From contig JAGSGY010000001.1 in assembly GCA_023954855.1 (NCBI GenBank), positions 124,001 through 188,000 on the forward strand: DNA of 64,000 bases, written 5' to 3'. Below, one piece after another: positions 1 through 64,000 of the stretch. Positions within the stretch are counted from its first letter, which is position 1; every line of letters begins with the position of its first letter. Below the pieces are notes generated by a model. That model had not been told where the DNA came from and ran no database searches. It worked only from the letters and a program-made list of their open reading frames with translations. The position numbers and the translations under genes are program-made. Source of the stretch: Pseudomonadota bacterium. GTDB taxonomy: Bacteria > Myxococcota_A > UBA796 > GCA-2862545.

Positions 1-377
1 TGCGCGTGCTCAAGAGCCAGAACAGCTTCCGCGGCGACAGCCATCCCGCGACCTGGCTGTACCAGGTGACCACACGCCATTGCCTGAACCGTCGCCGCAA
101 TGAGCGTCGACGCGAGGAGCTACTCGCCCACTTCGGTGACCCGAGCTGGATGAACCCCGTCAGCCCAGCCAACCAAGAGACCGTGACCTTTCTCGAGCAG
201 ATCTGGCGGGAACTCGACCCAGAGACCCTTGAAATCGCCGTGTACTTCTACCGAGACGGCCTCTCTCACGCCGCCATCGCCGAACAGCTTGGCGTCTCGC
301 GCCGAACCGTCGGCAACCGGCTCACACGCCTCATCGAGCAAGCCCGCGAAGCCGCTGGCCTTGAGAACGCGCCATGA
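1..377 (+). CDS. ECF-type RNA polymerase sigma factor, 5'-truncated by window edge
   Basis: This is the C-terminal part (about 124 residues) of a sigma-70 family extracytoplasmic-function sigma factor; the start lies before base 1. The first visible residues (FRGDSHPATWLYQVTTRHCL, then an Arg-rich stretch) match the end of sigma region 2. Residues around LDPETLEIAVYFYRDGLS and IAEQLGVSRRTVGNRL form the region 4 helix-turn-helix that reads the -35 element. The TGA stop overlaps the ATG of the next gene (ATGA at 374-377), the usual arrangement of a sigma factor with its anti-sigma factor. The GTG at base 6 is only the first in-frame start codon in the window and is not the real start. Family assignment is firm; the regulon is unknown. 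Confidence 0.85.
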   Translation, partial: RVLKSQNSFRGDSHPATWLYQVTTRHCLNRRRNERRREELLAHFGDPSWMNPVSPANQETVTFLEQIWRELDPETLEIAVYFYRDGLSHAAIAEQLGVSRRTVGNRLTRLIEQAREAAGLENAP

Positions 378-1117
378 ACTTCAGACCCGACCACCACCTC
401 ACCGACCTCGCCCTCGAGCTCGAGTTCGCCCAAGCCGCCTCCGCAGAGGTCGCAGCACACCTGGGCACATGCGAGCTTTGCACGGCGCGACTCGCGCACA
501 TCTCCGAGCTCCAGGCCGAGTTCGAGACCCTCGACCTCCCCAACTTTGGCCAAACTCCGGAGGTGGCTCCCCTTCCACCTCCCGCGAACCGCCAGCGCTA
601 CGGCGTGTGGACTGCCGCGGCACTCCTTCTCGCGACGGCGGCGGCAGTCCTGCTTGTGCAGCCGCCGACCCCGGTCGAGCCCGGATGGCGTTCCAAGGGC
701 TCGGACCTCGAGCTGCACGTGCACATTCACGATGGAACGGAGTCGCGTTTGGCGGGTCCCGACGAGGTGGTGTTCCCCGATGATCGAGTGGGATTCAGCG
801 TGCAGCCACGTCGAGAGGGCTTTCTCATCATCGCCGGAATCGATGCAGCGAACGACCCCTATTTGTGCTTTCCTCAAGACGCTTCAGCCCAGGCTCGCTG
901 GTTCGAGTCGAGTCCTGAGTTCGTGGCTCTGGATGACGCCGTGCAGCTCGATGCAACCCTCGGAACCGAACGACTCGTCGCCTTGCTCTGCGATGAGCCC
1001 GTGCACTTCGACGAGGTCGCCGAGGCGCTCGAGGCCGCTGGCGATGAGGTACCCGCACCCTCGTTGCTGGACGGCTGCGCACAGCGCGAGCATCGCCTGA
1101 TCAAGGAACAGCCATGA
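374..1117 (+). CDS. Membrane anti-sigma factor with zinc-finger motif and DUF4384-like periplasmic domain
   Basis: The 247-residue protein has a ZAS-type motif H29-x3-C33-x2-C36 in a cytoplasmic N-terminal segment. A single hydrophobic helix follows at about residues 77-95, then a periplasmic part of about 150 residues. That part contains FPDDRVGFSVQPRREGFLII and an acidic-aromatic run ending in LCFP, which resembles DUF4384 domains often found beside bacterial caspases and kinases (inference from pattern only). It should hold the upstream sigma factor at the membrane until a signal arrives. It overlaps both neighbours by four bases (ATGA), so sigma, anti-sigma and caspase are translationally coupled. 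The sensing ligand is unknown. Confidence 0.75.
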   Translation: MNFRPDHHLTDLALELEFAQAASAEVAAHLGTCELCTARLAHISELQAEFETLDLPNFGQTPEVAPLPPPANRQRYGVWTAAALLLATAAAVLLVQPPTPVEPGWRSKGSDLELHVHIHDGTESRLAGPDEVVFPDDRVGFSVQPRREGFLIIAGIDAANDPYLCFPQDASAQARWFESSPEFVALDDAVQLDATLGTERLVALLCDEPVHFDEVAEALEAAGDEVPAPSLLDGCAQREHRLIKEQP

Positions 1118-2643
1118 GAGCTCTCCTGCTTGCAGGACTGCTCTTTCACAGCGTCGCTCTCGCCGGCGAGACGCGGCGCTATGCCCTGGTCATTGGCGCC
1201 AACGAGGGCAACCTCGCCGACGGGCCGCTGTACTTCGCCGAGCGCGATGCCGAGCGCGTGGCCGACGTGCTGACCCGGGCGGGCGGTGTCTACGAAGAGA
1301 ATGCCGTGCTCCTTCGTGCGCCTGCCGCAGCTCGCGTGGAGCAGGCCATCCACCGACTCGGCAGCCGTATCGCCGCAGACCGGGCAAGTGGCGCAGTCGA
1401 TGAGGCGTTGGTCTTCTTCTACTACTCGGGCCACGGTGACGCGACATCCCTGCATCTCGGCCAGAGCCAGCTCATGCTCGGTAAGCTCACCGACTCGCTG
1501 GACACGATGGGGGCGGACCTCCGCGTCGTGGTCGTCGATGCCTGCCGCTCGGGCGAGCTGACGCGCATCAAGGGAGCGAAGCCCGCGGCCCCGTTCGAGT
1601 TCACGATCGACGAAGACCTGATGAGCCAGGGCACCGCCATCATCACCTCGTCGTCATCCGGAGAAGATGCCCAGGAGTCCGACAACCTCGAAGGTGGCGT
1701 CTTCACACACCACTTCGTGGCCGGCTTGCTCGGGGCGGCGGACGTCAGCGGAGACGGCGAGGTCACCCTCACCGAGGCCTACCACTACGGTTCGACGCAG
1801 ACCATCCGCACGACGTCGAGCGCACCATTCGTACAGCATCCGACCTACCGATTCGACCTCGCAGGCACTCAGGACCTCGTGCTGACCCGCATCGCCAGCG
1901 ACCGCGCCGGTGTACTCACCCTCGCAAAAGCCGGCGACTACGTGGTCCTCGGTCGCCGCGGCGATGTGCTCACCGAGGTCAGCGTCGGGGACGCCGGGCA
2001 AATCGCGCTACCCGCGGGCTCGTACACGGTCCGCTACCGCGGTGTCTCAGAGGTCCGGGAAGCCGAGCTACAGCTTCGCGCTGGAACATCGGCAACACTC
2101 GACGCATCCGACATGACCGCCCTTCCCGCTGGCCTCGTGGTTCGAAAGGGACTGGCCACGGAGCGTCGCGCCTTCGCCGTCACCACGGGCGCTGGTGTGA
2201 GCGCAGCCATCGTCCCCGACATGACACCCGGCGTCGCTGCGACCCTCGGTGTGCGCGTCGACACTCCCGCGGCCACCTTGCTGCCGCGGCTTCGCTACGC
2301 CCACCACCTGCACCGCAATAGTGACCTCACCCTGCGCCAACACGCACTCGGCATCGACGTCGGCGCTTACCGTCTGTTCGACCTCGGCCCGACCGCCCTC
2401 GGCCCTGGCCTACGCGTTGGTGTGGACGGGGTGATGCAAACCTTCCAGACCCGAGGCAAGGCCCCAAACCGGCAGGCCTTTGTTCCGCGTACCGGGCCCG
2501 CGCTTCGCTTCGAAGTCGCCCCAGCACGACGCTGGCTCCTCGGCTTGGAGGGTGGCGTCGATCTCGGCCTCGTCCCCATGCAACAGAAACTCTCGACCCA
2601 GGTGGCCCCTCATGTGGCGCTGGACCTCAGCCTTTACCGCTAG
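1114..2643 (+). CDS. Exported caspase-family (C14) peptidase with C-terminal beta-barrel-like domain
   Basis: The 509-residue protein starts with a signal peptide (MRALLLAGLLFHSVALAGE, predicted cleavage near residue 18). A caspase/metacaspase fold occupies about residues 20-240. The catalytic histidine is H107 in FYYSGHGD and the catalytic cysteine C144 in VVDACRSG; both motifs are intact. Residues about 250-340 look like a small beta domain (GDYVVLGRRGDVLTEVSV, LPAGSYTVRYRG). The last 165 residues alternate short hydrophobic and polar strands with Gly turns and end in LDLSLYR, which suggests an outer-membrane beta-barrel. Export of a caspase domain with a barrel would place proteolysis at the cell surface or in the periplasm. 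The start overlaps the anti-sigma stop (ATGA). Family call firm; barrel inferred. Confidence 0.82.
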   Translation: MRALLLAGLLFHSVALAGETRRYALVIGANEGNLADGPLYFAERDAERVADVLTRAGGVYEENAVLLRAPAAARVEQAIHRLGSRIAADRASGAVDEALVFFYYSGHGDATSLHLGQSQLMLGKLTDSLDTMGADLRVVVVDACRSGELTRIKGAKPAAPFEFTIDEDLMSQGTAIITSSSSGEDAQESDNLEGGVFTHHFVAGLLGAADVSGDGEVTLTEAYHYGSTQTIRTTSSAPFVQHPTYRFDLAGTQDLVLTRIASDRAGVLTLAKAGDYVVLGRRGDVLTEVSVGDAGQIALPAGSYTVRYRGVSEVREAELQLRAGTSATLDASDMTALPAGLVVRKGLATERRAFAVTTGAGVSAAIVPDMTPGVAATLGVRVDTPAATLLPRLRYAHHLHRNSDLTLRQHALGIDVGAYRLFDLGPTALGPGLRVGVDGVMQTFQTRGKAPNRQAFVPRTGPALRFEVAPARRWLLGLEGGVDLGLVPMQQKLSTQVAPHVALDLSLYR

Positions 2644-3343
2644 CCTCGCGCTGCTCGGTAGCTGCGGCGGTCTCGTCGGCGGCGACTACCGAGGCGAGGC
2701 CCTGTATACCGTGCACGGAAGCGTCTTTGTGGACCCAGACGACCCCGACGCTTCGTGGCCCGACGCCCCGCTGCGCGTCGCTATCTTCTGGGCGGGTGCC
2801 GACGGTTTCAACGAGACCGAACAAGCCGTGGTGATCGAGACCGAGTTCCCAGCCCGCTACAGCCTCTCGATCTACCAGCCACCCCCTCCTGGCGTGCTCT
2901 TCTACACCCCATGGCACGACGCGAAAGTGGCTGTAGGCGTCCCCATGCTCTACCTCGACCACAACGAGGACCATCGGTGGACACCGAACGAGGAGCCGAT
3001 TGTCGGTGGCTCGTACGACCTGGCAGTGGTCTACGCAGAGGCGAGCCACGGCCAGGCCACGCTCGACGTCCAGGAGGGATACCAGTCAATGTGGGCGCTG
3101 GATGAGGTCTGCGATGACCGCGTGGCGACGGGAACCGAGTTCTTTCCCGCGGACGGCGCGCCGATGGATCTGTTTGTCGGCGCCTACTGGGAGTACGTGC
3201 GCGACTGGGACTGCGACGGTTCTTACGACGAATGGCAGGAAGCATGCCCTCCACCGCCAGACATGCAGTGGCTCTGCGACAATGACCCGCTGGCCTTCGA
3301 CGAAGACCCATTCCTCCAGGAATGCGAGTACCTCTGCGAGTGA
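2612..3343 (+). CDS. Predicted lipoprotein of unknown function
   Basis: The ATG at 2612 is chosen because it begins a short signal peptide ending in a lipobox (LLGSC). A longer upstream extension in the same frame lacks signal features and only mirrors the caspase gene. The start lies 32 bases inside the caspase gene, so it is probably the fourth member of the sigma/anti-sigma/caspase operon. The mature protein (about 225 residues) is acidic and aromatic. It contains a VHGSVFVDPDDPDA segment typical of a beta-sandwich and a Cys-rich, Asp/Glu-rich C-terminus with at least five cysteines, so disulfides are likely. I recognise no family. It may be a partner or substrate of the caspase (inference from position). 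Confidence 0.65.
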   Translation: MWRWTSAFTASLALLGSCGGLVGGDYRGEALYTVHGSVFVDPDDPDASWPDAPLRVAIFWAGADGFNETEQAVVIETEFPARYSLSIYQPPPPGVLFYTPWHDAKVAVGVPMLYLDHNEDHRWTPNEEPIVGGSYDLAVVYAEASHGQATLDVQEGYQSMWALDEVCDDRVATGTEFFPADGAPMDLFVGAYWEYVRDWDCDGSYDEWQEACPPPPDMQWLCDNDPLAFDEDPFLQECEYLCE

Positions 3344-3346
3344 GCG

Positions 3347-3634
3347 TCAGCGGTGCGCCGACCAGCCGCTGTCTTTGAGGGCAAGTTCGGCCTGCTTCTC
3401 GGGCGCGTAGGCCGTGACCACGAAGCCTGGTGACCCAGCTCGAACGTCGACCACATCCACTTCGAGCCGCGCATCGGCCCGGCGAAGCTCCACCAGCTGC
3501 CCAAGCTCCGGCTCCCAAGAGAGCTGAAACTCGACAGTCCTCGCGCCCGGCGGCGGTGGAACGTCGAAGGCCTCGGAGAGCGCAACGGCCTCGCCCCGTC
3601 CTTGGCAAGCCAGCAGGAGCAGCAGCATGCTCAC
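3347..3634 (-). CDS. Small lipoprotein with degenerate CpaB/RcpC-like domain
   Basis: The 95-residue protein starts with MSMLLLLLACQG, a minimal lipoprotein signal with cysteine at residue 10. The body (LVELRRADARLEVDVVDVRA followed by SPGFVVTAYAPEKQAELAL) resembles the end of the RcpC/CpaB domain. In that domain a regulatory value motif is followed by a T-x-x-P/A-E-Q-A-E-x-L-x-L helix. It overlaps the start of the upstream gene by four bases (ATGA at 3631-3634), so the two are coupled. The assignment is weak, made by pattern. It could also be an unrelated small beta protein. Confidence 0.55.
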   Translation of the reverse strand: MSMLLLLLACQGRGEAVALSEAFDVPPPPGARTVEFQLSWEPELGQLVELRRADARLEVDVVDVRAGSPGFVVTAYAPEKQAELALKDSGWSAHR

Positions 3635-4044
3635 TCGTGAAGGACCGCGCGCGGGCGACCTGGTAGCTGTGAGCCGAGCAAGCGCCCACGATGCTCCGAA
3701 GTCAGCGCGAAGGTGACCTTGCTGCCCCGGGACTCGACTGCGGCCGCTAGGACCTCGACCTCCTTTGCAATCAGCACTTCGGAGCCATCCGCCCCGGCGG
3801 CGACCAGATCGACGAAGGATCCGACGCCGACCCGGCTGTCGACATCACCTTCGCGCATCAACAGCGTCATCGCGCCGTAGCCCTCCGGCAGATCGAAGGT
3901 CGGTTCATCGACCTTTGGAGGTGTCGGAGGCGCCGGTGTGCCCGGGACAACCGCCTCGACCGCGCGCTCCGGAGTGGGTTCTGCACTAGGCGCAGCCGTG
4001 GTGCCGCAACCAATGACGAGGGCCAGTACCAGCACCATGCGCAC
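3631..4044 (-). CDS. Lipoprotein with CpaB/RcpC-like (Flp pilus assembly) domain
   Basis: The 137-residue protein has a lipoprotein signal (MRMVLVLALVIGCG, Cys13) and a Pro-rich linker (residues about 18-45). A domain follows with the order seen in the RcpC part of CpaB: AMTLLMREGDVDSRVGVGSF, VDLVAAGADGSEVLIAKEVE, VLAAAV, then VTFALTSEHRGRLLGSQL. CpaB proteins are Flp/tight-adherence pilus or secretin-associated periplasmic factors, but no cpaA/C/F genes are visible here and the SAF domain is absent. It is transcribed away from the peptide-binding gene at 4145, with 100 bases between them. The family link is an inference; the lipoprotein call is fairly sure. Confidence 0.6.
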   Translation of the reverse strand: MRMVLVLALVIGCGTTAAPSAEPTPERAVEAVVPGTPAPPTPPKVDEPTFDLPEGYGAMTLLMREGDVDSRVGVGSFVDLVAAGADGSEVLIAKEVEVLAAAVESRGSKVTFALTSEHRGRLLGSQLPGRPRAVLHE

Positions 4045-4144
4045 TCCGATAGAGGGGGGTCCTGCCCGTTCGTATATCCGGTGCCTGCGTCAATGGTCGG
4101 TCACCCGCTTGACGACGGCCCTCAAAGCAGTTCGGATCACCCCC

Positions 4145-6388
4145 ATGCGCATCCTGACTCCCGCCCTCGTACTCGTGCTCGCCTCTTGCTCGAACGGCAG
4201 CGACCGCTTCGGTCTCTCCCGTGCCGATGAGCCGAACAACGTGCTCGTCTACAACAACGCAAGCGAGCCCGAATACATCGACCCGGGCTTGGCGACAGGT
4301 CATCCGGATGGCCGAATCATCGGCGAGCTCTTCGACGGACTCACCGAGTACGATCCCAAGGATCTCACGGCGCGGCCCTCGATTGCGACCCAGTGGGACG
4401 TCCACCCCGACGGCCGTGGCTACACCTTCCACATGCGCGACGACGCCAGCTGGAGCGACGGCGCCCCCGTGACGGCCTCGGACTTCGCCTACTCCTGGGA
4501 GCGAGTGCTCAACCCCGTCAACGCCGCACGCTTCGCCCAGATGCTGTACGCCGTGGAGAACGCAGAGCTGTACAACACTGGCCGCATTGGGCGGCTCCTC
4601 CAGGAGTCTGACGGCTTCGACGCCGGCCTTCCCGTCGAACTCGTGAGCGCCAATACCTTCCGCATCTCCGGCGAGACTGAAGTGAAGGACGCTGGCGGCA
4701 CCGTGGTGGCAACCCTTCCCGAGGGTCACGTGGTTCTCGGCGAGGCCTCTGGTGACAAGGTCAACGTCCAGTTCAACCCCGAGTGCAGCTTCGCCGACCT
4801 CGGCGCCCTGCTCGACTGCGACCCGCTGGCCCTGACCGGCTCTGTCGCAGCCGATGCCGCTGAGGTGGCGCTCCCAAGGCTGGATAGCCGCGTTCTCAGC
4901 GCGACCTCGAGCCTCAAAAACCGCGCCGGACAAGTGCTCACCGAGCTCGAGCGCGGCGAAGTCGTCACCGTGCTCACCTGGGACGACAGCGGCCCCTTCG
5001 TGCTCTACGGAACCGAAGACCTGTATGGACGCGTCAGCGCCGACGCGCTCGCCGATCCGCGGAGCGAACACGTTCGCGTCGAGTTCCGCTCGCTGCCCGA
5101 GTTCAACTGGGAGGGCATTGAGCCCGAGGTCATCGAGGACACCGCAACGCCGCCCGACGCCCCTCCCGGAGGCGAGCCCCTCGAGGCCGACGATCCCGAG
5201 CCCGACGAGCTGACCACCGGCTGGGTAGCCCTGGCTGACTTGCAGCTCGAGCCTTCACTCCTCGGCGTGCGTGCACGTGACGCCCACACCCTGGACGTAC
5301 GCCTGGGTGGTGTGGCCCCGTACTTCTTGCAGGAGACCAGCCACACCACGCTCCGTGCGGTCCCGCACCAGGCCATCGAGGCCCACGGACCCCGCTGGAC
5401 CCGGCCAGAGAACATCGTCACGAATGGGCCCTTCCTGCTCGACGAGCACGTCGTTCGCGACAAGTTTGTGCTCGTGCGCAACCCCACCTGGTGGGGCACC
5501 GGAGAGCTGAGCCTCGACAAGGTCATCGCCTACGGCGTGGACAACCTCCACACGTCCGCAAACCTCTACAAGGCCGGCTACACCGACTTCGTCGTCGCGA
5601 ACGACCTGCCGGCCGAGTTCATCCCGATCCTCAAAGAGAAGAAGGACTTTCACACGGCCCCTGCCCTGTCGGTCTACCTGTACCGGTTCAACACCACCCG
5701 CGCGCCGATGGACGATGCCAAGGTTCGCCGCGCCCTCGCCATGGCGATCAATCGCGACGACATCGTGAGTATTCTCAAGGCGGGCCAGGTTCCCGCGAGC
5801 CACATCGTGCCGCCCGGACTCCCCGGCTACGAGGGCCCAGAAGGCCCGAAATTCGACCCAGAGGCGGCTCGGGCCCTGCTCGCAGAGGCTGGATACCCCG
5901 ATGGCGAGGGCTTCCCCGAGATCAGCATTCTCTACAACACCCAGGAGTCCCACAAGCTCGTGGCTGCGGTCATCCAGGACAACTGGAAGACGAACCTCGG
6001 CGTCACCGTGAAGCTCGAGAACCGCGAGTGGAAGACCTACCTCAAGACCGTCAACGGGATGGACTTCGACATCGCCCGCGGCGGTTGGATTGGCGACTAC
6101 CTCGACCCGAACACCTTCTTGGACCTGTGGATCGAGAACGGCGGCAACAACAACACGGGCTGGTCTAGCGAGGAGTACGACGCGCTCATCGCCAGGGCAG
6201 CCGCCGAGCCCGACGTCGAGGAGCGCATGCGCGTGCTCGCCGAGGCAGAAGGCATCCTCAATGAGGAGATGCCGTTCATCCCGCTCTACTGGTACGTCTG
6301 GGCCGAGCTCAAGCAGCCCGATGTGCGCGGCCTCGAGCCCAACCTGATGGACCAGCACCCCCTGCGCTGGGTCAGTCTGGACCGGTAG
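4145..6388 (+). CDS. ABC transporter oligopeptide-binding lipoprotein (OppA/DppA type) with SH3-like insert
   Basis: The ATG at 4145 gives a 747-residue protein with a lipobox (LVLASC, Cys15). The upstream in-frame extension has no signal peptide and crosses the divergent promoter region, so I reject it. The N-terminal lobe (NASEPEYIDPGLATGH, then GELFDGLTEYDP and WSDGAPVTASDFAYSWERVL) and the C-terminal lobe (TNGPFLLDEHV, AINRDDIV, PLYWYVWAEL) are classic family 5 solute-binding protein. Between about residues 178 and 364 sits an extra acidic segment of about 185 residues with an SH3b-like stretch (AGQVLTELERGEVVTVLTW, then LYGRVSADAL). No permease or ATPase gene is adjacent. The protein should capture peptides in the periplasm, or at the outer membrane if lipid sorted. 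Confidence 0.88.
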   Translation: MRILTPALVLVLASCSNGSDRFGLSRADEPNNVLVYNNASEPEYIDPGLATGHPDGRIIGELFDGLTEYDPKDLTARPSIATQWDVHPDGRGYTFHMRDDASWSDGAPVTASDFAYSWERVLNPVNAARFAQMLYAVENAELYNTGRIGRLLQESDGFDAGLPVELVSANTFRISGETEVKDAGGTVVATLPEGHVVLGEASGDKVNVQFNPECSFADLGALLDCDPLALTGSVAADAAEVALPRLDSRVLSATSSLKNRAGQVLTELERGEVVTVLTWDDSGPFVLYGTEDLYGRVSADALADPRSEHVRVEFRSLPEFNWEGIEPEVIEDTATPPDAPPGGEPLEADDPEPDELTTGWVALADLQLEPSLLGVRARDAHTLDVRLGGVAPYFLQETSHTTLRAVPHQAIEAHGPRWTRPENIVTNGPFLLDEHVVRDKFVLVRNPTWWGTGELSLDKVIAYGVDNLHTSANLYKAGYTDFVVANDLPAEFIPILKEKKDFHTAPALSVYLYRFNTTRAPMDDAKVRRALAMAINRDDIVSILKAGQVPASHIVPPGLPGYEGPEGPKFDPEAARALLAEAGYPDGEGFPEISILYNTQESHKLVAAVIQDNWKTNLGVTVKLENREWKTYLKTVNGMDFDIARGGWIGDYLDPNTFLDLWIENGGNNNTGWSSEEYDALIARAAAEPDVEERMRVLAEAEGILNEEMPFIPLYWYVWAELKQPDVRGLEPNLMDQHPLRWVSLDR

Positions 6389-6391
6389 CCC

Positions 6392-7558
6392 ATGCGTCTG
6401 CTTCCACTGGTGCTGTTGCTCGGCTGCGCAGTCGAGTTTCGCTTCGATGCGCCCACCGTGGAGGGTCTGCGAGCCGTCGTCCCCGGCCCCGGACTTCCCG
6501 AGCAGGCCGTCCCGATGGACGCCAACAACAACCTCGACATCATCGAGCATGAGGGCCGTTGGTTCCTCGCTTACCGCAGCGCACCGAGCCACTTCGCAAG
6601 CGCCGACGCCCGCATCTATGTCGTGTCGTCCACCGACCGCGAGACCTGGGAACACGAGGCGACGTTCGGCCTCGACACCGACCTACGCGAACCCCAGCTG
6701 GTCTCGTGGAATGGCGAGCTACGGCTCTACTTCGCTGTGCTCGGCACCGACCTTCTCAACTTCGAGCCCCAGGGCACACGCGTCAGCCTGCGCAACGCCC
6801 AGGGCGACTGGCAAGAGCACGTTGACTCAGGCTTCGGCGAGACCTTCATCCCATGGCGCATCAAGCCCGTCGACGGGCGCCTACAGATGTTCGGCTACTC
6901 AGGCGGCGAGAATGTCTACAACTTCGATGAGCGTCAACCCATCGAGGTGAGCTGGCTGGTCTCCGAGGCCACCGAAACCTGGGAGCCGTTCGTGCCGGGT
7001 CAGCCCGTGGTGCTGTCGGGTGGGGGCTCAGAGACCGACCTCGTCACGCTGGATGACGGTTCCCACATCGCTGTGGTTCGAAATGAAGCGGGCGATGAGG
7101 AGGGCTTCGGCTCGTTGATCTGCCGAGCTGAGTCGGACGCACCCGGAGATTGGGAATGCCGTCACGATCCCCGGAAGTATGACAGTCCCCTGCTCTTCAA
7201 GCAGAACAACAAGGTCTGGCTCATCGCGCGTCGAAACGTCACAGATACCGGCCACTACGACCTCGGCGACAGCGTCGACGCCACAGAGGATGACCCCTAT
7301 CTCGCCTTTCAGTGGGACTACTGGCACAACCCGAAGCGCTGCGCGGTATGGGCCGTCGACCCAGAGCGGCTCGAGGTGCATCACGCCCTCGATCTGCCGA
7401 GCCGGGGCGACACGTGTTTTCCCGAGATGGTCCGCATCGATGCGAACCGCCTCCTCGTCTACAACTACAGCTCGGACGTCAACGGACCAGACCTAGACTG
7501 GCTGGACGGACAGACGGGCGAGACGCTCATCTACGAGCAGTTCCTGGTGTTTCCTTGA
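6392..7558 (+). CDS. Lipoprotein with predicted sialidase/glycosidase-like beta-propeller
   Basis: The 388-residue protein has a lipoprotein signal (MRLLPLVLLLGCA, Cys12). The mature part is made of repeated beta blades with motifs such as NNNLDIIEHEGRWFLAYRSA, YVVSSTDRETWEH, REPQLVSWNGELRLYFAVLG and SPLLFKQNNKVWLIARR. These are the pattern of five-bladed GH43/GH33-type propellers (S-x-D-x-x-x-W resembles an Asp-box). Obvious catalytic residues cannot be assigned, so it may bind rather than cleave glycans. It begins three bases after the peptide-binding gene and its stop overlaps the asparaginase start (TTGA), so the three genes form one operon. The role in peptide or amino acid scavenging is inferred. 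Confidence 0.6.
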   Translation: MRLLPLVLLLGCAVEFRFDAPTVEGLRAVVPGPGLPEQAVPMDANNNLDIIEHEGRWFLAYRSAPSHFASADARIYVVSSTDRETWEHEATFGLDTDLREPQLVSWNGELRLYFAVLGTDLLNFEPQGTRVSLRNAQGDWQEHVDSGFGETFIPWRIKPVDGRLQMFGYSGGENVYNFDERQPIEVSWLVSEATETWEPFVPGQPVVLSGGGSETDLVTLDDGSHIAVVRNEAGDEEGFGSLICRAESDAPGDWECRHDPRKYDSPLLFKQNNKVWLIARRNVTDTGHYDLGDSVDATEDDPYLAFQWDYWHNPKRCAVWAVDPERLEVHHALDLPSRGDTCFPEMVRIDANRLLVYNYSSDVNGPDLDWLDGQTGETLIYEQFLVFP

Positions 7559-8571
7559 AGCGCGTCTGCATTCTTCACGTCGGTGGAACCATCGCGATGA
7601 TCGAGTCGCCGAGCGGCTACGTCCCCAAGGTCGGCTTCGTGGAGGACTACCTCGCCGCAATGGAGGAGGTCAGCCGGCCGAACCTGCCGCGCTGGGACCT
7701 GGTGCGCCTCGACCCACTGAAAGACTCCGCGAACATGAATCCCAGCGACTGGCTCCGCATCGCGCGTGCGATCGAGGACCGCGTCGAGGCCTACGACGGC
7801 TTCGTGGTGCTGCATGGCACGGACACCATGGCGTACACCGCCTCAGCGCTCTCCTTCCTGCTCGCCGGGGTCACCAAGCCCGTCATCCTGACCGGTGCCC
7901 AGCTGCCCCTCTCTGATGTGCGTAGTGACGGACGCGAGCACCTGATCACATCCCTTCTCCTTGCCGCTGAGGCCGAGATTCGCGAGGTCTGCATCTACTT
8001 CGGGGCCCGTTTGCTCCGGGGAAACCGATCGCAGAAAGTGAACAACCACAGCTTCATCGCATTCAACTCCGGGAACTACCCGCCTCTCGCAGAAGTGGGC
8101 GTGACCATCGACCTTCGCCGCTCGCTTCTGCACGCTCCTCGGGAGACCGCGCCGCATACGACGGCCTTGCTTCGTACCCCCGAGGTCGTCGCCGTACGCC
8201 TCTTCCCGGGGATGAGCGGACGCGGGCTACAGCGCCTCCTCGAAGCGCCAGTGGAAGGCGCAGTGCTCGAGACGTATGGCGCCGGCACCTTCCCCTCGGC
8301 AGACGAGGCCCTGCTCGCCGCCGTGAAGAGCGCACACGACCGCGGCGTCGTCGTTGTCAACTGCTCACAGTGCCACGCCGGACGCGTGCTACAGGAGCGG
8401 TACGGCACGGGTCATGCGCTCGCCGAGCTCGGCGTCGTCTCTGGCCACGACATGACACCCGAAGCCGCCATGACGAAGCTGTACTGCTTGCTGGCCTCGG
8501 GCCTGTCGCCCGAAGCCACTCGCCGGCGGATGACCGAGAACATCGCCGGCGAGATCAGCCACTTCGGCTGA
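7555..8571 (+). CDS. ansA: Type I (cytoplasmic) L-asparaginase
   Basis: The protein (338 residues from TTG 7555) hydrolyses L-asparagine to aspartate and ammonia. The first conserved box is HVGGTIAM with the nucleophilic threonine at about residue 12. The second is VVLHGTDTMAYTASALSFLL with T89-D90. A long stretch up to RGNRSQKVNNHSFIAFNSGN matches the AnsA family, and the length is usual for type I enzymes (about 335). There is no signal peptide. I chose the TTG because it overlaps the previous stop as TTGA and opens directly on the first beta strand (KRVCILHVGGT). The longer upstream extension only reads the propeller gene out of frame. It ends with no gap against the convergent ppa stop. 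Confidence 0.92.
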   Translation: MKRVCILHVGGTIAMIESPSGYVPKVGFVEDYLAAMEEVSRPNLPRWDLVRLDPLKDSANMNPSDWLRIARAIEDRVEAYDGFVVLHGTDTMAYTASALSFLLAGVTKPVILTGAQLPLSDVRSDGREHLITSLLLAAEAEIREVCIYFGARLLRGNRSQKVNNHSFIAFNSGNYPPLAEVGVTIDLRRSLLHAPRETAPHTTALLRTPEVVAVRLFPGMSGRGLQRLLEAPVEGAVLETYGAGTFPSADEALLAAVKSAHDRGVVVVNCSQCHAGRVLQERYGTGHALAELGVVSGHDMTPEAAMTKLYCLLASGLSPEATRRRMTENIAGEISHFG

Positions 8572-9123
8572 CTACCAGCCGCGCAGACGCTGCTCTTCGC
8601 GCCGGTAATAGGCGAAGGACTCAATGACTGCCTCGAGCGCGGCTTCACGTCCCTTGATGCCCTCGACCGTCACTTCCTTGTGCTCGAGAGCCTTGTAGTC
8701 CTCGAAGAAGCGCTGGATCTCGCGGAACATGTGCTTCGGAAGGTCCTTGATGTCCGTGTACTCGTTGAACGCCGGGTCAGTCGTGTGCACGGCGATGATC
8801 TTGTCGTCCGGGTCACCTTCGTCGATCATGCGCATCACGCCAATCGCGCGGACCTCGAGAATGGTCAGCGGGACCACCGGGAGGTTTCCGAGCACCAGTA
8901 CGTCGAGCGGGTCGCCATCGCCGCAGTAACTGCGCGGCAAGAAGCCGTAGTTCGCGGGGTAGTGCACGGCGCTGTAGAGCACACGGTCTGCGCGAAGCAG
9001 CCCAGTGGGCTTATCGAGCTCGTACTTGACCTTGGATCCGCGTGGGATCTCGATGACGACGTTGAACCCGTTAGCAGCAGTGTCGGGGTTGTTCGGAAGG
9101 TCGTGCCACGGATGAGCGCTCAT
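8572..9123 (-). CDS. ppa: Inorganic pyrophosphatase, family I
   Basis: The 183-residue cytoplasmic enzyme hydrolyses pyrophosphate to two phosphates, pulling biosynthetic reactions forward. The family I signature is clear: [19 protein letters not shown] at the start, YPANYGFLP, then the metal-binding D-G-D-P-L-D-V-L motif (about residues 69-76), and later DIKDLPKHM and FFEDYKALE. The length fits the bacterial family (about 175). An AGGAG ribosome site lies upstream of the ATG. It is probably co-transcribed with the DHH phosphoesterase and helicase upstream on the same strand (55-base gap). Its stop codon abuts the stop of ansA with no spacer. Confidence 0.96.
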
Positions 9124-9178
9124 TCAGGTCTCCTGGGTGCCGCCTGCTATCCGATGTCGGACTCGCCTGCCGCGACTT

Positions 9179-10168
9179 TCAGAGATTGCCTGAGACCTCA
9201 CCCAGCAACGCTTCGACTTCGACCGTAAGCCTTGCCTCAATGGCATCCAGGGTCAGAGCGACGACTGCGCCAGCGGCCTTGCGATGTCCCCCGCCGGTCG
9301 GAGTCAATCGGTGAGCCAAGGCGGCCACATCGACATCGCCACCGCTGCGAAGGCTCACCTTCACACGCTCGGCGCGGCGCTCGATCAGGAGGACCCCGAC
9401 CTCGACGCCTTGCACGTGAACGAGTGCGTCCACCACGCCTTCCAGATCGCCTGGACGCATGCCGAAGCGACGGGCCATCTTCACCGGCACTCGTCCGACG
9501 ATGAGCTTACCATCGCAGTGAGCGTTCGCGGCTCGGGTGACCTCGCCAAGCAAGTGAAGCGCAGGAAGCCGTCTTTCCATCAACACCTTGAGCGCGATCT
9601 CGGCGTGGTCGATACCGGTCTCGAGAAGAGCGGCGGCCATGCGGTGAGTCGCGGGCTTGGTGTTGGAGTAGCGAAAGCCGCCCGTATCAAACAAGGCTCC
9701 GACGTAGAGCATGGTGGCGAGTTCGACGTCGAGTGGTTCGCCTGCCGCTTCGAGCGCTTCGTAGACCATCTCACAGGTCGACACGCCAACAGGGTCTACC
9801 CAGTAGTGGGTATAGCCATCGGGCTTGGTCGACGCGTGGTGGTCCACAATCGCCTGTACCCGCGCAGAGGCGAAGGCCTCCGCCACCTTGGGGGCGAGGC
9901 GGTGCCGGTCGCCATCGAGAATGACCACGGCCTCATAGCCAGGCTTCACGCGCCCATCTTTGATGAGCGCATCAGAGCCCGGCAGAAAGCGGTAGCGCCG
10001 CGGCACGTCGCCAGCGATGTCGGCATCGACACCGAGTCGAGCGAGCCAGCGCTGAAGCGCCAAGCAAGCGCCCAAGCTGTCGCCGTCAGGACCCACTGGC
10101 CCCGACAGCAGCACGCCATTGGCGCCCTGGAGGGCCTGAAGCAGAGCCTCGGGCCCTCGAGCCACCAT
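9179..10168 (-). CDS. nrnA: DHH/DHHA1 phosphoesterase (NrnA-like oligoribonuclease / pAp phosphatase)
   Basis: The 329-residue protein carries the DHH catalytic motifs in order: GPDGDSLGACLAL (about residues 25-40), VILDGDRHRL, the eponymous AIVDHHAST, and GALFDTGGF. The C-terminal DHHA1 domain holds the substrate-binding LTPTGGGHRKAAGAVV. The family degrades nanoRNA of 2-5 nucleotides and/or pAp, and some members cleave c-di-AMP products. The ATG abuts the stop of the helicase gene with no gap, so RNA unwinding and oligonucleotide clearance are produced together. NrnA-type is the best match by length and motif order, but the exact substrate is not visible. Confidence 0.85.
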   Translation of the reverse strand: MVARGPEALLQALQGANGVLLSGPVGPDGDSLGACLALQRWLARLGVDADIAGDVPRRYRFLPGSDALIKDGRVKPGYEAVVILDGDRHRLAPKVAEAFASARVQAIVDHHASTKPDGYTHYWVDPVGVSTCEMVYEALEAAGEPLDVELATMLYVGALFDTGGFRYSNTKPATHRMAAALLETGIDHAEIALKVLMERRLPALHLLGEVTRAANAHCDGKLIVGRVPVKMARRFGMRPGDLEGVVDALVHVQGVEVGVLLIERRAERVKVSLRSGGDVDVAALAHRLTPTGGGHRKAAGAVVALTLDAIEARLTVEVEALLGEVSGNL

Positions 10169-11926
10169 CTAGTCCTCGCTCAGCAGCGCATCGAGGTCAG
10201 ACGACGATGTGTCGGACTTTTTCTTGGAACCGCGCGAACGCTTGCGCTTCTTCGGCTCGGGTGCTGCGTCCGAGGACAGCAGCGCATCGAGGTCGTCGGT
10301 GCTGGCAGCGGGCTTGTCGCTGCGACGGCCCTCGTCACGGCTGCGTCCACCGCGGTTGCCGTCGCGGCCACCACGACCACCATCGCGTCCGCCACGACCA
10401 CCATCGCGTCCGCCACGACCGCCATCGCGACCGCCACGACCACCATCGCGACCGCCACGACCACGGCCACCGCCCCGCTTCGCTGCGCGGCGCTCTGCCT
10501 TGGCCTCACGATGCTCGCGACGCTCCTGCTCTTCGGCCTCGAGGTCGATACCTGCGGCAAGAGCGCGACGACGCCGGTCCCATTGGAAGAAGGCGCGCAG
10601 CGATGCAGCGAGGAGCGCCTCACCGTCGGGGCGCTCGAGCAGGGCCCGCACGGTCGGCAGGTAGGACTCGAAGACCATCTTGCCCATGGCGGCCTTGATG
10701 GTGCCGGCCTGACGCTCGACGCGCGCACGGATGGCCGTCTCGCTGTCGGGGAGCGGCTGCCGCTCGAAGATGACCTTGTGGTCGCGCTCGAGCACGCGGC
10801 GGGTGTTCAGGTCCGCGCCGCCGACAAGGCTGATCGCGGTGCCTTCCTTGCCGATGCGGCCAGTCCGGCCGATGCGGTGCATGTAGACGCTCGGGTCCTT
10901 GGGCAGCGCGTAGTTCACGACGTGCGTCAGGTCCGAGATGTCGATGCCGCGGGACGCGACGTCCGTAGCGACGAGGAAGCGAACCTCACCGGCCTTGACG
11001 CGCTTCATCACGCGCGAGCGCTGCGACTGCGGAAGCTCACCAGAGATGAGCTGGGCGTCGAGGCCCTGGCGGTCGAGGTAGCTCGCGACAGTCGCCGCAT
11101 CTTCGCGGGTATTGCAGAAGATGATGGCGGCATCGGGGTTCTCGACATCGAGGATGTAGAGAAGCGTACGAACCTTGTGCTGCTGCGGGTCGGTGTCGTA
11201 CAGGATGTGAGTGATGCCCTCGACGTGGTCGGTGTCCGTCGACAGACGGATCTCGATCTCATCCTTGAGGTACTTCTGGCATAGACGCTGGGTCTCGGGC
11301 GAGATGGTCGCCGAGAATAGCAGCACCTGGCGGTCGGCCATGGTCGCGTCAAGAATGCCCGTCACGTCCTGGTAGAAGCCCATCGAGAGCATCTCGTCGG
11401 CCTCGTCGAGGCAGGCGACCTTCGCCGTCTTCAGGTTCAGGTTGCCACGACCGATGTGGTCGAGGATGCGCCCTGGCGTGCCGACGATGAGTGCAGCGCC
11501 GGCTTCAAGAGCCTTGATCTGCGGTCCCATGGGGACGCCGCCGACCAAGGTGGCCACGCCGATACCGCGGTGGCGAGCCATCGACTCAGCCTCTTCGGCA
11601 ATCTGCTGGGCGAGCTCACGGGTCGGAGCGAGAATGACGCCCGTCGCCTCACGAGCACCCGCCGGGATGAGCTCGAGAATCGGCACGCAAAATGCGGCCG
11701 TCTTGCCGGTACCGGTCTTGGCGCGGACCAGCAGGTCGCGTCCAGCGATTGCCGGGTCAATGGTTTCGGCCTGGACCGGAGTGGAGGTCTTGTAGCCGTG
11801 TTCGTGGATGCCCTGGAGCAGTTCCGCCGAGATGGGGAAGTCTGCAAAGTCGCGGTCGGAGACGTAGTCGGAGCCGCTGGGCACGTGTGCTTCGGCCGAA
11901 TCGGCCGGTGTTTCTTCGTGGGTCAT
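10169..11926 (-). CDS. DEAD-box ATP-dependent RNA helicase with RGG-repeat tail
   Basis: The 585-residue protein has all helicase core motifs: Q motif (YKTSTPVQAETID), motif I AKTGTGKT, PTRELAQQ, GTPGR, DEAD, SAT, and in the second RecA domain ATDVASRGID and HRIGRTGR. Residues about 400-480 form the extension seen in CsdA/DeaD-like enzymes. The tail is a (GGRGGRD)-type RNA-binding tract followed by two copies of an acidic motif ending in DLDALLS, one of them at the extreme C-terminus. It likely remodels structured RNA or ribosome intermediates, perhaps at low temperature as DeaD does. A GAGGGA site precedes the ATG. It heads the helicase-nrnA-ppa operon. Confidence 0.95.
   Translation of the reverse strand: MTHEETPADSAEAHVPSGSDYVSDRDFADFPISAELLQGIHEHGYKTSTPVQAETIDPAIAGRDLLVRAKTGTGKTAAFCVPILELIPAGAREATGVILAPTRELAQQIAEEAESMARHRGIGVATLVGGVPMGPQIKALEAGAALIVGTPGRILDHIGRGNLNLKTAKVACLDEADEMLSMGFYQDVTGILDATMADRQVLLFSATISPETQRLCQKYLKDEIEIRLSTDTDHVEGITHILYDTDPQQHKVRTLLYILDVENPDAAIIFCNTREDAATVASYLDRQGLDAQLISGELPQSQRSRVMKRVKAGEVRFLVATDVASRGIDISDLTHVVNYALPKDPSVYMHRIGRTGRIGKEGTAISLVGGADLNTRRVLERDHKVIFERQPLPDSETAIRARVERQAGTIKAAMGKMVFESYLPTVRALLERPDGEALLAASLRAFFQWDRRRRALAAGIDLEAEEQERREHREAKAERRAAKRGGGRGRGGRDGGRGGRDGGRGGRDGGRGGRDGGRGGRDGNRGGRSRDEGRRSDKPAASTDDLDALLSSDAAPEPKKRKRSRGSKKKSDTSSSDLDALLSED
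10352..10466. repeat. 21-bp tandem repeats encoding the helicase RGG tract
   Basis: About five near-identical 21-base units (core CCACCATCGCGTCCGCCACGA on the + strand) run in frame through the helicase gene and encode GGRGGRD repeats. The length is a multiple of three, so unit gain or loss keeps the frame. Differences are mostly silent changes. Confidence 0.85.
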
Positions 11927-12019
11927 GTTCCCTCTGTAAGGCCGCGGAACGTATCGGATTTCCGGGGAAGGCGCGACCCGATGGCAAAATGCCTCACATT
12001 AAGGGCAGAGCCGCTCGAG

Positions 12020-12874
12020 CTACACCCGCAAGGAGCCAAAGAACGGGAGCAATGCGTGCTTGGCCCCGGCCCGCTCAATCTCCCCGAGGAAGCCCTCGAT
12101 GTCGACGCCGGGAATCAGCTTCGGTTCGGCCTCGATGGGTGTGGTGAACAAGTCCCAGTGGCAGGGAATCACCAGCTTCGGCTTGAGAATCTCGATGGCT
12201 CGCGCGGTGTACCAGGGTCGAAAGACCCGTCCGATGGCGCACAGGCAGAGCACGTCACACTCGTGCCCCTGGAGCTCCGCGTCGATGAAGTCCGCCGAGT
12301 CGATGTGCATCACCTTCTTGCCGGCGAGCTCCACCATCCAGTTCAGGACGAGGCCGTGCTTGAAGTCCGAGTAGCGAGCCGGCCACCGGGGCGGCCGCGG
12401 GATGTCGCCAGCTAGCGCAACCCGGTCGAAGAACACACGTCCATGCCGACTCGGCAGGCCCCGCACCGTTCCAGGACCCGATGCGATGTCGACCTTCCCG
12501 GTGGTCTGAACGAGCTGCTTCTCTGGAAGTCCCGCCGCACGTCCGACGTTGCAGGTCGACGGTGAGCCGATCAGCCGGGCGCCGGTCTGATGACACAGCG
12601 CAGGGGCATCGAGCACGTGATCGTGGTGCGCGTGTCCAACGAGAACGTCATCGGCCTTCGGAATGTGCCGCTGAATGCGCTCCTCGTCCGGAATCAGCGG
12701 ACGAAAGAGCGTGTCGCGAATGCCGGGCCGGCTGATGTACGGGTCGATGACGATCGTGTGGCCATCGCCCTCGAGAACGAAGCCGGCCGTTCCAAGGTAG
12801 GTCACCGACAGGGCCCCGTCGCTTGGTCCGGGATCGCGGTGGTACAGCGAGTTGTCCATGGTGTTTAGCAGCAT
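12020..12874 (-). CDS. MBL-fold metallo-hydrolase (UlaG/RomA-like)
   Basis: The 284-residue protein opens with LSVTYLGTAGFVLEGDGHTIVIDPYISRP-like strands and has the zinc motif GHAHHDH (H-x-H-x-D-H) at about residue 80. Later metal ligands are visible in PSRHGR, IDSADF and VIPCHWD. This matches the metallo-beta-lactamase superfamily, in the branch of UlaG lactonases and NAPE-PLD/RomA-like enzymes. The substrate cannot be read from sequence. There is no signal peptide. The ATG at 12874 lacks a clear ribosome site; an internal ATG five codons later is an alternative. It is 93 bases upstream of the helicase on the same strand and may be transcribed separately. Confidence 0.8.
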   Translation of the reverse strand: MLLNTMDNSLYHRDPGPSDGALSVTYLGTAGFVLEGDGHTIVIDPYISRPGIRDTLFRPLIPDEERIQRHIPKADDVLVGHAHHDHVLDAPALCHQTGARLIGSPSTCNVGRAAGLPEKQLVQTTGKVDIASGPGTVRGLPSRHGRVFFDRVALAGDIPRPPRWPARYSDFKHGLVLNWMVELAGKKVMHIDSADFIDAELQGHECDVLCLCAIGRVFRPWYTARAIEILKPKLVIPCHWDLFTTPIEAEPKLIPGVDIEGFLGEIERAGAKHALLPFFGSLRV

Positions 12875-12940
12875 GGGCGTAGTCTAACGCCGAACGGCTT
12901 TCGGACGGCCGGTCGGTTTGAGCCTTGACCCATCGCCTCA

Positions 12941-13912
12941 ATGGCTGTAAGTCCCCCGCTCGCGAGTCTCTCTCGCCCTTCATCTGGAGGCCTTCTGTCA
13001 AAGCGCGTCGCCATTACCGGTGGAACCGGCATGATCGGCTCTTGGCTGGTCAACGCGCTCGAAGAACGCGGCGACGAGGCGCTGATCCTCACCCGTCGCA
13101 AGCCTCAGGAACCCCGACAGGTTCAGTGGGATCCGAAGAAGGGCATCCCGAAGAAGGAGCGACTCGAGGGGCTCGACGCGGTGATCCACCTGACCGGCGC
13201 ACCGATCGCCGCTCGTCCGTGGACAGCCGCGCGGCGCAAGGAGCTTTGGTCGAGCCGCATCGACGCGACCAAGGTGCTGCTTGACGCCCTCTCGGAGCTC
13301 GACACCCCGCCGCTCGCCTTTATCGGCGCCGGCGGCCTCGGGTACTACGGCGACCGCGGCGAAGAAGAGCTGACCGAAGGCCATGGCCCCGGCGAGGGAT
13401 TTCTCTCGGAGCTCGCGCAGGCCTGGGAAGAAGCGCACCTCAAGGCCAGCCAGCTTGGTTGCCGCACCAGCGTCATGCGCAAGAGCATCGTGCTCTCCCC
13501 CGACGGCGGTGGCTTCCCGCTGATGGTCCGGCCGTTCAGCCTCGGCATCGGTGGCTGGCTCGGCAACGGCCGCCAGTACACCCCGTGGGTCAGCATCCGC
13601 GACACGGTCGGGGGCTACCTCGTGGGTGTTGACGACGAGCGCTGCGAGGGCCCGGTCAACTTGACCATCCCGAAGCCCACGCCAAACAAGGAGTGGAGCA
13701 AGGCTCTCGGCCGCGCGCTGAATCGCCCGGTCATGACCCATGCACCCAAGTGGGCGCTAAGAGGGGCCCTCGGCGACCTCGCCGACGACCTGTTCCTCGC
13801 CAGCGTGCGAGCCGTACCGAAGAAGCTGCTGGACCTCGGCTTCACCTTTCAGGATGGCGAAGCCGAAGCGGCGTTTACTTGGCTCGTCGAGGCGTACCAC
13901 AGCCGCGCTTAG
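12941..13912 (+). CDS. SDR-family NAD(P)-dependent epimerase, TIGR01777/YfcH type
   Basis: The protein (323 residues as called) has the Rossmann GGTGMIGSWLV dinucleotide-binding motif, then VIHLTGAPIAARPW and SSRIDATKVLLDAL. FIGAGGLGYYGDRGEEELTE is the hallmark of the YfcH/TIGR01777 subfamily, and the C-terminal DUF1731-like part contains NLTIPKPTPNKEW. The physiological substrate of the family is unknown; plant and cyanobacterial relatives affect cell division or chloroplast biogenesis. The start is uncertain. ATG 12941 has no ribosome site, while GGAGG at 12986-12990 lies just before a CTG at 12995 that begins SKRVAITGG, where homologues usually start. The 3' end overlaps the convergent LOG gene by four bases. 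Confidence 0.85.
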   Translation: MAVSPPLASLSRPSSGGLLSKRVAITGGTGMIGSWLVNALEERGDEALILTRRKPQEPRQVQWDPKKGIPKKERLEGLDAVIHLTGAPIAARPWTAARRKELWSSRIDATKVLLDALSELDTPPLAFIGAGGLGYYGDRGEEELTEGHGPGEGFLSELAQAWEEAHLKASQLGCRTSVMRKSIVLSPDGGGFPLMVRPFSLGIGGWLGNGRQYTPWVSIRDTVGGYLVGVDDERCEGPVNLTIPKPTPNKEWSKALGRALNRPVMTHAPKWALRGALGDLADDLFLASVRAVPKKLLDLGFTFQDGEAEAAFTWLVEAYHSRA

Positions 13913-14736
13913 GCGGAGGCGTCAGCCGTCGCTTCGATGCCCTCGATTCGCTTGGTCAGGAACTCGAAGGCCTCGTCTACGGTGTCGACGATGGTGAACA
14001 GCTTCAGATCATCGTGGTTGATGGTGCCGAAGTCGGCCATCGCCTCGAGGTTGAAGATGGTGTCGAAGTACTCGCGACCGTACATCAGGATCGGCAGATC
14101 CTTGGTGATCTTGCCCGTCTGTACGAGCGTCAGCGTCTCGAACAGCTCGTCCATCGTGCCAAAGCCGCCGGGGAAGATGACCAGCGCCTTGCAGAGGTAG
14201 AGGAACCAGAGCTTGCGGGTGAAGAAGTAGTGGAACTCGAAGGCGAGCTCGGGGGTGACCCACTTGTTGACGCCCGTCTCGAACGGCAGCGAGATGCCCA
14301 GGCCGACGGAGCGACCGCCGTCGATGTCTGCGGCGCCGCGGTTAGCGGCTTCCATGATGCCCGGGCCAGCACCTGAGGTGATGTAATAGTCGCGCTTGCC
14401 CTTGCGCTCGATCGACCACTCGGTCAGACGGGCAGCGAGCTTGCGAGCGTCGTTGTAGTACCTCGACAGGTTGTGTCGACGCTCGGCGTCTGCAAGCGCC
14501 TGCTTGAGCGAGGCGTTGTTCGGGTTCGCCTCGAAGGCCTTGCGGGCTGCATTGAGGTGACGCTGGGCCTCCCCGGGGGGCTTGATGCGAGCCGAGCCAA
14601 AGAAGACGATGGTGTTTTCGACGCCGTAGCGTGCGAGGCGCTGCCTCGGCTCCTCGTACTCGCAGATAATCCGGATGCTTCGCGAAGCCGGCGAGGAAAG
14701 GAAATCAAGGTTCTTGTAGGCCTTCTCGGGGTTCAT
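13909..14736 (-). CDS. LOG-family Rossmann protein (TIGR00730; lysine-decarboxylase-like / nucleotide phosphoribohydrolase)
   Basis: The 275-residue protein contains the family signatures ITSGAGPGIMEAANRGA and FPGGFGTMDELFETLTL (PGGxGTxxE motif, with the catalytic Glu). In LOG/YgdH/PpnN proteins these cleave the N-glycosidic bond of nucleoside 5'-monophosphates, including cytokinin precursors. It has a 100-residue N-terminal extension typical of longer bacterial members. A GGAGAGA site precedes the ATG. It shares its stop region with the convergent SDR gene (overlap 13909-13912). Activity toward purine NMPs is likely from the family; the older name lysine decarboxylase is misleading. Confidence 0.88.
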   Translation of the reverse strand: MNPEKAYKNLDFLSSPASRSIRIICEYEEPRQRLARYGVENTIVFFGSARIKPPGEAQRHLNAARKAFEANPNNASLKQALADAERRHNLSRYYNDARKLAARLTEWSIERKGKRDYYITSGAGPGIMEAANRGAADIDGGRSVGLGISLPFETGVNKWVTPELAFEFHYFFTRKLWFLYLCKALVIFPGGFGTMDELFETLTLVQTGKITKDLPILMYGREYFDTIFNLEAMADFGTINHDDLKLFTIVDTVDEAFEFLTKRIEGIEATADASA

Positions 14737-14857
14737 CTATCTCTCTCCGTTGATGCACTGCGGGCACAGTCCAGGCGTCCCGCAGCGAAGGTAGCCAACG
14801 AGCATAGCCCAGCCAGGACGAAAGTGACGGCGCGGTGACGAAAACTCGTGAACGGAG

Positions 14858-14888
14858 TGTGTAGGGAGCATTGCGCAGCCCCTACACA
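14858..14888 (-). terminator. Stem-loop downstream of GNAT gene, possible terminator
   Basis: A 9-bp perfect stem (TGTGTAGGG with CCCTACACA) encloses a 13-base loop directly after the GNAT stop at 14891. A short T-run appears only about 17 bases further on, so intrinsic termination is plausible but imperfect. Confidence 0.45.
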
Positions 14889-14890
14889 TC

Positions 14891-15478
14891 TCAGCTCTCG
14901 GAGTCGGTACCTGCAGTGGTGAGCACGGGCTCGACGGCCGAGTTGCTATGCGAACGCTGCTGCGGGAGGGCAGCCAGAGGAGCCTCGCGCAGGCGCATCG
15001 TCATCGGAACGAAGCGCTCGCGGGCCGACTCTCCGCTAGGAAGAACCGCGTGGGGCTCGAAGCCGACCTCTTGGTAGAGCTTGAGCGCGCGGCGGTTGTC
15101 GGCCGACACCAGCAAGGTCACTGCGCGAATGCCCCGCTGCCCGAGCCGCTCGAGGACCAGGTGCAGGAAGCGATGTCCCAGTCCACGCCCGCGCCAGCCC
15201 GGGCGAATACCCATGGAGAGCAGGTGCACTTCGTTCGGGCGCTCCCAGGTGCGCATGCAAGCGCAGGTGCCGATGACGATGTCATTCGCCTTGAGCAGAA
15301 ACACGCGGCCACTCAGAAAGAACGCTGCCGCAGTGTACCGAGAGAAGGTGGACTCGGTGAAGGTCTGAAGGTCGATGTCGACAAGGGTACGAACCAGCTT
15401 GTCGTCGACTCGGTCGACCTCCTCCACGCGGATATCGTACGATCGACCAGACGCGCCGGCGATCTCGAATTTCTGCAT
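14891..15478 (-). CDS. GNAT-family N-acetyltransferase
   Basis: The 195-residue protein has the acetyl-CoA-binding motif A (MGIRPGWRGRGLGHRFLHLV, with R-x-x-G-x-G/A), preceded by the beta-4 strand VHLLSM. Motif B follows as LLVSADNRRALKLYQEVGFEP, which is typical of RimI-like acetyltransferases. The last 30 residues are low-complexity and probably disordered. The acceptor (protein N-terminus, amine or small molecule) cannot be told. Transcription runs toward the LOG gene, with a stem-loop between them. A G-rich ribosome site lies before the ATG. Confidence 0.85.
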   Translation of the reverse strand: MQKFEIAGASGRSYDIRVEEVDRVDDKLVRTLVDIDLQTFTESTFSRYTAAAFFLSGRVFLLKANDIVIGTCACMRTWERPNEVHLLSMGIRPGWRGRGLGHRFLHLVLERLGQRGIRAVTLLVSADNRRALKLYQEVGFEPHAVLPSGESARERFVPMTMRLREAPLAALPQQRSHSNSAVEPVLTTAGTDSES

Positions 15479-15692
15479 AAACCCCCCGATTTCCCAGGGT
15501 GACAGTAGGCACCTTCCACCGCCCTGTCAAACCCACACACCCTCTCTGGAGCCCCCTCAAACAGCGGCAACACCGGTTCCGCCTGCAACCGCTCGCTGCA
15601 GATTTCTTCGCCAGCAAATGCTCCAGCCTGACCCACGCGGGGGTGTCGGTGGGGCCGGTCCCTAGGTTAGGGGGGTCGGCGGAGACTCCACT

Positions 15693-17009
15693 ATGCCCAC
15701 GCCCGACTTCGCAGCCCACAGAAACGCACTACTCGCAGCCCTTCCGAAGGACGAAGCGGTCCTTCTACTGGGAAGCCCCCACCATCTGCGCAACGGCGAT
15801 GCCGAGTACCGCTATCGTCCCGACTCGGACGTCTACTGGCTCACGGGCTGGACCGATCCTGAAGTGGCGGTGTTCGTTCGGCACGGTGAGGCGCCGATCA
15901 CCATGTTCGTGCAAGCCAAGAACCGTGAGCGCGAGATCTGGACTGGATTTCGCCCGGGTCCCAACGGCGCTGAAGATGACTTCGGCGCCGACGAAGCCTT
16001 TGAGTACGCCGACCTGCCCGAAGAGCTCCCAGACCTGCTCGTAGGCATTCGCGCGCTTCACTACGCCTTCGCCCGCGACAGTGAGATGGACGAGTTGGTG
16101 ATGGGCGCTATCGCAAGGGCGCGCCGCTCGGTTCGGAAGAAGGGCGATGCCACCCCTGACACCTTCCACGGGCTGTCGACACTGGTCCACGAGCTCCGCC
16201 TTCGCAAGCACCCCGCCGAGGTCGACGTCCTGCGCGAAGCCGCTCGTATTACCGCCGTCGCCCATACGGCGGCGATGGGTGCATCGGCCGTCGGCGTGAA
16301 TGAGTTCTCGATCGACGCCCTCATCGACCACACCTTCCGGCGAGAAGGCGGTAACGGCGCCGGCTACACGAACATCGTCGCCGGGGGCGCGAACGCCTGC
16401 GTGTTGCACTACATCGTCAACAACCAGCCCCTCGTCGACGGCGACTTGGTACTGATCGACGCCGGCTGCGAATACGGCTTCTACACCGCGGATGTGACCC
16501 GCACTTTCCCCGTCAACGGAAGCTTTTCGGAAGCTCAGGCCGAGGTCTACAATTGGGTGATCAGGTCCCAGTTCGCCGCCATTGACGAAGCCCGCGCAGG
16601 CCGGCCGTACACCGCCATGCACGAGGCGGCGTGCCGGGTGCTCACCGAGGCCCTCATCGCCCTAGGCGTACTCGAAGGCGACGTCGACGAGCTGCTCGAA
16701 GAAGAGGCCTACAAGCCCTATTACATGCATGGAACCGGGCACTGGTTGGGCATGGACGTGCACGACGTTGGCCTCTACGTCGCTGATGGCTCCCCTCGCC
16801 CCCTCGAGCCCGGCATGGTCGTCACCGTCGAGCCCGGGCTCTACTTCGCCACGGATGATGACGATGTGCCAGAGCGCCTTCGCGGCATCGGCATTCGCAT
16901 CGAAGACGACATTCTCGTCACCGCCGATGGCCCCGAGAACCTGACGGCCGCCATTCCGAAGACCATCGAAGAGGTCGAGGCTGCCTGCGCCGCCGGCGGC
17001 GTGATCTGA
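15693..17009 (+). CDS. pepP: Xaa-Pro aminopeptidase (M24B, AMPP type)
   Basis: The 438-residue protein has an N-terminal AMP_N domain (about residues 1-140; YRYRPDSDVYWLTGWTDPE is characteristic) and a C-terminal pita-bread peptidase domain. The dimetal ligands are present in order: D in VLIDAGCEYG, D in TADVTRTFP, H in HGTGHWLGMDVHD, E in VTVEPGLYF and E in GIRIEDD. It removes N-terminal residues preceding proline in cytoplasmic peptides. The length matches E. coli PepP (about 440). The start has an upstream GGAG. It fits with nearby peptide and asparagine catabolism but is a separate unit. Confidence 0.95.
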   Translation: MPTPDFAAHRNALLAALPKDEAVLLLGSPHHLRNGDAEYRYRPDSDVYWLTGWTDPEVAVFVRHGEAPITMFVQAKNREREIWTGFRPGPNGAEDDFGADEAFEYADLPEELPDLLVGIRALHYAFARDSEMDELVMGAIARARRSVRKKGDATPDTFHGLSTLVHELRLRKHPAEVDVLREAARITAVAHTAAMGASAVGVNEFSIDALIDHTFRREGGNGAGYTNIVAGGANACVLHYIVNNQPLVDGDLVLIDAGCEYGFYTADVTRTFPVNGSFSEAQAEVYNWVIRSQFAAIDEARAGRPYTAMHEAACRVLTEALIALGVLEGDVDELLEEEAYKPYYMHGTGHWLGMDVHDVGLYVADGSPRPLEPGMVVTVEPGLYFATDDDDVPERLRGIGIRIEDDILVTADGPENLTAAIPKTIEEVEAACAAGGVI

Positions 17010-17023
17010 GCACAGACGAGCCA

Positions 17024-17617
17024 TTGCTCAAGCGCATCGCCGGCACCGTCGTCGGGGTCGGGGCCGCGCTGTTCTTCGGTGCAAGCGCGATCTGCTTCGG
17101 CGCACGTCAGGTCATCACGACGGCCGCCCCCGGACTGCTCGACGCCCTCGGTCTCGGCTGGTTCGCACTGGCAGCACCGCCGCTCGCGTCCGTCGACACA
17201 GAGACCCACAGCTGCGAGCTGTTCTGGCTGCGCAGCGGCCTCGACTCGCTCAGCTACACCCTGAGCTGCACGGCCACCGACGACCCCATCGAGGTCAGCG
17301 AGTTTCGGCTGTCGCTCATCGACGCATCCGAGTGGCGTACCGGTGCCTGGACGCGCGACCGAACCGAGGTCTACGCCTACGAAGAGCAGTGGCCGCTCTC
17401 AGGCGATGTGGTTCGCATCGAGCCCGGGCGCACATGGACCTATGAAGGTGCGATGGCGGCCGGAGCCGCGGACTGGCTCGGTGGAGCCCCACGCGCCTTG
17501 CTCTGGACCGCGACCATCCAGCACCCGGAGCTCGAGGCAGAAGAAGCCGAAGAGTTCTGCGACGACAGCCCTACGGCCTGTGCTGTCGACCTCGCGAGCG
17601 TAGAGCGCCCCCGCTAG
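17024..17617 (+). CDS. Hypothetical exported/membrane-anchored protein
   Basis: The 197-residue protein begins at TTG 17024, fifteen bases after pepP, with two positive residues and a hydrophobic stretch (AGTVVGVGAALFFGASAICF), either an uncleaved signal or a membrane anchor. A second hydrophobic stretch follows (LLDALGLGWFALAAPPLA). The remaining part reads as an immunoglobulin-like beta domain (LSYTLSCTATDDPIEVSEFR) and ends in an acidic, Cys-containing tail. I recognise no family. Its TAG stop shares the palindrome CTAG (17614-17617) with the stop of the convergent gene. Confidence 0.55.
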   Translation: MLKRIAGTVVGVGAALFFGASAICFGARQVITTAAPGLLDALGLGWFALAAPPLASVDTETHSCELFWLRSGLDSLSYTLSCTATDDPIEVSEFRLSLIDASEWRTGAWTRDRTEVYAYEEQWPLSGDVVRIEPGRTWTYEGAMAAGAADWLGGAPRALLWTATIQHPELEAEEAEEFCDDSPTACAVDLASVERPR

Positions 17618-18021
17618 TGCCGCTCCATCTTGCGCACGCCTTCTTCGATGATGGGGAGCTCCCAGGACTCGATCACCCCGTCAGACAAGGCATCCTCGAT
17701 ACCTGAGCTGGCATCGACCCACTCCATGAAGCTCATATCGAGCTCCCCCGCCCCCATGCGGTCCTCGACTTCCTCGAGGCGGTCCACGTAGGACTGCTTG
17801 TCGGCATCGGGGAGGTTGGAGCCGCGGATACCGATGCGGATGTCCTCGAGGTCTTCGCCGATGCCGAAGCGTACGAAGCTGCCCCAGCTGAGCGTGCAGC
17901 AGCAGCAAGACACCGCCACCACCACGAAGGCCGCGAGCACGACGGCGCCGAGGCCGCCGGCAAACCAGCTCAGGCACCCAGACGACTCCGACTCGGAGCG
18001 CCAGACGTCGTCGTCACTCAC
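17614..18021 (-). CDS. Small membrane protein with CCCC motif, coupled to the nucleoside transporter
   Basis: The GTG at 18021 is chosen because it overlaps the transporter stop as GTGA, giving 135 residues. One hydrophobic helix (about residues 20-38) ends in four consecutive cysteines (C39-C42). An acidic, helical soluble domain rich in Asp/Glu pairs follows (IRGSNLPDADKQSYVDRLEE and later). No family is recognised. The tight coupling to nupC suggests an accessory or regulatory subunit of the transporter (inference). The cysteine cluster at the membrane edge could be lipidated or bind metal, but nothing here proves it. Confidence 0.6.
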   Translation of the reverse strand: MSDDDVWRSESESSGCLSWFAGGLGAVVLAAFVVVAVSCCCCTLSWGSFVRFGIGEDLEDIRIGIRGSNLPDADKQSYVDRLEEVEDRMGAGELDMSFMEWVDASSGIEDALSDGVIESWELPIIEEGVRKMERH

Positions 18022-19466
18022 AGAAAGATGCCTGCGACCGCTCCCGTCATGCAGGCCGCGATGACGCCGCCCCACATGGCCCGGAATCCAATCTGGGCCA
18101 GGTCACCCATGCGCTTCGGGGCGATGCCGCCGATGCCGCCAAGCTGAATGCCGATGCTTGCGAAGTTGGCAAAGCCGCAGAGAGCGTACGAGGCGATGAC
18201 CGCGCCGCGCTGGGAGATCACCGGAGTCTCGGACTGGATGAGGCTGCCGAGGTTGATGTAGGCGATGAACTCGGTCAGCACGACCTTCTCGCCAAGCAGG
18301 CGGCCGACCACCGTGGCCTCGCCGAACGGCACGCCCATGGCGAGAGCCACGGGTGCGAACACCCAGCCGAAGATGCGGGCGAGCGACAGAGGCTGGCTCT
18401 CGACACCAGCGGCGCAGGTGTATCCACCGGCGACCGAGCCATCGGCACAGAACGCCACGGGGATGAGACTCACCGCCCAGTCCACCATGGCGACCAAAGC
18501 CACAATCGCCATGAGCATGGCCGCGACGTTGATCGCGAGCTTCATGCCGTCGGCTGCGCCATTCGCGGCGGCCTCGATGGCATTGGTCGAGGTCTGCTCG
18601 AAGGTGATCTTCACCTCGCCGACCGTCTGACTCACCTCGGTCTCGGGCACGATGACCTTGGCGATGGCGAGGGCGGCAGGAGCCGAGATGATCGATGCGG
18701 TCACCAGGTGCCCAGCAATACCCGGGATGGCCCCCAGGAAGGACACGTAGGCCCCGAGCACGCCGCCGGCGACCGTGGCAAAGCCGCCAGTCATGACGGC
18801 CATCAGCTCGCTTCGCGTCATGGTCGCTACGAACGGCTTGATCAGCAGTGGAGCTTCGGTCTGGCCGACGAAGATGTTGCCGGCAGCGGAGAGGCTCTCG
18901 GCACCGGAAGTGCCCAGGGTTCGGACCATCACCCAGGCGATTCCGCGGACGATGACCTGCATCACACCGATGTGGTAGAGCAGGCTGGTCAGCGCCGAGA
19001 AGAACACGATGGTCGGTAGAATCCAGAACGCGAAGGTCTTGATCGGCGGGCTAATTCCAGTACCGGTACCGACGAACAGCGTCTGAGTGCCGCCCCCTGA
19101 GAGGAGTTCGGGCACGGAGCCCACCGCGACGGTGTGCGGCTCGACCGACTGGAAGACGAAGTTCGCGCCTTCACCCGAGAAGAACAGCAGCTTGTTCACG
19201 CCCCCGTTGACCACGGTGAAGAAGAACTGGGACACCACGGGCGACAGCACGACCGCACCGAAGAGCAGCTGCAGGCCGACACCCCAGGCCACCGGACGCC
19301 AGTTGATGGCCTTGCGGTTCTCACTGATCATGTAGGCCACGGCGACCATCAAGAAGATGCCGACGAAGCTCGTGAGGCGCTCGACGATGGTCGTCTCGTG
19401 CGGGATGAAGTTGCCACCGGGTGCCCCTTGGGCAGCAGCAGTAGCGAGCAAGTGAAGCCAGATCAT
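18018..19466 (-). CDS. nupC: Concentrative nucleoside transporter (CNT/NupC family)
   Basis: The 482-residue polytopic inner-membrane protein should import nucleosides with H+ or Na+. CNT signatures are clear: GNIFVGQTEAPLLIKPFV, LMAVMTGGFATVAGGVLGAYV, then YINLGSLI, and near the end NFASIGIQLGGIGGIAPKR. It is longer than E. coli NupC (about 400). The extra length lies in the N-terminal helices and in a loop of about 25 residues with two cysteines (CADGSVAGGYTCAAG). It is 43 bases downstream of thymidine phosphorylase and overlaps the next gene (GTGA). The ATG has a GAGG ribosome site. Confidence 0.93.
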   Translation of the reverse strand: MIWLHLLATAAAQGAPGGNFIPHETTIVERLTSFVGIFLMVAVAYMISENRKAINWRPVAWGVGLQLLFGAVVLSPVVSQFFFTVVNGGVNKLLFFSGEGANFVFQSVEPHTVAVGSVPELLSGGGTQTLFVGTGTGISPPIKTFAFWILPTIVFFSALTSLLYHIGVMQVIVRGIAWVMVRTLGTSGAESLSAAGNIFVGQTEAPLLIKPFVATMTRSELMAVMTGGFATVAGGVLGAYVSFLGAIPGIAGHLVTASIISAPAALAIAKVIVPETEVSQTVGEVKITFEQTSTNAIEAAANGAADGMKLAINVAAMLMAIVALVAMVDWAVSLIPVAFCADGSVAGGYTCAAGVESQPLSLARIFGWVFAPVALAMGVPFGEATVVGRLLGEKVVLTEFIAYINLGSLIQSETPVISQRGAVIASYALCGFANFASIGIQLGGIGGIAPKRMGDLAQIGFRAMWGGVIAACMTGAVAGIFL

Positions 19467-19509
19467 GAAACGGTCCTCGCAGCCGATGGGCGATAACTCA
19501 GGGGAGAGC

Positions 19510-20784
19510 CTATTCGCGAGCAGTGACCCGCTGTAGCAGGAGCGGGAGCGGATCTCCGGGCTGGTCGCCGAGGTCGAAGGCCGACTGGATTTCGCGCACA
19601 GCCGGTCCTAGACCGCGCTCGGAGCGATGCGCAACCCGAGCGATGGCGTCGCCCTGGACGACATGGTCCCCGACGGTGGCGAGCAGCTCCACGCCAACCC
19701 CGAAGTCCACCGGGTCCTCGGCGCGCAGTCTTCCGGCACCGAGCCCAAAGGCCGCGCGCCCGATCGAGAGGGCGTCGACGGCGCGAATGATGCCTCCCCG
19801 GGAGGCTCGCACCACTTGCTCTTCCGTGCCGGCTCCCAGCAGGCGAGACGGGTCATCGACGACGCCACCGTCTCCGCCCTGGGCCTCAACCATGTGGCGG
19901 AAGCGCTCAAGAGCCGCTCCGCTATCGAGAACGCTCGCCGCATCCGGGTGGCCGGCGAGCACGAGCACGAGTTCGCGCAGATCTGCTGGTCCCCCACCCT
20001 TGAGGCAGTCCATGGACTCGATGACCTCGTTGGCATTGCCCACGGCCCGGCCGAGCGGGCGGTCCATCGCCGTCATGCAGGCCTCGGCGTGAACGCCATT
20101 CGCGACGGCGGTGTCGACGAGTGTCTGGGCGAGATCGAGGGCCTCTTCCCGGGTCTTCATGAACGCCCCCGACCCGACCTTCACGTCGAGGACGAGCCGC
20201 TGAACCCCCTCCGCGATTTTCTTGGAGAGGATGCTCCCGCAGATGAGCGGAATGGAGGGCACGGTCTGAGTCTCGTTGCGCAAGGCATACAGCACGCGAT
20301 CGGCTGGAGCGACCTCGCCCGTCTGCCCGCTGATGAACGCCCCGACGGATGCGAGCGCCTTGTCGAGCTCCGGCTTGGTCAGGTCGGTTCGAAAGCCCGG
20401 AATGGCCTCGAGCTTGTCGAGCGTCCCGCCGGTGTGGCCGAGTCCGCGACCCGAGATCATCGGCACGCGAAGGCCAAGTTCCGCCCAGAGAGGTGCGAGG
20501 ACCAGGGAGACTTTGTCCCCCACTCCGCCCGTGGAGTGTTTGTCCACGAGCTCCGGGCCTTCTGGCCAGGCCAGCACGTCCCCCGAATCAGTCATCTCAC
20601 GGGTGAAGACGGCCGTCTCGGCAGGCGTCAGGCGCCGATGGAAGGCCCAGGCAAGCCAGGCCGCGGCCTGCGGTCGGGACACGCTGCCGTCGGTCACGCC
20701 GCGAATAAATGCGGCAATCGCCTCCGGACGCTGCTCCTCACCGGCTCCCATTGAGAGCAGGATCCGGTCGATGCTGATCTCCAC
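19510..20784 (-). CDS. deoA: Thymidine/pyrimidine-nucleoside phosphorylase
   Basis: The 424-residue enzyme cleaves thymidine, deoxyuridine or uridine with phosphate to free base and (deoxy)ribose-1-phosphate. The family signature is LISGRGLGHTGGTLDKLE-like (ISGRGLGHTGGTLDKLEAI in this protein). VDKHSTGGVGDKVSL forms the phosphate site and VLDVKVGSGAFMKT follows. The length is that of DeoA/Pdp (about 435). The start is GTG 20784 with GGAGG upstream. Its neighbours (nupC downstream, divergent deoC) confirm a nucleoside-catabolic role. It could equally be the broader-specificity Pdp. Confidence 0.94.
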   Translation of the reverse strand: MEISIDRILLSMGAGEEQRPEAIAAFIRGVTDGSVSRPQAAAWLAWAFHRRLTPAETAVFTREMTDSGDVLAWPEGPELVDKHSTGGVGDKVSLVLAPLWAELGLRVPMISGRGLGHTGGTLDKLEAIPGFRTDLTKPELDKALASVGAFISGQTGEVAPADRVLYALRNETQTVPSIPLICGSILSKKIAEGVQRLVLDVKVGSGAFMKTREEALDLAQTLVDTAVANGVHAEACMTAMDRPLGRAVGNANEVIESMDCLKGGGPADLRELVLVLAGHPDAASVLDSGAALERFRHMVEAQGGDGGVVDDPSRLLGAGTEEQVVRASRGGIIRAVDALSIGRAAFGLGAGRLRAEDPVDFGVGVELLATVGDHVVQGDAIARVAHRSERGLGPAVREIQSAFDLGDQPGDPLPLLLQRVTARE

Positions 20785-20819
20785 CCGGCCTCCAAGCGCA
20801 CATCGTAGCGCTCGCGAGC

Positions 20820-22487
20820 CTAGCGGGTAGCGTCTGCGACAGCCTGGACGGTCTTCTCGCCCACGTACGGCGTGGTCCCGAAGGCCTCGATGGAGGCGAA
20901 TGGCCGCTGTCCCAGCACAATCCCCACGCCTCGGCCATACACGCCCGCCGCGCGCAGCGTCACCTCATCGGCGGTGTTGAGCCACTCGACTGCGCGTGCT
21001 GCATGCGGGGCGTCAAACGAGACTCCGTCCACGCTCACGGCCTTTGCCACCGTGGGGGCGGGAGCCGGGGCCGGCGATGGGGCCACGGCTGGGGCTGGCG
21101 ATGGGGCTGGGGCTGGCTTGGCCACTGCGACGGGTGTCGGTGCTGGCGCGGGCGCGGGCGCCGGGGTCGGCTTCACGACCACCGCTGGGGCTGGCTCTTC
21201 GACCTTGGCCACCTTTGGCGCGGAGTCGCTGGCGACGGACGGCGCCGGATCCGGAGCCGGCGGTGGTTCAGGTGCCGCAAAGTCGCCGACCAGGTCAAGC
21301 TCGTCGGTTAGAGGCGCACGAGGTCGCTCGATGGCGGGGCGACTCCCCATCTCGTCCATGGCTTCCGCGAGCGACGCAGTCGGCTCACTCGTTGAGGACG
21401 ACGTGAGCCCCACACAGAGCACCGCAGAGAGAAGCGCGAGCACCGATGTCGCGCCCACCGCGAGAAGCCCGCCTCCAACCAGCGCCCTAGCGCGCTTGGG
21501 AGGCTCCTCCTCGACCACGGTCGCGGCGGCGCCCACTTCGTGTCCGTACCCAGAGATGGCGATGCTGCTGATGGACATCGACTGCCCAGCCCACTCGTGC
21601 AGGGCGCGGGCCATCTCGGAGCTGCTCGAGAAGCGGTCGTCGGGTGCCTTTGCCATCGCCCGGCGAACGATCGCCTCGAGGGCGGGGTCCACCTGTACGG
21701 ATGGCGCCCGGTCGGACATGGGTGGGTAGGGCTCGCTGATGTGGGCGACCGCCGTCGCCATAGGCCCCTCGGCACGGAACGGAACCACGCCCGTCAGCGC
21801 CCGGTACAGCAAGACACCGAGCGAATACTGGTCGGCGCGGTGGTCGACATCGAGCTTGCCCTTGGCCTGCTCTGGCGACACATAGGTGGGCGTGCCCATG
21901 TAGGTGCCGCTGCGGGTCATCTCGCTGTCGCCGCCCTTCACGAGGCCGAAGTCAAGGATCTTCGGCTGCTCCACGCCATCATCGTCGCGCACCAGAAAGA
22001 TGTTGGACGGCTTCACATCCCGATGCACCAGATCGTGGGCATGCGCGTGCCGCAGCCCCTTGAGAATGCCAATCGCGATGCGCACGGCCTCACGCGGCTC
22101 GAGCAGCTTTCCGCGCATCGCCGACTTGAGTGTCCGCCCGCGAAGCAGCTCCATCACCACGAAGCGCTCGCCCGCCAGCGTGGTTCCAAAGTCGTAGACC
22201 GTCACCAGGTTCGGGTGCGACAAACGTCCGGTGACCGCCGCTTCACGAAGAAAACGATCCGAGATCTCCTTCTTGCCGCGCTCACCGAGATCGTCCCGGA
22301 GCATCTTCACAGCAACCGCACGCTCCAGCGGGTGCTGCATCGCCGAGTACACATACCCAGCTCCCCCCTGCCCAATCAGCTCGAGCAGCTCGTACTTGCC
22401 CGCCAGCTTGGTGCCGATGCGAGCGTCTGGATGGAGATGCGAGGTGGTCACACAAGGGAGTGTCACCGTCCTCGCGCCAAGAGGCAA
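20820..22487 (-). CDS. Ser/Thr protein kinase with membrane anchor and C-terminal helix-hairpin-helix domain
   Basis: The 555-residue protein has a complete Hanks-type kinase domain (about residues 32-300): glycine loop GQGGAGYVY, Lys61, catalytic HRDVKPSN (D157), DFG at 179-181 and [12 protein letters not shown] transmembrane helix follows at about 336-361, then a Pro/Ala linker. The last 70 residues contain [20 protein letters not shown] and [20 protein letters not shown], resembling the helix-hairpin-helix of ComEA-like or delta-proteobacterial exported proteins. It is 35 bases upstream of deoA on the same strand, so it may head the nucleoside operon. The start is unsure: TTG 22487, or GTG at 22466 (with GAGG close by) or at 22451. 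Confidence 0.87.
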
Positions 22488-22549
22488 GCGCGCCCGCGAG
22501 GCTGCGCGGTGATACTCTGCCGATTCCCGCCTGACTGACGAGGCTCTTT

Positions 22550-23470
22550 GTGACTTCCACCTTCTCGCCCGAGGCGGCCCGAGAGTGGCGTTCTGCCCGC
22601 GTCGATGACGCGACCATCAACGCCCGAATCTCTCGAGTCCGCTCGCGAAGCATCAAGACCGACACCAAAGTTCGTCTCTTGAAGCTCGCGCTCTCCATGA
22701 TCGATCTGACGACCCTCGAAGGAGCCGACACTCCCGAGAAGGTGCGCGCGCTGTGCCGCAAGGCCGAGCAGCCGTACGCGGCGCTCCCCGACTTGCCCCA
22801 CACGGCCGCAGTGTGCGTCTACCCGAACCTCGTACCGGTGGCCGCAGCGGCACTCGGAGCCGACCGCACCGTGAAGATCGCATCGGTCGCCACGGGCTTT
22901 CCGTCGGGTCACGTCCCCCTTCGCTTGAAGCTTGCTGAGACCGAGGCGGCCGTTGCAGCCGGCGCGGACGAGATCGATATGGTCATCGACCGCGGCGCCT
23001 TCCTGTCCGGAGACGACGAGAAGGTGTTTAACGAGATTGCGGCCATCAAGGGCGCATGCGGTAAGGCGCGCCTGAAGGTCATTCTCGAGACCGGTGAGCT
23101 CGGAACCCTCGACAACGTCGCCGCGGCATCGCGCCTGGCCATCGCTGCGGGCGCCGACTTCATCAAGACGTCGACCGGCAAGATCAAGCCCGCCGCCACC
23201 TTCCCAGTCGTGCTGGTGATGCTCGAGGCGATTCGAGAGCACTACCTCGCCACTGGCGAGATGATCGGCATGAAGCCTGCGGGTGGCATTCGCGACGCCA
23301 AGACGGCGCTGCACCATCTCGTGCTCGTCGCCGAGACCCTCGGTGCCGCGTGGATGACCAACGAGTGGTACCGCTTCGGTGCGAGCTCCCTGGCCAACGA
23401 CCTCCTCCGCCAACTCCAGCGACGCGAAGACGGCTACTACCAGTCGCCGCGCCGCTTCTCCGTGGACTAG
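22550..23470 (+). CDS. deoC: Deoxyribose-phosphate aldolase
   Basis: The 306-residue enzyme splits 2-deoxyribose-5-phosphate into glyceraldehyde-3-phosphate and acetaldehyde. The Schiff-base lysine is K206 in [11 protein letters not shown]143 in EIDMVID and the KPAGGI loop complete the active site. It is longer than E. coli DeoC (259) because of N- and C-terminal extensions (about 35 residues at the start, [12 protein letters not shown] at the end), as in the long DeoC group. The start is GTG 22550 with GAGG six bases upstream. It is divergent from the kinase-deoA-nupC operon (62-base gap) and is followed three bases later by an aldehyde dehydrogenase. Confidence 0.95.
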
Positions 23471-23473
23471 ACC

Positions 23474-24946
23474 ATGACCAAGCGAACAGACGCCAAGCCG
23501 GCGCTTCAGCTCGCCGGAGCCCTCGACCTATCCCCCGCTCCCGAGAGTTGTCCCGCGCCGATCAAGTCGCGCTACGGGCACTTCATCGGCGGCGAGTTTG
23601 TCGACGGCGACGACCACTTCACGACCGTGAACCCCGCGACGGGCGAAGTCCTCGCCGAGGTCGCCGCAGGTAGCGACGAGACCGTCGACCAAGCCGTCAA
23701 GGCCGCCCGAAAGGCCGCCGATGGCGTGTGGGGCAAGATGTCGGGCGCGGACCGAGGCAAGTTCCTCTACCGCATCGCGCGGCGCATCCAAGAGCGTAGC
23801 CGCGAGCTCGCAGTGCTCGAGACCATCGACAACGGCAAGCCGATTCGCGAGACCCGCGATGTCGACATCCCGCTCGCAGCCCAGCACTTCTTCTACTACG
23901 CCGGCTGGGCCGACAAGCTGCAGTACGCGGTTCCCGGTGGCAACCCCACTCCCCTCGGCGTCGCGGGCCAGGTCATTCCGTGGAACTTCCCGTTCTTGAT
24001 GGCCTCTTGGAAGCTCGCTCCGGCCCTGGCCACGGGCAACACGGTGGTGCTCAAGCCCGCCGAGACCACGCCACTCAGCGCGATGCTGCTCGCCGAGATC
24101 CTCCAGGAAGTCGACCTTCCGCCAGGGGTCATCAACATCGTCAACGGCGCGGGACGCACTGGCGGCGCGGTGATGGGCCACCCCGACATCGACAAAGTCG
24201 CCTTCACGGGCTCGACCAACGTCGGTCGCATCATCATGCGTCAGATCGCTGGGTCCAAGAAGAAGGCGACGATGGAGCTCGGCGGAAAGGGCGCGCACAT
24301 CGTGTTCGCCGACGCTTCGCTCGACCAGGCCGTCGAAGGCTGCATCAACGGCATCTTCTTCAACCAGGGCCATGTCTGCTGTGCGGGCTCACGCCTGCTC
24401 GTCGAAGAGTCGATTGCCGAAGAGTTCCTCGAGCGCCTCAAGCGTCGCGTCGAGGTGCTTCGTATTGGAAACCCGCTCGACAAGAACACCGACATTGGCG
24501 CCATCAACTCGGTCAAGCAGCTCGGTACTATCAACAAGTACCTGGATATCGGCAAGAACGAGGGCGCGAACGTCTGGCAGAGCCCCTGCCCCGTGCCCGA
24601 CAAGGGATTCTTCCTGCCGCCGACGATCATGAGCGGCGTGCAACAGACCGACACGGTCGTACGCGAAGAGATCTTCGGCCCGGTGCTCTCCGTCCTCACC
24701 TTCCGGACCCCGGCTGAAGCCATCAAGAAGGCGAACGACACCGAGTATGGCCTCGCGGCAGGCGTCTGGTCCGAGAAGAACTCGAAGCTCTTCGAGGTCG
24801 CCCATGCGCTGAACGCGGGCATCGTCTGGGCCAACGGCTACAACCTCTTCGACCCGGCCAGCCCCTTCGGCGGTGTCAGGCACTCCGGCTTCGGCCGCGA
24901 GGGTGGTATCGCCGGCCTGTGGGCATACATGGGAGGCATCTCTTGA
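23474..24946 (+). CDS. NAD(P)-dependent aldehyde dehydrogenase (probably acetaldehyde to acetate)
   Basis: The 490-residue protein has all ALDH superfamily motifs: QVIPWNFPFLMASWKLAPAL, VAFTGSTNVGR (cofactor site), general base Glu in MELGGKGA, and nucleophile C302 within GHVCCAGSRLLV. EEIFGPVLSVL and SPFGGVRHSGFGREGG close the domain. The usual G-Q/E-x-C around the nucleophile reads G-H-V-C here. Located directly after deoC, its likely substrate is the acetaldehyde released by the aldolase (inference). The next gene overlaps its stop (TTGA) and encodes a truncated ALDH-like protein, as in two-domain ALDH16 arrangements. Confidence 0.92.
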   Translation: MTKRTDAKPALQLAGALDLSPAPESCPAPIKSRYGHFIGGEFVDGDDHFTTVNPATGEVLAEVAAGSDETVDQAVKAARKAADGVWGKMSGADRGKFLYRIARRIQERSRELAVLETIDNGKPIRETRDVDIPLAAQHFFYYAGWADKLQYAVPGGNPTPLGVAGQVIPWNFPFLMASWKLAPALATGNTVVLKPAETTPLSAMLLAEILQEVDLPPGVINIVNGAGRTGGAVMGHPDIDKVAFTGSTNVGRIIMRQIAGSKKKATMELGGKGAHIVFADASLDQAVEGCINGIFFNQGHVCCAGSRLLVEESIAEEFLERLKRRVEVLRIGNPLDKNTDIGAINSVKQLGTINKYLDIGKNEGANVWQSPCPVPDKGFFLPPTIMSGVQQTDTVVREEIFGPVLSVLTFRTPAEAIKKANDTEYGLAAGVWSEKNSKLFEVAHALNAGIVWANGYNLFDPASPFGGVRHSGFGREGGIAGLWAYMGGIS

Positions 24947-25782
24947 GGACCTCTGTCGACAAGACCCTGAAGATGTACGTGGGCGGCAAGTTCATCCGCT
25001 CTGAGTCTGGGCGAACGACGCCCGCCACCTCCGCGAAGGGACGTCCCATGAATGTGGCCGCCGCGAGCCGAAAGGACCTGCGCAACGCGATTCAGATCGC
25101 CCGAGGCGCGCAAGCGGGATGGGCCGGACGCACCGCCTACAACCGCGGTCAGATCTTCTACCGCCTCGCCGAGATTCTCGACGACCGCGCCGATGGACTG
25201 CCCACGACCGAAGCGGACACGCTGTCCGCCGCAGACCGTGCCGTTCACTTCGCTGGCTGGGCCGACAAGATCACCGCCCTGCTCTCGTCGCTCAACCCCG
25301 TGGCCCACACCTACGTGAACTACTCGATGGTCGGGCCCATGGGCGTCATCCTCGCCTGCCCGGACCCTGCAGACGGACTGACCGGCATGGTCGAGGCCCT
25401 CTGTGGACCGCTAGTGATGGGCAACTCCGTCATCGTGATGGTCAGCGCAGAACAGGGTGAGCTCGCAGTTGCGCTCTCCGAGGCTCTCGCTGTCTCCGAC
25501 TTTCCGGGGGGCTGCGTGAACATCCTCACTGGCGACGTCGCGAGTGTGATTGGCCACGGCATTCGCCACGACGACCTCGACGCGGTGTACCTGCTCGGAG
25601 AGGCCGTCGACAGCAGCCTGATCGCGGAGATCCACACCGAGAACGCCCGCGTCATGCGCCGCTTCATCCAGGCTCCTCGAAGCACCGAGCCCGCTCCACC
25701 GGGACGCCTCGTGCAGCTCGCCGAAGTGAAGACGGTCTGGATGTCGTCCGCGATCATGGGCGGTGGCGGCGCCGCCTATTGA
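24943..25782 (+). CDS. Truncated, non-catalytic aldehyde dehydrogenase-like protein
   Basis: Starting at TTG 24943 (GGGAGG six bases upstream, TTGA overlap with the preceding ALDH), the 279-residue protein matches only the N-terminal, cofactor-binding half of ALDH. It has KMYVGGKFIRSESGRT, AAASRKDLRNAIQIARGAQ, GPMGVILACPDPADGLTGMV and GGCVNILTGDVASVIGHGI. It stops before the catalytic Cys region, and the NAD motif is degraded (YLLGEAVDS instead of F-T-G-S). Such partners accompany ALDH genes next to deoC in other bacteria and resemble the dead second domain of ALDH16. It is probably a structural or regulatory subunit. The reading frame looks conserved, so I do not call it a pseudogene. Confidence 0.75.
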   Translation: MRTSVDKTLKMYVGGKFIRSESGRTTPATSAKGRPMNVAAASRKDLRNAIQIARGAQAGWAGRTAYNRGQIFYRLAEILDDRADGLPTTEADTLSAADRAVHFAGWADKITALLSSLNPVAHTYVNYSMVGPMGVILACPDPADGLTGMVEALCGPLVMGNSVIVMVSAEQGELAVALSEALAVSDFPGGCVNILTGDVASVIGHGIRHDDLDAVYLLGEAVDSSLIAEIHTENARVMRRFIQAPRSTEPAPPGRLVQLAEVKTVWMSSAIMGGGGAAY

Positions 25783-26831
25783 GTGCGGTCTGGTGGGCCT
25801 TTCACGCGCTGCTTGCGGCGCTGGACGGGCTCGCACTGTGGGCCATTCGCCGTGAGCCCCGCAGCACCCCGATTGCCGCAGTGCTCTGGTGGTTCGGGGT
25901 CTCTACACTCGCGTTGTTCGGCTTTCAGAGCTCCGGGGGCGACCTCTTTGCGCTCATGGCGGTGCTCGGGTTCGGCTTGTTCGTCCACGGTCCCGTGGTG
26001 CTCGCCTCGACCGCATTCCTATTGGAAGGAAAGGCCCGAGCCCTCTTCGGTGCGTGCGCAGGTCTCATCTCACTGGTCGGGATCTACGCTTACCAAGTCG
26101 AGCCGATTTGGATCGAGGTGACCGAACACCACGTGGTGGTCCCCGACGCCCCGAGAGCTCTCACCATCGCCGTCCTCTCCGACGTGCAGACCGACGCCAT
26201 CTCCGGCCACGAAGCCAGAGCCGTCCGGCACGCGCTCGCGGCAGAAGCCGATCTCATCCTGTTCCCTGGCGACTTGGTCCAGCACGCCGATGAGGACGAC
26301 TACGCCGAGACGCGGGCGGAGCTGAACGCCCTGTTTCGCATGGAAGGCCTCAGCGCACCCCTCGGCGTCTACGCCGTGGACGGGAACGTCGATGTCACCC
26401 GTCCGTGGACCCCGATCTTCGATGGCCTCGATGCACAAGCCGTCGAAGGCGACATCGCGCACTTCGAGCCCGAGACCGGCATTCACATCACGGCAATCCC
26501 CTTCTTCCACGGGTTCAACACCAAGCTGGTCATCGACGACCACCCGGGTCTACACATCGCGTTTGCGCACGGGCCCGACTTTGCTCTCGGCGAGATTGAC
26601 GCGGACATCCTCGTCGCTGGGCACACTCATGGCGGCCAGGTTCAGCTTCCGTTCTTTGGGCCGCTGATCACCTTTTCGCACGTGCCAAAGAGCTGGGCGG
26701 CCGGCCGCACCGACCTCGATGACCAGACCCTCTTCGTGAGCCGCGGGGTGGGCATGGAACGCCACAACGCGCCTCGACTCCGCTTCGGCTGTCGGCCCGA
26801 GGTGATGATCCTTCGCATCACGCCGCAGTGA
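25779..26831 (+). CDS. Membrane-anchored metallophosphoesterase (YkuE/YaeI-like) with altered metal motifs
   Basis: The 350-residue protein has about four N-terminal hydrophobic helices (residues 1-110) and then a calcineurin-like phosphoesterase domain. Motifs in order are LSDVQTD, LFPGDLVQH, DGNVD, FAHGPD and VAGHTHGGQ. Two usual metal or catalytic residues differ: the D-x-H motif reads D-V-Q and the GNH-D motif reads G-N-V-D, so activity may be altered or lost. YkuE relatives act on lipid-A- or membrane-linked phosphates, but the substrate here is unknown. The TTG start overlaps the preceding stop (TTGA). Its stop abuts the convergent gene with no spacer. Confidence 0.78.
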   Translation: MSAVWWAFHALLAALDGLALWAIRREPRSTPIAAVLWWFGVSTLALFGFQSSGGDLFALMAVLGFGLFVHGPVVLASTAFLLEGKARALFGACAGLISLVGIYAYQVEPIWIEVTEHHVVVPDAPRALTIAVLSDVQTDAISGHEARAVRHALAAEADLILFPGDLVQHADEDDYAETRAELNALFRMEGLSAPLGVYAVDGNVDVTRPWTPIFDGLDAQAVEGDIAHFEPETGIHITAIPFFHGFNTKLVIDDHPGLHIAFAHGPDFALGEIDADILVAGHTHGGQVQLPFFGPLITFSHVPKSWAAGRTDLDDQTLFVSRGVGMERHNAPRLRFGCRPEVMILRITPQ

Positions 26832-28289
26832 CTAGAAGCTGGTGAGCCGGTCGACCTCTCGAGCACTCACCGGCAGGCGCTCGGGAAAGTCCTGGAGGGT
26901 GATCCGCGACGTGCGCTGAAACCAGGTCTGCTCGATACGCCGGGCTTTGCTGATCCGGTCTGGAAGCGGTGCCGAACAGCTCTCGGGCCCCAGACGCTTC
27001 AAGATCTCGGCAATCGCGGTGCGGTAGTGCTCGGGCAGACGATCGGGTGCCGCTGCCATCCCACACATCTCGGCCAGCTCTACCGACCCACCGACCTCGG
27101 AAAGCGACGCCACGTACGCGCTTGCCTCGGCGCGAGACCAGTCCGACAAGCCGTCCTCACAGGCCGCGCACAGATAGGCGCCATTGTCGAGGTGTCCGTC
27201 GAGCCCGTCTGCGATGTGTCGCGCCTCGTGGACCACCACGCCCCTGGCCACCCACGCAACCAGTTCCTCGAGTGCTGCCTCGAGCTCCGGTTCCTGTTTG
27301 AGTCGCCGACTGGCCTCTTGAATGGCGACGGCCTCGGGATGGGTCACCGTTGGGCAGCGACTCGTCGTTGACGCTTCGGCATAGTCGAAGAAGCGCGTCT
27401 GCATGCCCTCCTCGAAGCCATCCCAAGGAAGCATCGGCACCACGAACCGACTGCCACAAGCGTGGCGGCTTCGGATACCTCTCACCGCGGCCACCATGCG
27501 CGCGCGCGCCTCAGCCGTATCCACGAGACGTCGGGCGGCGTACGGGGACAGCGCCGCAAACGCCTCGGCTTGGACCGCCGCTGCGTGGGGGTGGTCGTTG
27601 TCTCGGAGCAGTGGCCAGACCAGATCGAGTGCCACTTCCCGAACGCGGTCCACGACGATCAGCGCCCCGTCTTCAGGGTCGGAGGCCTGGCCGAGGTAGC
27701 GTTCGACCACATTGGTCTGATCCACCCGCTCGACCACCCGCGCCCTCACTTCGTGGAGGCCTACCGGGACCGCAAGATCCGCCGCGACCTCGTAGTTCTT
27801 CGTGTAGAAGATCCCCCCACCGTCACCATCGAGACGGACCGAGCCCTGAACCACCCAGGGAAGACTCGACTGGTCCAGATAGGCGCTCCATGCCCAGGTC
27901 AGGTAGAGCAGACGCTCCGGGTCGCGGCCTGGACGAGAGGCGAGTCGGGCCATCTCGTCGAGCAGCAACTCGAGGTTCGGATCGGGGGCCACCGCAGCCT
28001 CGAGGCTAGCGAGCGCATCCTTCGTTGACGTGGCTTCTGGTCCATGACGGGCAAGCCGGGATTGCCACACCGGAAGTAGCTCCGCATGCACACGCTCGAG
28101 GTCGATATCCTCGAAAGCCTCTGGCCGAACGGGGTAGCGAGGCACGTACACGACACGCCCAGTCAGGTCCCTCTCGCCGCTCACGACGCCAAGCAGCCTC
28201 GGGGTGCCCCACCACGCCGCAAACAGGAGCCCAGCCACAGCAACGCCCGCTGCGGCGCGTCGAACAAAGGTGGTACGCCGCGCACTCAA
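26832..28289 (-). CDS. Putative membrane-anchored zinc metallopeptidase (HEXXH, gluzincin-like)
   Basis: The 485-residue protein has an Arg-rich start and one transmembrane helix (about residues 10-36). The rest is predicted to be periplasmic and mainly helical. It contains VVVHEARHIADGL with an HEXXH motif at 354-358, and an Asp/Glu-containing helix 30 residues later (SRAEASAYVASL, E388) that could supply the third zinc ligand, the gluzincin arrangement. Six or more cysteines lie in the second half, consistent with an oxidising compartment. I recognise no named family. Transcription is divergent from acs across 109 bases. Confidence 0.65.
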   Translation of the reverse strand: MSARRTTFVRRAAAGVAVAGLLFAAWWGTPRLLGVVSGERDLTGRVVYVPRYPVRPEAFEDIDLERVHAELLPVWQSRLARHGPEATSTKDALASLEAAVAPDPNLELLLDEMARLASRPGRDPERLLYLTWAWSAYLDQSSLPWVVQGSVRLDGDGGGIFYTKNYEVAADLAVPVGLHEVRARVVERVDQTNVVERYLGQASDPEDGALIVVDRVREVALDLVWPLLRDNDHPHAAAVQAEAFAALSPYAARRLVDTAEARARMVAAVRGIRSRHACGSRFVVPMLPWDGFEEGMQTRFFDYAEASTTSRCPTVTHPEAVAIQEASRRLKQEPELEAALEELVAWVARGVVVHEARHIADGLDGHLDNGAYLCAACEDGLSDWSRAEASAYVASLSEVGGSVELAEMCGMAAAPDRLPEHYRTAIAEILKRLGPESCSAPLPDRISKARRIEQTWFQRTSRITLQDFPERLPVSAREVDRLTSF

Positions 28290-28398
28290 CCGTCAGTTCC
28301 TCCCTTCCGAGCCTAGCTCAGCGTCCGTCCGCCTGAGCGCTGGTTGTCTAAGTTCGCCCCTGGTAGCCTCGCGGGTCCGCACTCTTGAGAGGATTCCG

Positions 28399-30348
28399 AT
28401 GTCGATCTACGAAGTTCCGGCCCGCGTACGCGAAGGCTCGCCCAACCCCATGACGAGCCTCGACAGCTACAACGACCTCGCCGAACGCGTGAGCGCCGAT
28501 CCCGATGCCTACTGGGTCGCAGAGACGTGCAAGCGCGTGTCGTGGCGCACCGAGCCCACGCAGGGCGTAGGCAGCTCCTTCGACGACATCGCCGAGCACG
28601 CCATCACCTGGTTTGCCGACGGCACCCTCAACGCCACCGAGTCCTGCCTCGACCGCCACCTCGAGACGCGCGGCGACAAGGTCGCCATTCTCTGGGAAGG
28701 CGACGATGTGAGCGAGGGCCTGTCCTGGACCTACAAGGAACTGCACGAGCAAGTCTGCCTGTTCTCGAATGCGATGAAGGCACGGGGCATCGTCAAGGGC
28801 GACCGCGTCCTCATCTACATGGGCATGGTTCCCGAGGCGGCTGTGGCGATGCTCGCCTGCGCCCGCATTGGCGCGATTCACTCCGTGGTCTTCGGCGGCT
28901 TCTCTGCGGACTCGCTGCGCAGCCGCGCCGTCGACTGCCGGGCCACTGCAGTCATCACCCAGGACTTCGGCATGCGCGGCGGAAAGCGTATCGAACTGAA
29001 GCGCGTGAGCGACCAAGCTCTGATCGGCCTCGACAGCGTCCACACGGTGTTTGTGTACAAGCGCACCGAGGACAATGTCGACATGCAGGCCGGACGCGAT
29101 CACTGGTGGCACGAGGCCATCGCCGACGAGAGCCCGGACTGTCCCGCCGAGATCGTCGATGCCGAGCACCCGCTGTTCATCCTCTACACTTCCGGATCAA
29201 CCGGAAAGCCAAAGGGTCAGGTGCACACCCATGGCGGGTACATCACCTGGACCTCCTACACCCATCAGCATGTCTTCGATCTGCGCGAAGACGACGTCTA
29301 CGCATGCGTCGCCGACGTCGGTTGGATCACGGGCCACAGCTACATCGTCTACGGACCGCTCGCGAACGGCGCCACCACACTGATGTTCGAGTCGATCCCG
29401 ACCTACCCCGACGCAGGTCGATACTGGGACATGGTCGAGCGGCACAAGATCTCGATCTTCTACACCGCACCCACGGCCATTCGCGCCCTCGCGGCCCAGG
29501 GCGACCACTTCGTCACCCGCTACGACCGCTCTAGCCTTCGCGTGTTGGGCACCGTCGGGGAGCCGATCAACCCGGATGCCTGGGAGTGGTACCACCGCGT
29601 GGTCGGTGAAGGCCGCTGCAACATCGTCGATACATGGTGGCAGACCGAGACCGGCGGCATCTGCATCTCTCCGATCGCGCCCGCAACCCCGACAAAGCCT
29701 GGTTCCGCAACCCTGCCTGTACCTGGCATCGAGCCTGTCCTTCGCGACGCCGAAGGCCAGATCCTCAACGGCGAGGCCGAAGGCCTGCTCTGCATCCGAC
29801 GCCCGTGGCCCGGTATGTCGCGCACCATCTGGGGCGATCACGACCGCTACGTCGACACGTACTTCTCGATGTTCCCCGGGGCCTACTTCACGGGCGATGG
29901 CTGCCGCCGAGATGCCGACGGCTACCACTGGATCACAGGGCGTGTGGATGACGTGATCAACGTCAGCGGCCACCGCATGGGCACCGCCGAGTTCGAGTCG
30001 GCCCTCGTTCACCACAACGCGGTCGCCGAAGCCGGCGTCGTCGGCTTCCCCCACCCCATCAAGGGCCAGGGCGTGTACTGCTACATCGTGCTCGCCGAGG
30101 GGCATGACCAGAGCGAGACGCTCGAGCGCGACCTGCAGAACATGCTGCGCAGCCACATCGGTGCGCACGCGCGCGTCGACCTTTACCAGGTCGTCCCTGG
30201 GCTGCCGAAGACGCGCTCCGGAAAGGTCATGCGTCGCATTCTGCGCAAGGTGGCCGAGGGCCAGCCCGATGCGCTCGGCGACATCAGCACGCTGGCTGAC
30301 CCCACAGTCGTCGAGGCGATCATCGCCGGTGCGCGTTCGCTCGACTAG
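28399..30348 (+). CDS. acs: Acetyl-CoA synthetase (AMP-forming)
   Basis: The 649-residue cytoplasmic enzyme activates acetate to acetyl-AMP and then acetyl-CoA. The ATG at 28399 follows GAGAGGA and yields the standard length (about 650); the longer upstream frame is discarded. Motifs include the P-loop YTSGSTGKPKGQVHTHGGY, WWQTETGG, YFTGDGCRRDADGYHWITGR and the C-terminal PKTRSGKVMRRILRK. Its catalytic lysine is the usual site of reversible acetylation. The gene would complete the path acetaldehyde to acetate to acetyl-CoA begun by the deoC-ALDH operon, although it is a separate transcription unit. Confidence 0.96.
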   Translation: MSIYEVPARVREGSPNPMTSLDSYNDLAERVSADPDAYWVAETCKRVSWRTEPTQGVGSSFDDIAEHAITWFADGTLNATESCLDRHLETRGDKVAILWEGDDVSEGLSWTYKELHEQVCLFSNAMKARGIVKGDRVLIYMGMVPEAAVAMLACARIGAIHSVVFGGFSADSLRSRAVDCRATAVITQDFGMRGGKRIELKRVSDQALIGLDSVHTVFVYKRTEDNVDMQAGRDHWWHEAIADESPDCPAEIVDAEHPLFILYTSGSTGKPKGQVHTHGGYITWTSYTHQHVFDLREDDVYACVADVGWITGHSYIVYGPLANGATTLMFESIPTYPDAGRYWDMVERHKISIFYTAPTAIRALAAQGDHFVTRYDRSSLRVLGTVGEPINPDAWEWYHRVVGEGRCNIVDTWWQTETGGICISPIAPATPTKPGSATLPVPGIEPVLRDAEGQILNGEAEGLLCIRRPWPGMSRTIWGDHDRYVDTYFSMFPGAYFTGDGCRRDADGYHWITGRVDDVINVSGHRMGTAEFESALVHHNAVAEAGVVGFPHPIKGQGVYCYIVLAEGHDQSETLERDLQNMLRSHIGAHARVDLYQVVPGLPKTRSGKVMRRILRKVAEGQPDALGDISTLADPTVVEAIIAGARSLD

Positions 30349-30434
30349 CCCCACCAGTCCGGCGTCTTGGGCCCACAAGACTCGTGGGCGCCGGAAACAC
30401 ACGGGACACCTGCGAAACCTCAGGACAGACAGCG

Positions 30435-30463
30435 CTTGAATTTCGCGCGAAATCCGTCTATAT
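30435..30463 (+). promoter_or_regulatory. Sigma-70-like promoter with palindrome in spacer
   Basis: TTGAAT (30435-30440) and TATATG (30458-30463) are separated by exactly 17 bases, upstream of the vWA lipoprotein gene. The spacer contains a 14-bp perfect palindrome (ATTTCGCGCGAAAT, 30439-30452), a good position for a repressor site. The 264-base gap 30349-30612 holds nothing else I recognise. Confidence 0.5.
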
Positions 30464-30612
30464 GGGGATACCTGACAAGGGTAAGGAAACGCGGCGAAGG
30501 GTTTTCTCTTTCTTCGACCGCAAAAACCAACCCCACTGACCTTCACCATTCGCACCCGTATGGAGTAGGATTGTCCGGTCTGAAACGGCCCTCTGGCCAC
30601 GGGAGTTTTTCC

Positions 30613-31980
30613 ATGCGCACCGCTCTTCTCTCCATCGTTGCTCTGTCTGCTGGCTGCATCGAGTACGACGTCGGCAGCGGAACCGACAACAACAGCGGCA
30701 CCGACACCGATACCGGCGAGATCATCGTCGACCCCGGTGCCCCGGACATCCTCGTCGAGCCCATGAACCTAGGGTTCGGCACCCGTCCGACCGACTGCGC
30801 CGCTGACGACCAAATCGTCACCGTGACGAACATCGGCGAAGACGAGCTCCTCGTCGACAGCATCGAGCTTCTCGGCGCTGGCGCTGGATCCTTCGACCTC
30901 GTCGGCGGACCGAGCAACCTGCTCCAGGGTGAGTCGTTCACCTTCACGGTTGGCTTCACGCCCAACGCACAGACCGACTTCAACGCCCGCGTGCAGATCA
31001 AGTCGAACGACCCCGATGAGGGCGAAGTCGACGTGAGTCTGCTCGGCTCTGGCGGCGAGAACACCATCAACTCCGACGTGTTCGACCAGGGCCTCCCCGA
31101 GAAGGTCGACGTGCTCTGGGTGCTCGACAACTCCTGCTCGATGTCTGACAAGGTGCAGGCCGTCGAGAGCGGCATGGACTCGTTCATCGGCAGCTTCGTC
31201 GACCTCGGCCTCGACTTCCAGATGGGTGTCGTGACCACCGACATGGACGATCCGCTGCAGTCGGGTCTGCTCCAGGGTCCCACCAAGGTCATGGCCTCGG
31301 CCACGATGACCGACGCGCAGATCATCACCGCCTTTGACGCCGCCTTCGACCCGACCTCTGCGGGCTCGGGCAGCGAGAAGCCGATGGCAGCCGCCCAGGC
31401 TTCCATCAACGGGACGGGCGCCGGCTACGCGAGCACCGAAGGGCTCATCCGCACCAACGCCCACCTCTCGATCATCGTCATCACCGACGAAGAGGACAGC
31501 AGCGGCCAGAACGCCGCGCACTGGACCAGCTGGGTGGACGGCCTCAAGCCCGCGGTCAACATGACCAACGTCTCTGGCCTGATCGATCAGGGCGGCAACA
31601 GCTTCGACCCGAACTGTGCAAGCGCCCCTATCGGCTTCGACATGCTCAAGGACATCATCGACAACACCGGTGGACTTCGCGACGGTATCTGTCAGCTCGT
31701 TGATGCGAACGGCAACGCCAACCCGGCCACGGTCGATCAGCTGCTCGAGTGGCTCTCGTTCACGGCGGCTGGGCTTCAGACCACCTTCGAGCTGAGCGGC
31801 GAGCCGACGAACCTGTCGCAGATTCGCGTCACGGTCGATGGGACGCAGGTCGACTACTCGACCCTCAACGGCTGGTACTACGACTCGGCCACCAACTCGG
31901 TGATCTTCTACGGAGATGCGATTCCGGGCTCGGCCACCCAGGTCGTCGTCACCTACCCCGTCGAGAGCGACTGCCTCTAG
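30613..31980 (+). CDS. Surface lipoprotein with ASH-like and von Willebrand factor A domains
   Basis: The ATG at 30613 (after GGGAG) gives 455 residues with a lipobox (IVALSAGC) and an Asp/Thr linker. An ASH/abnormal-spindle-like beta-sandwich follows (VEPMNLGFGTRPTDCA, VTVTNIGEDELLVDSIEL, VGFTPNAQTDFNARVQI). The vWA domain begins at VDVLWVLDNSCSMSDKV with a D-N-S-C-S MIDAS motif and contains IIVITDEEDSS. A final beta segment closes the protein. This architecture is common in Myxococcota surface lipoproteins and is generally taken as adhesive or scaffold. A promoter-like element lies 150 bases upstream and a hairpin follows the stop. Confidence 0.85.
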   Translation: MRTALLSIVALSAGCIEYDVGSGTDNNSGTDTDTGEIIVDPGAPDILVEPMNLGFGTRPTDCAADDQIVTVTNIGEDELLVDSIELLGAGAGSFDLVGGPSNLLQGESFTFTVGFTPNAQTDFNARVQIKSNDPDEGEVDVSLLGSGGENTINSDVFDQGLPEKVDVLWVLDNSCSMSDKVQAVESGMDSFIGSFVDLGLDFQMGVVTTDMDDPLQSGLLQGPTKVMASATMTDAQIITAFDAAFDPTSAGSGSEKPMAAAQASINGTGAGYASTEGLIRTNAHLSIIVITDEEDSSGQNAAHWTSWVDGLKPAVNMTNVSGLIDQGGNSFDPNCASAPIGFDMLKDIIDNTGGLRDGICQLVDANGNANPATVDQLLEWLSFTAAGLQTTFELSGEPTNLSQIRVTVDGTQVDYSTLNGWYYDSATNSVIFYGDAIPGSATQVVVTYPVESDCL

Positions 31981-32000
31981 TTTCCTAGAGAGAGACTGCG

Positions 32001-32026
32001 AAGAGCCGTCCCTCGGGGCGGCTCTT
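32001..32026 (+). terminator. Stem-loop terminator after the vWA lipoprotein gene
   Basis: AAGAGCCG (32001-32008) pairs perfectly with CGGCTCTT (32019-32026), and the inner CCC/GGG extends the stem. It lies 20 bases after the stop. The tail is only weakly T-rich, so termination may be partial. Confidence 0.6.
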
Positions 32027-32051
32027 GTTCGTTGGGGGGTTAGAAGACGCC

Positions 32052-33800
32052 GTGATCTTGCTCTTCGCCATCGCCGCGCTGGCTCAGGAACCCGTCCTCT
32101 GGGTTGCTCAACCCAGTGAGGCCCCCTCGACCGACGAGGCCATCGAGGCCGCGTCCGCGTGGGTCGCGTGGGCCACAGACGCCCCCAAGGCCGAGGAAGT
32201 TCACGAGTACCTCGCCCTGTACCAGGTTCCCCTCGGTCCGTCGGACGCCTACGCGCGGGACTTCGTCGCCTCCCTCGCCCCCGACGGCGCCCTCGGCCGA
32301 CTCATCGAAGGTGGCGGTGAGCCGAGACTCGCCCTAGCGGGCCCGGACTACACCCGGGTGCTCTTCGGCGGTGACCCCGCCCTCTCGCTGATCGTTCGCG
32401 CCGTCGCCGGCGAAGTCCGCGTCGACCGGGTCGAGCGAACCCACTGCACATTTTGCTCAGAGCCCGCCCGGGCCGCTCACGACCTCCTCGCGCGTTCGTC
32501 GGATGGGGCTCCGGTCCTCTGGCCCAATGTCGACCTCTCAGTCGCTGCAGCGCGCCAGGCCCATCACCTCGGCGCACAACGCGTCGCAGCCCTCGAAAAG
32601 CGAGCAGAGCGCGGGGAGCTTCACGCCGTGTTTCAAGGAGCCGAGGTCGTCAGCGTCGATGGAGCCGAAGTCTCGGTGCGACTAGGCGAGACCATCGACA
32701 CGTGGACCATGGTCTACGAACGAGGCGCTTGGCTCGTCGACTACGAGAGTCTGGACAAAGGGTCTCCGCTGCGCCTCGGTCGTCGACAGGCCGAAGACTT
32801 CCGCCCACGCTGGAGCCGCACACCGCAGCTTCTAGAGCTCTACCGAACCCAAGCCAAGCGCATTCCGGGCGGGATCGAGCTCGCGGATCGCGTCATCGGT
32901 GCGGCGTTCGACCCCAAGGATGGCTCTGTCGTGACGGCAGTCTTCGACGTGGACCGCGCCACAGCCGGACTTCTGCGCCTGGACCCCGAGACCGGAGAGG
33001 TGCTCGACCGCTGGCCGATTCCGCCGGCTCCACGCATTCCCATCGACATCGAGCATTGGTTCGACAGCTGGCACATGGCCCTGTCCCCCGACGGGAGCAA
33101 GGTCGCACTGTCCGCCCCCGGCAAGATCGAGACCCTCGACCTGATCTCGGCCAAACGCGAGCTCGTGTACGCCTATGACCAGGCATCCGACCTCTCCTGG
33201 GTCCACACCGAAGACGGAGACGTCCTGGTCATCGGCCAGCGCAGCGCTGTGCACATGCTCCACGACGGCCGACACAGCACCGTGGGCGTCGGCGCGCCCA
33301 CCGTAGGCGTCGGCTCGAGCGGCGGCGGCCTGGTGATCGTGACCGGCGACGGCGTGCTGCATCGCTACGACCTCAAGACCCGCGACCACGAGACCGAGGA
33401 GGTCTGCTGCGGCGGTGCCCAAGGTGCCGCTCCCTCCACCTCACGTGGAGAGATCGTCGTGACCTGCCCGCAGGTCTGCGATGTCGCCGCCGACCGACGC
33501 GCCCTAGTGGGCGCCGGCTCGACGTTGCTCGATGGTGCCGGAACCGACGGGCGTGGTGCCGCCTGGTCCGAAGACGGCCTCTGGCTCGCGACCGCGGCGA
33601 TGGGTGAGTCCGAGGGGCTACTCCTCTGGAACTCGAACGGCGAGCCTCTGGCACAGGCGGGTGCAGGAGAAGTCCGCGTCCTGCAGTTCGACCCAGCCGG
33701 AGAACAGCTCCTAGCAGTGACCACCGAAGGTCGGCTGCACATCTTCAACGTCGAGTCCCTCCGCTTGCGTGGGCTGGCCGACGACGGCTCGGGCAGGTAG
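32052..33800 (+). CDS. Exported beta-propeller (WD40/YVTN-like) protein
   Basis: GTG 32052 is chosen because it starts directly on a signal peptide (ILLFAIAALAQ, cleavage after AQ). The earlier TTG at 32025 lies inside the preceding terminator hairpin. The mature protein (about 570 residues) has an alpha/beta N-terminal half with an SnoaL- or NTF2-like region (residues about 20-240; VHEYLALYQVPLGPSDAYA, VYERGAWLVDYESL). A C-terminal propeller follows with repeats such as HMALSPDGSKVALSAPGKIE, AAWSEDGLWLATAAMGES and VLQFDPAGEQLLAVTTEGRL. It likely acts as a periplasmic or surface scaffold. It lies nine bases before the tyrosine phosphatase gene. Confidence 0.65.
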   Translation: MILLFAIAALAQEPVLWVAQPSEAPSTDEAIEAASAWVAWATDAPKAEEVHEYLALYQVPLGPSDAYARDFVASLAPDGALGRLIEGGGEPRLALAGPDYTRVLFGGDPALSLIVRAVAGEVRVDRVERTHCTFCSEPARAAHDLLARSSDGAPVLWPNVDLSVAAARQAHHLGAQRVAALEKRAERGELHAVFQGAEVVSVDGAEVSVRLGETIDTWTMVYERGAWLVDYESLDKGSPLRLGRRQAEDFRPRWSRTPQLLELYRTQAKRIPGGIELADRVIGAAFDPKDGSVVTAVFDVDRATAGLLRLDPETGEVLDRWPIPPAPRIPIDIEHWFDSWHMALSPDGSKVALSAPGKIETLDLISAKRELVYAYDQASDLSWVHTEDGDVLVIGQRSAVHMLHDGRHSTVGVGAPTVGVGSSGGGLVIVTGDGVLHRYDLKTRDHETEEVCCGGAQGAAPSTSRGEIVVTCPQVCDVAADRRALVGAGSTLLDGAGTDGRGAAWSEDGLWLATAAMGESEGLLLWNSNGEPLAQAGAGEVRVLQFDPAGEQLLAVTTEGRLHIFNVESLRLRGLADDGSGR

Positions 33801-33809
33801 GTCTTCCAC

Positions 33810-34253
33810 ATGACGCACAACCTGCTCTTCATCTGCACCGGAAACATCTGCCGCTCGCCTATGGCAGAGGGCATTGCCCGATTCGAGGCAGCCAAGCGCG
33901 GGATTTCCGTCGACTCGCGCTCCGCTTCGACCCTCGGCCTCGACGGCAACCCTGCCGACCCGAAGTCCGTCGCCGTCTGCGCCGAGCTCGGCATCGACAT
34001 CGCAGACCACGAAGCTCAGCCGATGACCCGTGAGCTCGCCGAATGGGCAGACCACATTCTCGTGATGGAGACTCGGCACGCGCTCAAGCTGCGCGACCTG
34101 TTTCCCGAGCACGACGCAAAGATTGCCCTGCTCGGCCCCTTCGGCGGAATGATGGAAATCGCGGACCCACTCGGCGGCTGGAAGTTCACCTTTCGCCGCA
34201 TCCGCGACCAGATCCGGCCTGCGGTCGAAGGCTTCCTCAGCCGAATGGATTAG
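33810..34253 (+). CDS. Low-molecular-weight protein tyrosine phosphatase
   Basis: The 147-residue cytoplasmic enzyme has the P-loop C-T-G-N-I-C-R-S (nucleophile C9, R15) right at the N-terminus. SASTLGLDGNPADPKSV follows, with the general acid D119 in IADPLGG. The length is typical. LMW-PTPs dephosphorylate phosphotyrosine proteins (for example BY-kinases) or arginine phosphate (YwlE type); the Thr at position 2 of the loop (C-T-G-N) is reported as favouring YwlE-like arginine phosphatase activity, so that is worth considering. Its 3' end overlaps the convergent receiver gene by 17 bases. Confidence 0.92.
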   Translation: MTHNLLFICTGNICRSPMAEGIARFEAAKRGISVDSRSASTLGLDGNPADPKSVAVCAELGIDIADHEAQPMTRELAEWADHILVMETRHALKLRDLFPEHDAKIALLGPFGGMMEIADPLGGWKFTFRRIRDQIRPAVEGFLSRMD

Positions 34254-34683
34254 AGCTGCGCCGCGCTTCTTCGAGCACTTCCATGATGTTCTGAAGCAGC
34301 GTATCCATCGGGGCAGGCTTCGGGATTCGCCGCGCCACGCGGTCACCGAACAGCTCGAGGAGTACGTGGTCGGTGCATGCGGTGTGGCTAATGACGATCG
34401 GACCGTCCTCGAGCCGGTCCAGCTCTTCGAGCAGTACCAGACCGCCGAGATGGTCGACCTGCGCTTGATACCGCCGAGCCCGAGGCCCGAGCACGCGGTC
34501 AGGGTGCGCACCGAGCGGAATGAAGAGGTCCATCACCACGAGCTTGAACGGTTGGTCGTGTAGTAGTGCGACCGCATCTTCGACCGTGTCCACCACGATG
34601 ACCGGCTCGCCAAGGGCATCCTCGAGGATAGAGGCGGCCAGCGATACGTTCTCGGTCTCGTCATCGACAAACAGCAGCGACAT
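34237..34683 (-). CDS. Single-domain response regulator (receiver) with an insertion
   Basis: The ATG at 34683 gives 148 residues starting at the first beta strand (MSLLFVDDE). Acidic D7/D8, phospho-acceptor D52 in KLVVMDLFIPLG, Ser/Thr in VISHTACTD and lysine in RIPKPAP are present, so it should accept phosphate. About 20 extra residues (PDRVLGPRARRYQAQVDHLG) lie between the D52 loop and helix 3, longer than in CheY-like proteins. There is no output domain. The start overlaps the PEGA kinase stop by one base (TGATG), so it is made with that kinase. Confidence 0.83.
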   Translation of the reverse strand: MSLLFVDDETENVSLAASILEDALGEPVIVVDTVEDAVALLHDQPFKLVVMDLFIPLGAHPDRVLGPRARRYQAQVDHLGGLVLLEELDRLEDGPIVISHTACTDHVLLELFGDRVARRIPKPAPMDTLLQNIMEVLEEARRSSNPFG

Positions 34684-36365
34684 CAGCGTTTCTTGAACTC
34701 CTGGCGATCGAAGTCCCAGTTCCAAGTGGTGGTTTCGCCGGCTTCGACGGTCACCCGGAAGCGCTTGGAGAGACCGTTCGGCGCGGTGATCCCGACCAGG
34801 TGGTCCCCGGCTTCGAGTTCATGGTCGATGAGGGGCACCTTGCGAACGAAGAGACCGTCGATGTAGACCTCGGAGCCCGGAACCGTCGCGGCGACGGTGA
34901 TGGAGCCCGGTCCGCTGGCCGGCGGCGGCTCGACCACCACCGGCTCGGGCGGTGGCGAGACCACTCGAATCTCAGGGGCTGGGGCCGGCGCTGGAGCGGG
35001 CACCTCGGCTCGCACCACACGAACGGGCTTGGGTAGCGCGGGCTTGGGCGCTACGACCGGCTCTGGTGCGGGACGCGCCGTCGGTGCTGGCCTTGGCTTG
35101 GGGGCGACCTTTGGTGCCACCTCGACGGGCTCTGGCTCCTCGACCTTGGGCGCGGGTCCAGGGGGCAAGCGAGCGGGTGGCTTCTGTTCGACGACCTCGG
35201 CAATCGCCGGTCCCGGCTGGGGTTCGAGAAGCATGCTGAGCGCGAGTACACCGGAGAGTGCGAGTAGCGCGACGACCAAGACCGCAGCGAGCGCGGACGC
35301 ACCGAGCAGCAGTTCTTTCCGTCGGCTCGGGGGAGCCACGCTGTGCACGTCGGATGCGACAATTGAGGCCGCGGAGCCCGCAGTCGGCGCCCCCCCAGTC
35401 AGCGCCGAGGAGCCCACGCCTCCGTAGCTTCGCGCGGCTGGAACCGGGCGCCCGGCCTTTAGAGCAGTGACGACATCGTAGAAGTGGCTCAGCTGCTCGC
35501 GAACGGTGACCGGATCGGGCAGAAGTGCTGACAGCTCCCGACCAAACTCCGCGGCATTGCGGTAGCGCGCCGCCGGGTCACGCTGAAGCGCGCGCACCAA
35601 CACGCCGACGAGCGGTCGGTACTCGGGGTCGAGGGTCGCGACCATACGAGCCGCATGGTCGTCTTGGAGGAGCCTCTTGACCTTCTCGGGCTCCTTCCGC
35701 GGGAACAAGGCGCTGCGGGCCGCCATCTCAAAGAGCACGGCGCCGAGCCCAAAGATGTCGGCCTGGCCCTTCACCGTCTTGCCAGCCGCCTGCTCGGGCG
35801 CCATGTAGCCCCAGGTTCCGCGCACCGCGCCCTTGCTCTCCTTCATCAGCCGAGCGAGGGCGATGCCGAAGTCAAGGATCTTGACCACGCCGTGGGGCGT
35901 CAGAATCAAGTTCGACGGCTTGATGTCGCGGTGCACCAGGTCGAGGGGCTCCCCCTCTTCGTCGCGAACGGTGTGCGCGTAGTCGAGACCGTCACACGCC
36001 TGGCGGCCCAGCTCGGCGATCACCTCCAACGGCACGGGAATACCGTGGCGCTGACAGAGCGTGATCGCGCTTCGGAGCGTGATGCCCTCGACATACTCCA
36101 TGACCAGAAAGAAGCCGTTCTCGTCTTGGTCGAAGTCCTGGATCTGCACCAGGTTCTGGTGGTGCATCGACGCGCCGACGCGGGCCTCGTTGATGAACAG
36201 CTCGCGGAACGTTCGAGAGTCCGCATGCTGCGGCAGGATCACCTTGATCGCAACGCGCGGGGACACACCCGCCAGGCTCATGCGCCGCGCTTCAAACACC
36301 AATGCCATTCCGCCCTTCGAGAGCGGACGCACGATCTCATAGCGGCCAATGCGCTTGAGGTGCAC
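34683..36365 (-). CDS. Ser/Thr protein kinase with PEGA domain
   Basis: The 560-residue protein has a Hanks kinase domain (about residues 8-290): LSKGGMALVFEA glycine loop, Lys41, HRDIKPSN with D147, DFG at 165-167, and GTWGYMAPEQAAGK. A transmembrane helix follows at about 348-378, then a long Pro/Ala/Val linker. The C-terminal PEGA domain reads VPGSEVYIDGLFVRKVPLID and EAGDHLVGITAPNGLSKRF. PEGA domains bind surface or wall structures, so the kinase probably senses the periplasm. It is 88 bases downstream of argS and coupled to the receiver gene (TGATG). Substrates are unknown; the nearby LMW-PTP does not obviously oppose it. Confidence 0.92.
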   Translation of the reverse strand: MHLKRIGRYEIVRPLSKGGMALVFEARRMSLAGVSPRVAIKVILPQHADSRTFRELFINEARVGASMHHQNLVQIQDFDQDENGFFLVMEYVEGITLRSAITLCQRHGIPVPLEVIAELGRQACDGLDYAHTVRDEEGEPLDLVHRDIKPSNLILTPHGVVKILDFGIALARLMKESKGAVRGTWGYMAPEQAAGKTVKGQADIFGLGAVLFEMAARSALFPRKEPEKVKRLLQDDHAARMVATLDPEYRPLVGVLVRALQRDPAARYRNAAEFGRELSALLPDPVTVREQLSHFYDVVTALKAGRPVPAARSYGGVGSSALTGGAPTAGSAASIVASDVHSVAPPSRRKELLLGASALAAVLVVALLALSGVLALSMLLEPQPGPAIAEVVEQKPPARLPPGPAPKVEEPEPVEVAPKVAPKPRPAPTARPAPEPVVAPKPALPKPVRVVRAEVPAPAPAPAPEIRVVSPPPEPVVVEPPPASGPGSITVAATVPGSEVYIDGLFVRKVPLIDHELEAGDHLVGITAPNGLSKRFRVTVEAGETTTWNWDFDRQEFKKR

Positions 36366-36453
36366 GGGTAGCGGATGCTCGGGCGTGGCGGACTCCTCGC
36401 TCGTTCATTGTAGTCGGGATCCGCCCACCGTGCGCGACGAGTCAGGCGGATGA

Positions 36454-38190
36454 CTACATTCGCTCGAGTGGCTCCAGTCCGATCAAGCGCAATCCGGTAG
36501 CCAGGGCCACAGCGGTGGCGTGCGTCAGGGTCAGCCTCGACTGGCGGGTCGCCTCGTCGACATCGTCCTTGAGAACCGGACACTCCGTGTAGAAGGACGC
36601 GAAGGCGCTCGCCAGCGAGTAGAGGTGATCACAGAGCATGTTCGCGCGCCAGGTCGCAGCACTCTGGGCGATCACTTCGGGCGTCCGAGCCACGATCAGA
36701 GCGAGGGTCCGCTCAGTAGGATGCCCAAGGACCAGCCCACCCGGCTCGAAGTCGGTGACTCCGGCCTTGCGGAACAGCGAGTGGCAGCGCGCGTGTGCGT
36801 AGAGCAGGTACGGCGCGGTGTTGCCCTCGAGCGACAGCATGCGTTCCCAGTCAAAGGTAACGTCGGACTGCGGGTTCTGCGACAGGTCGTTGTAGGCGAT
36901 GGAGCCCACGCCGACAGCCTCAGCGATAATCGCGCGCTCGGCCTCGGGGAGCTCGGGGCTCTTCTTGTCGACCACCGAGCGAGCCTTGTCCCGCGCCTCG
37001 TCGAGAAGACCGACGAGCGTCACGGACGAGCCGTCCTTCCGCGAGGCCATGATCGAGCCATCGGCATTACGGACCATGCCGAACCACACGTGCACGTACT
37101 CGGGCGTGGTGAAGCCCATCCGGCGCCCGGCCGCAAACACCTGCTGAAAGTGCAGCTGCTGGCGTTGGTCGGTCACGTAGACGATGGTCTCGGGGTTCCA
37201 GGTCTCCATGCGCGCCTTGATCGTCGCGAGGTCGGTGGTTCCGTACAGCGCCGCGCCGTCAGACTTGCGGACGAGCAGCGGCGAGTTGCCGAGCCCCTTC
37301 CCTTCATCCGAGGTGAACTCGATGATGGCGGCACCATCGTTGATTGAAGCGATGCCATCGTCGAGGAGCTTGGTGATCAGCTCCTGCAGGCCGTCGCGGT
37401 AGTGCGACTCGCCGTGCACGACGTCGAAGCTGACGCCGAGGCGGGTGTACACGGCCTCAAACTCGGTCATCGACACCGCGATGAACCGCTCCCAGAGGGC
37501 CAAGTTCTCGGCGTCTCCGGCCTGCAGTTTCGCAGTCTCGGCGCGGGCGAGGTCTTCGAGGCTCTCGTCTTCCTTCGCCTTCTCGCGGAACAGCCGGTAG
37601 ATGCGCTGCAGCTCGGCGATGGCATCTTCGGCGAAGGCGTCCTCGTCACGCCAGCGGTGCCAGGCGACGATGAGCATGCCGAACTGGGTGCCCCAGTCGC
37701 CGATGTGGTTGTCGGCGACTACGGACCAGCCGAGGAAGCGGTGCATGCGGTCAATGGCCGCGCCGATGATGGTCGACCGCAGGTGACCCACGTGCATGCG
37801 CTTGGCGATGTTCGGCGAGGAGTAGTCGATGACCATGGAACGGCCCGAACCGGTCTGCGGTGCCCCCAGCGTCGGGGACGCGATGCGCTCGAGCACGTCG
37901 GCTGCCAGCGCCTCGTCTGCAAGACGGAAGTTGATGAATCCGGGGCCCGCGACCTCCACACCGGCGACGAGATCGTTCGCGGGAAGGGCATCCACCATGG
38001 CCTGTGCGACGGCACGAGGGTTGGTCCGCAAGGCCTTGCCCAGGCGGAAGGCGTAGTTGGACTGGTAGTCGCCGTGGCGCGGATCATTCGTCGCGACGCA
38101 GGGCTCGATCGGAATCGGTGCGTCTGCGTGTCCCGCGGAGTTCGCGGCGCGTTGAACCAGGTCTGTCAGCTGCTGGGCAAGGGTCGACAC
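36454..38190 (-). CDS. argS: Arginyl-tRNA synthetase
   Basis: GTG 38190 with GGAGG upstream gives 578 residues, the standard length. The N-terminal additional domain (Arg-tRNA recognition) covers about residues 1-90. The class I HIGH motif reads SPNIAKRMHVGHLRS. The KMSKS equivalent is degenerate (MASRKDGSSVTLVGLLDEA), as is common in bacterial ArgRS. The DALR anticodon-binding domain ends in LRLIGLEPLERM, the family's characteristic C-terminus. It is essential for translation. The longer upstream frame would overlap the divergent yjbQ gene and is rejected. Confidence 0.97.
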   Translation of the reverse strand: MSTLAQQLTDLVQRAANSAGHADAPIPIEPCVATNDPRHGDYQSNYAFRLGKALRTNPRAVAQAMVDALPANDLVAGVEVAGPGFINFRLADEALAADVLERIASPTLGAPQTGSGRSMVIDYSSPNIAKRMHVGHLRSTIIGAAIDRMHRFLGWSVVADNHIGDWGTQFGMLIVAWHRWRDEDAFAEDAIAELQRIYRLFREKAKEDESLEDLARAETAKLQAGDAENLALWERFIAVSMTEFEAVYTRLGVSFDVVHGESHYRDGLQELITKLLDDGIASINDGAAIIEFTSDEGKGLGNSPLLVRKSDGAALYGTTDLATIKARMETWNPETIVYVTDQRQQLHFQQVFAAGRRMGFTTPEYVHVWFGMVRNADGSIMASRKDGSSVTLVGLLDEARDKARSVVDKKSPELPEAERAIIAEAVGVGSIAYNDLSQNPQSDVTFDWERMLSLEGNTAPYLLYAHARCHSLFRKAGVTDFEPGGLVLGHPTERTLALIVARTPEVIAQSAATWRANMLCDHLYSLASAFASFYTECPVLKDDVDEATRQSRLTLTHATAVALATGLRLIGLEPLERM

Positions 38191-38257
38191 TGTGCCTCCG
38201 ACGGCCGGCCATATCCCACCAACCGCGAGCCGGTTAGTCCGCCGACGAGGAGGTGCC

Positions 38258-38668
38258 ATGCACCAGCAGATCGCCACCGTCCAGACCCCAGGACGCGGAC
38301 TGGTCGACATCACGGCTTCGATCGGCGAGATCGTCGCTGAAAGCGGCGTTCAGACCGGACTCGCCCACGTGTTCATTCTGCACACCTCGGCCTCGCTCAC
38401 CATCCAAGAGAACGCGGATGGCGACGTGCTCTCCGACCTAAACGACTGGTTCGGCCGCACAGTGACCGACGGCGATCCTCGCTACAGGCACACCGACGAG
38501 GGGCCCGACGACATGAGTGGCCACATCCGCACGGCACTCACCGACACCACACTCACGGTCCCCGTCCGCGACGGCAAGCTCTTGCTCGGCACCTGGCAGG
38601 CGGTCTACCTCTTCGAGCACCGCACCCGTCCGTACACGCGTCGGGTCGCCATTACGGTGCAGGGCTAG
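38258..38668 (+). CDS. YjbQ/UPF0047 family protein
   Basis: The ATG at 38258 (AGGAGGT seven bases upstream) gives 136 residues. The family motifs are intact: FILHTSASLTIQENADGDVL, then RHTDEGPDDMSGHIRTAL with His residues of the metal site, and GKLLLGTWQAVYLFEHRTRP at the end. YjbQ proteins are small trimeric proteins. Some have thiamin-phosphate synthase activity in vitro, but the physiological role is uncertain. It is divergent from argS and shares CTAG (38665-38668) as the stop of the convergent globin gene. Confidence 0.92.
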   Translation: MHQQIATVQTPGRGLVDITASIGEIVAESGVQTGLAHVFILHTSASLTIQENADGDVLSDLNDWFGRTVTDGDPRYRHTDEGPDDMSGHIRTALTDTTLTVPVRDGKLLLGTWQAVYLFEHRTRPYTRRVAITVQG

Positions 38669-39030
38669 TCTAGGCAGTCGATGCCGTTGGTGACGACCGC
38701 CTCGAGCGCCTGGTCGTGGGCAATCCAGGCCTCGATGAATGCATCGGGCAGGCCCTTCTCGCTGAGGACATGCCGCAAGATCGTGAGCCGACGCCGGAAG
38801 TGACCGCGGTTGATGCGCAGCGGTCCATGCAGCTTGCCGATGGGGCGCCCACCGTAGCCCCCCTCTCCACCGAGGTGGGCGCGAGCCAGCTCGAACTCGT
38901 GCACGGCAATGCGCTCGAGGTCCTTGCCCTCGAAGAGAAAGCCAATCACGAAGTCACTGGCAAAAGCGTCCACGAAGGCGTGGACGGCCTCGCGCACCCG
39001 TTCCTCGTCGACGGTGCTCCACAGGCTCAT
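38665..39030 (-). CDS. Truncated hemoglobin (trHb family)
   Basis: The ATG at 39030 gives 121 residues. FVDAFASDFVIGFLFEGKDL, then AVHEFELARAHLGGEGGYGG, GKLHGPLRINRGHFRRRLT and GLPDAFIEAWIAHDQA match the 2-on-2 globin pattern. A Gly-Gly-x-x-x-Y segment precedes the proximal histidine in KLHGPLRI. It should bind heme and O2/NO/H2S. Distal-pocket residues are hard to place, so the group (I or III) is left open. The start overlaps the lytic transglycosylase stop (ATGA), an unusual partner. Confidence 0.85.
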   Translation of the reverse strand: MSLWSTVDEERVREAVHAFVDAFASDFVIGFLFEGKDLERIAVHEFELARAHLGGEGGYGGRPIGKLHGPLRINRGHFRRRLTILRHVLSEKGLPDAFIEAWIAHDQALEAVVTNGIDCLD

Positions 39031-41333
39031 TCCGGACGTGCCTGGTGATTGAGATGCGACAGATCCGCGAACGCCGAGCCCTCGTCGAACTGAATACGCA
39101 TGAGGGTCCAGGTGCCCGAGACCCGCTTCACGTACCCACGGGTCTCCCGGTACGGAATGCGCTCGACATACTCGTCGGTCGGGACGTTGCCCTGCGCGGT
39201 GAGCCACTGGTTCACGCGGCCCCCGCCGGCATTGTAGGCGGCAAGCGACAGGAACGGGCTGCCGAACTGCTTGTGCAAGGCGTCGAGGTAACGGGCCCCG
39301 ATCTGCGTATTGTTGGCGGGGTCGTAGAGGTCACCGACGGGCCGGCCGAGCCACCCGGCGACCTGGGCCGCGGTCGGTGGCATCAACTGACTGAGCCCCT
39401 TTGCACCAGCGAACGAGACGATGCGGCGATTGAAGTTGGACTCTTCTCGCACCAGCGCGTGGAACAGGCGTGGGTCGTAGCGGTCCCCTTCCGACGCCTT
39501 CTGGATCTCTTTCCAATAGCGATCCGGGTAGGCCACTCGTAAGATCTCGGGCTCACGCTCGCCGAGCGTTCCGGGTGGGTGGTGAGTGAGCCAACGGCGC
39601 ATGTAGTCATGCGCCAGCAGCCAGTCCCCCGCCTCGATGCGCAGCTCGGTCATCCACGCCATCGCGTTGCCGTCGACCTCTGCGGTGGCGCGGTCCCACT
39701 CGGCGCGTCCTTCTTGAATCAACCCCAGCCGGGCGAGTGCGATGCCACGGACGAAGGCGGGGTCCTCGAGCAACGCGCCCTCGACCAGCCAGGGCTTGCT
39801 GAGATCAGCGCGCTCGGCACGGCGTTGATCGATGGCCTTGGCCGCCTCGGGCTCAAGCTCCCGCAACCGGTTCTGGGCGAGCAGCGCGTAGAAGCCAGTG
39901 GGCAGTTCCTCCACGAAGCGCTTCCACTCGGTGATGGCGAGCTTGACCGCCTCTTCGTCCGAAGAGAGCACGGTCGGCTTCTCGACATCGGGGTACGCCA
40001 GCCAACGCGCCGCCCAATAGCGGCCTGCCGTCACGTGGCGTTCATCGCTTCCGAGCGGGAGCTTGCCGAGGACAAGCGCCACTTCGCGGGCCTTCGCGGC
40101 TTCTCCGTCCTCGTAGTAGGACCAGGCCAAACGGAAGGTGCTCTCAGGAACCGTGTCTCCGTCCGGGAAGGTCTCGAGGTTCTTGGCCCAGACGGCCCGA
40201 GCCCCCGCTTTGTCTCCGGCTTCCCACAGGGCGATGCCCGCATGGGTGTAGCCATCGTCGGCGTAGCTGGACTCGGAGAAGTTCTCGGGGATGGCCGTCA
40301 TCGCGACGGCGGACTGGGCGAAGCGCGAACGCCGGAACTCCGCAAGTCCCTTGAGGTACAGCGCCTTCGGCCCGAAGTCCTCTTCGATCTCTGCGCATCG
40401 AGATGCCACATCACCGAAGGCCCCAACCGAGAGCGACAGGCGGTTGCGCTTGTACAAGCTTCGCCCGCGCACGTAGACCAGGCGACACGAGTCGAGGCTG
40501 TTGGCATCCATCTTCGCGAGCAGTGGCTCGGTCTCAGAGATGGCGCTGTCGTAGTCGCCGCGGGCCATCAGCACGTGCGCTCTGCGCGCGCTCTCTTGCC
40601 AGGTCGGAGCCTTGCCGTAGGACTTGAGGTCCGCCCAGCCCGCCTTGCTCTGATCACTCTTCGGATATTCGACCCATACCCGCCGAAGCAGTGGGTAGGC
40701 CTCTTCTGACCCCGCACCGGCGCGCTGTGCGAGAGCGAGCAGCGCCTCGGCATTGCCTGGGGATGGGTCCGGCCGCTCGACCATGCGCTCAAGCACTGCG
40801 TAGGCCTCCTTCGTGCGCGAGACCTCCTTGAGCACATCGGCGCGGATCACCTCTACGCGCGGGGCGACGGCAACCTCCGGCGGAACTTGAGCAAACGCCG
40901 CGAGTGCGTCGGTGTTGCGCTCTTCTTCGCGCAGGATCTCGCCTCGTACGGCATGTACATAGGCTTGGGGTGCGAGCGAGGCCTTGTCGAGGGCCTCGAG
41001 CAGCGCTGCGGCCTCGTCGGCGCGGTCAGCGTGAACCAGCGCCCAGGCGGCGACAAAGGCCGTGTCTCCGTGCGCAAGCCGCTCATCGCCGAGGGCGAGC
41101 AGGCCCGTTGCAGCGGCATCCCAGCGGCGCGCTGCGAGTGCCGAACGAACCTTCTTCGGAAGATCAAGCGCTGGGCCACGCAAGTCATCACCGATCGGGA
41201 CGCGGGTGTCCGCCGGCTCCACGGTCGGCGCCGGGGGAGCGGCATCCGCAGTCGGTTCTGCTCCAGGGGCAAGGCTCAGCACCAGAGCAGCGGGAAGTGC
41301 GAGCAACAGGGCCAGGCGTGCGGCGATGCGCAT
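39027..41333 (-). CDS. Soluble lytic murein transglycosylase (Slt70-like) with TPR superhelix
   Basis: The ATG at 41333 gives 768 residues with a signal peptide (MRIAARLALLLALPAALVLS). A long alpha-helical TPR-like ring spans about residues 60-600. The C-terminal SLT domain carries the catalytic glutamate E631 in ALVREESNFN, followed by GAKGLSQLMPPTAAQVAGW and LAAYNAGGGRVNQW. The enzyme cleaves peptidoglycan to 1,6-anhydro products in the periplasm. The length exceeds E. coli Slt70 (645). The in-frame ATG 13 codons earlier lacks a signal start and is less likely. It is followed by the globin gene (ATGA overlap). Confidence 0.92.
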   Translation of the reverse strand: MRIAARLALLLALPAALVLSLAPGAEPTADAAPPAPTVEPADTRVPIGDDLRGPALDLPKKVRSALAARRWDAAATGLLALGDERLAHGDTAFVAAWALVHADRADEAAALLEALDKASLAPQAYVHAVRGEILREEERNTDALAAFAQVPPEVAVAPRVEVIRADVLKEVSRTKEAYAVLERMVERPDPSPGNAEALLALAQRAGAGSEEAYPLLRRVWVEYPKSDQSKAGWADLKSYGKAPTWQESARRAHVLMARGDYDSAISETEPLLAKMDANSLDSCRLVYVRGRSLYKRNRLSLSVGAFGDVASRCAEIEEDFGPKALYLKGLAEFRRSRFAQSAVAMTAIPENFSESSYADDGYTHAGIALWEAGDKAGARAVWAKNLETFPDGDTVPESTFRLAWSYYEDGEAAKAREVALVLGKLPLGSDERHVTAGRYWAARWLAYPDVEKPTVLSSDEEAVKLAITEWKRFVEELPTGFYALLAQNRLRELEPEAAKAIDQRRAERADLSKPWLVEGALLEDPAFVRGIALARLGLIQEGRAEWDRATAEVDGNAMAWMTELRIEAGDWLLAHDYMRRWLTHHPPGTLGEREPEILRVAYPDRYWKEIQKASEGDRYDPRLFHALVREESNFNRRIVSFAGAKGLSQLMPPTAAQVAGWLGRPVGDLYDPANNTQIGARYLDALHKQFGSPFLSLAAYNAGGGRVNQWLTAQGNVPTDEYVERIPYRETRGYVKRVSGTWTLMRIQFDEGSAFADLSHLNHQARPE

Positions 41334-41444
41334 GGGCGTTCCGGGGGGCGAGCAGGCGATGGACAGCGGCACGGGGAGTGCCTCAGGAGGGACTCCTGAT
41401 GCGTAACCCGCCTAGGCCGTAGGATCTGCCGTCATAAGCTGTCC

Positions 41445-42695
41445 TTACAGCGCGGCCGCCGCATGCTCGAGCGCCGCAACGGCAACGCGGTAGGGCTCGC
41501 CGCCAGCACTGTCCTGAGCCACGCGGAAGTCGCCGTCGAGCTGCCCTAGGCGAATGACTCGTTCGGTCCCCTCTTCGCCGATCATCGTGATCGCCCCCCA
41601 CTGCTCGGTGAGGGCGGGCGCCGGCGTCATCTCGTGGCGGGCAGGCACATTCCGCAGGGTCTCGACAGCCTCGAAGGCGGCTCGGTCCTCAGTACCGTCA
41701 CGACTCCAGCCCTTCTCGCCAAGCTCGACCTTCCACGACGCATCACCGAGCTCAACGGCAATGCTCTGCGGCCGCACCTGGCGAATCGGAACAGCGGCGG
41801 CGTCCGCCACGTCGGTTGGGCCCTGCCCGAGGAACGCAAGCGCATCCGGGGTCAGAGCGCCAGTCATGCCGCCCTCGACCTCGATGAGCTGTCCCACCGG
41901 AGTGGCAGCACCAATACGGATCACGGTGCTCGAGCCGTCCTCGAACCCGACCGCTACGACTCGCTCCGGATCGGGCAAGCCCTCGGGAAACGCGTCCTCG
42001 AGCAGGGTCTCGGCCTGCAGATCGAGCAAGCCCGCCACAATGCTCTCGACCGCGTCGAGATCCGCACGGCTGAAGCCCTCCACCCACCAGTCCCGGTCTT
42101 GGCCGTGAATCCGGAGGGTGCCGACTTCGGCCTCGAGCGTGACCGAGCGCACCAGCGACGCGTCGTAGCGAAGCAGGTGTCGGTCGCGCAGATCGTTGCT
42201 CTCGACGAAGATCGAAGTCTCGAGTTCACCGTCGATCACGGTGATGCCTTCGGCACCGCGGACGTAGGTACGCCAACCCGACGGAGCTGCGCGTCCCATG
42301 TCGATGTGCTGGACCGCGCCATCGGCCAGAGTGACGTCAATGGTCGCCCGTGGGGTCGCTCCGAGCCCAAAGGGTTCGGGGTCCTCGACGTCAATCGGCT
42401 CGCCCTTCTCGAACTCGCCGAGCACGCGCATAAGGCGCGTCGCCACCCTCTGGTTCGCACGGCCCACAAACGGAGCTTCGACCTGCCAACCATCCTCGTC
42501 CAGCTGGAGAATGATCTCGGCGCCGTCATCGCGCCTCGCCACGACCCGCGTCACCTCGTCTTCGTCGACCGACCAGACCGCAGCCGTGGCATCGGGATTG
42601 CCCAGCGGATCGACGGGCTCCCACCAGCGGTCGAGGGCGACCAGCACAAGAAGCACGGCAACAAGGCCAATCAGCAGCCGGGTCTGGCGATCCAT
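41445..42695 (-). CDS. DUF4340 membrane-anchored protein
   Basis: The 416-residue protein has one N-terminal transmembrane helix (residues 5-22) and a periplasmic beta-rich body of the DUF4340 type. Repeated modules read RVVARRDDGAEIILQLDEDG with WQVEAPF, later DWWVEGFSRADLDAVESIVA, and DASWKVELGEKGWSRDGTED, each an anti-parallel unit followed by a helix. In other bacteria the family occurs next to ABC-2/GldG-type transporters. Here it starts one base inside the grpE stop (TGATG), so it is co-translated with a chaperone cofactor instead. The function is unknown. Confidence 0.75.
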   Translation of the reverse strand: MDRQTRLLIGLVAVLLVLVALDRWWEPVDPLGNPDATAAVWSVDEDEVTRVVARRDDGAEIILQLDEDGWQVEAPFVGRANQRVATRLMRVLGEFEKGEPIDVEDPEPFGLGATPRATIDVTLADGAVQHIDMGRAAPSGWRTYVRGAEGITVIDGELETSIFVESNDLRDRHLLRYDASLVRSVTLEAEVGTLRIHGQDRDWWVEGFSRADLDAVESIVAGLLDLQAETLLEDAFPEGLPDPERVVAVGFEDGSSTVIRIGAATPVGQLIEVEGGMTGALTPDALAFLGQGPTDVADAAAVPIRQVRPQSIAVELGDASWKVELGEKGWSRDGTEDRAAFEAVETLRNVPARHEMTPAPALTEQWGAITMIGEEGTERVIRLGQLDGDFRVAQDSAGGEPYRVAVAALEHAAAAL

Positions 42696-43330
42696 CAGGC
42701 CTCCGCGGTGGGGGCCTCATGCTTGCCAATCACGACCTGAGCGGGCTGGATGACCTGGCTTCCCAGGGCGTAGCCCGTCCGGTGGACCATCAAGATCAGG
42801 CCGTCTTGGGCCGCGTCGGTCACGGGTGCAAGAGCCAGAGCCTCGTGCAGCTCCGGATTGAAGGGAGCGCCAACACCAGGCACCTCGGCGAGACCAAGCT
42901 TCGTCATGGTCTCATGGAACTGCTTCGACACCATCTGAAGACCCTGGGTGAGGGTCTCGGCGTCGCCACCGGCCTCAGCCGCTCGTCCCAGGTTCTGAAT
43001 CGGCTCGAAGAACGCTCGCATGGTCTCGGCGGCCTTGCTCTGGACCTGAAGACGCGAGCGCGCCTCCATGCGCTTCTTGAACTCTTCCATCTCGGCCTGA
43101 AGATCCGTGTAGGCCTTGGAAACAGCGCGGAGCCGGCCCTCGGCCTCTTCACGACGGGTGCGCTCAGCCTGGAGCGCCCGCTCGGCCTCTTGGCGGGCCA
43201 GCTCATCCGCCGTCAACTCGGGCACAAGCTCGATGACTTCGGCCTCGACCGCTTCGGTATCGCCAGTGGTGGACTCCGGTCCGCTCTCGACGGTCTCTTC
43301 CACGACCTCGGGGGTCTCCTCTCCAGGCAT
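42695..43330 (-). CDS. grpE: GrpE nucleotide-exchange factor for DnaK
   Basis: The ATG at 43330 (AAGGAG upstream) gives 211 residues. An acidic N-terminus of about 55 residues leads into a long coiled coil (residues about 55-110; ERALQAERTRREEAEGRLRA and KAYTDLQAEMEEFKKRMEAR). The four-helix bundle and beta head follow: FFEPIQNLGRAAE, TMTKLGLAEVPGVGAPFNPE and LHEALALAP, and the end is VIQPAQVVIGK. GrpE accelerates ADP release from DnaK. dnaK/dnaJ are not in the window. It is coupled to the DUF4340 gene. Confidence 0.93.
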   Translation of the reverse strand: MPGEETPEVVEETVESGPESTTGDTEAVEAEVIELVPELTADELARQEAERALQAERTRREEAEGRLRAVSKAYTDLQAEMEEFKKRMEARSRLQVQSKAAETMRAFFEPIQNLGRAAEAGGDAETLTQGLQMVSKQFHETMTKLGLAEVPGVGAPFNPELHEALALAPVTDAAQDGLILMVHRTGYALGSQVIQPAQVVIGKHEAPTAEA

Positions 43331-43413
43331 CGCTCGGCTCCTTGGCTGCGTCGTCCGCAACGTGGAGCGGAGATTAATCCCCAGACCGTCAGCGGCAACC
43401 CATCAGAGGTCGC

Positions 43414-44736
43414 TCAGACGAACTCAGGCGTCGGTGGCTTGTCACGTCGGGTACGGCGCGCCCCCACGGGTACCGACTCGATCCGCTGCGGAACCACCAG
43501 CTGGTGCAGGGGCGGCCAAGCGTAGACGAGCAACGCCGTGGCAATGGTCAGGCCGGTCGCCGCGAACAACGCAAAGAACAGCTGCGTCGAGATCGCCACC
43601 GCTCCGAGCAGCAGCGCAGACGCCGGAAGCACCGTCATCACCATCCACCGGAAGGCCACCACAGCCGCAAGCAGCGTAAGCCTGCGATCGTTGCCCTCAT
43701 GCGCTCGGAGCATGCGGCTGGCCGAGCTGAACTGACCGCTGTCGAGCAGCAAGGACACCTGGTAGACCCGCGCCGAAGCATCCGAGGGGTCGAGCTCGAG
43801 TGAGCGTTCGAGTGAGCCCAAGGCGTCAGCGCGGCGACCTTGGAGAGCGCGACCCACGCCGGCCAAGTAGTGCAGGTCGGCGTCTTCGGGGAAGTACTTG
43901 GAGCCGACTAGGCCGAACTCTTCCGCCGAGAAGCCGTCTCGCAAGTGCGCGGCGACGATGCCGCCGGCGACGTAGGCATCGCGGTGCCAGGGCTGCTCGG
44001 CCACCATCTCTTCGGCCTGGCGGACTGCCCCCCTGTACTCCTGCTTGCGAATCGTCTCGAGCAACAGCTGAATCGGCGTCGGCTCGGTATCGACCCAAGC
44101 CTCTTCTTCGGCCTGCCACCGCTCGAGCGCCTCGATCGCCTCGGCGCGAGCCGTGATGACCAAGCCGCAGTCTGCGGTGTGATGGAAGGCGACGAGGCGT
44201 TCCTCTGGAGTGCCACCGGCCTCGAGGGCCTTGAGCTGTGCGAAGAACGCGTCGCGACGTGGGTCGTTCGCCGAGAAGGTGTGCACGTACAGGGTCATCT
44301 GCGCGTCGGAGCGCAGGGGCTGAACAATCCAGCAACCTACGTCGACCGAGTCTGCGTCGAGCGGGGAGACCGAGACCTCAGGGCGGCCCTGTACGCGAAG
44401 CACGCGACACAGGAACGCAGCGATCTCACCTGCCACGGGCCCAAACACCGAGATGGGATCGGCCTCGCCGGAAGGTGTCCCCCATCCGTGCCGATGGAAG
44501 TAGCTGCGGCGCAGCTGATCGATCCGCGAGCGGCAGTGATCAATCTCAGCGACGACGAGCTCGTCATCGCGGTACCGAATGGGGGCAAAGGTCACCCGCC
44601 GCTGGTACAGGCGGATGGAGTCCTCGAAAGAGTAGCGGCGCACAACGCCATCGCGACCCACGATCTCGACCGGGAAGTCGACGACCTCGGTGTAGTCCTT
44701 GCGGCTGTAGCGCTGTAGCTTTTGACTCTTGTCCAT
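43414..44736 (-). CDS. TPR protein with C-terminal membrane segment
   Basis: The 440-residue protein has no signal peptide. Residues 1-230 form a mixed domain without known motifs (DKSQKLQRYSRKDYTEVVDF, VFGPVAGEIAAFLCRVLRVQ, FHHTADCGLVITARAEAIEA). Residues about 230-345 contain three or four TPR-like units (QEYRGAVRQAEEMVAEQPWH, GVGRALQGRRADALGSLERS). Two hydrophobic helices (about 360-410) anchor a basic tail ending in RRTRRDKPPTPEFV. It is probably a tail-anchored cytoplasmic scaffold of unknown role. It is divergent from the second ECF operon. Confidence 0.65.
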   Translation of the reverse strand: MDKSQKLQRYSRKDYTEVVDFPVEIVGRDGVVRRYSFEDSIRLYQRRVTFAPIRYRDDELVVAEIDHCRSRIDQLRRSYFHRHGWGTPSGEADPISVFGPVAGEIAAFLCRVLRVQGRPEVSVSPLDADSVDVGCWIVQPLRSDAQMTLYVHTFSANDPRRDAFFAQLKALEAGGTPEERLVAFHHTADCGLVITARAEAIEALERWQAEEEAWVDTEPTPIQLLLETIRKQEYRGAVRQAEEMVAEQPWHRDAYVAGGIVAAHLRDGFSAEEFGLVGSKYFPEDADLHYLAGVGRALQGRRADALGSLERSLELDPSDASARVYQVSLLLDSGQFSSASRMLRAHEGNDRRLTLLAAVVAFRWMVMTVLPASALLLGAVAISTQLFFALFAATGLTIATALLVYAWPPLHQLVVPQRIESVPVGARRTRRDKPPTPEFV

Positions 44737-44843
44737 GAGTAGGAACTCGCCCTACCTAGACTGTACCACCTAAAGCCGCCCCTTTCCCCTCCGTCCTCAC
44801 CGAAGACAAAGCACGGGGCAGTCCGAAGAGTTTGAAATAGGAA

Positions 44844-45455
44844 GTGGACCTGGCTCGTAGACTCGGCGAAACCCCAAGGGAGGAGACCCTGCTGGCCTTG
44901 AGACTCCACGACGGACGCGACCCCATGCCCGGACGGATTCGAGCTGCTCGAGCTGGAGACGCCGAAGCACGCGCCTGGCTCGTCGAACGATGGCAGCAGC
45001 CGTTGTTCCGATTTTGCCGTCGCATGCTGTCTTCTGACGAAGATGCGCTGGACGCCACCCAGGACACACTGGTCAAGATGCTTCGCCATCTCGAGCAGTT
45101 CGACGACAAGCGCAATTTCTCGTCCTGGGTCTTCGGAATCGCGCGCAATCGGTGCATCGACGAACATCGTCGCCGAAAGCGTCGCGTCTACGAGGAGCCT
45201 GGCGACCTGGTCGACCCGGGGCCCTCTCCGATCGAGAACACCACCCGTGCACAGCGGGCTGATCAGCTGATCGACGCCCTTGGCAAGCTCCCCCCCATGT
45301 ACCGCGAGGTCCTCGTGCTCTACCACTTCGAGCATCTCAAGTACGCCGAGATCTCCGAGGCCCTAGAGCTCCCGATGGGAACCGTGATGAACCGAATCTT
45401 TCGCGCTCGACGCAAACTTAGAGAGGCGTACGAAGCGCAGGGAGGCCAGCGATGA
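44844..45455 (+). CDS. ECF-type RNA polymerase sigma factor
   Basis: The protein (203 residues from GTG 44844) has sigma region 2: AARAGDAEARAWLVERWQQP, RMLSSDEDALDATQDTLVKM, FSSWVFGIARNRCIDEHRR. Region 4 reads LDALGKLPPMYREVLVLYHF with EISEALELPMGTVMNRIFRA. A downstream ATG at 44925 begins right at region 2 and is a good alternative start, since the first 27 residues look unlike the family. It overlaps the anti-sigma gene by four bases (ATGA). It is a second, unrelated copy of the arrangement at the window start. Confidence 0.92.
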   Translation: MDLARRLGETPREETLLALRLHDGRDPMPGRIRAARAGDAEARAWLVERWQQPLFRFCRRMLSSDEDALDATQDTLVKMLRHLEQFDDKRNFSSWVFGIARNRCIDEHRRRKRRVYEEPGDLVDPGPSPIENTTRAQRADQLIDALGKLPPMYREVLVLYHFEHLKYAEISEALELPMGTVMNRIFRARRKLREAYEAQGGQR

Positions 45456-45928
45456 GCAGCCATGTCCCAGAAGATCTCCTGACCGCCTTTGTCGACGGCG
45501 ACATCGAGGAGGGCCTCGCTCTCCACATTGCCGAGCACCTCGACATCTGCCCCGCGTGCGCCACGCACGCAGCGACCATCGAGCCCCTCGCCTTTGCCTT
45601 CGCCGCCGTTGAGGACCCAGAGCTACCGAGGAGCCTCGTGCTCGATGTGCTCCGTGAAGCCGACGCTCCAGAGGCAGCACCGCTCACTGAGATGACGCTT
45701 GGTCTAGGCCTTCTCGCCGCCGCAGGCGTCACCTTCGCGCTGTTCGGCGATCCAGTGGGCAGTGCGGTTCAGCTGTCGCTGCTGCTGGGCGCGGCTGCCA
45801 AGATGGGAACCGTAGCCAGTGGCACCGTCGCGGCATCGCTCGTGGCCACCTGTTCGGCCGCTGCGACCGCCATGGTCTGCAGCTGGGCCGCGGCTCGCGC
45901 CACCATCCCCGAGTGGAGGCTCTCATGA
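45452..45928 (+). CDS. Membrane anti-sigma factor with zinc-finger (ZAS-like) motif
   Basis: The 158-residue protein has the H-x3-C-x2-C motif in HIAEHLDICPACATH (about residues 25-39) in a short cytoplasmic part. Two or three hydrophobic helices follow in the second half (MTLGLGLLAAAGVTFALFGD, LSLLLGAAAKMGTVASGTVA, and a Cys/Ala-rich last helix). Unlike classic anti-sigma factors it has almost no periplasmic sensor domain, so signal input may come through the third gene. It overlaps the preceding sigma factor and the following gene by four bases each (ATGA). Confidence 0.82.
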   Translation: MSSHVPEDLLTAFVDGDIEEGLALHIAEHLDICPACATHAATIEPLAFAFAAVEDPELPRSLVLDVLREADAPEAAPLTEMTLGLGLLAAAGVTFALFGDPVGSAVQLSLLLGAAAKMGTVASGTVAASLVATCSAAATAMVCSWAAARATIPEWRLS

Positions 45929-47130
45929 GCGCACCACACGCTATTCTGCTCGCCCTGTTGAGCTCCCCTGCCCTCGCCGAGCCACCGGCGAGTCCCGAAG
46001 CGCTAGACCAGCGAGCCCAAGAGCTAGACGAGCGGGCCGCAGAGATTGCCGAGCGCGCCGAGGAACTCGAAGCGCTGTTTCTCAAGCTGCAGCAGCAGCG
46101 CGAGGCGGTCGAAGATCTGCGGTTCGAGACCGAGGCGCTCCGCCAGGAAGCCAACGGCGCCGCGGGCAGTGACAACGTCGCCAAAGAAGTCTCCGACGAG
46201 ATTGAAGAGGCGCTCGGCGAGGTCCGCGACGAGGTGCTCGATGAGGTTCGCATGGAGGTCGACGAAGCCCTCGACGAGGTCATCGAAGAAGTGAGCGACG
46301 CGCTCGGCGAAGCGTTGGTCGAGGCCAACGAAGAGCTCGAAGAGAATCGCGAGAGCGTGCACCACGGCGAGCGCATCGCGATTGGCGAGACCATCGTGGT
46401 CGAAGTGCACGAAGAAGTCGATGAGGTCGTCTCGGTCGGCGGCGATGTCGACGTCTTCGGTCGCGTGCTCGGCGACGCCACCAGCTTCGGCGGCACCGTC
46501 CACGTCCACGACGGCGGGCGGGTCGACGGCAACGCCATCGCCATCGGCGGGCATGTCGTCGTCGACGACAACGCTGAGGTCGGCGGCCGCGTGCCGCTGT
46601 CCCCTACTGGAGAGCTCCACATCGAACTCGGTGAGGAGCCGGAGCCCGAGGCCACCTCGGGGACCTTTGGCCGCCTGCTCTACGAGATCTACAGTCACAT
46701 CATCTTCGCGCTGTCATTTGCCGGCGTCGGAGTGCTGACGGTCGGCTTGTTCCCGGACCGCGTCGCGCGCATTGCTCGAGCGATTCAGGAACGCCCGGTT
46801 CGAGTCGCCGTCCTCGGCGGCTTCGTCAATCTGATGCTGTCCGCGGCCACGTTCTTCATGGCCATCACCATCATCGGACTGCCGATCGCGGGACTGCTCG
46901 CGCTGTTCCTCGCGCTGGCCTGGCTGTTCGGCTTCATCGGTCTGTGTCAGGCCATTGGTGACCGACTGCCCTTCGAGCACAAACCGCACGGCCGCTGGCT
47001 CGCCTTCTTGGTCGGCGTGGTCATTGTGACTTTCGTGAGCGCGCTTGGCCCACTCGGCGTGATGACCCTGCTGGCCGCCAGCGTGATTGGCATGGGTGCG
47101 GCCTTCCACACCCGCCTCGGCGGCGTCTAG
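45925..47130 (+). CDS. Exported coiled-coil / bactofilin-like membrane protein
   Basis: The ATG at 45925 overlaps the anti-sigma stop (ATGA) and has GGAGG upstream, giving 401 residues. A signal peptide (PHAILLALLSSPALA) is followed by a long acidic coiled coil (residues about 25-150). A right-handed beta-helix-like stretch follows (VVSVGGDVDVFGRVLGDATS, FGGTVHVHDGGRVDGNAIAI, GGHVVVDDNAEVGGRV), recalling bactofilin/polymer-forming cytoskeletal repeats. Three or four C-terminal transmembrane helices complete it (about 250-400). The order puts the coiled coil and beta-helix outside the cytoplasm. It may sense envelope strain for the sigma system (inference). Confidence 0.72.
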   Translation: MSAPHAILLALLSSPALAEPPASPEALDQRAQELDERAAEIAERAEELEALFLKLQQQREAVEDLRFETEALRQEANGAAGSDNVAKEVSDEIEEALGEVRDEVLDEVRMEVDEALDEVIEEVSDALGEALVEANEELEENRESVHHGERIAIGETIVVEVHEEVDEVVSVGGDVDVFGRVLGDATSFGGTVHVHDGGRVDGNAIAIGGHVVVDDNAEVGGRVPLSPTGELHIELGEEPEPEATSGTFGRLLYEIYSHIIFALSFAGVGVLTVGLFPDRVARIARAIQERPVRVAVLGGFVNLMLSAATFFMAITIIGLPIAGLLALFLALAWLFGFIGLCQAIGDRLPFEHKPHGRWLAFLVGVVIVTFVSALGPLGVMTLLAASVIGMGAAFHTRLGGV

Positions 47131-47165
47131 AGGCTGGCGCCCGGCACCCGAGGGTGCCAGGCCTC

Positions 47166-50100
47166 CTAGTCTTCGAGACGTTCGTGTAGGCGCGCAAGCA
47201 CTGCAGCGCGGTCTTCGACACCCGTCAGACCCTCGGTCGCAGTCGAGTCCGCCGCCTGGGCAATCTCCCAGGCCTCGTCGGACGCGTTGTTCTTCTGCAG
47301 GCCATGAAGACTCAAGGCATGCAGTAGAGCAAGGGTTCCGCGCAGCGGCGTCGGGTTCTTGGCCACGCGAAGTCCGCGCTCGGCGCAGCTCTCGGCACGG
47401 GTCCAGTCCTCTTCGCGGGCACGCACCTCACCCAGGCGTAGCAGGGCCCGCGGCTGGTTCGCATCGAAGGCGAGCAGGCGGTCATAGTGCTGGGAGGCCT
47501 TGTCGGGGCGACCCAAGCGCTCATCAAGAATCCGGCCCTTGGTCAGGTAGGCATCGACCACATCCTGCGACGAGGTCGCGTGGTAGATGATGTTGTTGTA
47601 GACGTTGAGCAGGTTGTTCCAGTCTTCGGAAGCCTCGAGCAACGTGGCCATGCCCTTGAGCGCGCCGACGTGGTCGGGATGCAGCTCGAGTGCCTTGCTG
47701 AACCGCTTGTAGGCCTTCTCGGAGTTGCCGAGCGCGTGCTCGACGAGGCCGAGCTGGGTGTAGAAGTGTGCAATCTTCGACTTCTCACCGTGGCCACCTG
47801 TCAGCTGGAGCAGCTGACGCCACACAGCCTGACCGCGCTTGTAGTCACGGCGCTGCATGTAGAGCGGCCCCACCGCTTCGAGCGAAGGAATGTGAGCGGG
47901 ATTGAGGTCGAGGGCACGCTGGTAGCGCTCGAGCGCGTCTTCGGAACGGCCCGCCGCTCTCAGCAGTTCAGCGTAGCGGTAGAAGAAGCCCGACACTTCG
48001 AGGCGGACATCGAAGTCGTCGAAGTCCATGTCATCTTCGTTGAGCTGTCCCTCGAGGCGGGAGTAGACCGGTAGCGCCTCGTCGAAGCTGCTGTCCGCGA
48101 AGAGGTACTCGGACATGTACAGCAGAGCCTGCTGATGGTCCGGGTCCCACTCGAGCAACCGCAGGTACAGCGCACTGGCAGCTGAAGCGTCATGACGCGT
48201 CTCGGCCTCGATCCGCGCGGCTTCGCCAAGGTGCTTGACCTTCTCGGCGGGCGTTGCGGCCGCTTCGGCCTGCATCACGAGCATCTGGACCGCTCCGGAC
48301 CAGTCTCCGGTGCGGCGACGGACCTTCTCGAGCCGGCTCGCAGCCACCTCGTCGGGCGCAGCCTCGAGGGCAGCGGTGTAGAACTGCACGGCATCCTGGC
48401 GACCCAGCTGCTCCTCGGCCACCACGCCGACACGGCGCAGCAGACTGGCACGCTCACGACCCGTGCGCTGCTCAGCGAGCTTGCTTCCGGCATCGACGAA
48501 CAGAGCCCAGTCGGTCGTGTCTTGGGCAAGGGCGACGGTGCGCTCCAAGGCCTCGACATCGCTCTCGGACTCCTCGAGCACCGCGCGCCAGCGATCAATC
48601 GCCAGTGCCGGGTCGGAGAGACGGGACTCGGTCAGCGTGGCGATCTCGCGAAGCACCTCGACCTTTCGCTCCTGGCCAACCAAACCGGCCTCACGCTGGA
48701 GGACTTGAACCAGACCGGTCCAGTCTTCCTCGGCCTCGGCGAGGCGCTTGAGCCCAGAGATCGCGTCGGTGTCGTCGCGAACGTAGTCGAGTGCGTCGAG
48801 GTAGGCCTGACGCGCATCGGGAATGTTGGACGCATCCTCGTAGACGCCGCCGATCTCGCGCTGGTACGACGCCGACTCTTCGGCTCCCTCGGCGGTCTCA
48901 GCGAGCTCGCGCAGGTACTGAATTCCGAGCTGGGTCTCGCCGCGCTTTCCGGCGATGCGTGCAAGGGCACGCGTGACTTCGCGGTCGTCGGGATTGGCCT
49001 CGTGCAGTCCTCGATAGGCCTCCCAGGCTTCGTCGGTCTCGGCGAGGTGAGTGGCCAGCACCCAGCGCTTGCGCGCACCGAGGGCGTCCTTGAACGCCAC
49101 GTCGGTCACCAGCGCCTCTTGCGCTTCGATGGTGCGGAAGACGCCCATCCAGTCGAGTCCCACCGAGAGCAGCCGCTCCTTGTGGGCGAGCGGCGCAAGT
49201 CCCTCGACTTCACCCCAGATGGAAGCAGCCAGTGCCGGCTCTCCCATGACCTCAAGGGTGGACGCCAGACCGGCCCGATCCGCCGGACGATGGCTGCCAT
49301 ACAGAGCGCGAACGCCCTCGACATCGCCCTGTCCGATGCGAAGGTCACGCAGCTGCCGGAATGCAGCCGTCGATGCGGGGGACGCTTCGAGCACCTTGTG
49401 AAGGCGCTCGGCATCGGCATCTTCGGCGGCCAGCAAGCGAAGCATGGCCGCAGCACCGACAGGTCCTTCAAGGCCAGCCTGAACCTTCCAAGCTGCCGCG
49501 CGAGCTCCGCCGGTCGCACCCAAACGAAGCGCAAGGTCCGCAGCCGCCGGGCCCACGTCCGTCTCATAGAGCTCGGGAAGTGACGAGAGCGCGCCCGACG
49601 GGTCGAGCTCGGCCTGGTAGCGAGCACGCGCTAGGGCTTCGGCGGGCTCTTCGAGACCCGCGAGCAACGTAAACGCCGCCTTGTGGTGCCCTTGGGCCGC
49701 CGCCAAGGTCGACAGGGGCTGGGAAGCCGCCTCGGTGGCGAGGCGTTCGAGCAACTGCTTGGCCTCGTCGGCCTTTCCGAGATGGCCAAAGAGGTCGGCG
49801 AGTGCAGTGCCGATCCGCACGATGTCCTCTTCGGTCTCGGCATCGCTAAGGGCGCGCTCGTACGCACCCGCAAGCACCGCCTGGTCTCCAGTCTTCACGG
49901 CGTGCCGCTCGAGCTCGGAGAGTGCCGCAGCGTGAAGCGGGTCCTGCTCGAGCAAAGCGAGCAGATGCTCTGCCGGATCGGCCTTCTTTACGCCCTGGGC
50001 CGCATCAGCGGCGCCGAGCAGCAGCCACTCTCGAGCACGGCCCGTCGCTGTGGCCGCCTCTTCGGAGATCATGGCGTAGTCCCCGGCTGAGCCTGCGAGA

Positions 50101-52250
50101 TCACGCAGAAGCGCGCGCGCCGGCACGAAGTCGGGAGAGAGATCGAGCACCTGCTTGAGGATGGCCTGCGCCTTCTTCGGGTTGTCGACACGGTCCACGA
50201 GCACGCGGCTTGCCCGGTACAGGAAGCTCACCTTGCTCGACTCGTGGCTCGCCGCCTGTCCAGCCTTGTACAGGCGCATGGACAGAGCCTTCCAGTCTTC
50301 CTTCACCTCGAGCAGACCGAGAAGAGCGTCGAGGCTCGGCGCCTGATCGGGCACGAGCTTGAGCGCTTCTTCGTAGAACTTCTGCGCCATGTCGAGGTCG
50401 TTCAGACGGTGATGATGCGTCGAGCCTGCACGGTGCAAGAACAGCGCCCGGGGCACCTTCTCGGTCGTCAGGGCTGCCCGGCGTTCATGAAGTGCCGCGA
50501 GCTCGGCCCACGCTTCCTGGCGCGTGTAGATCCGCTGCAAGGCCTCGATCGCCGGAATGAAGCCTGCATCGACCTCGAGGAGGGACTCCATAGAGGTGCG
50601 CGCTGCGCCTTGGTCTCCGGCCGACTCTGCCTCTTCGCCAATGCGATAGAGCAGCGCTGTGCGGGTGCCGGCGGCGAGGTCACCGTCGAGCTGCGCGGTC
50701 CAGAAAGCGCGCAGGCCTTCTGAATCGCCACGCGAACGAAGCACGCGCTCGACCGCTGCGGATGCAGGGCGGCTCTCGCCATCCGCGGTCGCGACGTCCC
50801 GGTAGGCCGCCAACGCCGCGTCGGCGTTACCCGCCGCTTCGTGGGCCCGCGCCAAGCGGTAGGTCACGAAGGCCTTCTCGTGGTCGGGTCCGGCGGCAAC
50901 CTGCGCGGTGAGCGCCTCGACCAGAGCCTCGTGCCGGCCCGCGGAGTCCAGCCATGCGACGTGCTCGCGTGCGGCCTGTGCACTGCCCGCAGCGACGGCT
51001 TCCTTGTAGCGCGCGTCTGCCTCGTCTTGCTGGCCCCCATCGCGCAATGCACGCGCGGAGAGCCAGAGCCAGTGCCCCGTGTTCGGCTGTCCGTCTCGAC
51101 GCGCCTCACTCTCGTACAGTGCCGCGAGGGCGTCGTGCTTACCGACGCCTTGGAACAGCTTGGCGAGCCCAACGAGCGAGGGTTGATGGCTGGGAAGCGC
51201 CGTCCTCGCGGCCTCCCACGACACCTGTGCGTCGCGGTCGCGCCCAAGGCCCATGAGCAAGGCTGCGCGCTCGCCGTGCGCTTCCGCAGCAGCGGGTCCC
51301 CAGCTAATCTCGGCCTGCTGGCCGAGCGTGTAGACGAGGTCTTCGACAAGATCCTCGTCGCCTCGGAGCATCGCGGCGAGATCGGTCAGCGCCAGGTAGT
51401 CGGTTGGGTCCGCCTCGACCGCGGACTGAAGCGCCGTGATCACAGCGTCTGCGTCCTCGCCGGCGAGTGTGGCGACATCGCGCCAGGCATCGGCTCCCGC
51501 CGCACCCTCGAGCCGCTTCGCGCGCTCTTCTGCGGCGGCCACAGCGCCGCTTGTGTCCTCGAGCGCCAGCGCCGTCTGCATGCGCAGCTCGTGAACCTCA
51601 GCGTTGTCGCGCCCGGCGCTCACAGCGTCGTTGAGGAGTGCCCACGCGCCCTGGTCATCGCCGAGGCGCGTCCGGTAGATGCGCGCCGCCTCGAAGAGCA
51701 GCGCTCCACGGTCCACGTCCGCCTGGGCGGCCTCGGAAACCAAAGAGATGGCGGCCTCACGCCACGCATCAGCGTCAGACGCGGGTTCCCACCGCTCCAC
51801 CGGAGGAGCTGTGGATCGCTCGGGCTTCGGCGCGACCTCGGTCTCGGGTTCCGCGTCGTCGAGGTCTTCGGCCTCCGGCGAGGCCTCCGGTGAGGCCTCC
51901 GGCGAGGCCATATCGGCGACGTCCGATTCAGACTTGATCAGGACGTCAAGCATCTCGATCGGAACCTCTTCAGACGTCGGATCGATCTCGAGCGTCGGCG
52001 GATCGGCCTCGGGAAGACTGGTTAGCGGACCGGCCGTGCTGAGCGGCTCGGCGAGTAGGTCGCCAAAGCCCTCGGGCGGAACGCGCGTCGTGGGCGCGTC
52101 TTCAGCGACCTCGTCTTCTTCAGGTGCCTCGGGCGCAGCAGCGGCTGGAATCCCCGACTTGGAGATCTCTTCGCTCTCGCCATCGAGCCAGTCCATGTCG
52201 TCGTCATCACCAAAGAAGTCCGAGACGGCATCCTGCTTCTTCTTACCCAC
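47166..52250 (-). CDS. Giant tetratricopeptide-repeat protein (1694 residues)
   Basis: This cytoplasmic protein starts at GTG 52250 (GGGAG six bases upstream). An acidic, low-complexity N-terminus comes first (about residues 1-170; SDFFGDDDDMDWLDGESEE, with a SPEA repeat near residue 120), and helical repeats fill the rest. Clear TPR units include AYRDVATADGESRPASAAVE and, near the end, ALERYQRALDLNPAHIPSLE, AYKRFSKALELHPDHVGALK and ASQHYDRLLAFDANQPRALL. There is no signal peptide, membrane helix or enzyme domain. Such proteins are scaffolds; similar long TPR proteins are frequent in Myxococcota. It lies 170 bases downstream of mlaD on the same strand, so a link to lipid transport is possible but unproven. 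Confidence 0.85.
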   Translation of the reverse strand: MGKKKQDAVSDFFGDDDDMDWLDGESEEISKSGIPAAAAPEAPEEDEVAEDAPTTRVPPEGFGDLLAEPLSTAGPLTSLPEADPPTLEIDPTSEEVPIEMLDVLIKSESDVADMASPEASPEASPEAEDLDDAEPETEVAPKPERSTAPPVERWEPASDADAWREAAISLVSEAAQADVDRGALLFEAARIYRTRLGDDQGAWALLNDAVSAGRDNAEVHELRMQTALALEDTSGAVAAAEERAKRLEGAAGADAWRDVATLAGEDADAVITALQSAVEADPTDYLALTDLAAMLRGDEDLVEDLVYTLGQQAEISWGPAAAEAHGERAALLMGLGRDRDAQVSWEAARTALPSHQPSLVGLAKLFQGVGKHDALAALYESEARRDGQPNTGHWLWLSARALRDGGQQDEADARYKEAVAAGSAQAAREHVAWLDSAGRHEALVEALTAQVAAGPDHEKAFVTYRLARAHEAAGNADAALAAYRDVATADGESRPASAAVERVLRSRGDSEGLRAFWTAQLDGDLAAGTRTALLYRIGEEAESAGDQGAARTSMESLLEVDAGFIPAIEALQRIYTRQEAWAELAALHERRAALTTEKVPRALFLHRAGSTHHHRLNDLDMAQKFYEEALKLVPDQAPSLDALLGLLEVKEDWKALSMRLYKAGQAASHESSKVSFLYRASRVLVDRVDNPKKAQAILKQVLDLSPDFVPARALLRDLAGSAGDYAMISEEAATATGRAREWLLLGAADAAQGVKKADPAEHLLALLEQDPLHAAALSELERHAVKTGDQAVLAGAYERALSDAETEEDIVRIGTALADLFGHLGKADEAKQLLERLATEAASQPLSTLAAAQGHHKAAFTLLAGLEEPAEALARARYQAELDPSGALSSLPELYETDVGPAAADLALRLGATGGARAAAWKVQAGLEGPVGAAAMLRLLAAEDADAERLHKVLEASPASTAAFRQLRDLRIGQGDVEGVRALYGSHRPADRAGLASTLEVMGEPALAASIWGEVEGLAPLAHKERLLSVGLDWMGVFRTIEAQEALVTDVAFKDALGARKRWVLATHLAETDEAWEAYRGLHEANPDDREVTRALARIAGKRGETQLGIQYLRELAETAEGAEESASYQREIGGVYEDASNIPDARQAYLDALDYVRDDTDAISGLKRLAEAEEDWTGLVQVLQREAGLVGQERKVEVLREIATLTESRLSDPALAIDRWRAVLEESESDVEALERTVALAQDTTDWALFVDAGSKLAEQRTGRERASLLRRVGVVAEEQLGRQDAVQFYTAALEAAPDEVAASRLEKVRRRTGDWSGAVQMLVMQAEAAATPAEKVKHLGEAARIEAETRHDASAASALYLRLLEWDPDHQQALLYMSEYLFADSSFDEALPVYSRLEGQLNEDDMDFDDFDVRLEVSGFFYRYAELLRAAGRSEDALERYQRALDLNPAHIPSLEAVGPLYMQRRDYKRGQAVWRQLLQLTGGHGEKSKIAHFYTQLGLVEHALGNSEKAYKRFSKALELHPDHVGALKGMATLLEASEDWNNLLNVYNNIIYHATSSQDVVDAYLTKGRILDERLGRPDKASQHYDRLLAFDANQPRALLRLGEVRAREEDWTRAESCAERGLRVAKNPTPLRGTLALLHALSLHGLQKNNASDEAWEIAQAADSTATEGLTGVEDRAAVLARLHERLED
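51870..51908. repeat. 12-bp tandem repeat encoding Ser-Pro-Glu-Ala units
   Basis: GAGGCCTCCGGC-type 12-base units repeat three times on the + strand inside the giant TPR gene and encode SPEA repeats in its acidic N-terminus. Copies differ by single silent changes. Confidence 0.7.
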
Positions 52251-52262
52251 GTGCGCTCCCGT

Positions 52263-52288
52263 GCGCGCCCTCTCCGGAAGAGGCGCGC
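52263..52288 (-). promoter_or_regulatory. GC-rich hairpin just upstream of the giant TPR gene
   Basis: GCGCGCC with CTCT pairs with AGAGGCGCGC (one-base bulge, five-base loop) immediately 5' of the GGGAG ribosome site. It could end mla read-through or modulate translation of the TPR gene. No T-run follows it in the transcribed direction. Confidence 0.4.
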
Positions 52289-52420
52289 TGTGTCCGATCC
52301 GAACCGGACGAATAGCACTCGCCAGCCGGGCTCGGCAAGCGCGCTATCAGGCCCGGCATTGCATGGGGATCGCAGCCGAGTTGCTGGAGAATTCCCCTTC
52401 CTAGAGTGGCGCGCTCGCCC

Positions 52421-53893
52421 TCAGAATCCGAGCGGCAAGGTCGCCATCAAGAGCTTGATGTCGTCATCGGTGAACCGAAAGCCCACGCCACCGAAGGCCG
52501 ACATGTAGCCGTGCCGCGCTCCGAGGATGACCTGCTCGGTACCCGCCTCGATGTAGAGGTGATGAACCGGCTCATAGTGCGCAAACAGACGTAGGTTCGG
52601 AATGCCCGAGTCGGTGACGACGGGGTACGAACCAAACTCGAAGTCGAAGATGTCCCCTTCGAGGCGGAGTTTGTCGTCGAACGAGTACCAGGTCATGCCG
52701 ACGCCGCCGCCGTTCTCCTTGACGCCGAGCCGGAATCCGAAGTCACCCCAACGCTTCGCCATCTGGAAGGTGAACCGGTAGTCCGCTTCGTTCGTCCACT
52801 CCGTGTACACCTCACCGAGCTCGGGGAGGTACCGCGTCGTGCGGGCCACCGTGCCCGTCGGGTAGTCGTTGACCTCGAACACCCACCAGAAGTCCTCTTG
52901 GGGCTTGAGCTCGATGCCGATGGTGTTCGAGCCCGTGTTCGCGAGTGGGTTGCCGTTGAAGGCGGGGTTCTCGGCGCGAATCGCGGCGAGGTTCTGCGGC
53001 TGCGAACCGAAGTACCACCGGCCGGTGTAGTAGACGTCGGCGTGAAGGCCCGAGAAGCCTTCGATCACCGAGTTCGCGTTCTCGATGGTGTCGTTGAGCT
53101 CACGGATGGTGCTGTCGTCGTTGATCAGCGCGCCAATGGTGCCCTCTCCGTTGTCGATCTTCGAGGTCACCGACTCGATGTCGTCCATGGCCGCCTGCAG
53201 GGTGTCGGTCACGTCCTTGATCTTCTCGAGCTCCTCGTCCACGTCACTGCTCGCCTCGGTCGCGAACTGGTCCATCGTGTCGGTGAGACGCTTGACCGAG
53301 TCGATGATGGCGTCGACATCGTGGCGGTTCTGCTCGGCCATCAGCCGAAGTTCGTGCGAGAGCGCCTCGACGTTGGCGATGGTCGCCTCGAGTGCCTGAG
53401 TGTTCTTGTCGTTCTCGGCGAGCTCGCGAAGCACCTTGGTGATGGCCGCCACGTCGGTGGTGATGTCTTCGACCTGCCGAGTGATCTCGTCGAAGCTCCC
53501 CGGTTCATCCCCCATCTCGATCCAGCCGCCATCCGGGATGAGTGCGTCTTCGGTACCGACACCCACGGCAATGAACATGTCGCCCAGCATGCCGCTCGAC
53601 CGGATCTGCGCCTCTGAGTCGGTCGGAAACTGAAAGCGGTCGCGCACCTTCATCTCGATGTGCGCAGAGTTCCCCTCGATCTCGATGGTCTCGATGGCAC
53701 CCACGTCGACGCCTGCGACGCGAACGGGTGTGCCCGGCCAGAGCCCCTGTGCCGTCGGGGCACGCATGTTGAGCACATACGCACTCTCGCCGCGCTTCAC
53801 ACCGTCGAAGCTCCACCAGTACCCGCCAATGACAAGCACTACGGCGATAACGACGAAGAGTCCGACCTTGAACTCAGTGGTGACGCTGTGCAT
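52421..53893 (-). CDS. mlaD: MlaD/MCE-family lipid transport protein with long beta-rich C-terminal extension
   Basis: The 490-residue protein has one transmembrane helix (residues about 10-27) and an MCE domain (about 38-125; LWPGTPVRVAGVDVGAIETI, then SSGMLGDMFIAVGVG). A predicted coiled coil spans about 135-285. A beta-rich domain covers 290-490 (YYTGRWYFGSQPQNL, TIGIELKPQEDFWWVFEVND, YRFTFQMAKRWGDFGFRLGV) and ends in LLMATLPLGF, which looks like an outer-membrane barrel. Classical MlaD has only 180 residues. The protein could bridge the inner membrane and outer membrane for phospholipid transport. It is 32 bases downstream of mlaF. Confidence 0.85.
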   Translation of the reverse strand: MHSVTTEFKVGLFVVIAVVLVIGGYWWSFDGVKRGESAYVLNMRAPTAQGLWPGTPVRVAGVDVGAIETIEIEGNSAHIEMKVRDRFQFPTDSEAQIRSSGMLGDMFIAVGVGTEDALIPDGGWIEMGDEPGSFDEITRQVEDITTDVAAITKVLRELAENDKNTQALEATIANVEALSHELRLMAEQNRHDVDAIIDSVKRLTDTMDQFATEASSDVDEELEKIKDVTDTLQAAMDDIESVTSKIDNGEGTIGALINDDSTIRELNDTIENANSVIEGFSGLHADVYYTGRWYFGSQPQNLAAIRAENPAFNGNPLANTGSNTIGIELKPQEDFWWVFEVNDYPTGTVARTTRYLPELGEVYTEWTNEADYRFTFQMAKRWGDFGFRLGVKENGGGVGMTWYSFDDKLRLEGDIFDFEFGSYPVVTDSGIPNLRLFAHYEPVHHLYIEAGTEQVILGARHGYMSAFGGVGFRFTDDDIKLLMATLPLGF

Positions 53894-53925
53894 GAAACCT
53901 CGGCGCGAGGGTAACCCACATGGGC

Positions 53926-54708
53926 CTACACCTTCATGGGGCCGTCGAGGGACCCCGTCACGAACTGATGGATGAGCGGGTCCGTGTGGTCCCTGAAGAA
54001 CTCGGCGGTCCCCTCCGCGTAGAGCAAGCCATCGACGATAAACGCCACCTTGTCTGCGATGTGGAGCACCGCGTGCATGTCGTGGGAGATGACCACGCTG
54101 GTGATGCCCGGCCTCGATGCCTGCGTCTCGACCATCAGCTCGTCCATGGCCGCCGCGAGGATGGGGTCGAGCCCGGTGGTCGGCTCATCGTAGAGGATGA
54201 ACTCGGGGTCGCGGACGAGCGCCCGCGCCAGGCCGACGCGCTTTCGCATGCCACCCGAGAGCTCGCTCGGAATCTTCTGCTCGGTCCCCGAGAGGCCGAC
54301 CTGGGCGAGAAGCTTGGCGACCTTGGCGTCAATCTCGGGCTTGCGCATGCGCGTGTGCTCGAAGAGCGGGAACGCGATGTTGTTGTAGACGTTCATCGAG
54401 TCGAAGAGCGCCGCGTGCTGAAACACCACCCCGAAGCGGTTGCGCACGTGCCGGAGCTTCTTGTCCGACATCGCCGTCAGGTCCTCTTCGCCAAGGTAGA
54501 TGCGGCCTTTGTCCGGACGCAGCAGGCCCATCACGTGCTTGAGGGTGACCGATTTTCCGGTACCGGAGCGCCCGATAATCGCGGTGATCTTGCCCGCTGG
54601 AATCAGCAGGTTCAGGCCGCAGAGCACCTTGTGGCTGCCGAAGGCCTTGTGCACATCCTCATACGCGATGGCGACGGGCTCTCCGGTGACGGGATCGAGC
54701 TGCTCCAT
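53926..54708 (-). CDS. mlaF: ABC transporter ATP-binding protein MlaF
   Basis: The 260-residue ATPase has Walker A IIGRSGTGKSVTLKHV, signature LSGGMRKRVGLARAL (the SGGMRKR form is typical of MlaF/Mkl), Walker B ILYDEPTTGLDP, and H-loop ISHDM. It energises the MCE lipid transporter. The start overlaps mlaE by one base (TGATG at 54708). No STAS-domain MlaB gene is visible, and MlaA and MlaC are also absent from this window. Confidence 0.95.
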   Translation of the reverse strand: MEQLDPVTGEPVAIAYEDVHKAFGSHKVLCGLNLLIPAGKITAIIGRSGTGKSVTLKHVMGLLRPDKGRIYLGEEDLTAMSDKKLRHVRNRFGVVFQHAALFDSMNVYNNIAFPLFEHTRMRKPEIDAKVAKLLAQVGLSGTEQKIPSELSGGMRKRVGLARALVRDPEFILYDEPTTGLDPILAAAMDELMVETQASRPGITSVVISHDMHAVLHIADKVAFIVDGLLYAEGTAEFFRDHTDPLIHQFVTGSLDGPMKV

Positions 54709-55499
54709 CAGGGCAATGCCCAGGCGATGAAGAAGTTCGAGACCAAGATCGCCACGCTTGCCACGACAACGGCACTGGTGGTGGCCTGGCCGACGCCCGC
54801 TGCGCCGCCCTTGGTGTAGTAGCCCTTGTAGCAGGCCACGGTGCCGATGATGGCGCCGAACACGAGCGCCTTGAGTAGCCCCGACCAGATGTCATCCCAG
54901 TCGATCCACTCTTGCGTCCGCTTCATGTACTCGGGCTCGCTCATGTTGAGCACGTACATGGCGATGTACCAAGAGCCGAACATGCCCACGAAGTCGTAGA
55001 TCGCGGTGAGCATGGGCGTCACGATGATGGCGGCGAGAAGTCGCGGCTTGATCAGGTAGTTGATGGGGTCGACGGCCATGGCATCGAGGGCGTCAATCTG
55101 CTCGGATACCCGCATCGAGCCAATCTCAGCGGCAATTGCGGACCCTGCGCGTCCGGCGACGAGCAACCCTGTGAGGGTGGGCGCAAGCTCGCGTGTAAGT
55201 GCCACGCCCACCGTTCCGCCGACCATCGCCTGGGCTCCGAACATGGCGAAGGCTCGATGGGATTGCAGAGTGAACACCGCGCCCGTGAAGAAGCTCGTGA
55301 GCAGGATGATCGGCAGACTCTGAACGCCGATGAACTCCATCTGCTTGAGCGTCTCGCGGATGCGTAGAGGGCGCATGAACACATTGGCGAAGCCAAAAGC
55401 AAAGACCTTTGAGACGCGCCCGACCTCTTCGATCGGCTCAAGCACCGAGCGGCCCACAGCCTCGAAGACACGTGCAATCACACCCACGTGCAGCCCCAC
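54708..55499 (-). CDS. mlaE: MlaE/YrbE-family ABC transporter permease
   Basis: The 263-residue polytopic inner-membrane protein has the family core: VQSLPIILLTSFFTGAVFTL, TRELAPTLTGLLVAGRAGSA, EIGSMRVSEQIDALDAMAVD and KPRLLAAIIVTPMLTAIYDF. Five to six hydrophobic helices are visible. It is the first gene of the operon mlaE-mlaF-mlaD, read on the minus strand, with a divergent partner (exported barrel protein) 140 bases away. The ATPase start overlaps its stop (TGATG). Confidence 0.95.
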   Translation of the reverse strand: MGLHVGVIARVFEAVGRSVLEPIEEVGRVSKVFAFGFANVFMRPLRIRETLKQMEFIGVQSLPIILLTSFFTGAVFTLQSHRAFAMFGAQAMVGGTVGVALTRELAPTLTGLLVAGRAGSAIAAEIGSMRVSEQIDALDAMAVDPINYLIKPRLLAAIIVTPMLTAIYDFVGMFGSWYIAMYVLNMSEPEYMKRTQEWIDWDDIWSGLLKALVFGAIIGTVACYKGYYTKGGAAGVGQATTSAVVVASVAILVSNFFIAWALP

Positions 55500-55639
55500 G
55501 ACGGGACTGCCGGCCCAAAGTTCACGCGTGGCATTGACCCGTCGATAATGCGTACTCCTGCCCCGCTCGGTGTATCACAGCGGCAGATTGAAGGTGAGTG
55601 GGCCTTGTGAGCCGGGCCAGCGGCGGGTAGGAAGGACCG

Positions 55640-57019
55640 ATGCGACCGTTTCTCCTCATGCTCACGCTCCTCGCGACGCCCGCCCTCGCCGGCGAGCCGC
55701 TCCTTGTCCCCGACTTCACGCCGCACACCGCGAGCGAAGTCGCCCTGTCGGCGATGCTGCAGGACCTTCTCAAGGAAGAGCTCAAGCGGGACGGCCACGT
55801 GCTGATCCAGTCCGAGCACGCCAAGCCCATCGTTGGCGACATCATCGATCGGTGTGGTGAGCGCCAGGGCTGCCCCTACGTGCCGCTGCAGAAGCTCCCC
55901 GCGCGCTTTGCGGTCGTGGTGACGATTGTTCGGTTCGAGAACTCGCTCACCGGCACGGTCGACTTCTACGAACAAGCCGACCCCACGCCCATCGCGACCC
56001 GCGAAGTGCCCATCGAGCCCGGCAACGAAGCGGGCTTCGCCGCTGAGATCCGGCGCCAGACCGAGGACCTTCTCGCGCTGCTCGGCCCTGCACCAAGCCA
56101 GGACCTGATCGAGGCGGTCAGGCTCATCGAGGGAGCGGATGCCGTCGCTCCCGCACCCGCTCCGCAGCCGGTCGCGCCCGCTCCGCAGCCGGTCGCACTC
56201 GCTCCGCAGCCGGTCGCACCCGCTCCGGTGCCTGCACCGGTCGCAACCGATGTCCCCTCACCCGCGGGTACCAGCCTCGAGAAGCGGCTCGAAGGCAGCT
56301 CGATCCGCCGGCGTCACCTGACCGGAAACCTCGACAGCTTCATGCGCTTCGAGGGTGAGCCCGAAGAGTGGGCGTACCGCATGACTCCCCACGCGGGACG
56401 CGTGTTCATCGAGCTTCGCGGTGGCTACGCCATGGGTGACATCCACCGACGCGCCGATGTGCGCCTCAACGGTACTGACCCGGTCACCGAGTGGTACCAA
56501 GAAGGCCCTGAGCCCGGAACTGGCGGTCGAGGCGGGCTGTACGCCGGCTACTCCCCGATCACCTTCATGGACGTCGGGCTTCTGGTCGAGTTCCAGGCCG
56601 GCATGAAGACGCTGAGCACCGGTTTTGGCAGCGACTCTCCCGCCACATCCCAGGGCTCGGCGATGCTCGGCATCGTGCAGCCGCGGGTTCGCTTCTACGC
56701 GGCCCCCCTCGGACCCGTGAAGCCTGCGCTCTTCGTCGGCGCAGAGTTCCAAGTCTTCGACGCCTACAGGATCGACCCGAACCCGAACCAGTTCCCCGAA
56801 CCGATCGGCGGTGTGGTTCCCGGCGTGGTCGGCGGTGGCGGACTCGTAATCGACCCCGCGCCGATCATCGGGATCGTACTCGAGGCCGCGTACACTCAGC
56901 ACTTCGGAGCGCGCGCCGGAGCTGCCGAGGACGGGCGTCGTCCAGACGGCGCACCTTCCGCTCCAACCGGCCAATTCCGCACACTCGCCTTCTCGGGCGG
57001 CCTCCAGTTCCGGATCTGA
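55640..57019 (+). CDS. Exported protein with TolB-like N-terminal part and outer-membrane beta-barrel
   Basis: The 459-residue protein has a signal peptide (MRPFLLMLTLLATPALAG) after an AGGAAGGA ribosome site. Residues about 20-165 form an alpha/beta domain (LVPDFTPHTASEVALSAMLQ, ELKRDGHVLIQSEH, FAVVVTIVRFENSLTGTVDF). This resembles the DUF2380/TolB N-terminal-like proteins that start many Myxococcota surface proteins. A Pro/Ala/Gln linker with 7-residue repeats follows. The C-terminal 220 residues alternate hydrophobic strands (AGRVFIELRGGYAMG, MDVGLLVEFQAGM, RTLAFSGGLQFRI), matching an eight- to ten-stranded barrel. The function is unknown. Divergence from the mla operon hints at envelope work. 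Confidence 0.75.
   Translation: MRPFLLMLTLLATPALAGEPLLVPDFTPHTASEVALSAMLQDLLKEELKRDGHVLIQSEHAKPIVGDIIDRCGERQGCPYVPLQKLPARFAVVVTIVRFENSLTGTVDFYEQADPTPIATREVPIEPGNEAGFAAEIRRQTEDLLALLGPAPSQDLIEAVRLIEGADAVAPAPAPQPVAPAPQPVALAPQPVAPAPVPAPVATDVPSPAGTSLEKRLEGSSIRRRHLTGNLDSFMRFEGEPEEWAYRMTPHAGRVFIELRGGYAMGDIHRRADVRLNGTDPVTEWYQEGPEPGTGGRGGLYAGYSPITFMDVGLLVEFQAGMKTLSTGFGSDSPATSQGSAMLGIVQPRVRFYAAPLGPVKPALFVGAEFQVFDAYRIDPNPNQFPEPIGGVVPGVVGGGGLVIDPAPIIGIVLEAAYTQHFGARAGAAEDGRRPDGAPSAPTGQFRTLAFSGGLQFRI
56158..56226. repeat. 21-bp tandem repeats encoding PAPQPVA units
   Basis: Three near-identical 21-base units (core CCGCTCCGCAGCCGGTCGCAC) follow one another in frame and encode the Pro/Ala/Gln linker of the exported barrel protein; a fourth unit is degenerate. 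Confidence 0.8.
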
Positions 57020-57022
57020 GCG

Positions 57023-57050
57023 TTGACGCTCGCGAACAGTCGGATATGAG
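57023..57050 (+). promoter_or_regulatory. Promoter of the tRNA-Thr gene
   Basis: TTGACG (57023-57028) and TATGAG (57045-57050) are spaced by 16 bases, and the tRNA starts ten bases after the -10 element. The promoter begins three bases after the stop of the preceding gene. Confidence 0.65.
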
Positions 57051-57059
57051 GGCGGGCGC

Positions 57060-57135
57060 GCCGAGGTAGCTCAGTTGGTAGAGCAGCTGATTCGTAATCA
57101 GCAGGTCGTCGGTTCAAGTCCGATCCTCGGCTCCA
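57060..57135 (+). tRNA. tRNA-Thr (anticodon CGU)
   Basis: A 76-base cloverleaf is complete. The acceptor stem GCCGAGG/CCTCGGC, D-arm AGCTCAGTTGGTAGAGC, anticodon stem GCTGA/TCAGC around the loop TTCGTAA (anticodon CGT, decoding ACG), T-arm with GGTTCAAGTCC, discriminator T and encoded CCA are all visible. It stands alone between its own promoter and a terminator. Confidence 0.95.
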
Positions 57136-57142
57136 GTTAAAG

Positions 57143-57173
57143 CCCCGTAGCCCTTGTGGTTATGGGGTTTTTT
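57143..57173 (+). terminator. Rho-independent terminator of tRNA-Thr
   Basis: CCCCGTA (57143-57149) pairs with TATGGGG (57161-57167) with one G-U pair, followed directly by six T residues. It ends eight bases after the CCA. Confidence 0.9.
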
Positions 57174-57285
57174 CGTGGCCGACGCTCACGTCGCGCCGCT
57201 TGCGGCACTGGCGGCCTCAAAAGCTCCTAGCAAGAACCGCCGAGCCTTGGTGCTGAGGTCACCCGTTCGGCGGAGAAGAGTGGAT

Positions 57286-57313
57286 CATTAATCTACTAGC
57301 GAGTAGATTAATG
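57286..57313. promoter_or_regulatory. Perfect inverted repeat, probable TetR operator
   Basis: CATTAATCTACT (57286-57297) is repeated as its exact complement AGTAGATTAATG (57302-57313) around a four-base centre AGCG. The site ends two bases before the ATG of the TetR gene, as expected for an autoregulated repressor that also controls alkB. Confidence 0.85.
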
Positions 57314-57315
57314 TC

Positions 57316-57918
57316 ATGGCACGCCCCAGAACCATCGACATCGACATCGCGACCCCCGAGCGCATCCTCGCCGCCGCCGAGCTGGCCTTCGCAGAGCAGG
57401 GCTTCGCCGGCGCACGTCTCGCAGACATTGCCCGATCGGCCGGGCTGCGCCGCCCATCGCTGCTTTACCACTTCAAGAGCAAGGACGTGCTCTACGCCGC
57501 GGTCGTTGGCCGAAGCTTCTCGCGACTCGCAGAGGCCCTCGTCACAGCCCAAGCGACCGAGGGTGGCTTTGAGCACAAGCTACGGGCACTTGCCGAATGC
57601 TTCGACCACTTTCTCGAAGAGCAGTCCCACGTCGCCCAGATCGTCGTACGCGAGCTGCTCGATTCGGACGGGCCGGGGGGCCAGCTGCTGCTCTCCCAAG
57701 CCGGTCCCCTGCTCGACCAGACCGACGCCTGGCTGCGGGCCGCCGGCAAAGGCCAGCTTCGTCCAGGCCTGGACGTGCGCGTCGTCCTGACCCATGTCGC
57801 TTCTGACGCCCTGCTCCGGCATGCGTCAGGGTCACTGCGCCGACCCCTGTGGGGGCCTCCGCTGGCTGACCGCAGCTGGCAGATGGCCCAGACCCTCCTC
57901 CTCACAAAGGAACACTGA
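57316..57918 (+). CDS. TetR/AcrR-family transcriptional regulator
   Basis: The 200-residue protein has the N-terminal helix-turn-helix of the family (PERILAAAELAFAEQGFAGA, then RLADIARSAGLRRPSLLYHF, then SKDVLYAAVV). A divergent helical ligand domain follows (residues about 60-200). It likely represses itself and the following alkB through the palindrome at 57286-57313. No Shine-Dalgarno sequence precedes the ATG and the operator ends two bases before it, so the mRNA may be leaderless. The inducer may be an alkane, fatty acid or related hydrophobic molecule (inference from the neighbour). Confidence 0.93.
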   Translation: MARPRTIDIDIATPERILAAAELAFAEQGFAGARLADIARSAGLRRPSLLYHFKSKDVLYAAVVGRSFSRLAEALVTAQATEGGFEHKLRALAECFDHFLEEQSHVAQIVVRELLDSDGPGGQLLLSQAGPLLDQTDAWLRAAGKGQLRPGLDVRVVLTHVASDALLRHASGSLRRPLWGPPLADRSWQMAQTLLLTKEH

Positions 57919-57919
57919 G

Positions 57920-58969
57920 ATGCGCAAGCTACTGCCCTTCACGATGATCGGCCTGACGTCGGCCACACTTCTCGGCGGCCTGTGGATCGGCGGTTGGGGC
58001 ACCTTTCTTACGCCTCTGGTCGTGTTTTTCGGCATTCCGGTCGCCGACCTGTTCGTCGGCATCGACACGGAAGAAACGGCGCCCGAAGGCAGCCACCCCC
58101 TCGCATTCAACGCGTTGGTGCGCAGCTGGGTGGTCGTCGAGACGCTCACGCTCGCGGCGGTGCTCTGGTTCGTGTCCACCCACGGCCTGACCGGGGTCGA
58201 GTGGGCTGGCGTGCTGCTCTCGACGGCCTTGATGACCGGAGGCGGCGGCATCAACGTCGCACACGAGCTCATGCACCGAACCGACAAGCGTGACCGGGCC
58301 ATGGCCGAGTGGCTGATGACGATGACCAGCTACACCCACTTCTGCGTCGAACATGTGCTCGGCCACCACCGCAACGTCGCCACCTTCGAGGACCCGGCCA
58401 CGTCACGGCGCGGCGAGACGGTCTACGCCTTCATCCCCCGCGTCATCGCCGGGACCATCCGCAGCGCTTGGGCCCTGGAGGGTGAGCGTACGAAGCGCCG
58501 CGGCATCCCGTGGTGGTCCCTGCGGAATCGACGCCTGCGCTACGCGCTCGACCTCGTGGCTGTGGCTGTGGCCATCGGGCTTGTTTTCGGACCCCTGGCC
58601 CTCGCCTTCTTCTGGGCCCAAGGCGTGCTCGCCTTCACACTGCTCGAGGTGATCAACTACGTCGAGCACTACGGGCTGCTCCGCGCGAAGCTGGCCAACG
58701 GCAAGTACGAACGCGTTCGCCCCGAACACTCGTGGAATGCGAACTTCCAGGTCTCGAACGGCTGGCTCTTCAACCTGCAGCGGCACGCAGACCACCACGC
58801 CAACGCCTCGCGGCCGTACTACCACCTGCGCGCGCTGCAAGAGGGCCCACAGCTGCCCTTTGGCTACCCCATCGCCATCTTGCTTGCGCTGGTTCCGCCA
58901 GCCTGGATGGCCGTGATGCACCCTTTGATCGACGGGCACAGGACACGCCGGGCCGACTCTGTCGCGTAG
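57920..58969 (+). CDS. alkB: Alkane 1-monooxygenase (AlkB family)
   Basis: The ATG at 57920 (AAAGGA upstream, two bases after the TetR stop) gives 349 residues. The membrane di-iron hydroxylase histidine motifs are all present: VAHELMHRTDK (H115, H119), FCVEHVLGHHRNVATFEDPA (H145, H149, H150) and NLQRHADHHANASRPYY (DHH at 291-293). The AlkB-specific NYVEHYGLLR lies between them. Four to six hydrophobic helices are visible. It should hydroxylate the terminal carbon of n-alkanes or related chains, with rubredoxin as electron donor. No rubredoxin gene is next to it. Confidence 0.93.
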   Translation: MRKLLPFTMIGLTSATLLGGLWIGGWGTFLTPLVVFFGIPVADLFVGIDTEETAPEGSHPLAFNALVRSWVVVETLTLAAVLWFVSTHGLTGVEWAGVLLSTALMTGGGGINVAHELMHRTDKRDRAMAEWLMTMTSYTHFCVEHVLGHHRNVATFEDPATSRRGETVYAFIPRVIAGTIRSAWALEGERTKRRGIPWWSLRNRRLRYALDLVAVAVAIGLVFGPLALAFFWAQGVLAFTLLEVINYVEHYGLLRAKLANGKYERVRPEHSWNANFQVSNGWLFNLQRHADHHANASRPYYHLRALQEGPQLPFGYPIAILLALVPPAWMAVMHPLIDGHRTRRADSVA

Positions 58970-58982
58970 ACGCCTGTGAGGA

Positions 58983-61900
58983 CTACAGAGCCTCCGGGAA
59001 CCACTCTTCTGGAAGTTCCGGGGTCGCCTGAAGCTGCGCCGCGTTCGTCCAGCTCCCGCCGTTGATGCTGTACTCGAGGCTCACGTCCTCGAGGGTCTGG
59101 TCGCAGCGCACCAAGAGCACTTCGATGTCCAGGGGCCCAGCCGGGAAGCTCCGAGATGGCTCATCGTCCGTTCCGTCCGCCCAGAAGAAGCCGTGGACTT
59201 CGAGGAACCAGTTGTTGGTGGAGCCTCCGACCCCGCTTCCGACCCAAGCCCACACCCCGTCCTCGACGCTGTCGTTCCGCTCGCGAAGCGAGAACGTCCC
59301 TCCGGGGTGGTCGATGGTGCCGACATAGCGGACCAGCCAGTTCGTCGAGGCGCGAGCCGTGGTGCCGCCGTTCCGGTCGAAGCCGTTCAGGTTCTGCATC
59401 GCCAGTGACCCACTGGACCAAGACTCAATGCGGGCCCCCGCGACCACTTCCTCGGCGAGAAGCTCGTCGTTGCGCTCGCCTCGAGCGAACGCGAACAGCG
59501 TGAGATGGTCAAAGCCTCCGGTGCCCGAGTTGCAGAACGCCTCGTCGACGTCGCCATCGCTTACAAAAGAGCGCGCAATCGCCGTAAAGCCGGACGGTGG
59601 GGTCAGCGGACCCTCGAGATAGACCTCGGTTCCGGTGCCTCGGTCCACATGAAGCTGCCGCGGACTGGCCTCGGCGACCGAAGTCGGCCACGACGACTGG
59701 GTGCCCTCCTCCGAGCTGATCGGCCAACCGGCGGGCGTCTGCACCGTCGTGTCCAGCGCGGTGCCGGTGGCATTGGGCACGAAGGCCCGAAGCTGCCGTG
59801 AACGTCCAGGCCCCCACGGGTTCACGATCTCCCCGATCAATTGATGGCCCGCATCGAACTGGAAGTGACGCTGCTTGCCGTCAGCACTCGAAGACTGCGG
59901 TCCGTTCCAGCTGCTGTCCCCAATGTCTGCGACCAGCGCCCAGCCCGGCCCGCTCTTCCACGGTGTGCTGTCCTGGCTATCGGTCGAGGTGTCGGAATCT
60001 GCGGTATCCGTCGTCTCATCACTGGTGTCGGTGGAGACGCCGGTGTCGGTGTCCTCGGCGCCGCGACGTGTGCACGCGCCGGCGAGCAACACCAGCAGGA
60101 GCCAACTTCCCGCAGGAACGCCTCCCGAAGCACATCCGCCGCACCCCTCCCCGACGTCATCCGCGATGGGGGTGCCGGTGTCCGCCCCACCCGTATCCGC
60201 GGGGTCTGCGGTGTCGTCTCCACCGTCGTCGATTGGCGGCAGTCCCTCGAGTTCGACGCCCAGACAGTCGACCGAGCCGTACAGCTCCGGCGGCCAGGAG
60301 CGGGACAGCGAGCCCACCGGGGTGCTCATCAAAGCGTCGAGGCCCGTCAGCCCACAGTTCGAGAGCTCGGGCGCATTCGTGAACACGTCGGCTGCGCCAT
60401 CGTGGCACTCCACCGGAGGTTCTTCGGTGATTGACGGCTTGGCGAAGGCATCGACGTCGTAGATCGCGAGAAGCCCGCCGAGCCCAGGTCCCGCGGGGAA
60501 CACGTGCGGCGCGAGATGCGGGCAAACGGCCGCCTGGCTCCATGCGAGCGTGTAGCTAGCGTCGAAGCTTGCCGGCCCAATTCCACCGTGTTCAGCGCTG
60601 ATCGGAAGCATCATCCGATGGTCGGCGAGGGTCGCTGCGACGGCGTTGAACGAGTGGGTGTACACCCCGCTGCTCAGCCAGTGGTCGAGCACGGTGCCAT
60701 TGATGTCCGACGGGGAAGCCAGATCGAGGCGCGTCGAGAACTCGACCTCAGTGCCCGCCGCCGTAGCCGCGTACTCAGCGGTGAGACCCTCGATTGCCGT
60801 CTGGACCTCAGCCATCGCGAGGGAGAGCACCGAGTCGACGAGGTCGTCGAGAATCGGCTGGATGAAGGACTGCAGAACCGCCCCGAGGTTCAGGTTGATC
60901 CCGAGCGAGTCGAGCCACGCCTCGAGGTCCACCAACCAGCCGGGCAACACCGTGCGGGCGAGCAGATCCCAGTCAATCGCCGTGAGGTCTTCGGCCCACG
61001 CATCGAGCGGGCCCATCACCAAGCTTGGGTCGAGCTCCTGCACGTCGAGCGCACTCTGGCCCGGTTCCAGGCCGCTGTTGAGCATCGCGCTCGTCAGTGC
61101 AACCGTCTCGACGTAGGCAGGGAGCAGCGCATCGATGTCGCCGTGCAGCTCGGTGAGAATGACCTCGGCGGCACTTGCCCCTCCGAGGTCGGCCTGCGGC
61201 TCGAGGAGCGACACGAGTACCGAGTACTCCATGTAGAGCGTCGGGCAGGTGGTCGCGCAGTCCGTCTCGTCGTCGCTGGTGCTCAATACGCCGTCGTCGC
61301 CCGCGGTCACGAGCAGGTCACTGCCATCCGCAGAGCTGTGGTCCTGCAACTCCAGCACGCGGTCGCGGAAGTCGAGCAACACCATGTCGAGCTCGAGGTG
61401 GGACTCCTCGACAATCAGCGGAAGCAGCACGAGGTACTCGGCCGGGGCCACGTCGAGTGCCGAGACCCTCTCGAAGAGCGAAGCATCGGGGTTTCCGGCC
61501 TCGATGGCCTCCCACTGCGGTGCCGCATGCGTCGCCATTTTCTGCCAGACCGGGCTGTCCGGATTCATCACCGTGTCGAGCACGAAGTCTGCCGGAATCG
61601 CATGCAGCATGCCGGCGGTGTGAAACGCCTCTGGATCGGCTTCACGCCACCCTTCCTGAATCATCGACTCGGCCACCATGTGGCGCACCACATTCGACCA
61701 GCCCGTCTCGCGTCCATCACTCGCGGGATTGAGCGTGAAGGTCTCGCCGGAGAGCCAGTTCACGTAGTGATGGGCGACGGCATCCGAGGAGCCGTGCAGG
61801 AAGCAGCCCATCGCGTAGGCGCGCTCTTGGTCGGTCACGGCGGCTTGGTACAGGTCCTCGCACTGGTCGTAGGGGTAGAGGCCGATGGCGTGGGTGAGGT

Positions 61901-62192
61901 CCGTCATTGCGGGAAAGACGAAGTTGTCGGGGCCCACGGCGCCAGCGCGGAACGCAAGGGGCCAGTCGCGAACGGCGCGGGCATCGTCCTCGGTCAGCTT
62001 CAGAACCGCGTCGCTGCCTTCGAGCCGGATACTTCGCCCATCGGGTGATGCGAGAAGCTCGGTGCGCACCTCGTTCGCAAGCGCAATGTGCACCCGCGTG
62101 GGAAAGGCCTCGGCAACCTCCGCGTTGGCGAGGAGCGAGCCCCCGACAAGAGACACAGCGAGGAGACGACCGGCACTGGGGAAATGAAGCAT
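58983..62192 (-). CDS. Exported zinc-dependent phospholipase C-like protein fused to a second surface domain
   Basis: The ATG at 62192 gives a signal peptide (LLAVSLVGGSLLANAEVAEA) and 1069 residues; ATG 62216 is an alternative. The N-terminal half resembles the helical zinc-dependent phospholipase C/S1-P1 fold: FPTRVHIALANEV, FRAGAVGPDNFVFPAMTDLT, then YAMGCFLHGSSDAVAHHYVN with clustered His and Asp. After an Asp/Thr linker comes a Cys-containing motif and hydrophobic run (GCGGCAS, then SWLLLVLLAGACTRR, Cys707) that looks like a MYXO-CTERM sorting signal and also like a lipobox. Another 360 residues continue in frame: a Thr/Asp linker and a jelly-roll-like region. It looks like a fusion of two surface proteins. 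Confidence 0.75.
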   Translation of the reverse strand: MLHFPSAGRLLAVSLVGGSLLANAEVAEAFPTRVHIALANEVRTELLASPDGRSIRLEGSDAVLKLTEDDARAVRDWPLAFRAGAVGPDNFVFPAMTDLTHAIGLYPYDQCEDLYQAAVTDQERAYAMGCFLHGSSDAVAHHYVNWLSGETFTLNPASDGRETGWSNVVRHMVAESMIQEGWREADPEAFHTAGMLHAIPADFVLDTVMNPDSPVWQKMATHAAPQWEAIEAGNPDASLFERVSALDVAPAEYLVLLPLIVEESHLELDMVLLDFRDRVLELQDHSSADGSDLLVTAGDDGVLSTSDDETDCATTCPTLYMEYSVLVSLLEPQADLGGASAAEVILTELHGDIDALLPAYVETVALTSAMLNSGLEPGQSALDVQELDPSLVMGPLDAWAEDLTAIDWDLLARTVLPGWLVDLEAWLDSLGINLNLGAVLQSFIQPILDDLVDSVLSLAMAEVQTAIEGLTAEYAATAAGTEVEFSTRLDLASPSDINGTVLDHWLSSGVYTHSFNAVAATLADHRMMLPISAEHGGIGPASFDASYTLAWSQAAVCPHLAPHVFPAGPGLGGLLAIYDVDAFAKPSITEEPPVECHDGAADVFTNAPELSNCGLTGLDALMSTPVGSLSRSWPPELYGSVDCLGVELEGLPPIDDGGDDTADPADTGGADTGTPIADDVGEGCGGCASGGVPAGSWLLLVLLAGACTRRGAEDTDTGVSTDTSDETTDTADSDTSTDSQDSTPWKSGPGWALVADIGDSSWNGPQSSSADGKQRHFQFDAGHQLIGEIVNPWGPGRSRQLRAFVPNATGTALDTTVQTPAGWPISSEEGTQSSWPTSVAEASPRQLHVDRGTGTEVYLEGPLTPPSGFTAIARSFVSDGDVDEAFCNSGTGGFDHLTLFAFARGERNDELLAEEVVAGARIESWSSGSLAMQNLNGFDRNGGTTARASTNWLVRYVGTIDHPGGTFSLRERNDSVEDGVWAWVGSGVGGSTNNWFLEVHGFFWADGTDDEPSRSFPAGPLDIEVLLVRCDQTLEDVSLEYSINGGSWTNAAQLQATPELPEEWFPEAL

Positions 62193-62369
62193 TCCGGGAT
62201 TATGCCGGAACGACATGCAAGGGTCGAGGGCCAAGCCACAGCCCTGCTCGCACCCACCACGCAGAGCGCTAGGTCTGCGACGCTGGCGAGCCGACGCGCC
62301 CTGACAAACGACACGGAGTTGGTGCGGGCCGAGGCTTTCGGGCTCGTATAGACGACGCCCGGAGGAACG

Positions 62370-63395
62370 ATGCAGCCCCTGCCCCACAACCTAGTCGTCG
62401 ACGGCCGATTCTCGATTGGGCGGTTCAATCAGCCGTTCCCCAGGCTGAACTTCCTCGACGCGGACCCCGGCAGCCGCATCGGGCATCGCTTGCGGGGCTT
62501 GCGGCTGAAGGAGTGGCAGGCGTTTCAGTTCAGCGACGGCCGCTTCTTCGGAATCGTCGCCCTCTTCGACGCCAAGCTGATCGGGCTGGTGCAAGCGAAG
62601 GTCTTCGATAGCCAGACCGGCGAAAAGTACATGTTCGAAGCCAAGGTTCCGAGCTTCAATCTCAGCGTGCCCGACCAAATCCTCGACAGCCGCATGGAGT
62701 GGCGAGGCGGCGACGGCTGGATGGCCTTTCACACCCACATGGCCAGGGACCGCGCCACGGTCGGCTTCGACCTGCCTGTCGACGGATCGGCCATGCGGCT
62801 GAAAGCCCAGTTCACGCTCGACTACTCTGGCGTCGAGCCGGTGGTGGTCTGCCTTCCCTTCGACGAAAAGCGCGCGATGTACTCCCAGAAGGGCGTGGCT
62901 CCCGTGAGCGGAACGCTGTCGGTCGGCGAAACGCAGGTCGAGCTCACCCCGGACGTCGCGTTCGGGTTGCTGGACGACCACCGCGGCTACTACCCCAGGC
63001 TGATGCAGTGGGACTGGCTCACCTGTGGCGGCCACCTCGCGGACGGGACGCTCTGGGGCCTCAACCTCACCCGCAACCAGTGCAAGAACCCCGAGCAGTA
63101 CAACGAGAACGTCCTGTGGGTGGGTGGCAAGGCCTATGCGCTAGGGCCTGTGACCTTCGACCGAACCGGGAACGGCAGGGGCGACACCTGGCGAATCACC
63201 GACGACGCCGGACAAGTCGACGTGCTGTTCACGATCGAAGTCGACGGCCGTGTAGAGCTGAACCTCGGCGTGTTTCAGTCGCGCTATCGGGGTCCCTTCG
63301 GTCAAGTCACCGGCCGCGTCGCCCCTGAGGGCATCGACCCGCTCGAGCTCGACGGCGAAATCGCGATGGGTGAGCGGTTCTGGCTCAAGATGTAA
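62370..63395 (+). CDS. DUF2804 family protein
   Basis: The 341-residue protein follows a GGAGGA ribosome site. Strand-rich segments typical of DUF2804 are present: WQAFQFSDGRFFGIVALFDA, EAKVPSFNLSVPDQILDSR, FGLLDDHRGYYPRLMQWDWL and GRVELNLGVFQSRYRGPFGQ. The DDHRGYYP-x6-W-W core is the most recognisable element. No signal peptide or catalytic motif is evident, and the family function is unknown. It is divergent from the large phospholipase-like gene, 177 bases apart. Confidence 0.85.
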   Translation: MQPLPHNLVVDGRFSIGRFNQPFPRLNFLDADPGSRIGHRLRGLRLKEWQAFQFSDGRFFGIVALFDAKLIGLVQAKVFDSQTGEKYMFEAKVPSFNLSVPDQILDSRMEWRGGDGWMAFHTHMARDRATVGFDLPVDGSAMRLKAQFTLDYSGVEPVVVCLPFDEKRAMYSQKGVAPVSGTLSVGETQVELTPDVAFGLLDDHRGYYPRLMQWDWLTCGGHLADGTLWGLNLTRNQCKNPEQYNENVLWVGGKAYALGPVTFDRTGNGRGDTWRITDDAGQVDVLFTIEVDGRVELNLGVFQSRYRGPFGQVTGRVAPEGIDPLELDGEIAMGERFWLKM

Positions 63396-63449
63396 CTGCG
63401 TTTCGGGTACACTTCCCTCGAAGAACACGTCACCAATGAGGTACTGCAC

Positions 63450-64000
63450 ATGAGTCTCCGAGCTGCAGGGCTGTCCCTTCTCCTGGCGCTAGCCCCCGCC
63501 GCGTGGGCCCAAGATGGGCCCGAGCCCAAAGTCCCCTTCTCCGCCACGATTACGAGCGCCTCACCGCAGCTCGCCCGTCACTTCGCTGCGGAGCCCGCCT
63601 CCCTCGGCACACCGGCCGACGCACGCCGGCGGTATCGCAAGGGAAACATCACGAGCGTGGTGGGTGCAGGAACAGCGGTGGTTGGTTTCGGCACACTGGT
63701 GGGCTCAGGATTCGCCGCGGCCATCGTCGCGATCAACCAGGGAGACCAGGTTCCGGTCATTGCCTCGGCCGCGGTGGGCGGAGGCCTCATCCTTCTCGGG
63801 GGGACCGTGGGGGCAGGAGGCACCATCCTGTCCAGTCGGGCTCTGCGCGAATACGGAGGCTCGTCCATCGCGGGCGCCATTGGCACGGCCTCGTTCCTGC
63901 TGGCGACGGCGCTCTATGTCGAAGCCTGGATCTCGCAGAACAACGTCGAGACCGAGGCCGTGATCATCGCCTTCGCCCTGCCCACAGGCATCGTCGCATC
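63450..64000 (+). CDS. Exported membrane protein, 3'-truncated by window edge
   Basis: The ATG at 63450 (GAGG nine bases upstream) starts a signal peptide (SLRAAGLSLLLALAPAAWAQ) and a short acidic mature start. At least four Gly/Ala-rich hydrophobic helices follow (SVVGAGTAVVGFGTLVGSGF, PVIASAAVGGGLILLGGTVG, GAIGTASFLLATALYVEAWI, VIIAFALPTGIVA). The frame is open to base 64000. I recognise no family. The pattern resembles small exported integral membrane proteins common in Myxococcota genomes. An overlapping frame starting at 63514 has Ser/Pro/Arg-biased composition and is not real. Confidence 0.65.
   Translation, partial: MSLRAAGLSLLLALAPAAWAQDGPEPKVPFSATITSASPQLARHFAAEPASLGTPADARRRYRKGNITSVVGAGTAVVGFGTLVGSGFAAAIVAINQGDQVPVIASAAVGGGLILLGGTVGAGGTILSSRALREYGGSSIAGAIGTASFLLATALYVEAWISQNNVETEAVIIAFALPTGIVA

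Follow-up and report, generated by a model that had tools for sequence, protein, structure and literature searches.

Four genes, encoding an ECF sigma factor, a membrane anti-sigma factor, an exported caspase and a lipoprotein, lie in this order at the beginning of the window, as the whole stretch of 64,000 nucleotides analyzed is called here. All the features described below are on the plus strand. The genes form a genuine operon, every pair of neighbours overlapping, as an earlier sequence-only reading of this DNA had described. The sigma gene runs to position 377, the anti-sigma gene spans 374-1117, the caspase gene 1114-2643, and the lipoprotein gene, counted from its ATG, 2612-3343. The anti-sigma gene has a 4-base ATGA overlap with each neighbour gene. 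The gene order is conserved far beyond chance, sigma and anti-sigma genes being found immediately 5' of the caspase gene in 68 of the 71 named loci with sufficient flank, and the caspase homologues carry signal peptides; the conserved synteny that the sequence-only reading had looked to for support is thus there. Across the order, a caspase adjoins 103 of 122 anti-sigma matches, and the caspase and anti-sigma families reside largely in the same genomes (101 and 95, respectively, of the same 286 genomes of the phylum, at the E-values chosen). The operon type is carried by many myxobacteria, the caspase system being found in Archangium, Sorangium, Polyangium and Nannocystis. A conserved ECF promoter (GAAC-N14-18-CGT), searched for 5' of the sigma gene as a simple pattern, is essentially absent.

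The sigma gene is truncated by the start of the window, which holds its 3' part (1-377). The full gene starts 142 bases upstream, in the parent contig (L005:5859-6377), and encodes a protein of 172 aa, which scores 42 bits with Sigma70_r2 and 32 bits with Sigma70_r4_2, both above the Pfam cut-offs, and 69 bits with TIGR02937, also above cut-off. Made up by sigma2 and sigma4 domains only, and about 20 kDa in size, the protein is an ECF sigma factor.

The anti-sigma factor (374-1117, 247 aa) is a ZAS protein, in which a cytoplasmic zinc-binding domain, a single transmembrane helix and a DUF4384-like outer domain follow each other. The zinc-binding motif H29-x3-C33-x2-C36 (458-481) is invariant in 52 of 52 homologues, and the cytoplasmic part folds into helices at residues 8-51 in the AlphaFold model; the zf-HC2 domain was found in 19 of the 52 family members. 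The zinc motif is lost in some divergent paralogue subtypes. The transmembrane helix (602-658, residues 77-95) is a helix in the AlphaFold model and a hydrophobic run in the homologues. The outer beta domain (707-1105, residues 112-244), delimited by AlphaFold and homologue comparison, has pLDDT values mostly of 97-98 and an invariant cysteine pair (C206/C235); its fold has no confident match in the PDB (best E 2e-3). The sequence-only reading had assigned this protein to a DUF4384-like type. The window protein remains below the Pfam cut-off for DUF4384 (PF14326; 18.7 vs. 27 bits), yet 32 of the 52 homologues match at E<=0.01; it is therefore regarded as a distant relative of DUF4384, and named DUF4384-like. 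The topology is strongly predicted, with the zinc domain in the cytoplasm and the folded beta domain in the periplasm, linked by the one transmembrane helix and a flexible stalk. Binding and inhibition of the sigma factor are the predicted functions.

The caspase (1114-2643, 509 aa) is a member of the Peptidase C14 family, as shown by the Pfam domain, the HC dyad and the caspase-hemoglobinase fold. The Peptidase_C14 domain (1171-1863, about residues 20-250) scores 44.1 bits against a cut-off of 21.4, was modelled with confidence by AlphaFold, and resembles caspase-6, yeast Yca1 and legumain in Foldseek comparison. Catalytic His107 (1432-1434) and Cys144, earlier reported as intact, are invariant, the pair being present without exception in 126 distinct caspases. 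Cys144 is part of the D142-A-C144 segment (1537-1545), which aligns with the metacaspase DSC motif and includes an aspartate of the S1 pocket; a second pocket aspartate, D45 (1246-1248), aligns with the metacaspase ND motif. Among 59 aligned caspases, D142 is found in all 59, and residue 45 is D in 57 and E in 2. In metacaspases a basic P1 residue is accommodated by pocket residues corresponding to D95 and D211 of TbMC2 (PMC6426788). Both acidic residues that confer basic P1 specificity on metacaspases are hence kept in this caspase, for which the same specificity is predicted.

The protease domain is preceded by a signal peptide (1114-1167, about residues 1-18), recognized in the sequence; a hydrophobic N-terminus with an AxA-like site is present in 56 of the 59 aligned caspases. 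It is followed by a small all-beta domain (1879-2103, about residues 256-330; AlphaFold) and by a C-terminal barrel of eight strands (2170-2637, residues 353-508; AlphaFold, Foldseek). Signal peptide and barrel had both been anticipated from the sequence, and the barrel is closed in the AlphaFold model, with pLDDT values of 92-98. Foldseek matches it to OmpA, NspA, Ail and OmpX at E-values of 1e-5 to 1e-7, with probability 1.0 for OmpA, NspA and OmpX, and an aromatic residue is found among the last three positions in 50 of the 59 aligned caspases. Eight antiparallel strands, closure, signal peptide and aromatic C-terminal signature identify a barrel of the OmpA/OmpX type, predicted to insert into the outer membrane. 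In OmpA-type barrels, having an even number of strands, both termini are periplasmic, and the caspase domain should therefore face the periplasm and the anti-sigma factor of the inner membrane. Export of the caspase, its anchoring in the outer membrane and the orientation of the protease domain towards the periplasm are all strongly predicted. The surface-anchored caspase of the sequence-only reading is probably wrong, since the 8-strand barrel leaves both ends in the periplasm. The accompanying statement, which gives known bacterial caspases a usual place in the cytoplasm, holds only in part: according to a 2012 survey, about 15% of prokaryotic caspase homologues have transmembrane helices, many of them probably signal peptides (Asplund-Samuelsson et al., PMC3501461).

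The fourth gene (2612-3343) encodes a bacterial lipoprotein of 243 aa, with a signal peptide and a lipobox cysteine (LGS-C18) evident in the sequence, and no match in Pfam or NCBIfam. Its homologues reside 3' of the caspase gene in 33 of 71 loci, and 5' of the sigma gene in 27 of 71. A simple lipobox pattern is present in 58 of 76 homologous ORFs.

Caspase and anti-sigma factor share the motif R-x-[K/R]-G. In the caspase, R151-I-K153-G154 (1564-1575) is located in the loop after the catalytic cysteine, and is a putative self-cleavage or pseudosubstrate site; the loop is disordered in the AlphaFold model (pLDDT <50 at residues 146-161 and 165-171), but K153 and G154 are conserved in 59 of 59 sequences, and R151 in 56. 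In the anti-sigma factor, the candidate cleavage site R106-S-K108-G109 (689-700) is juxtamembrane, on the periplasmic side, at the end of a low-confidence linker (pLDDT <50 at residues 102-107). The linker is otherwise variable; among 52 homologues, R106 is found in 46 and G109 in 50, while position 108 is always basic (48 K, 4 R). The stalk motif is retained even in divergent anti-sigma subtypes lacking the zinc motif. The basic stalk residues sit on the outer side of the membrane, contrary to the positive-inside tendency. The combination of conserved acidic pocket residues, R-x-K-G loop and matching R-x-[K/R]-G stalk is new here. In the searchable literature we met with no description of the barrel, of the anti-sigma role or of the motif common to both proteins, nor with a paper on a caspase together with DUF4384 and a sigma factor, or on Peptidase_C14 with ECF.

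Signalling is the best-supported role of the operon, the likely substrate being the anti-sigma factor, and the matching motifs suggest that this protein may be cleaved by the caspase. A signal at the outer membrane, sensed by the barrel and/or the lipoprotein, would activate the caspase, perhaps by way of a cut in the R-x-K-G loop beside its catalytic cysteine. The active caspase would sever the anti-sigma stalk at R-x-[K/R]-G, on the C-terminal side of the basic residue and close to the outer face of the inner membrane (site 1), and a site-2 metalloprotease would complete the cleavage and free the sigma factor. Homologues of M50 site-2 proteases are present in the genome. We hold by a slight preference that the operon is such a transmembrane signalling system, in which the ECF sigma factor is controlled by proteolysis and the caspase acts as site-1 protease on the anti-sigma factor. 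The extension to the whole phylum, in which outer-membrane-anchored, periplasm-facing caspases are the site-1 proteases of ECF pathways, recognizing R-x-[K/R]-G in their own activation loop and in the cognate anti-sigma stalk, is tentative, its chances being somewhat under even.

The caspase might also be an output of the sigma factor, which other proteases would free under envelope stress, the induced caspase then processing or destroying envelope proteins in repair, remodelling or cell death. Co-transcription with the sigma gene fits, many ECF operons being autoregulated, as do the full conservation of the catalytic pair and the developmental lysis suggested for Myxococcus metacaspases in the 2012 survey (PMC3501461). 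This account is nevertheless unlikely, as it leaves unexplained the R-x-K-G common to caspase loop and anti-sigma stalk, and does not say why the DUF4384-like anti-sigma family should be tied to the caspase over other targets. Neither a lytic partner nor an immunity gene nor a defence neighbour was seen around the caspase, whose neighbours are the sigma, anti-sigma and lipoprotein genes, and PADLOC matched just its generic caspase model at the locus. The killing or self/non-self module previously envisaged was discarded for lack of defence partners; specific evidence for it was not found, the loci being conserved operons, often several per genome.

Used as a control of the proposed cleavage, homologues of the anti-sigma factor or of its DUF4384-like domain without a caspase within about 3 kb gave a mixed outcome, the basic-Gly motif being absent in 5 and kept in 7 of 12. 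Four of these losses fall within a single related group, few further members of which were found in the order. Other caspases are encoded in the genomes of some of the keepers. The K-G pair, where the first beta strand begins, could nonetheless be structural. The seven keepers would fit a basic-Gly pair that caps this strand, an unrelated site-1 protease cutting the anti-sigma factor and the caspase acting on something else in the periplasm. Yet the domain does not need the pair, because it is still recognizable in the five homologues that lost it, and both the interchange of K and R at a single position and the recurrence of the motif in the caspase loop speak against a cap, which is improbable. 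Even less credible is an anti-sigma stalk or periplasmic domain held uncut in the caspase active site, as inhibitor or anchor (pseudosubstrate) giving a FecA/FecR-like conformational signal: the motif of the stalk looks like that of the caspase loop, and an outer-membrane barrel opposite an inner-membrane anti-sigma factor resembles the topology of surface signalling, but a purely conformational signal would not require absolute conservation of the catalytic pair (126/126).

The proposed cleavage of the anti-sigma factor by the caspase has relatives among known systems. RseA, the anti-sigma factor of the E. coli sigma-E pathway (RseA/DegS/RseP), likewise crosses its membrane once and has a cytoplasmic domain for sigma binding and a periplasmic one, and the M50 homologues would provide the site-2 step; DegS is an inner-membrane PDZ serine protease, whereas the site-1 protease proposed here is an outer-membrane-anchored caspase. 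Regulated proteolysis of the RseA type is discussed in PMC10028731, together with the type III-E Craspase (Csx29 TPR-CHAT, Csx30, CASP-sigma), in which the anti-sigma factor Csx30, inhibitor of an ECF sigma factor, is a substrate of caspase-like Csx29; the idea that a caspase-fold protease cuts an anti-sigma factor and relieves ECF inhibition is common to both. Craspase differs in being cytoplasmic, RNA-activated and CHAT rather than C14, and Csx30 does not belong among the ZAS/DUF4384 membrane proteins. Operons joining a sigma-70 factor and a metacaspase were reported in Myxococcus xanthus in 2012, and caspase homologue/sigma operons noted also in Anaeromyxobacter, Haliangium, Sorangium, Ralstonia and Fibrobacter (PMC3501461). 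As here, the Myxococcus caspase homologue shares its operon with a sigma factor; the anti-sigma gene, outer-membrane barrel, lipoprotein and cleavage motif described here do not appear in the accessible part of that account. Orthocaspases and metacaspases (MEROPS C14B) have the caspase fold, HC dyad and acidic S1 pocket in common with this caspase, which adds a signal peptide, an extra beta domain and a C-terminal OmpA-like barrel. In contrast to FecI/FecR/FecA cell-surface signalling, the barrel is small, of eight strands, lacks a TonB plug and bears a protease.

To our knowledge, little is established about what bacterial caspase homologues cut and do in nature, and debate has focused on roles in cell death and in defence against phages. 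For this operon the substrate, cleavage residue and compartment, and sigma activity as the readout, can each be specified beforehand, and the question is therefore reducible to a few point mutations in cultured myxobacteria. If true, the proposal would describe a caspase signalling cascade across two membranes with a defined substrate, add an outer-membrane-tethered protease to the bacterial routes for passing signals across two membranes, and give bacterial caspases of this type a testable job.

Both caspases with a T150L loop pair with K-to-R stalks, related sequences in a table too small for a co-variation test. Two kinds of departure from the motif speak, as does the missing ECF promoter pattern, against the proposal. 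Three caspase-linked anti-sigma factors are off motif (RVKS in L040, RRKS in L045, RSMGG in L095). In a divergent caspase subtype the loop is GQGKS or similar, not TRxKG, and its anti-sigma factor retains [K/R]G.

The window starts partway through the sigma gene, the first of the four genes of an operon. Read on the parent contig, the complete gene encodes an ordinary ECF sigma factor of 172 aa. Genes for an anti-sigma factor (374-1117, 247 aa) and an exported caspase (1114-2643) follow, each joined to the preceding gene by an ATGA overlap, and the last gene, for a lipoprotein (ATG 2612-3343), begins inside the end of the caspase gene. The sequence-only reading was correct in all its gene calls, as well as in the signal peptide and the catalytic residues. 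The gene directly 5' of sigma, which falls outside the window, encodes a likely lipoprotein of 307 aa, composed of Cys-rich repeats (CDTAYDECLDSGQDPNAC...) with a Gly/Asn tail (4830-5753 of L005, the retrieved locus spanning the operon start). On the minus strand at 3347-4044, convergent with the operon, are two small ORFs that overlap each other; their N-termini are lipoprotein-like or signal-like, and neither has a Pfam match. On the plus strand, 4144-6388 resembles an OppA-like peptide-binding protein of an ABC transporter, interrupted internally by an insertion that carries a possible SH3-like segment.

Caspase residues 21-206 match Peptidase_C14 (Pfam) well above the cut-off. The AlphaFold model, built on a 59-sequence alignment (mean pLDDT 88.7, pTM 0.83), shows the signal peptide followed by the caspase fold, then a small beta domain and finally eight strands at 353-508 (block pLDDT 92-98). 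Foldseek matches in the PDB fall into two separate groups, caspase-6, yeast metacaspase Yca1 and legumain versus OmpA, NspA, Ail and OmpX (E 1e-5 to 1e-7 for the latter). The C-terminal barrel suggested in the sequence-only reading is thus well supported as a prediction, by strands and matches alike. The last strand ends the protein in the homologues, 50 of 59 having an aromatic residue among the last three positions. Both termini of OmpA-type barrels with an even strand number are periplasmic, and the protease domain should therefore face the periplasm, not the cell surface as proposed earlier; nor was the suggested killing role borne out.

In the anti-sigma factor the H-x3-C-x2-C motif is invariant. 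Basic residues precede its single TM helix, and the outer beta domain, modelled with confidence, carries a cysteine pair that is likewise invariant. Of 52 members, 19 matched zf-HC2 and 32 matched DUF4384. The linker from helix to beta domain varies and is modelled at low confidence (pLDDT <50 at residues 102-107), its end excepted: in the 52 members R106 is found in 46, and is followed by any residue, K (48) or R (4) at position 108, and G109 (50). The [K/R]-G pair is found at the same stalk position in divergent subtypes whose N-terminal domain lacks the zinc motif. An automatic scan of all loci retrieved up to that point found it after the TM helix in 112/120 caspase-linked anti-sigma proteins. 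Of the eight that it missed, several are explained by failure of the scan or truncation of the gene, and some show the motif on inspection by eye.

A similar peptide, T-R-x-K-G, lies six to ten residues past the catalytic cysteine of the caspase (K153 and G154 in 59/59, R151 in 56/59), within the only stretch modelled at pLDDT <50 (146-161 and 165-171). Cleavage within such loops is what activates caspases and metacaspases. Two aspartates enable metacaspases to accept basic P1 residues (PMC6426788). Both are kept, aligning with D45 and D142, so from sequence the caspase is expected to cleave after K or R. The stalk bearing R-x-K-G is exposed just outside the inner membrane, where site-1 cleavage of anti-sigma factors, the first cut, occurs. 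Given a K/R-cutting protease with R-x-K-G in its own loop and the same peptide in its partner's stalk, we propose that the caspase would cut the anti-sigma factor at this peptide. The operon is best read as a two-membrane ECF signalling system, the periplasm-facing caspase being the likely site-1 protease.

Twelve anti-sigma or DUF4384-like homologues with no caspase in roughly 3 kb of clear sequence each served as control. The basic-Gly pair, far commoner in the caspase-linked group, is kept in seven (L148, L152, L215, L222, L229, L233, L241) and absent in five (L150, L151, L153, L164, L242). The comparison favours a link between stalk motif and caspase, weakly, because four of the five losses form one related group, some keepers come from genomes that encode other caspases, and the counted cases are not independent of one another. 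G047, the genome of one loss, has no caspase of the operon type at E<=1e-20, and only a divergent one (L245). L150, L151, L153 and L164, a group of sigma/anti-sigma pairs, keep the outer domain of the caspase-linked proteins; in L153 and L164 the C-terminal end of a large downstream protein resembles an FHA-type segment.

Sigma-factor/metacaspase operons are not new in themselves, since four in Myxococcus xanthus, and others in further genera, are noted in a 2012 paper (PMC3501461). CHAT-domain proteases near ECF54 sigma factors are mentioned in a review (PMC8999054), and CRISPR type III-E, in which a caspase-fold protease relieves an anti-sigma factor (PMC10028731), is a precedent for the proposed action. 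Our literature search, most subscription papers being outside it and novelty thus not proven, returned no outer-membrane-anchored caspase, no caspase paired with a ZAS/DUF4384-like anti-sigma factor, and no shared R-x-K-G peptide.

Relatives in named genomes belong to Myxococcota (Sorangium, Polyangium, Minicystis, Nannocystis and Archangium included) or to the many MAGs titled Deltaproteobacteria, Proteobacteria or plain bacterium. At the chosen E-values, 101 of 286 phylum genomes carry the caspase and 95, largely the same, the anti-sigma family; 103/122 anti-sigma matches in an order-level search adjoin a caspase match. The window genome has three caspases of the operon type and a divergent fourth; one relative has 15 matches. 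The expected synteny held, sigma and anti-sigma genes lying directly 5' of the caspase in 68 of the 71 named loci whose upstream flank was long enough; a lipoprotein homologue is downstream in 33 of the 71, upstream of sigma in 27. Two homologous caspase genes (L087, L091) have an intact TRVKG loop and no sigma or anti-sigma gene in at least 5.7 kb upstream. In L155, L157, L162 and L165 the order differs, the caspase gene coming before the sigma/anti-sigma pair; the stalk K-G is still present. A divergent exported caspase subtype of about 510-590 aa (L008:5655-7175 and its relatives L154, L158-L161, L163 and L245) has its own sigma/anti-sigma pair and the loop ATCHSGQGKS or DTCHNGR.
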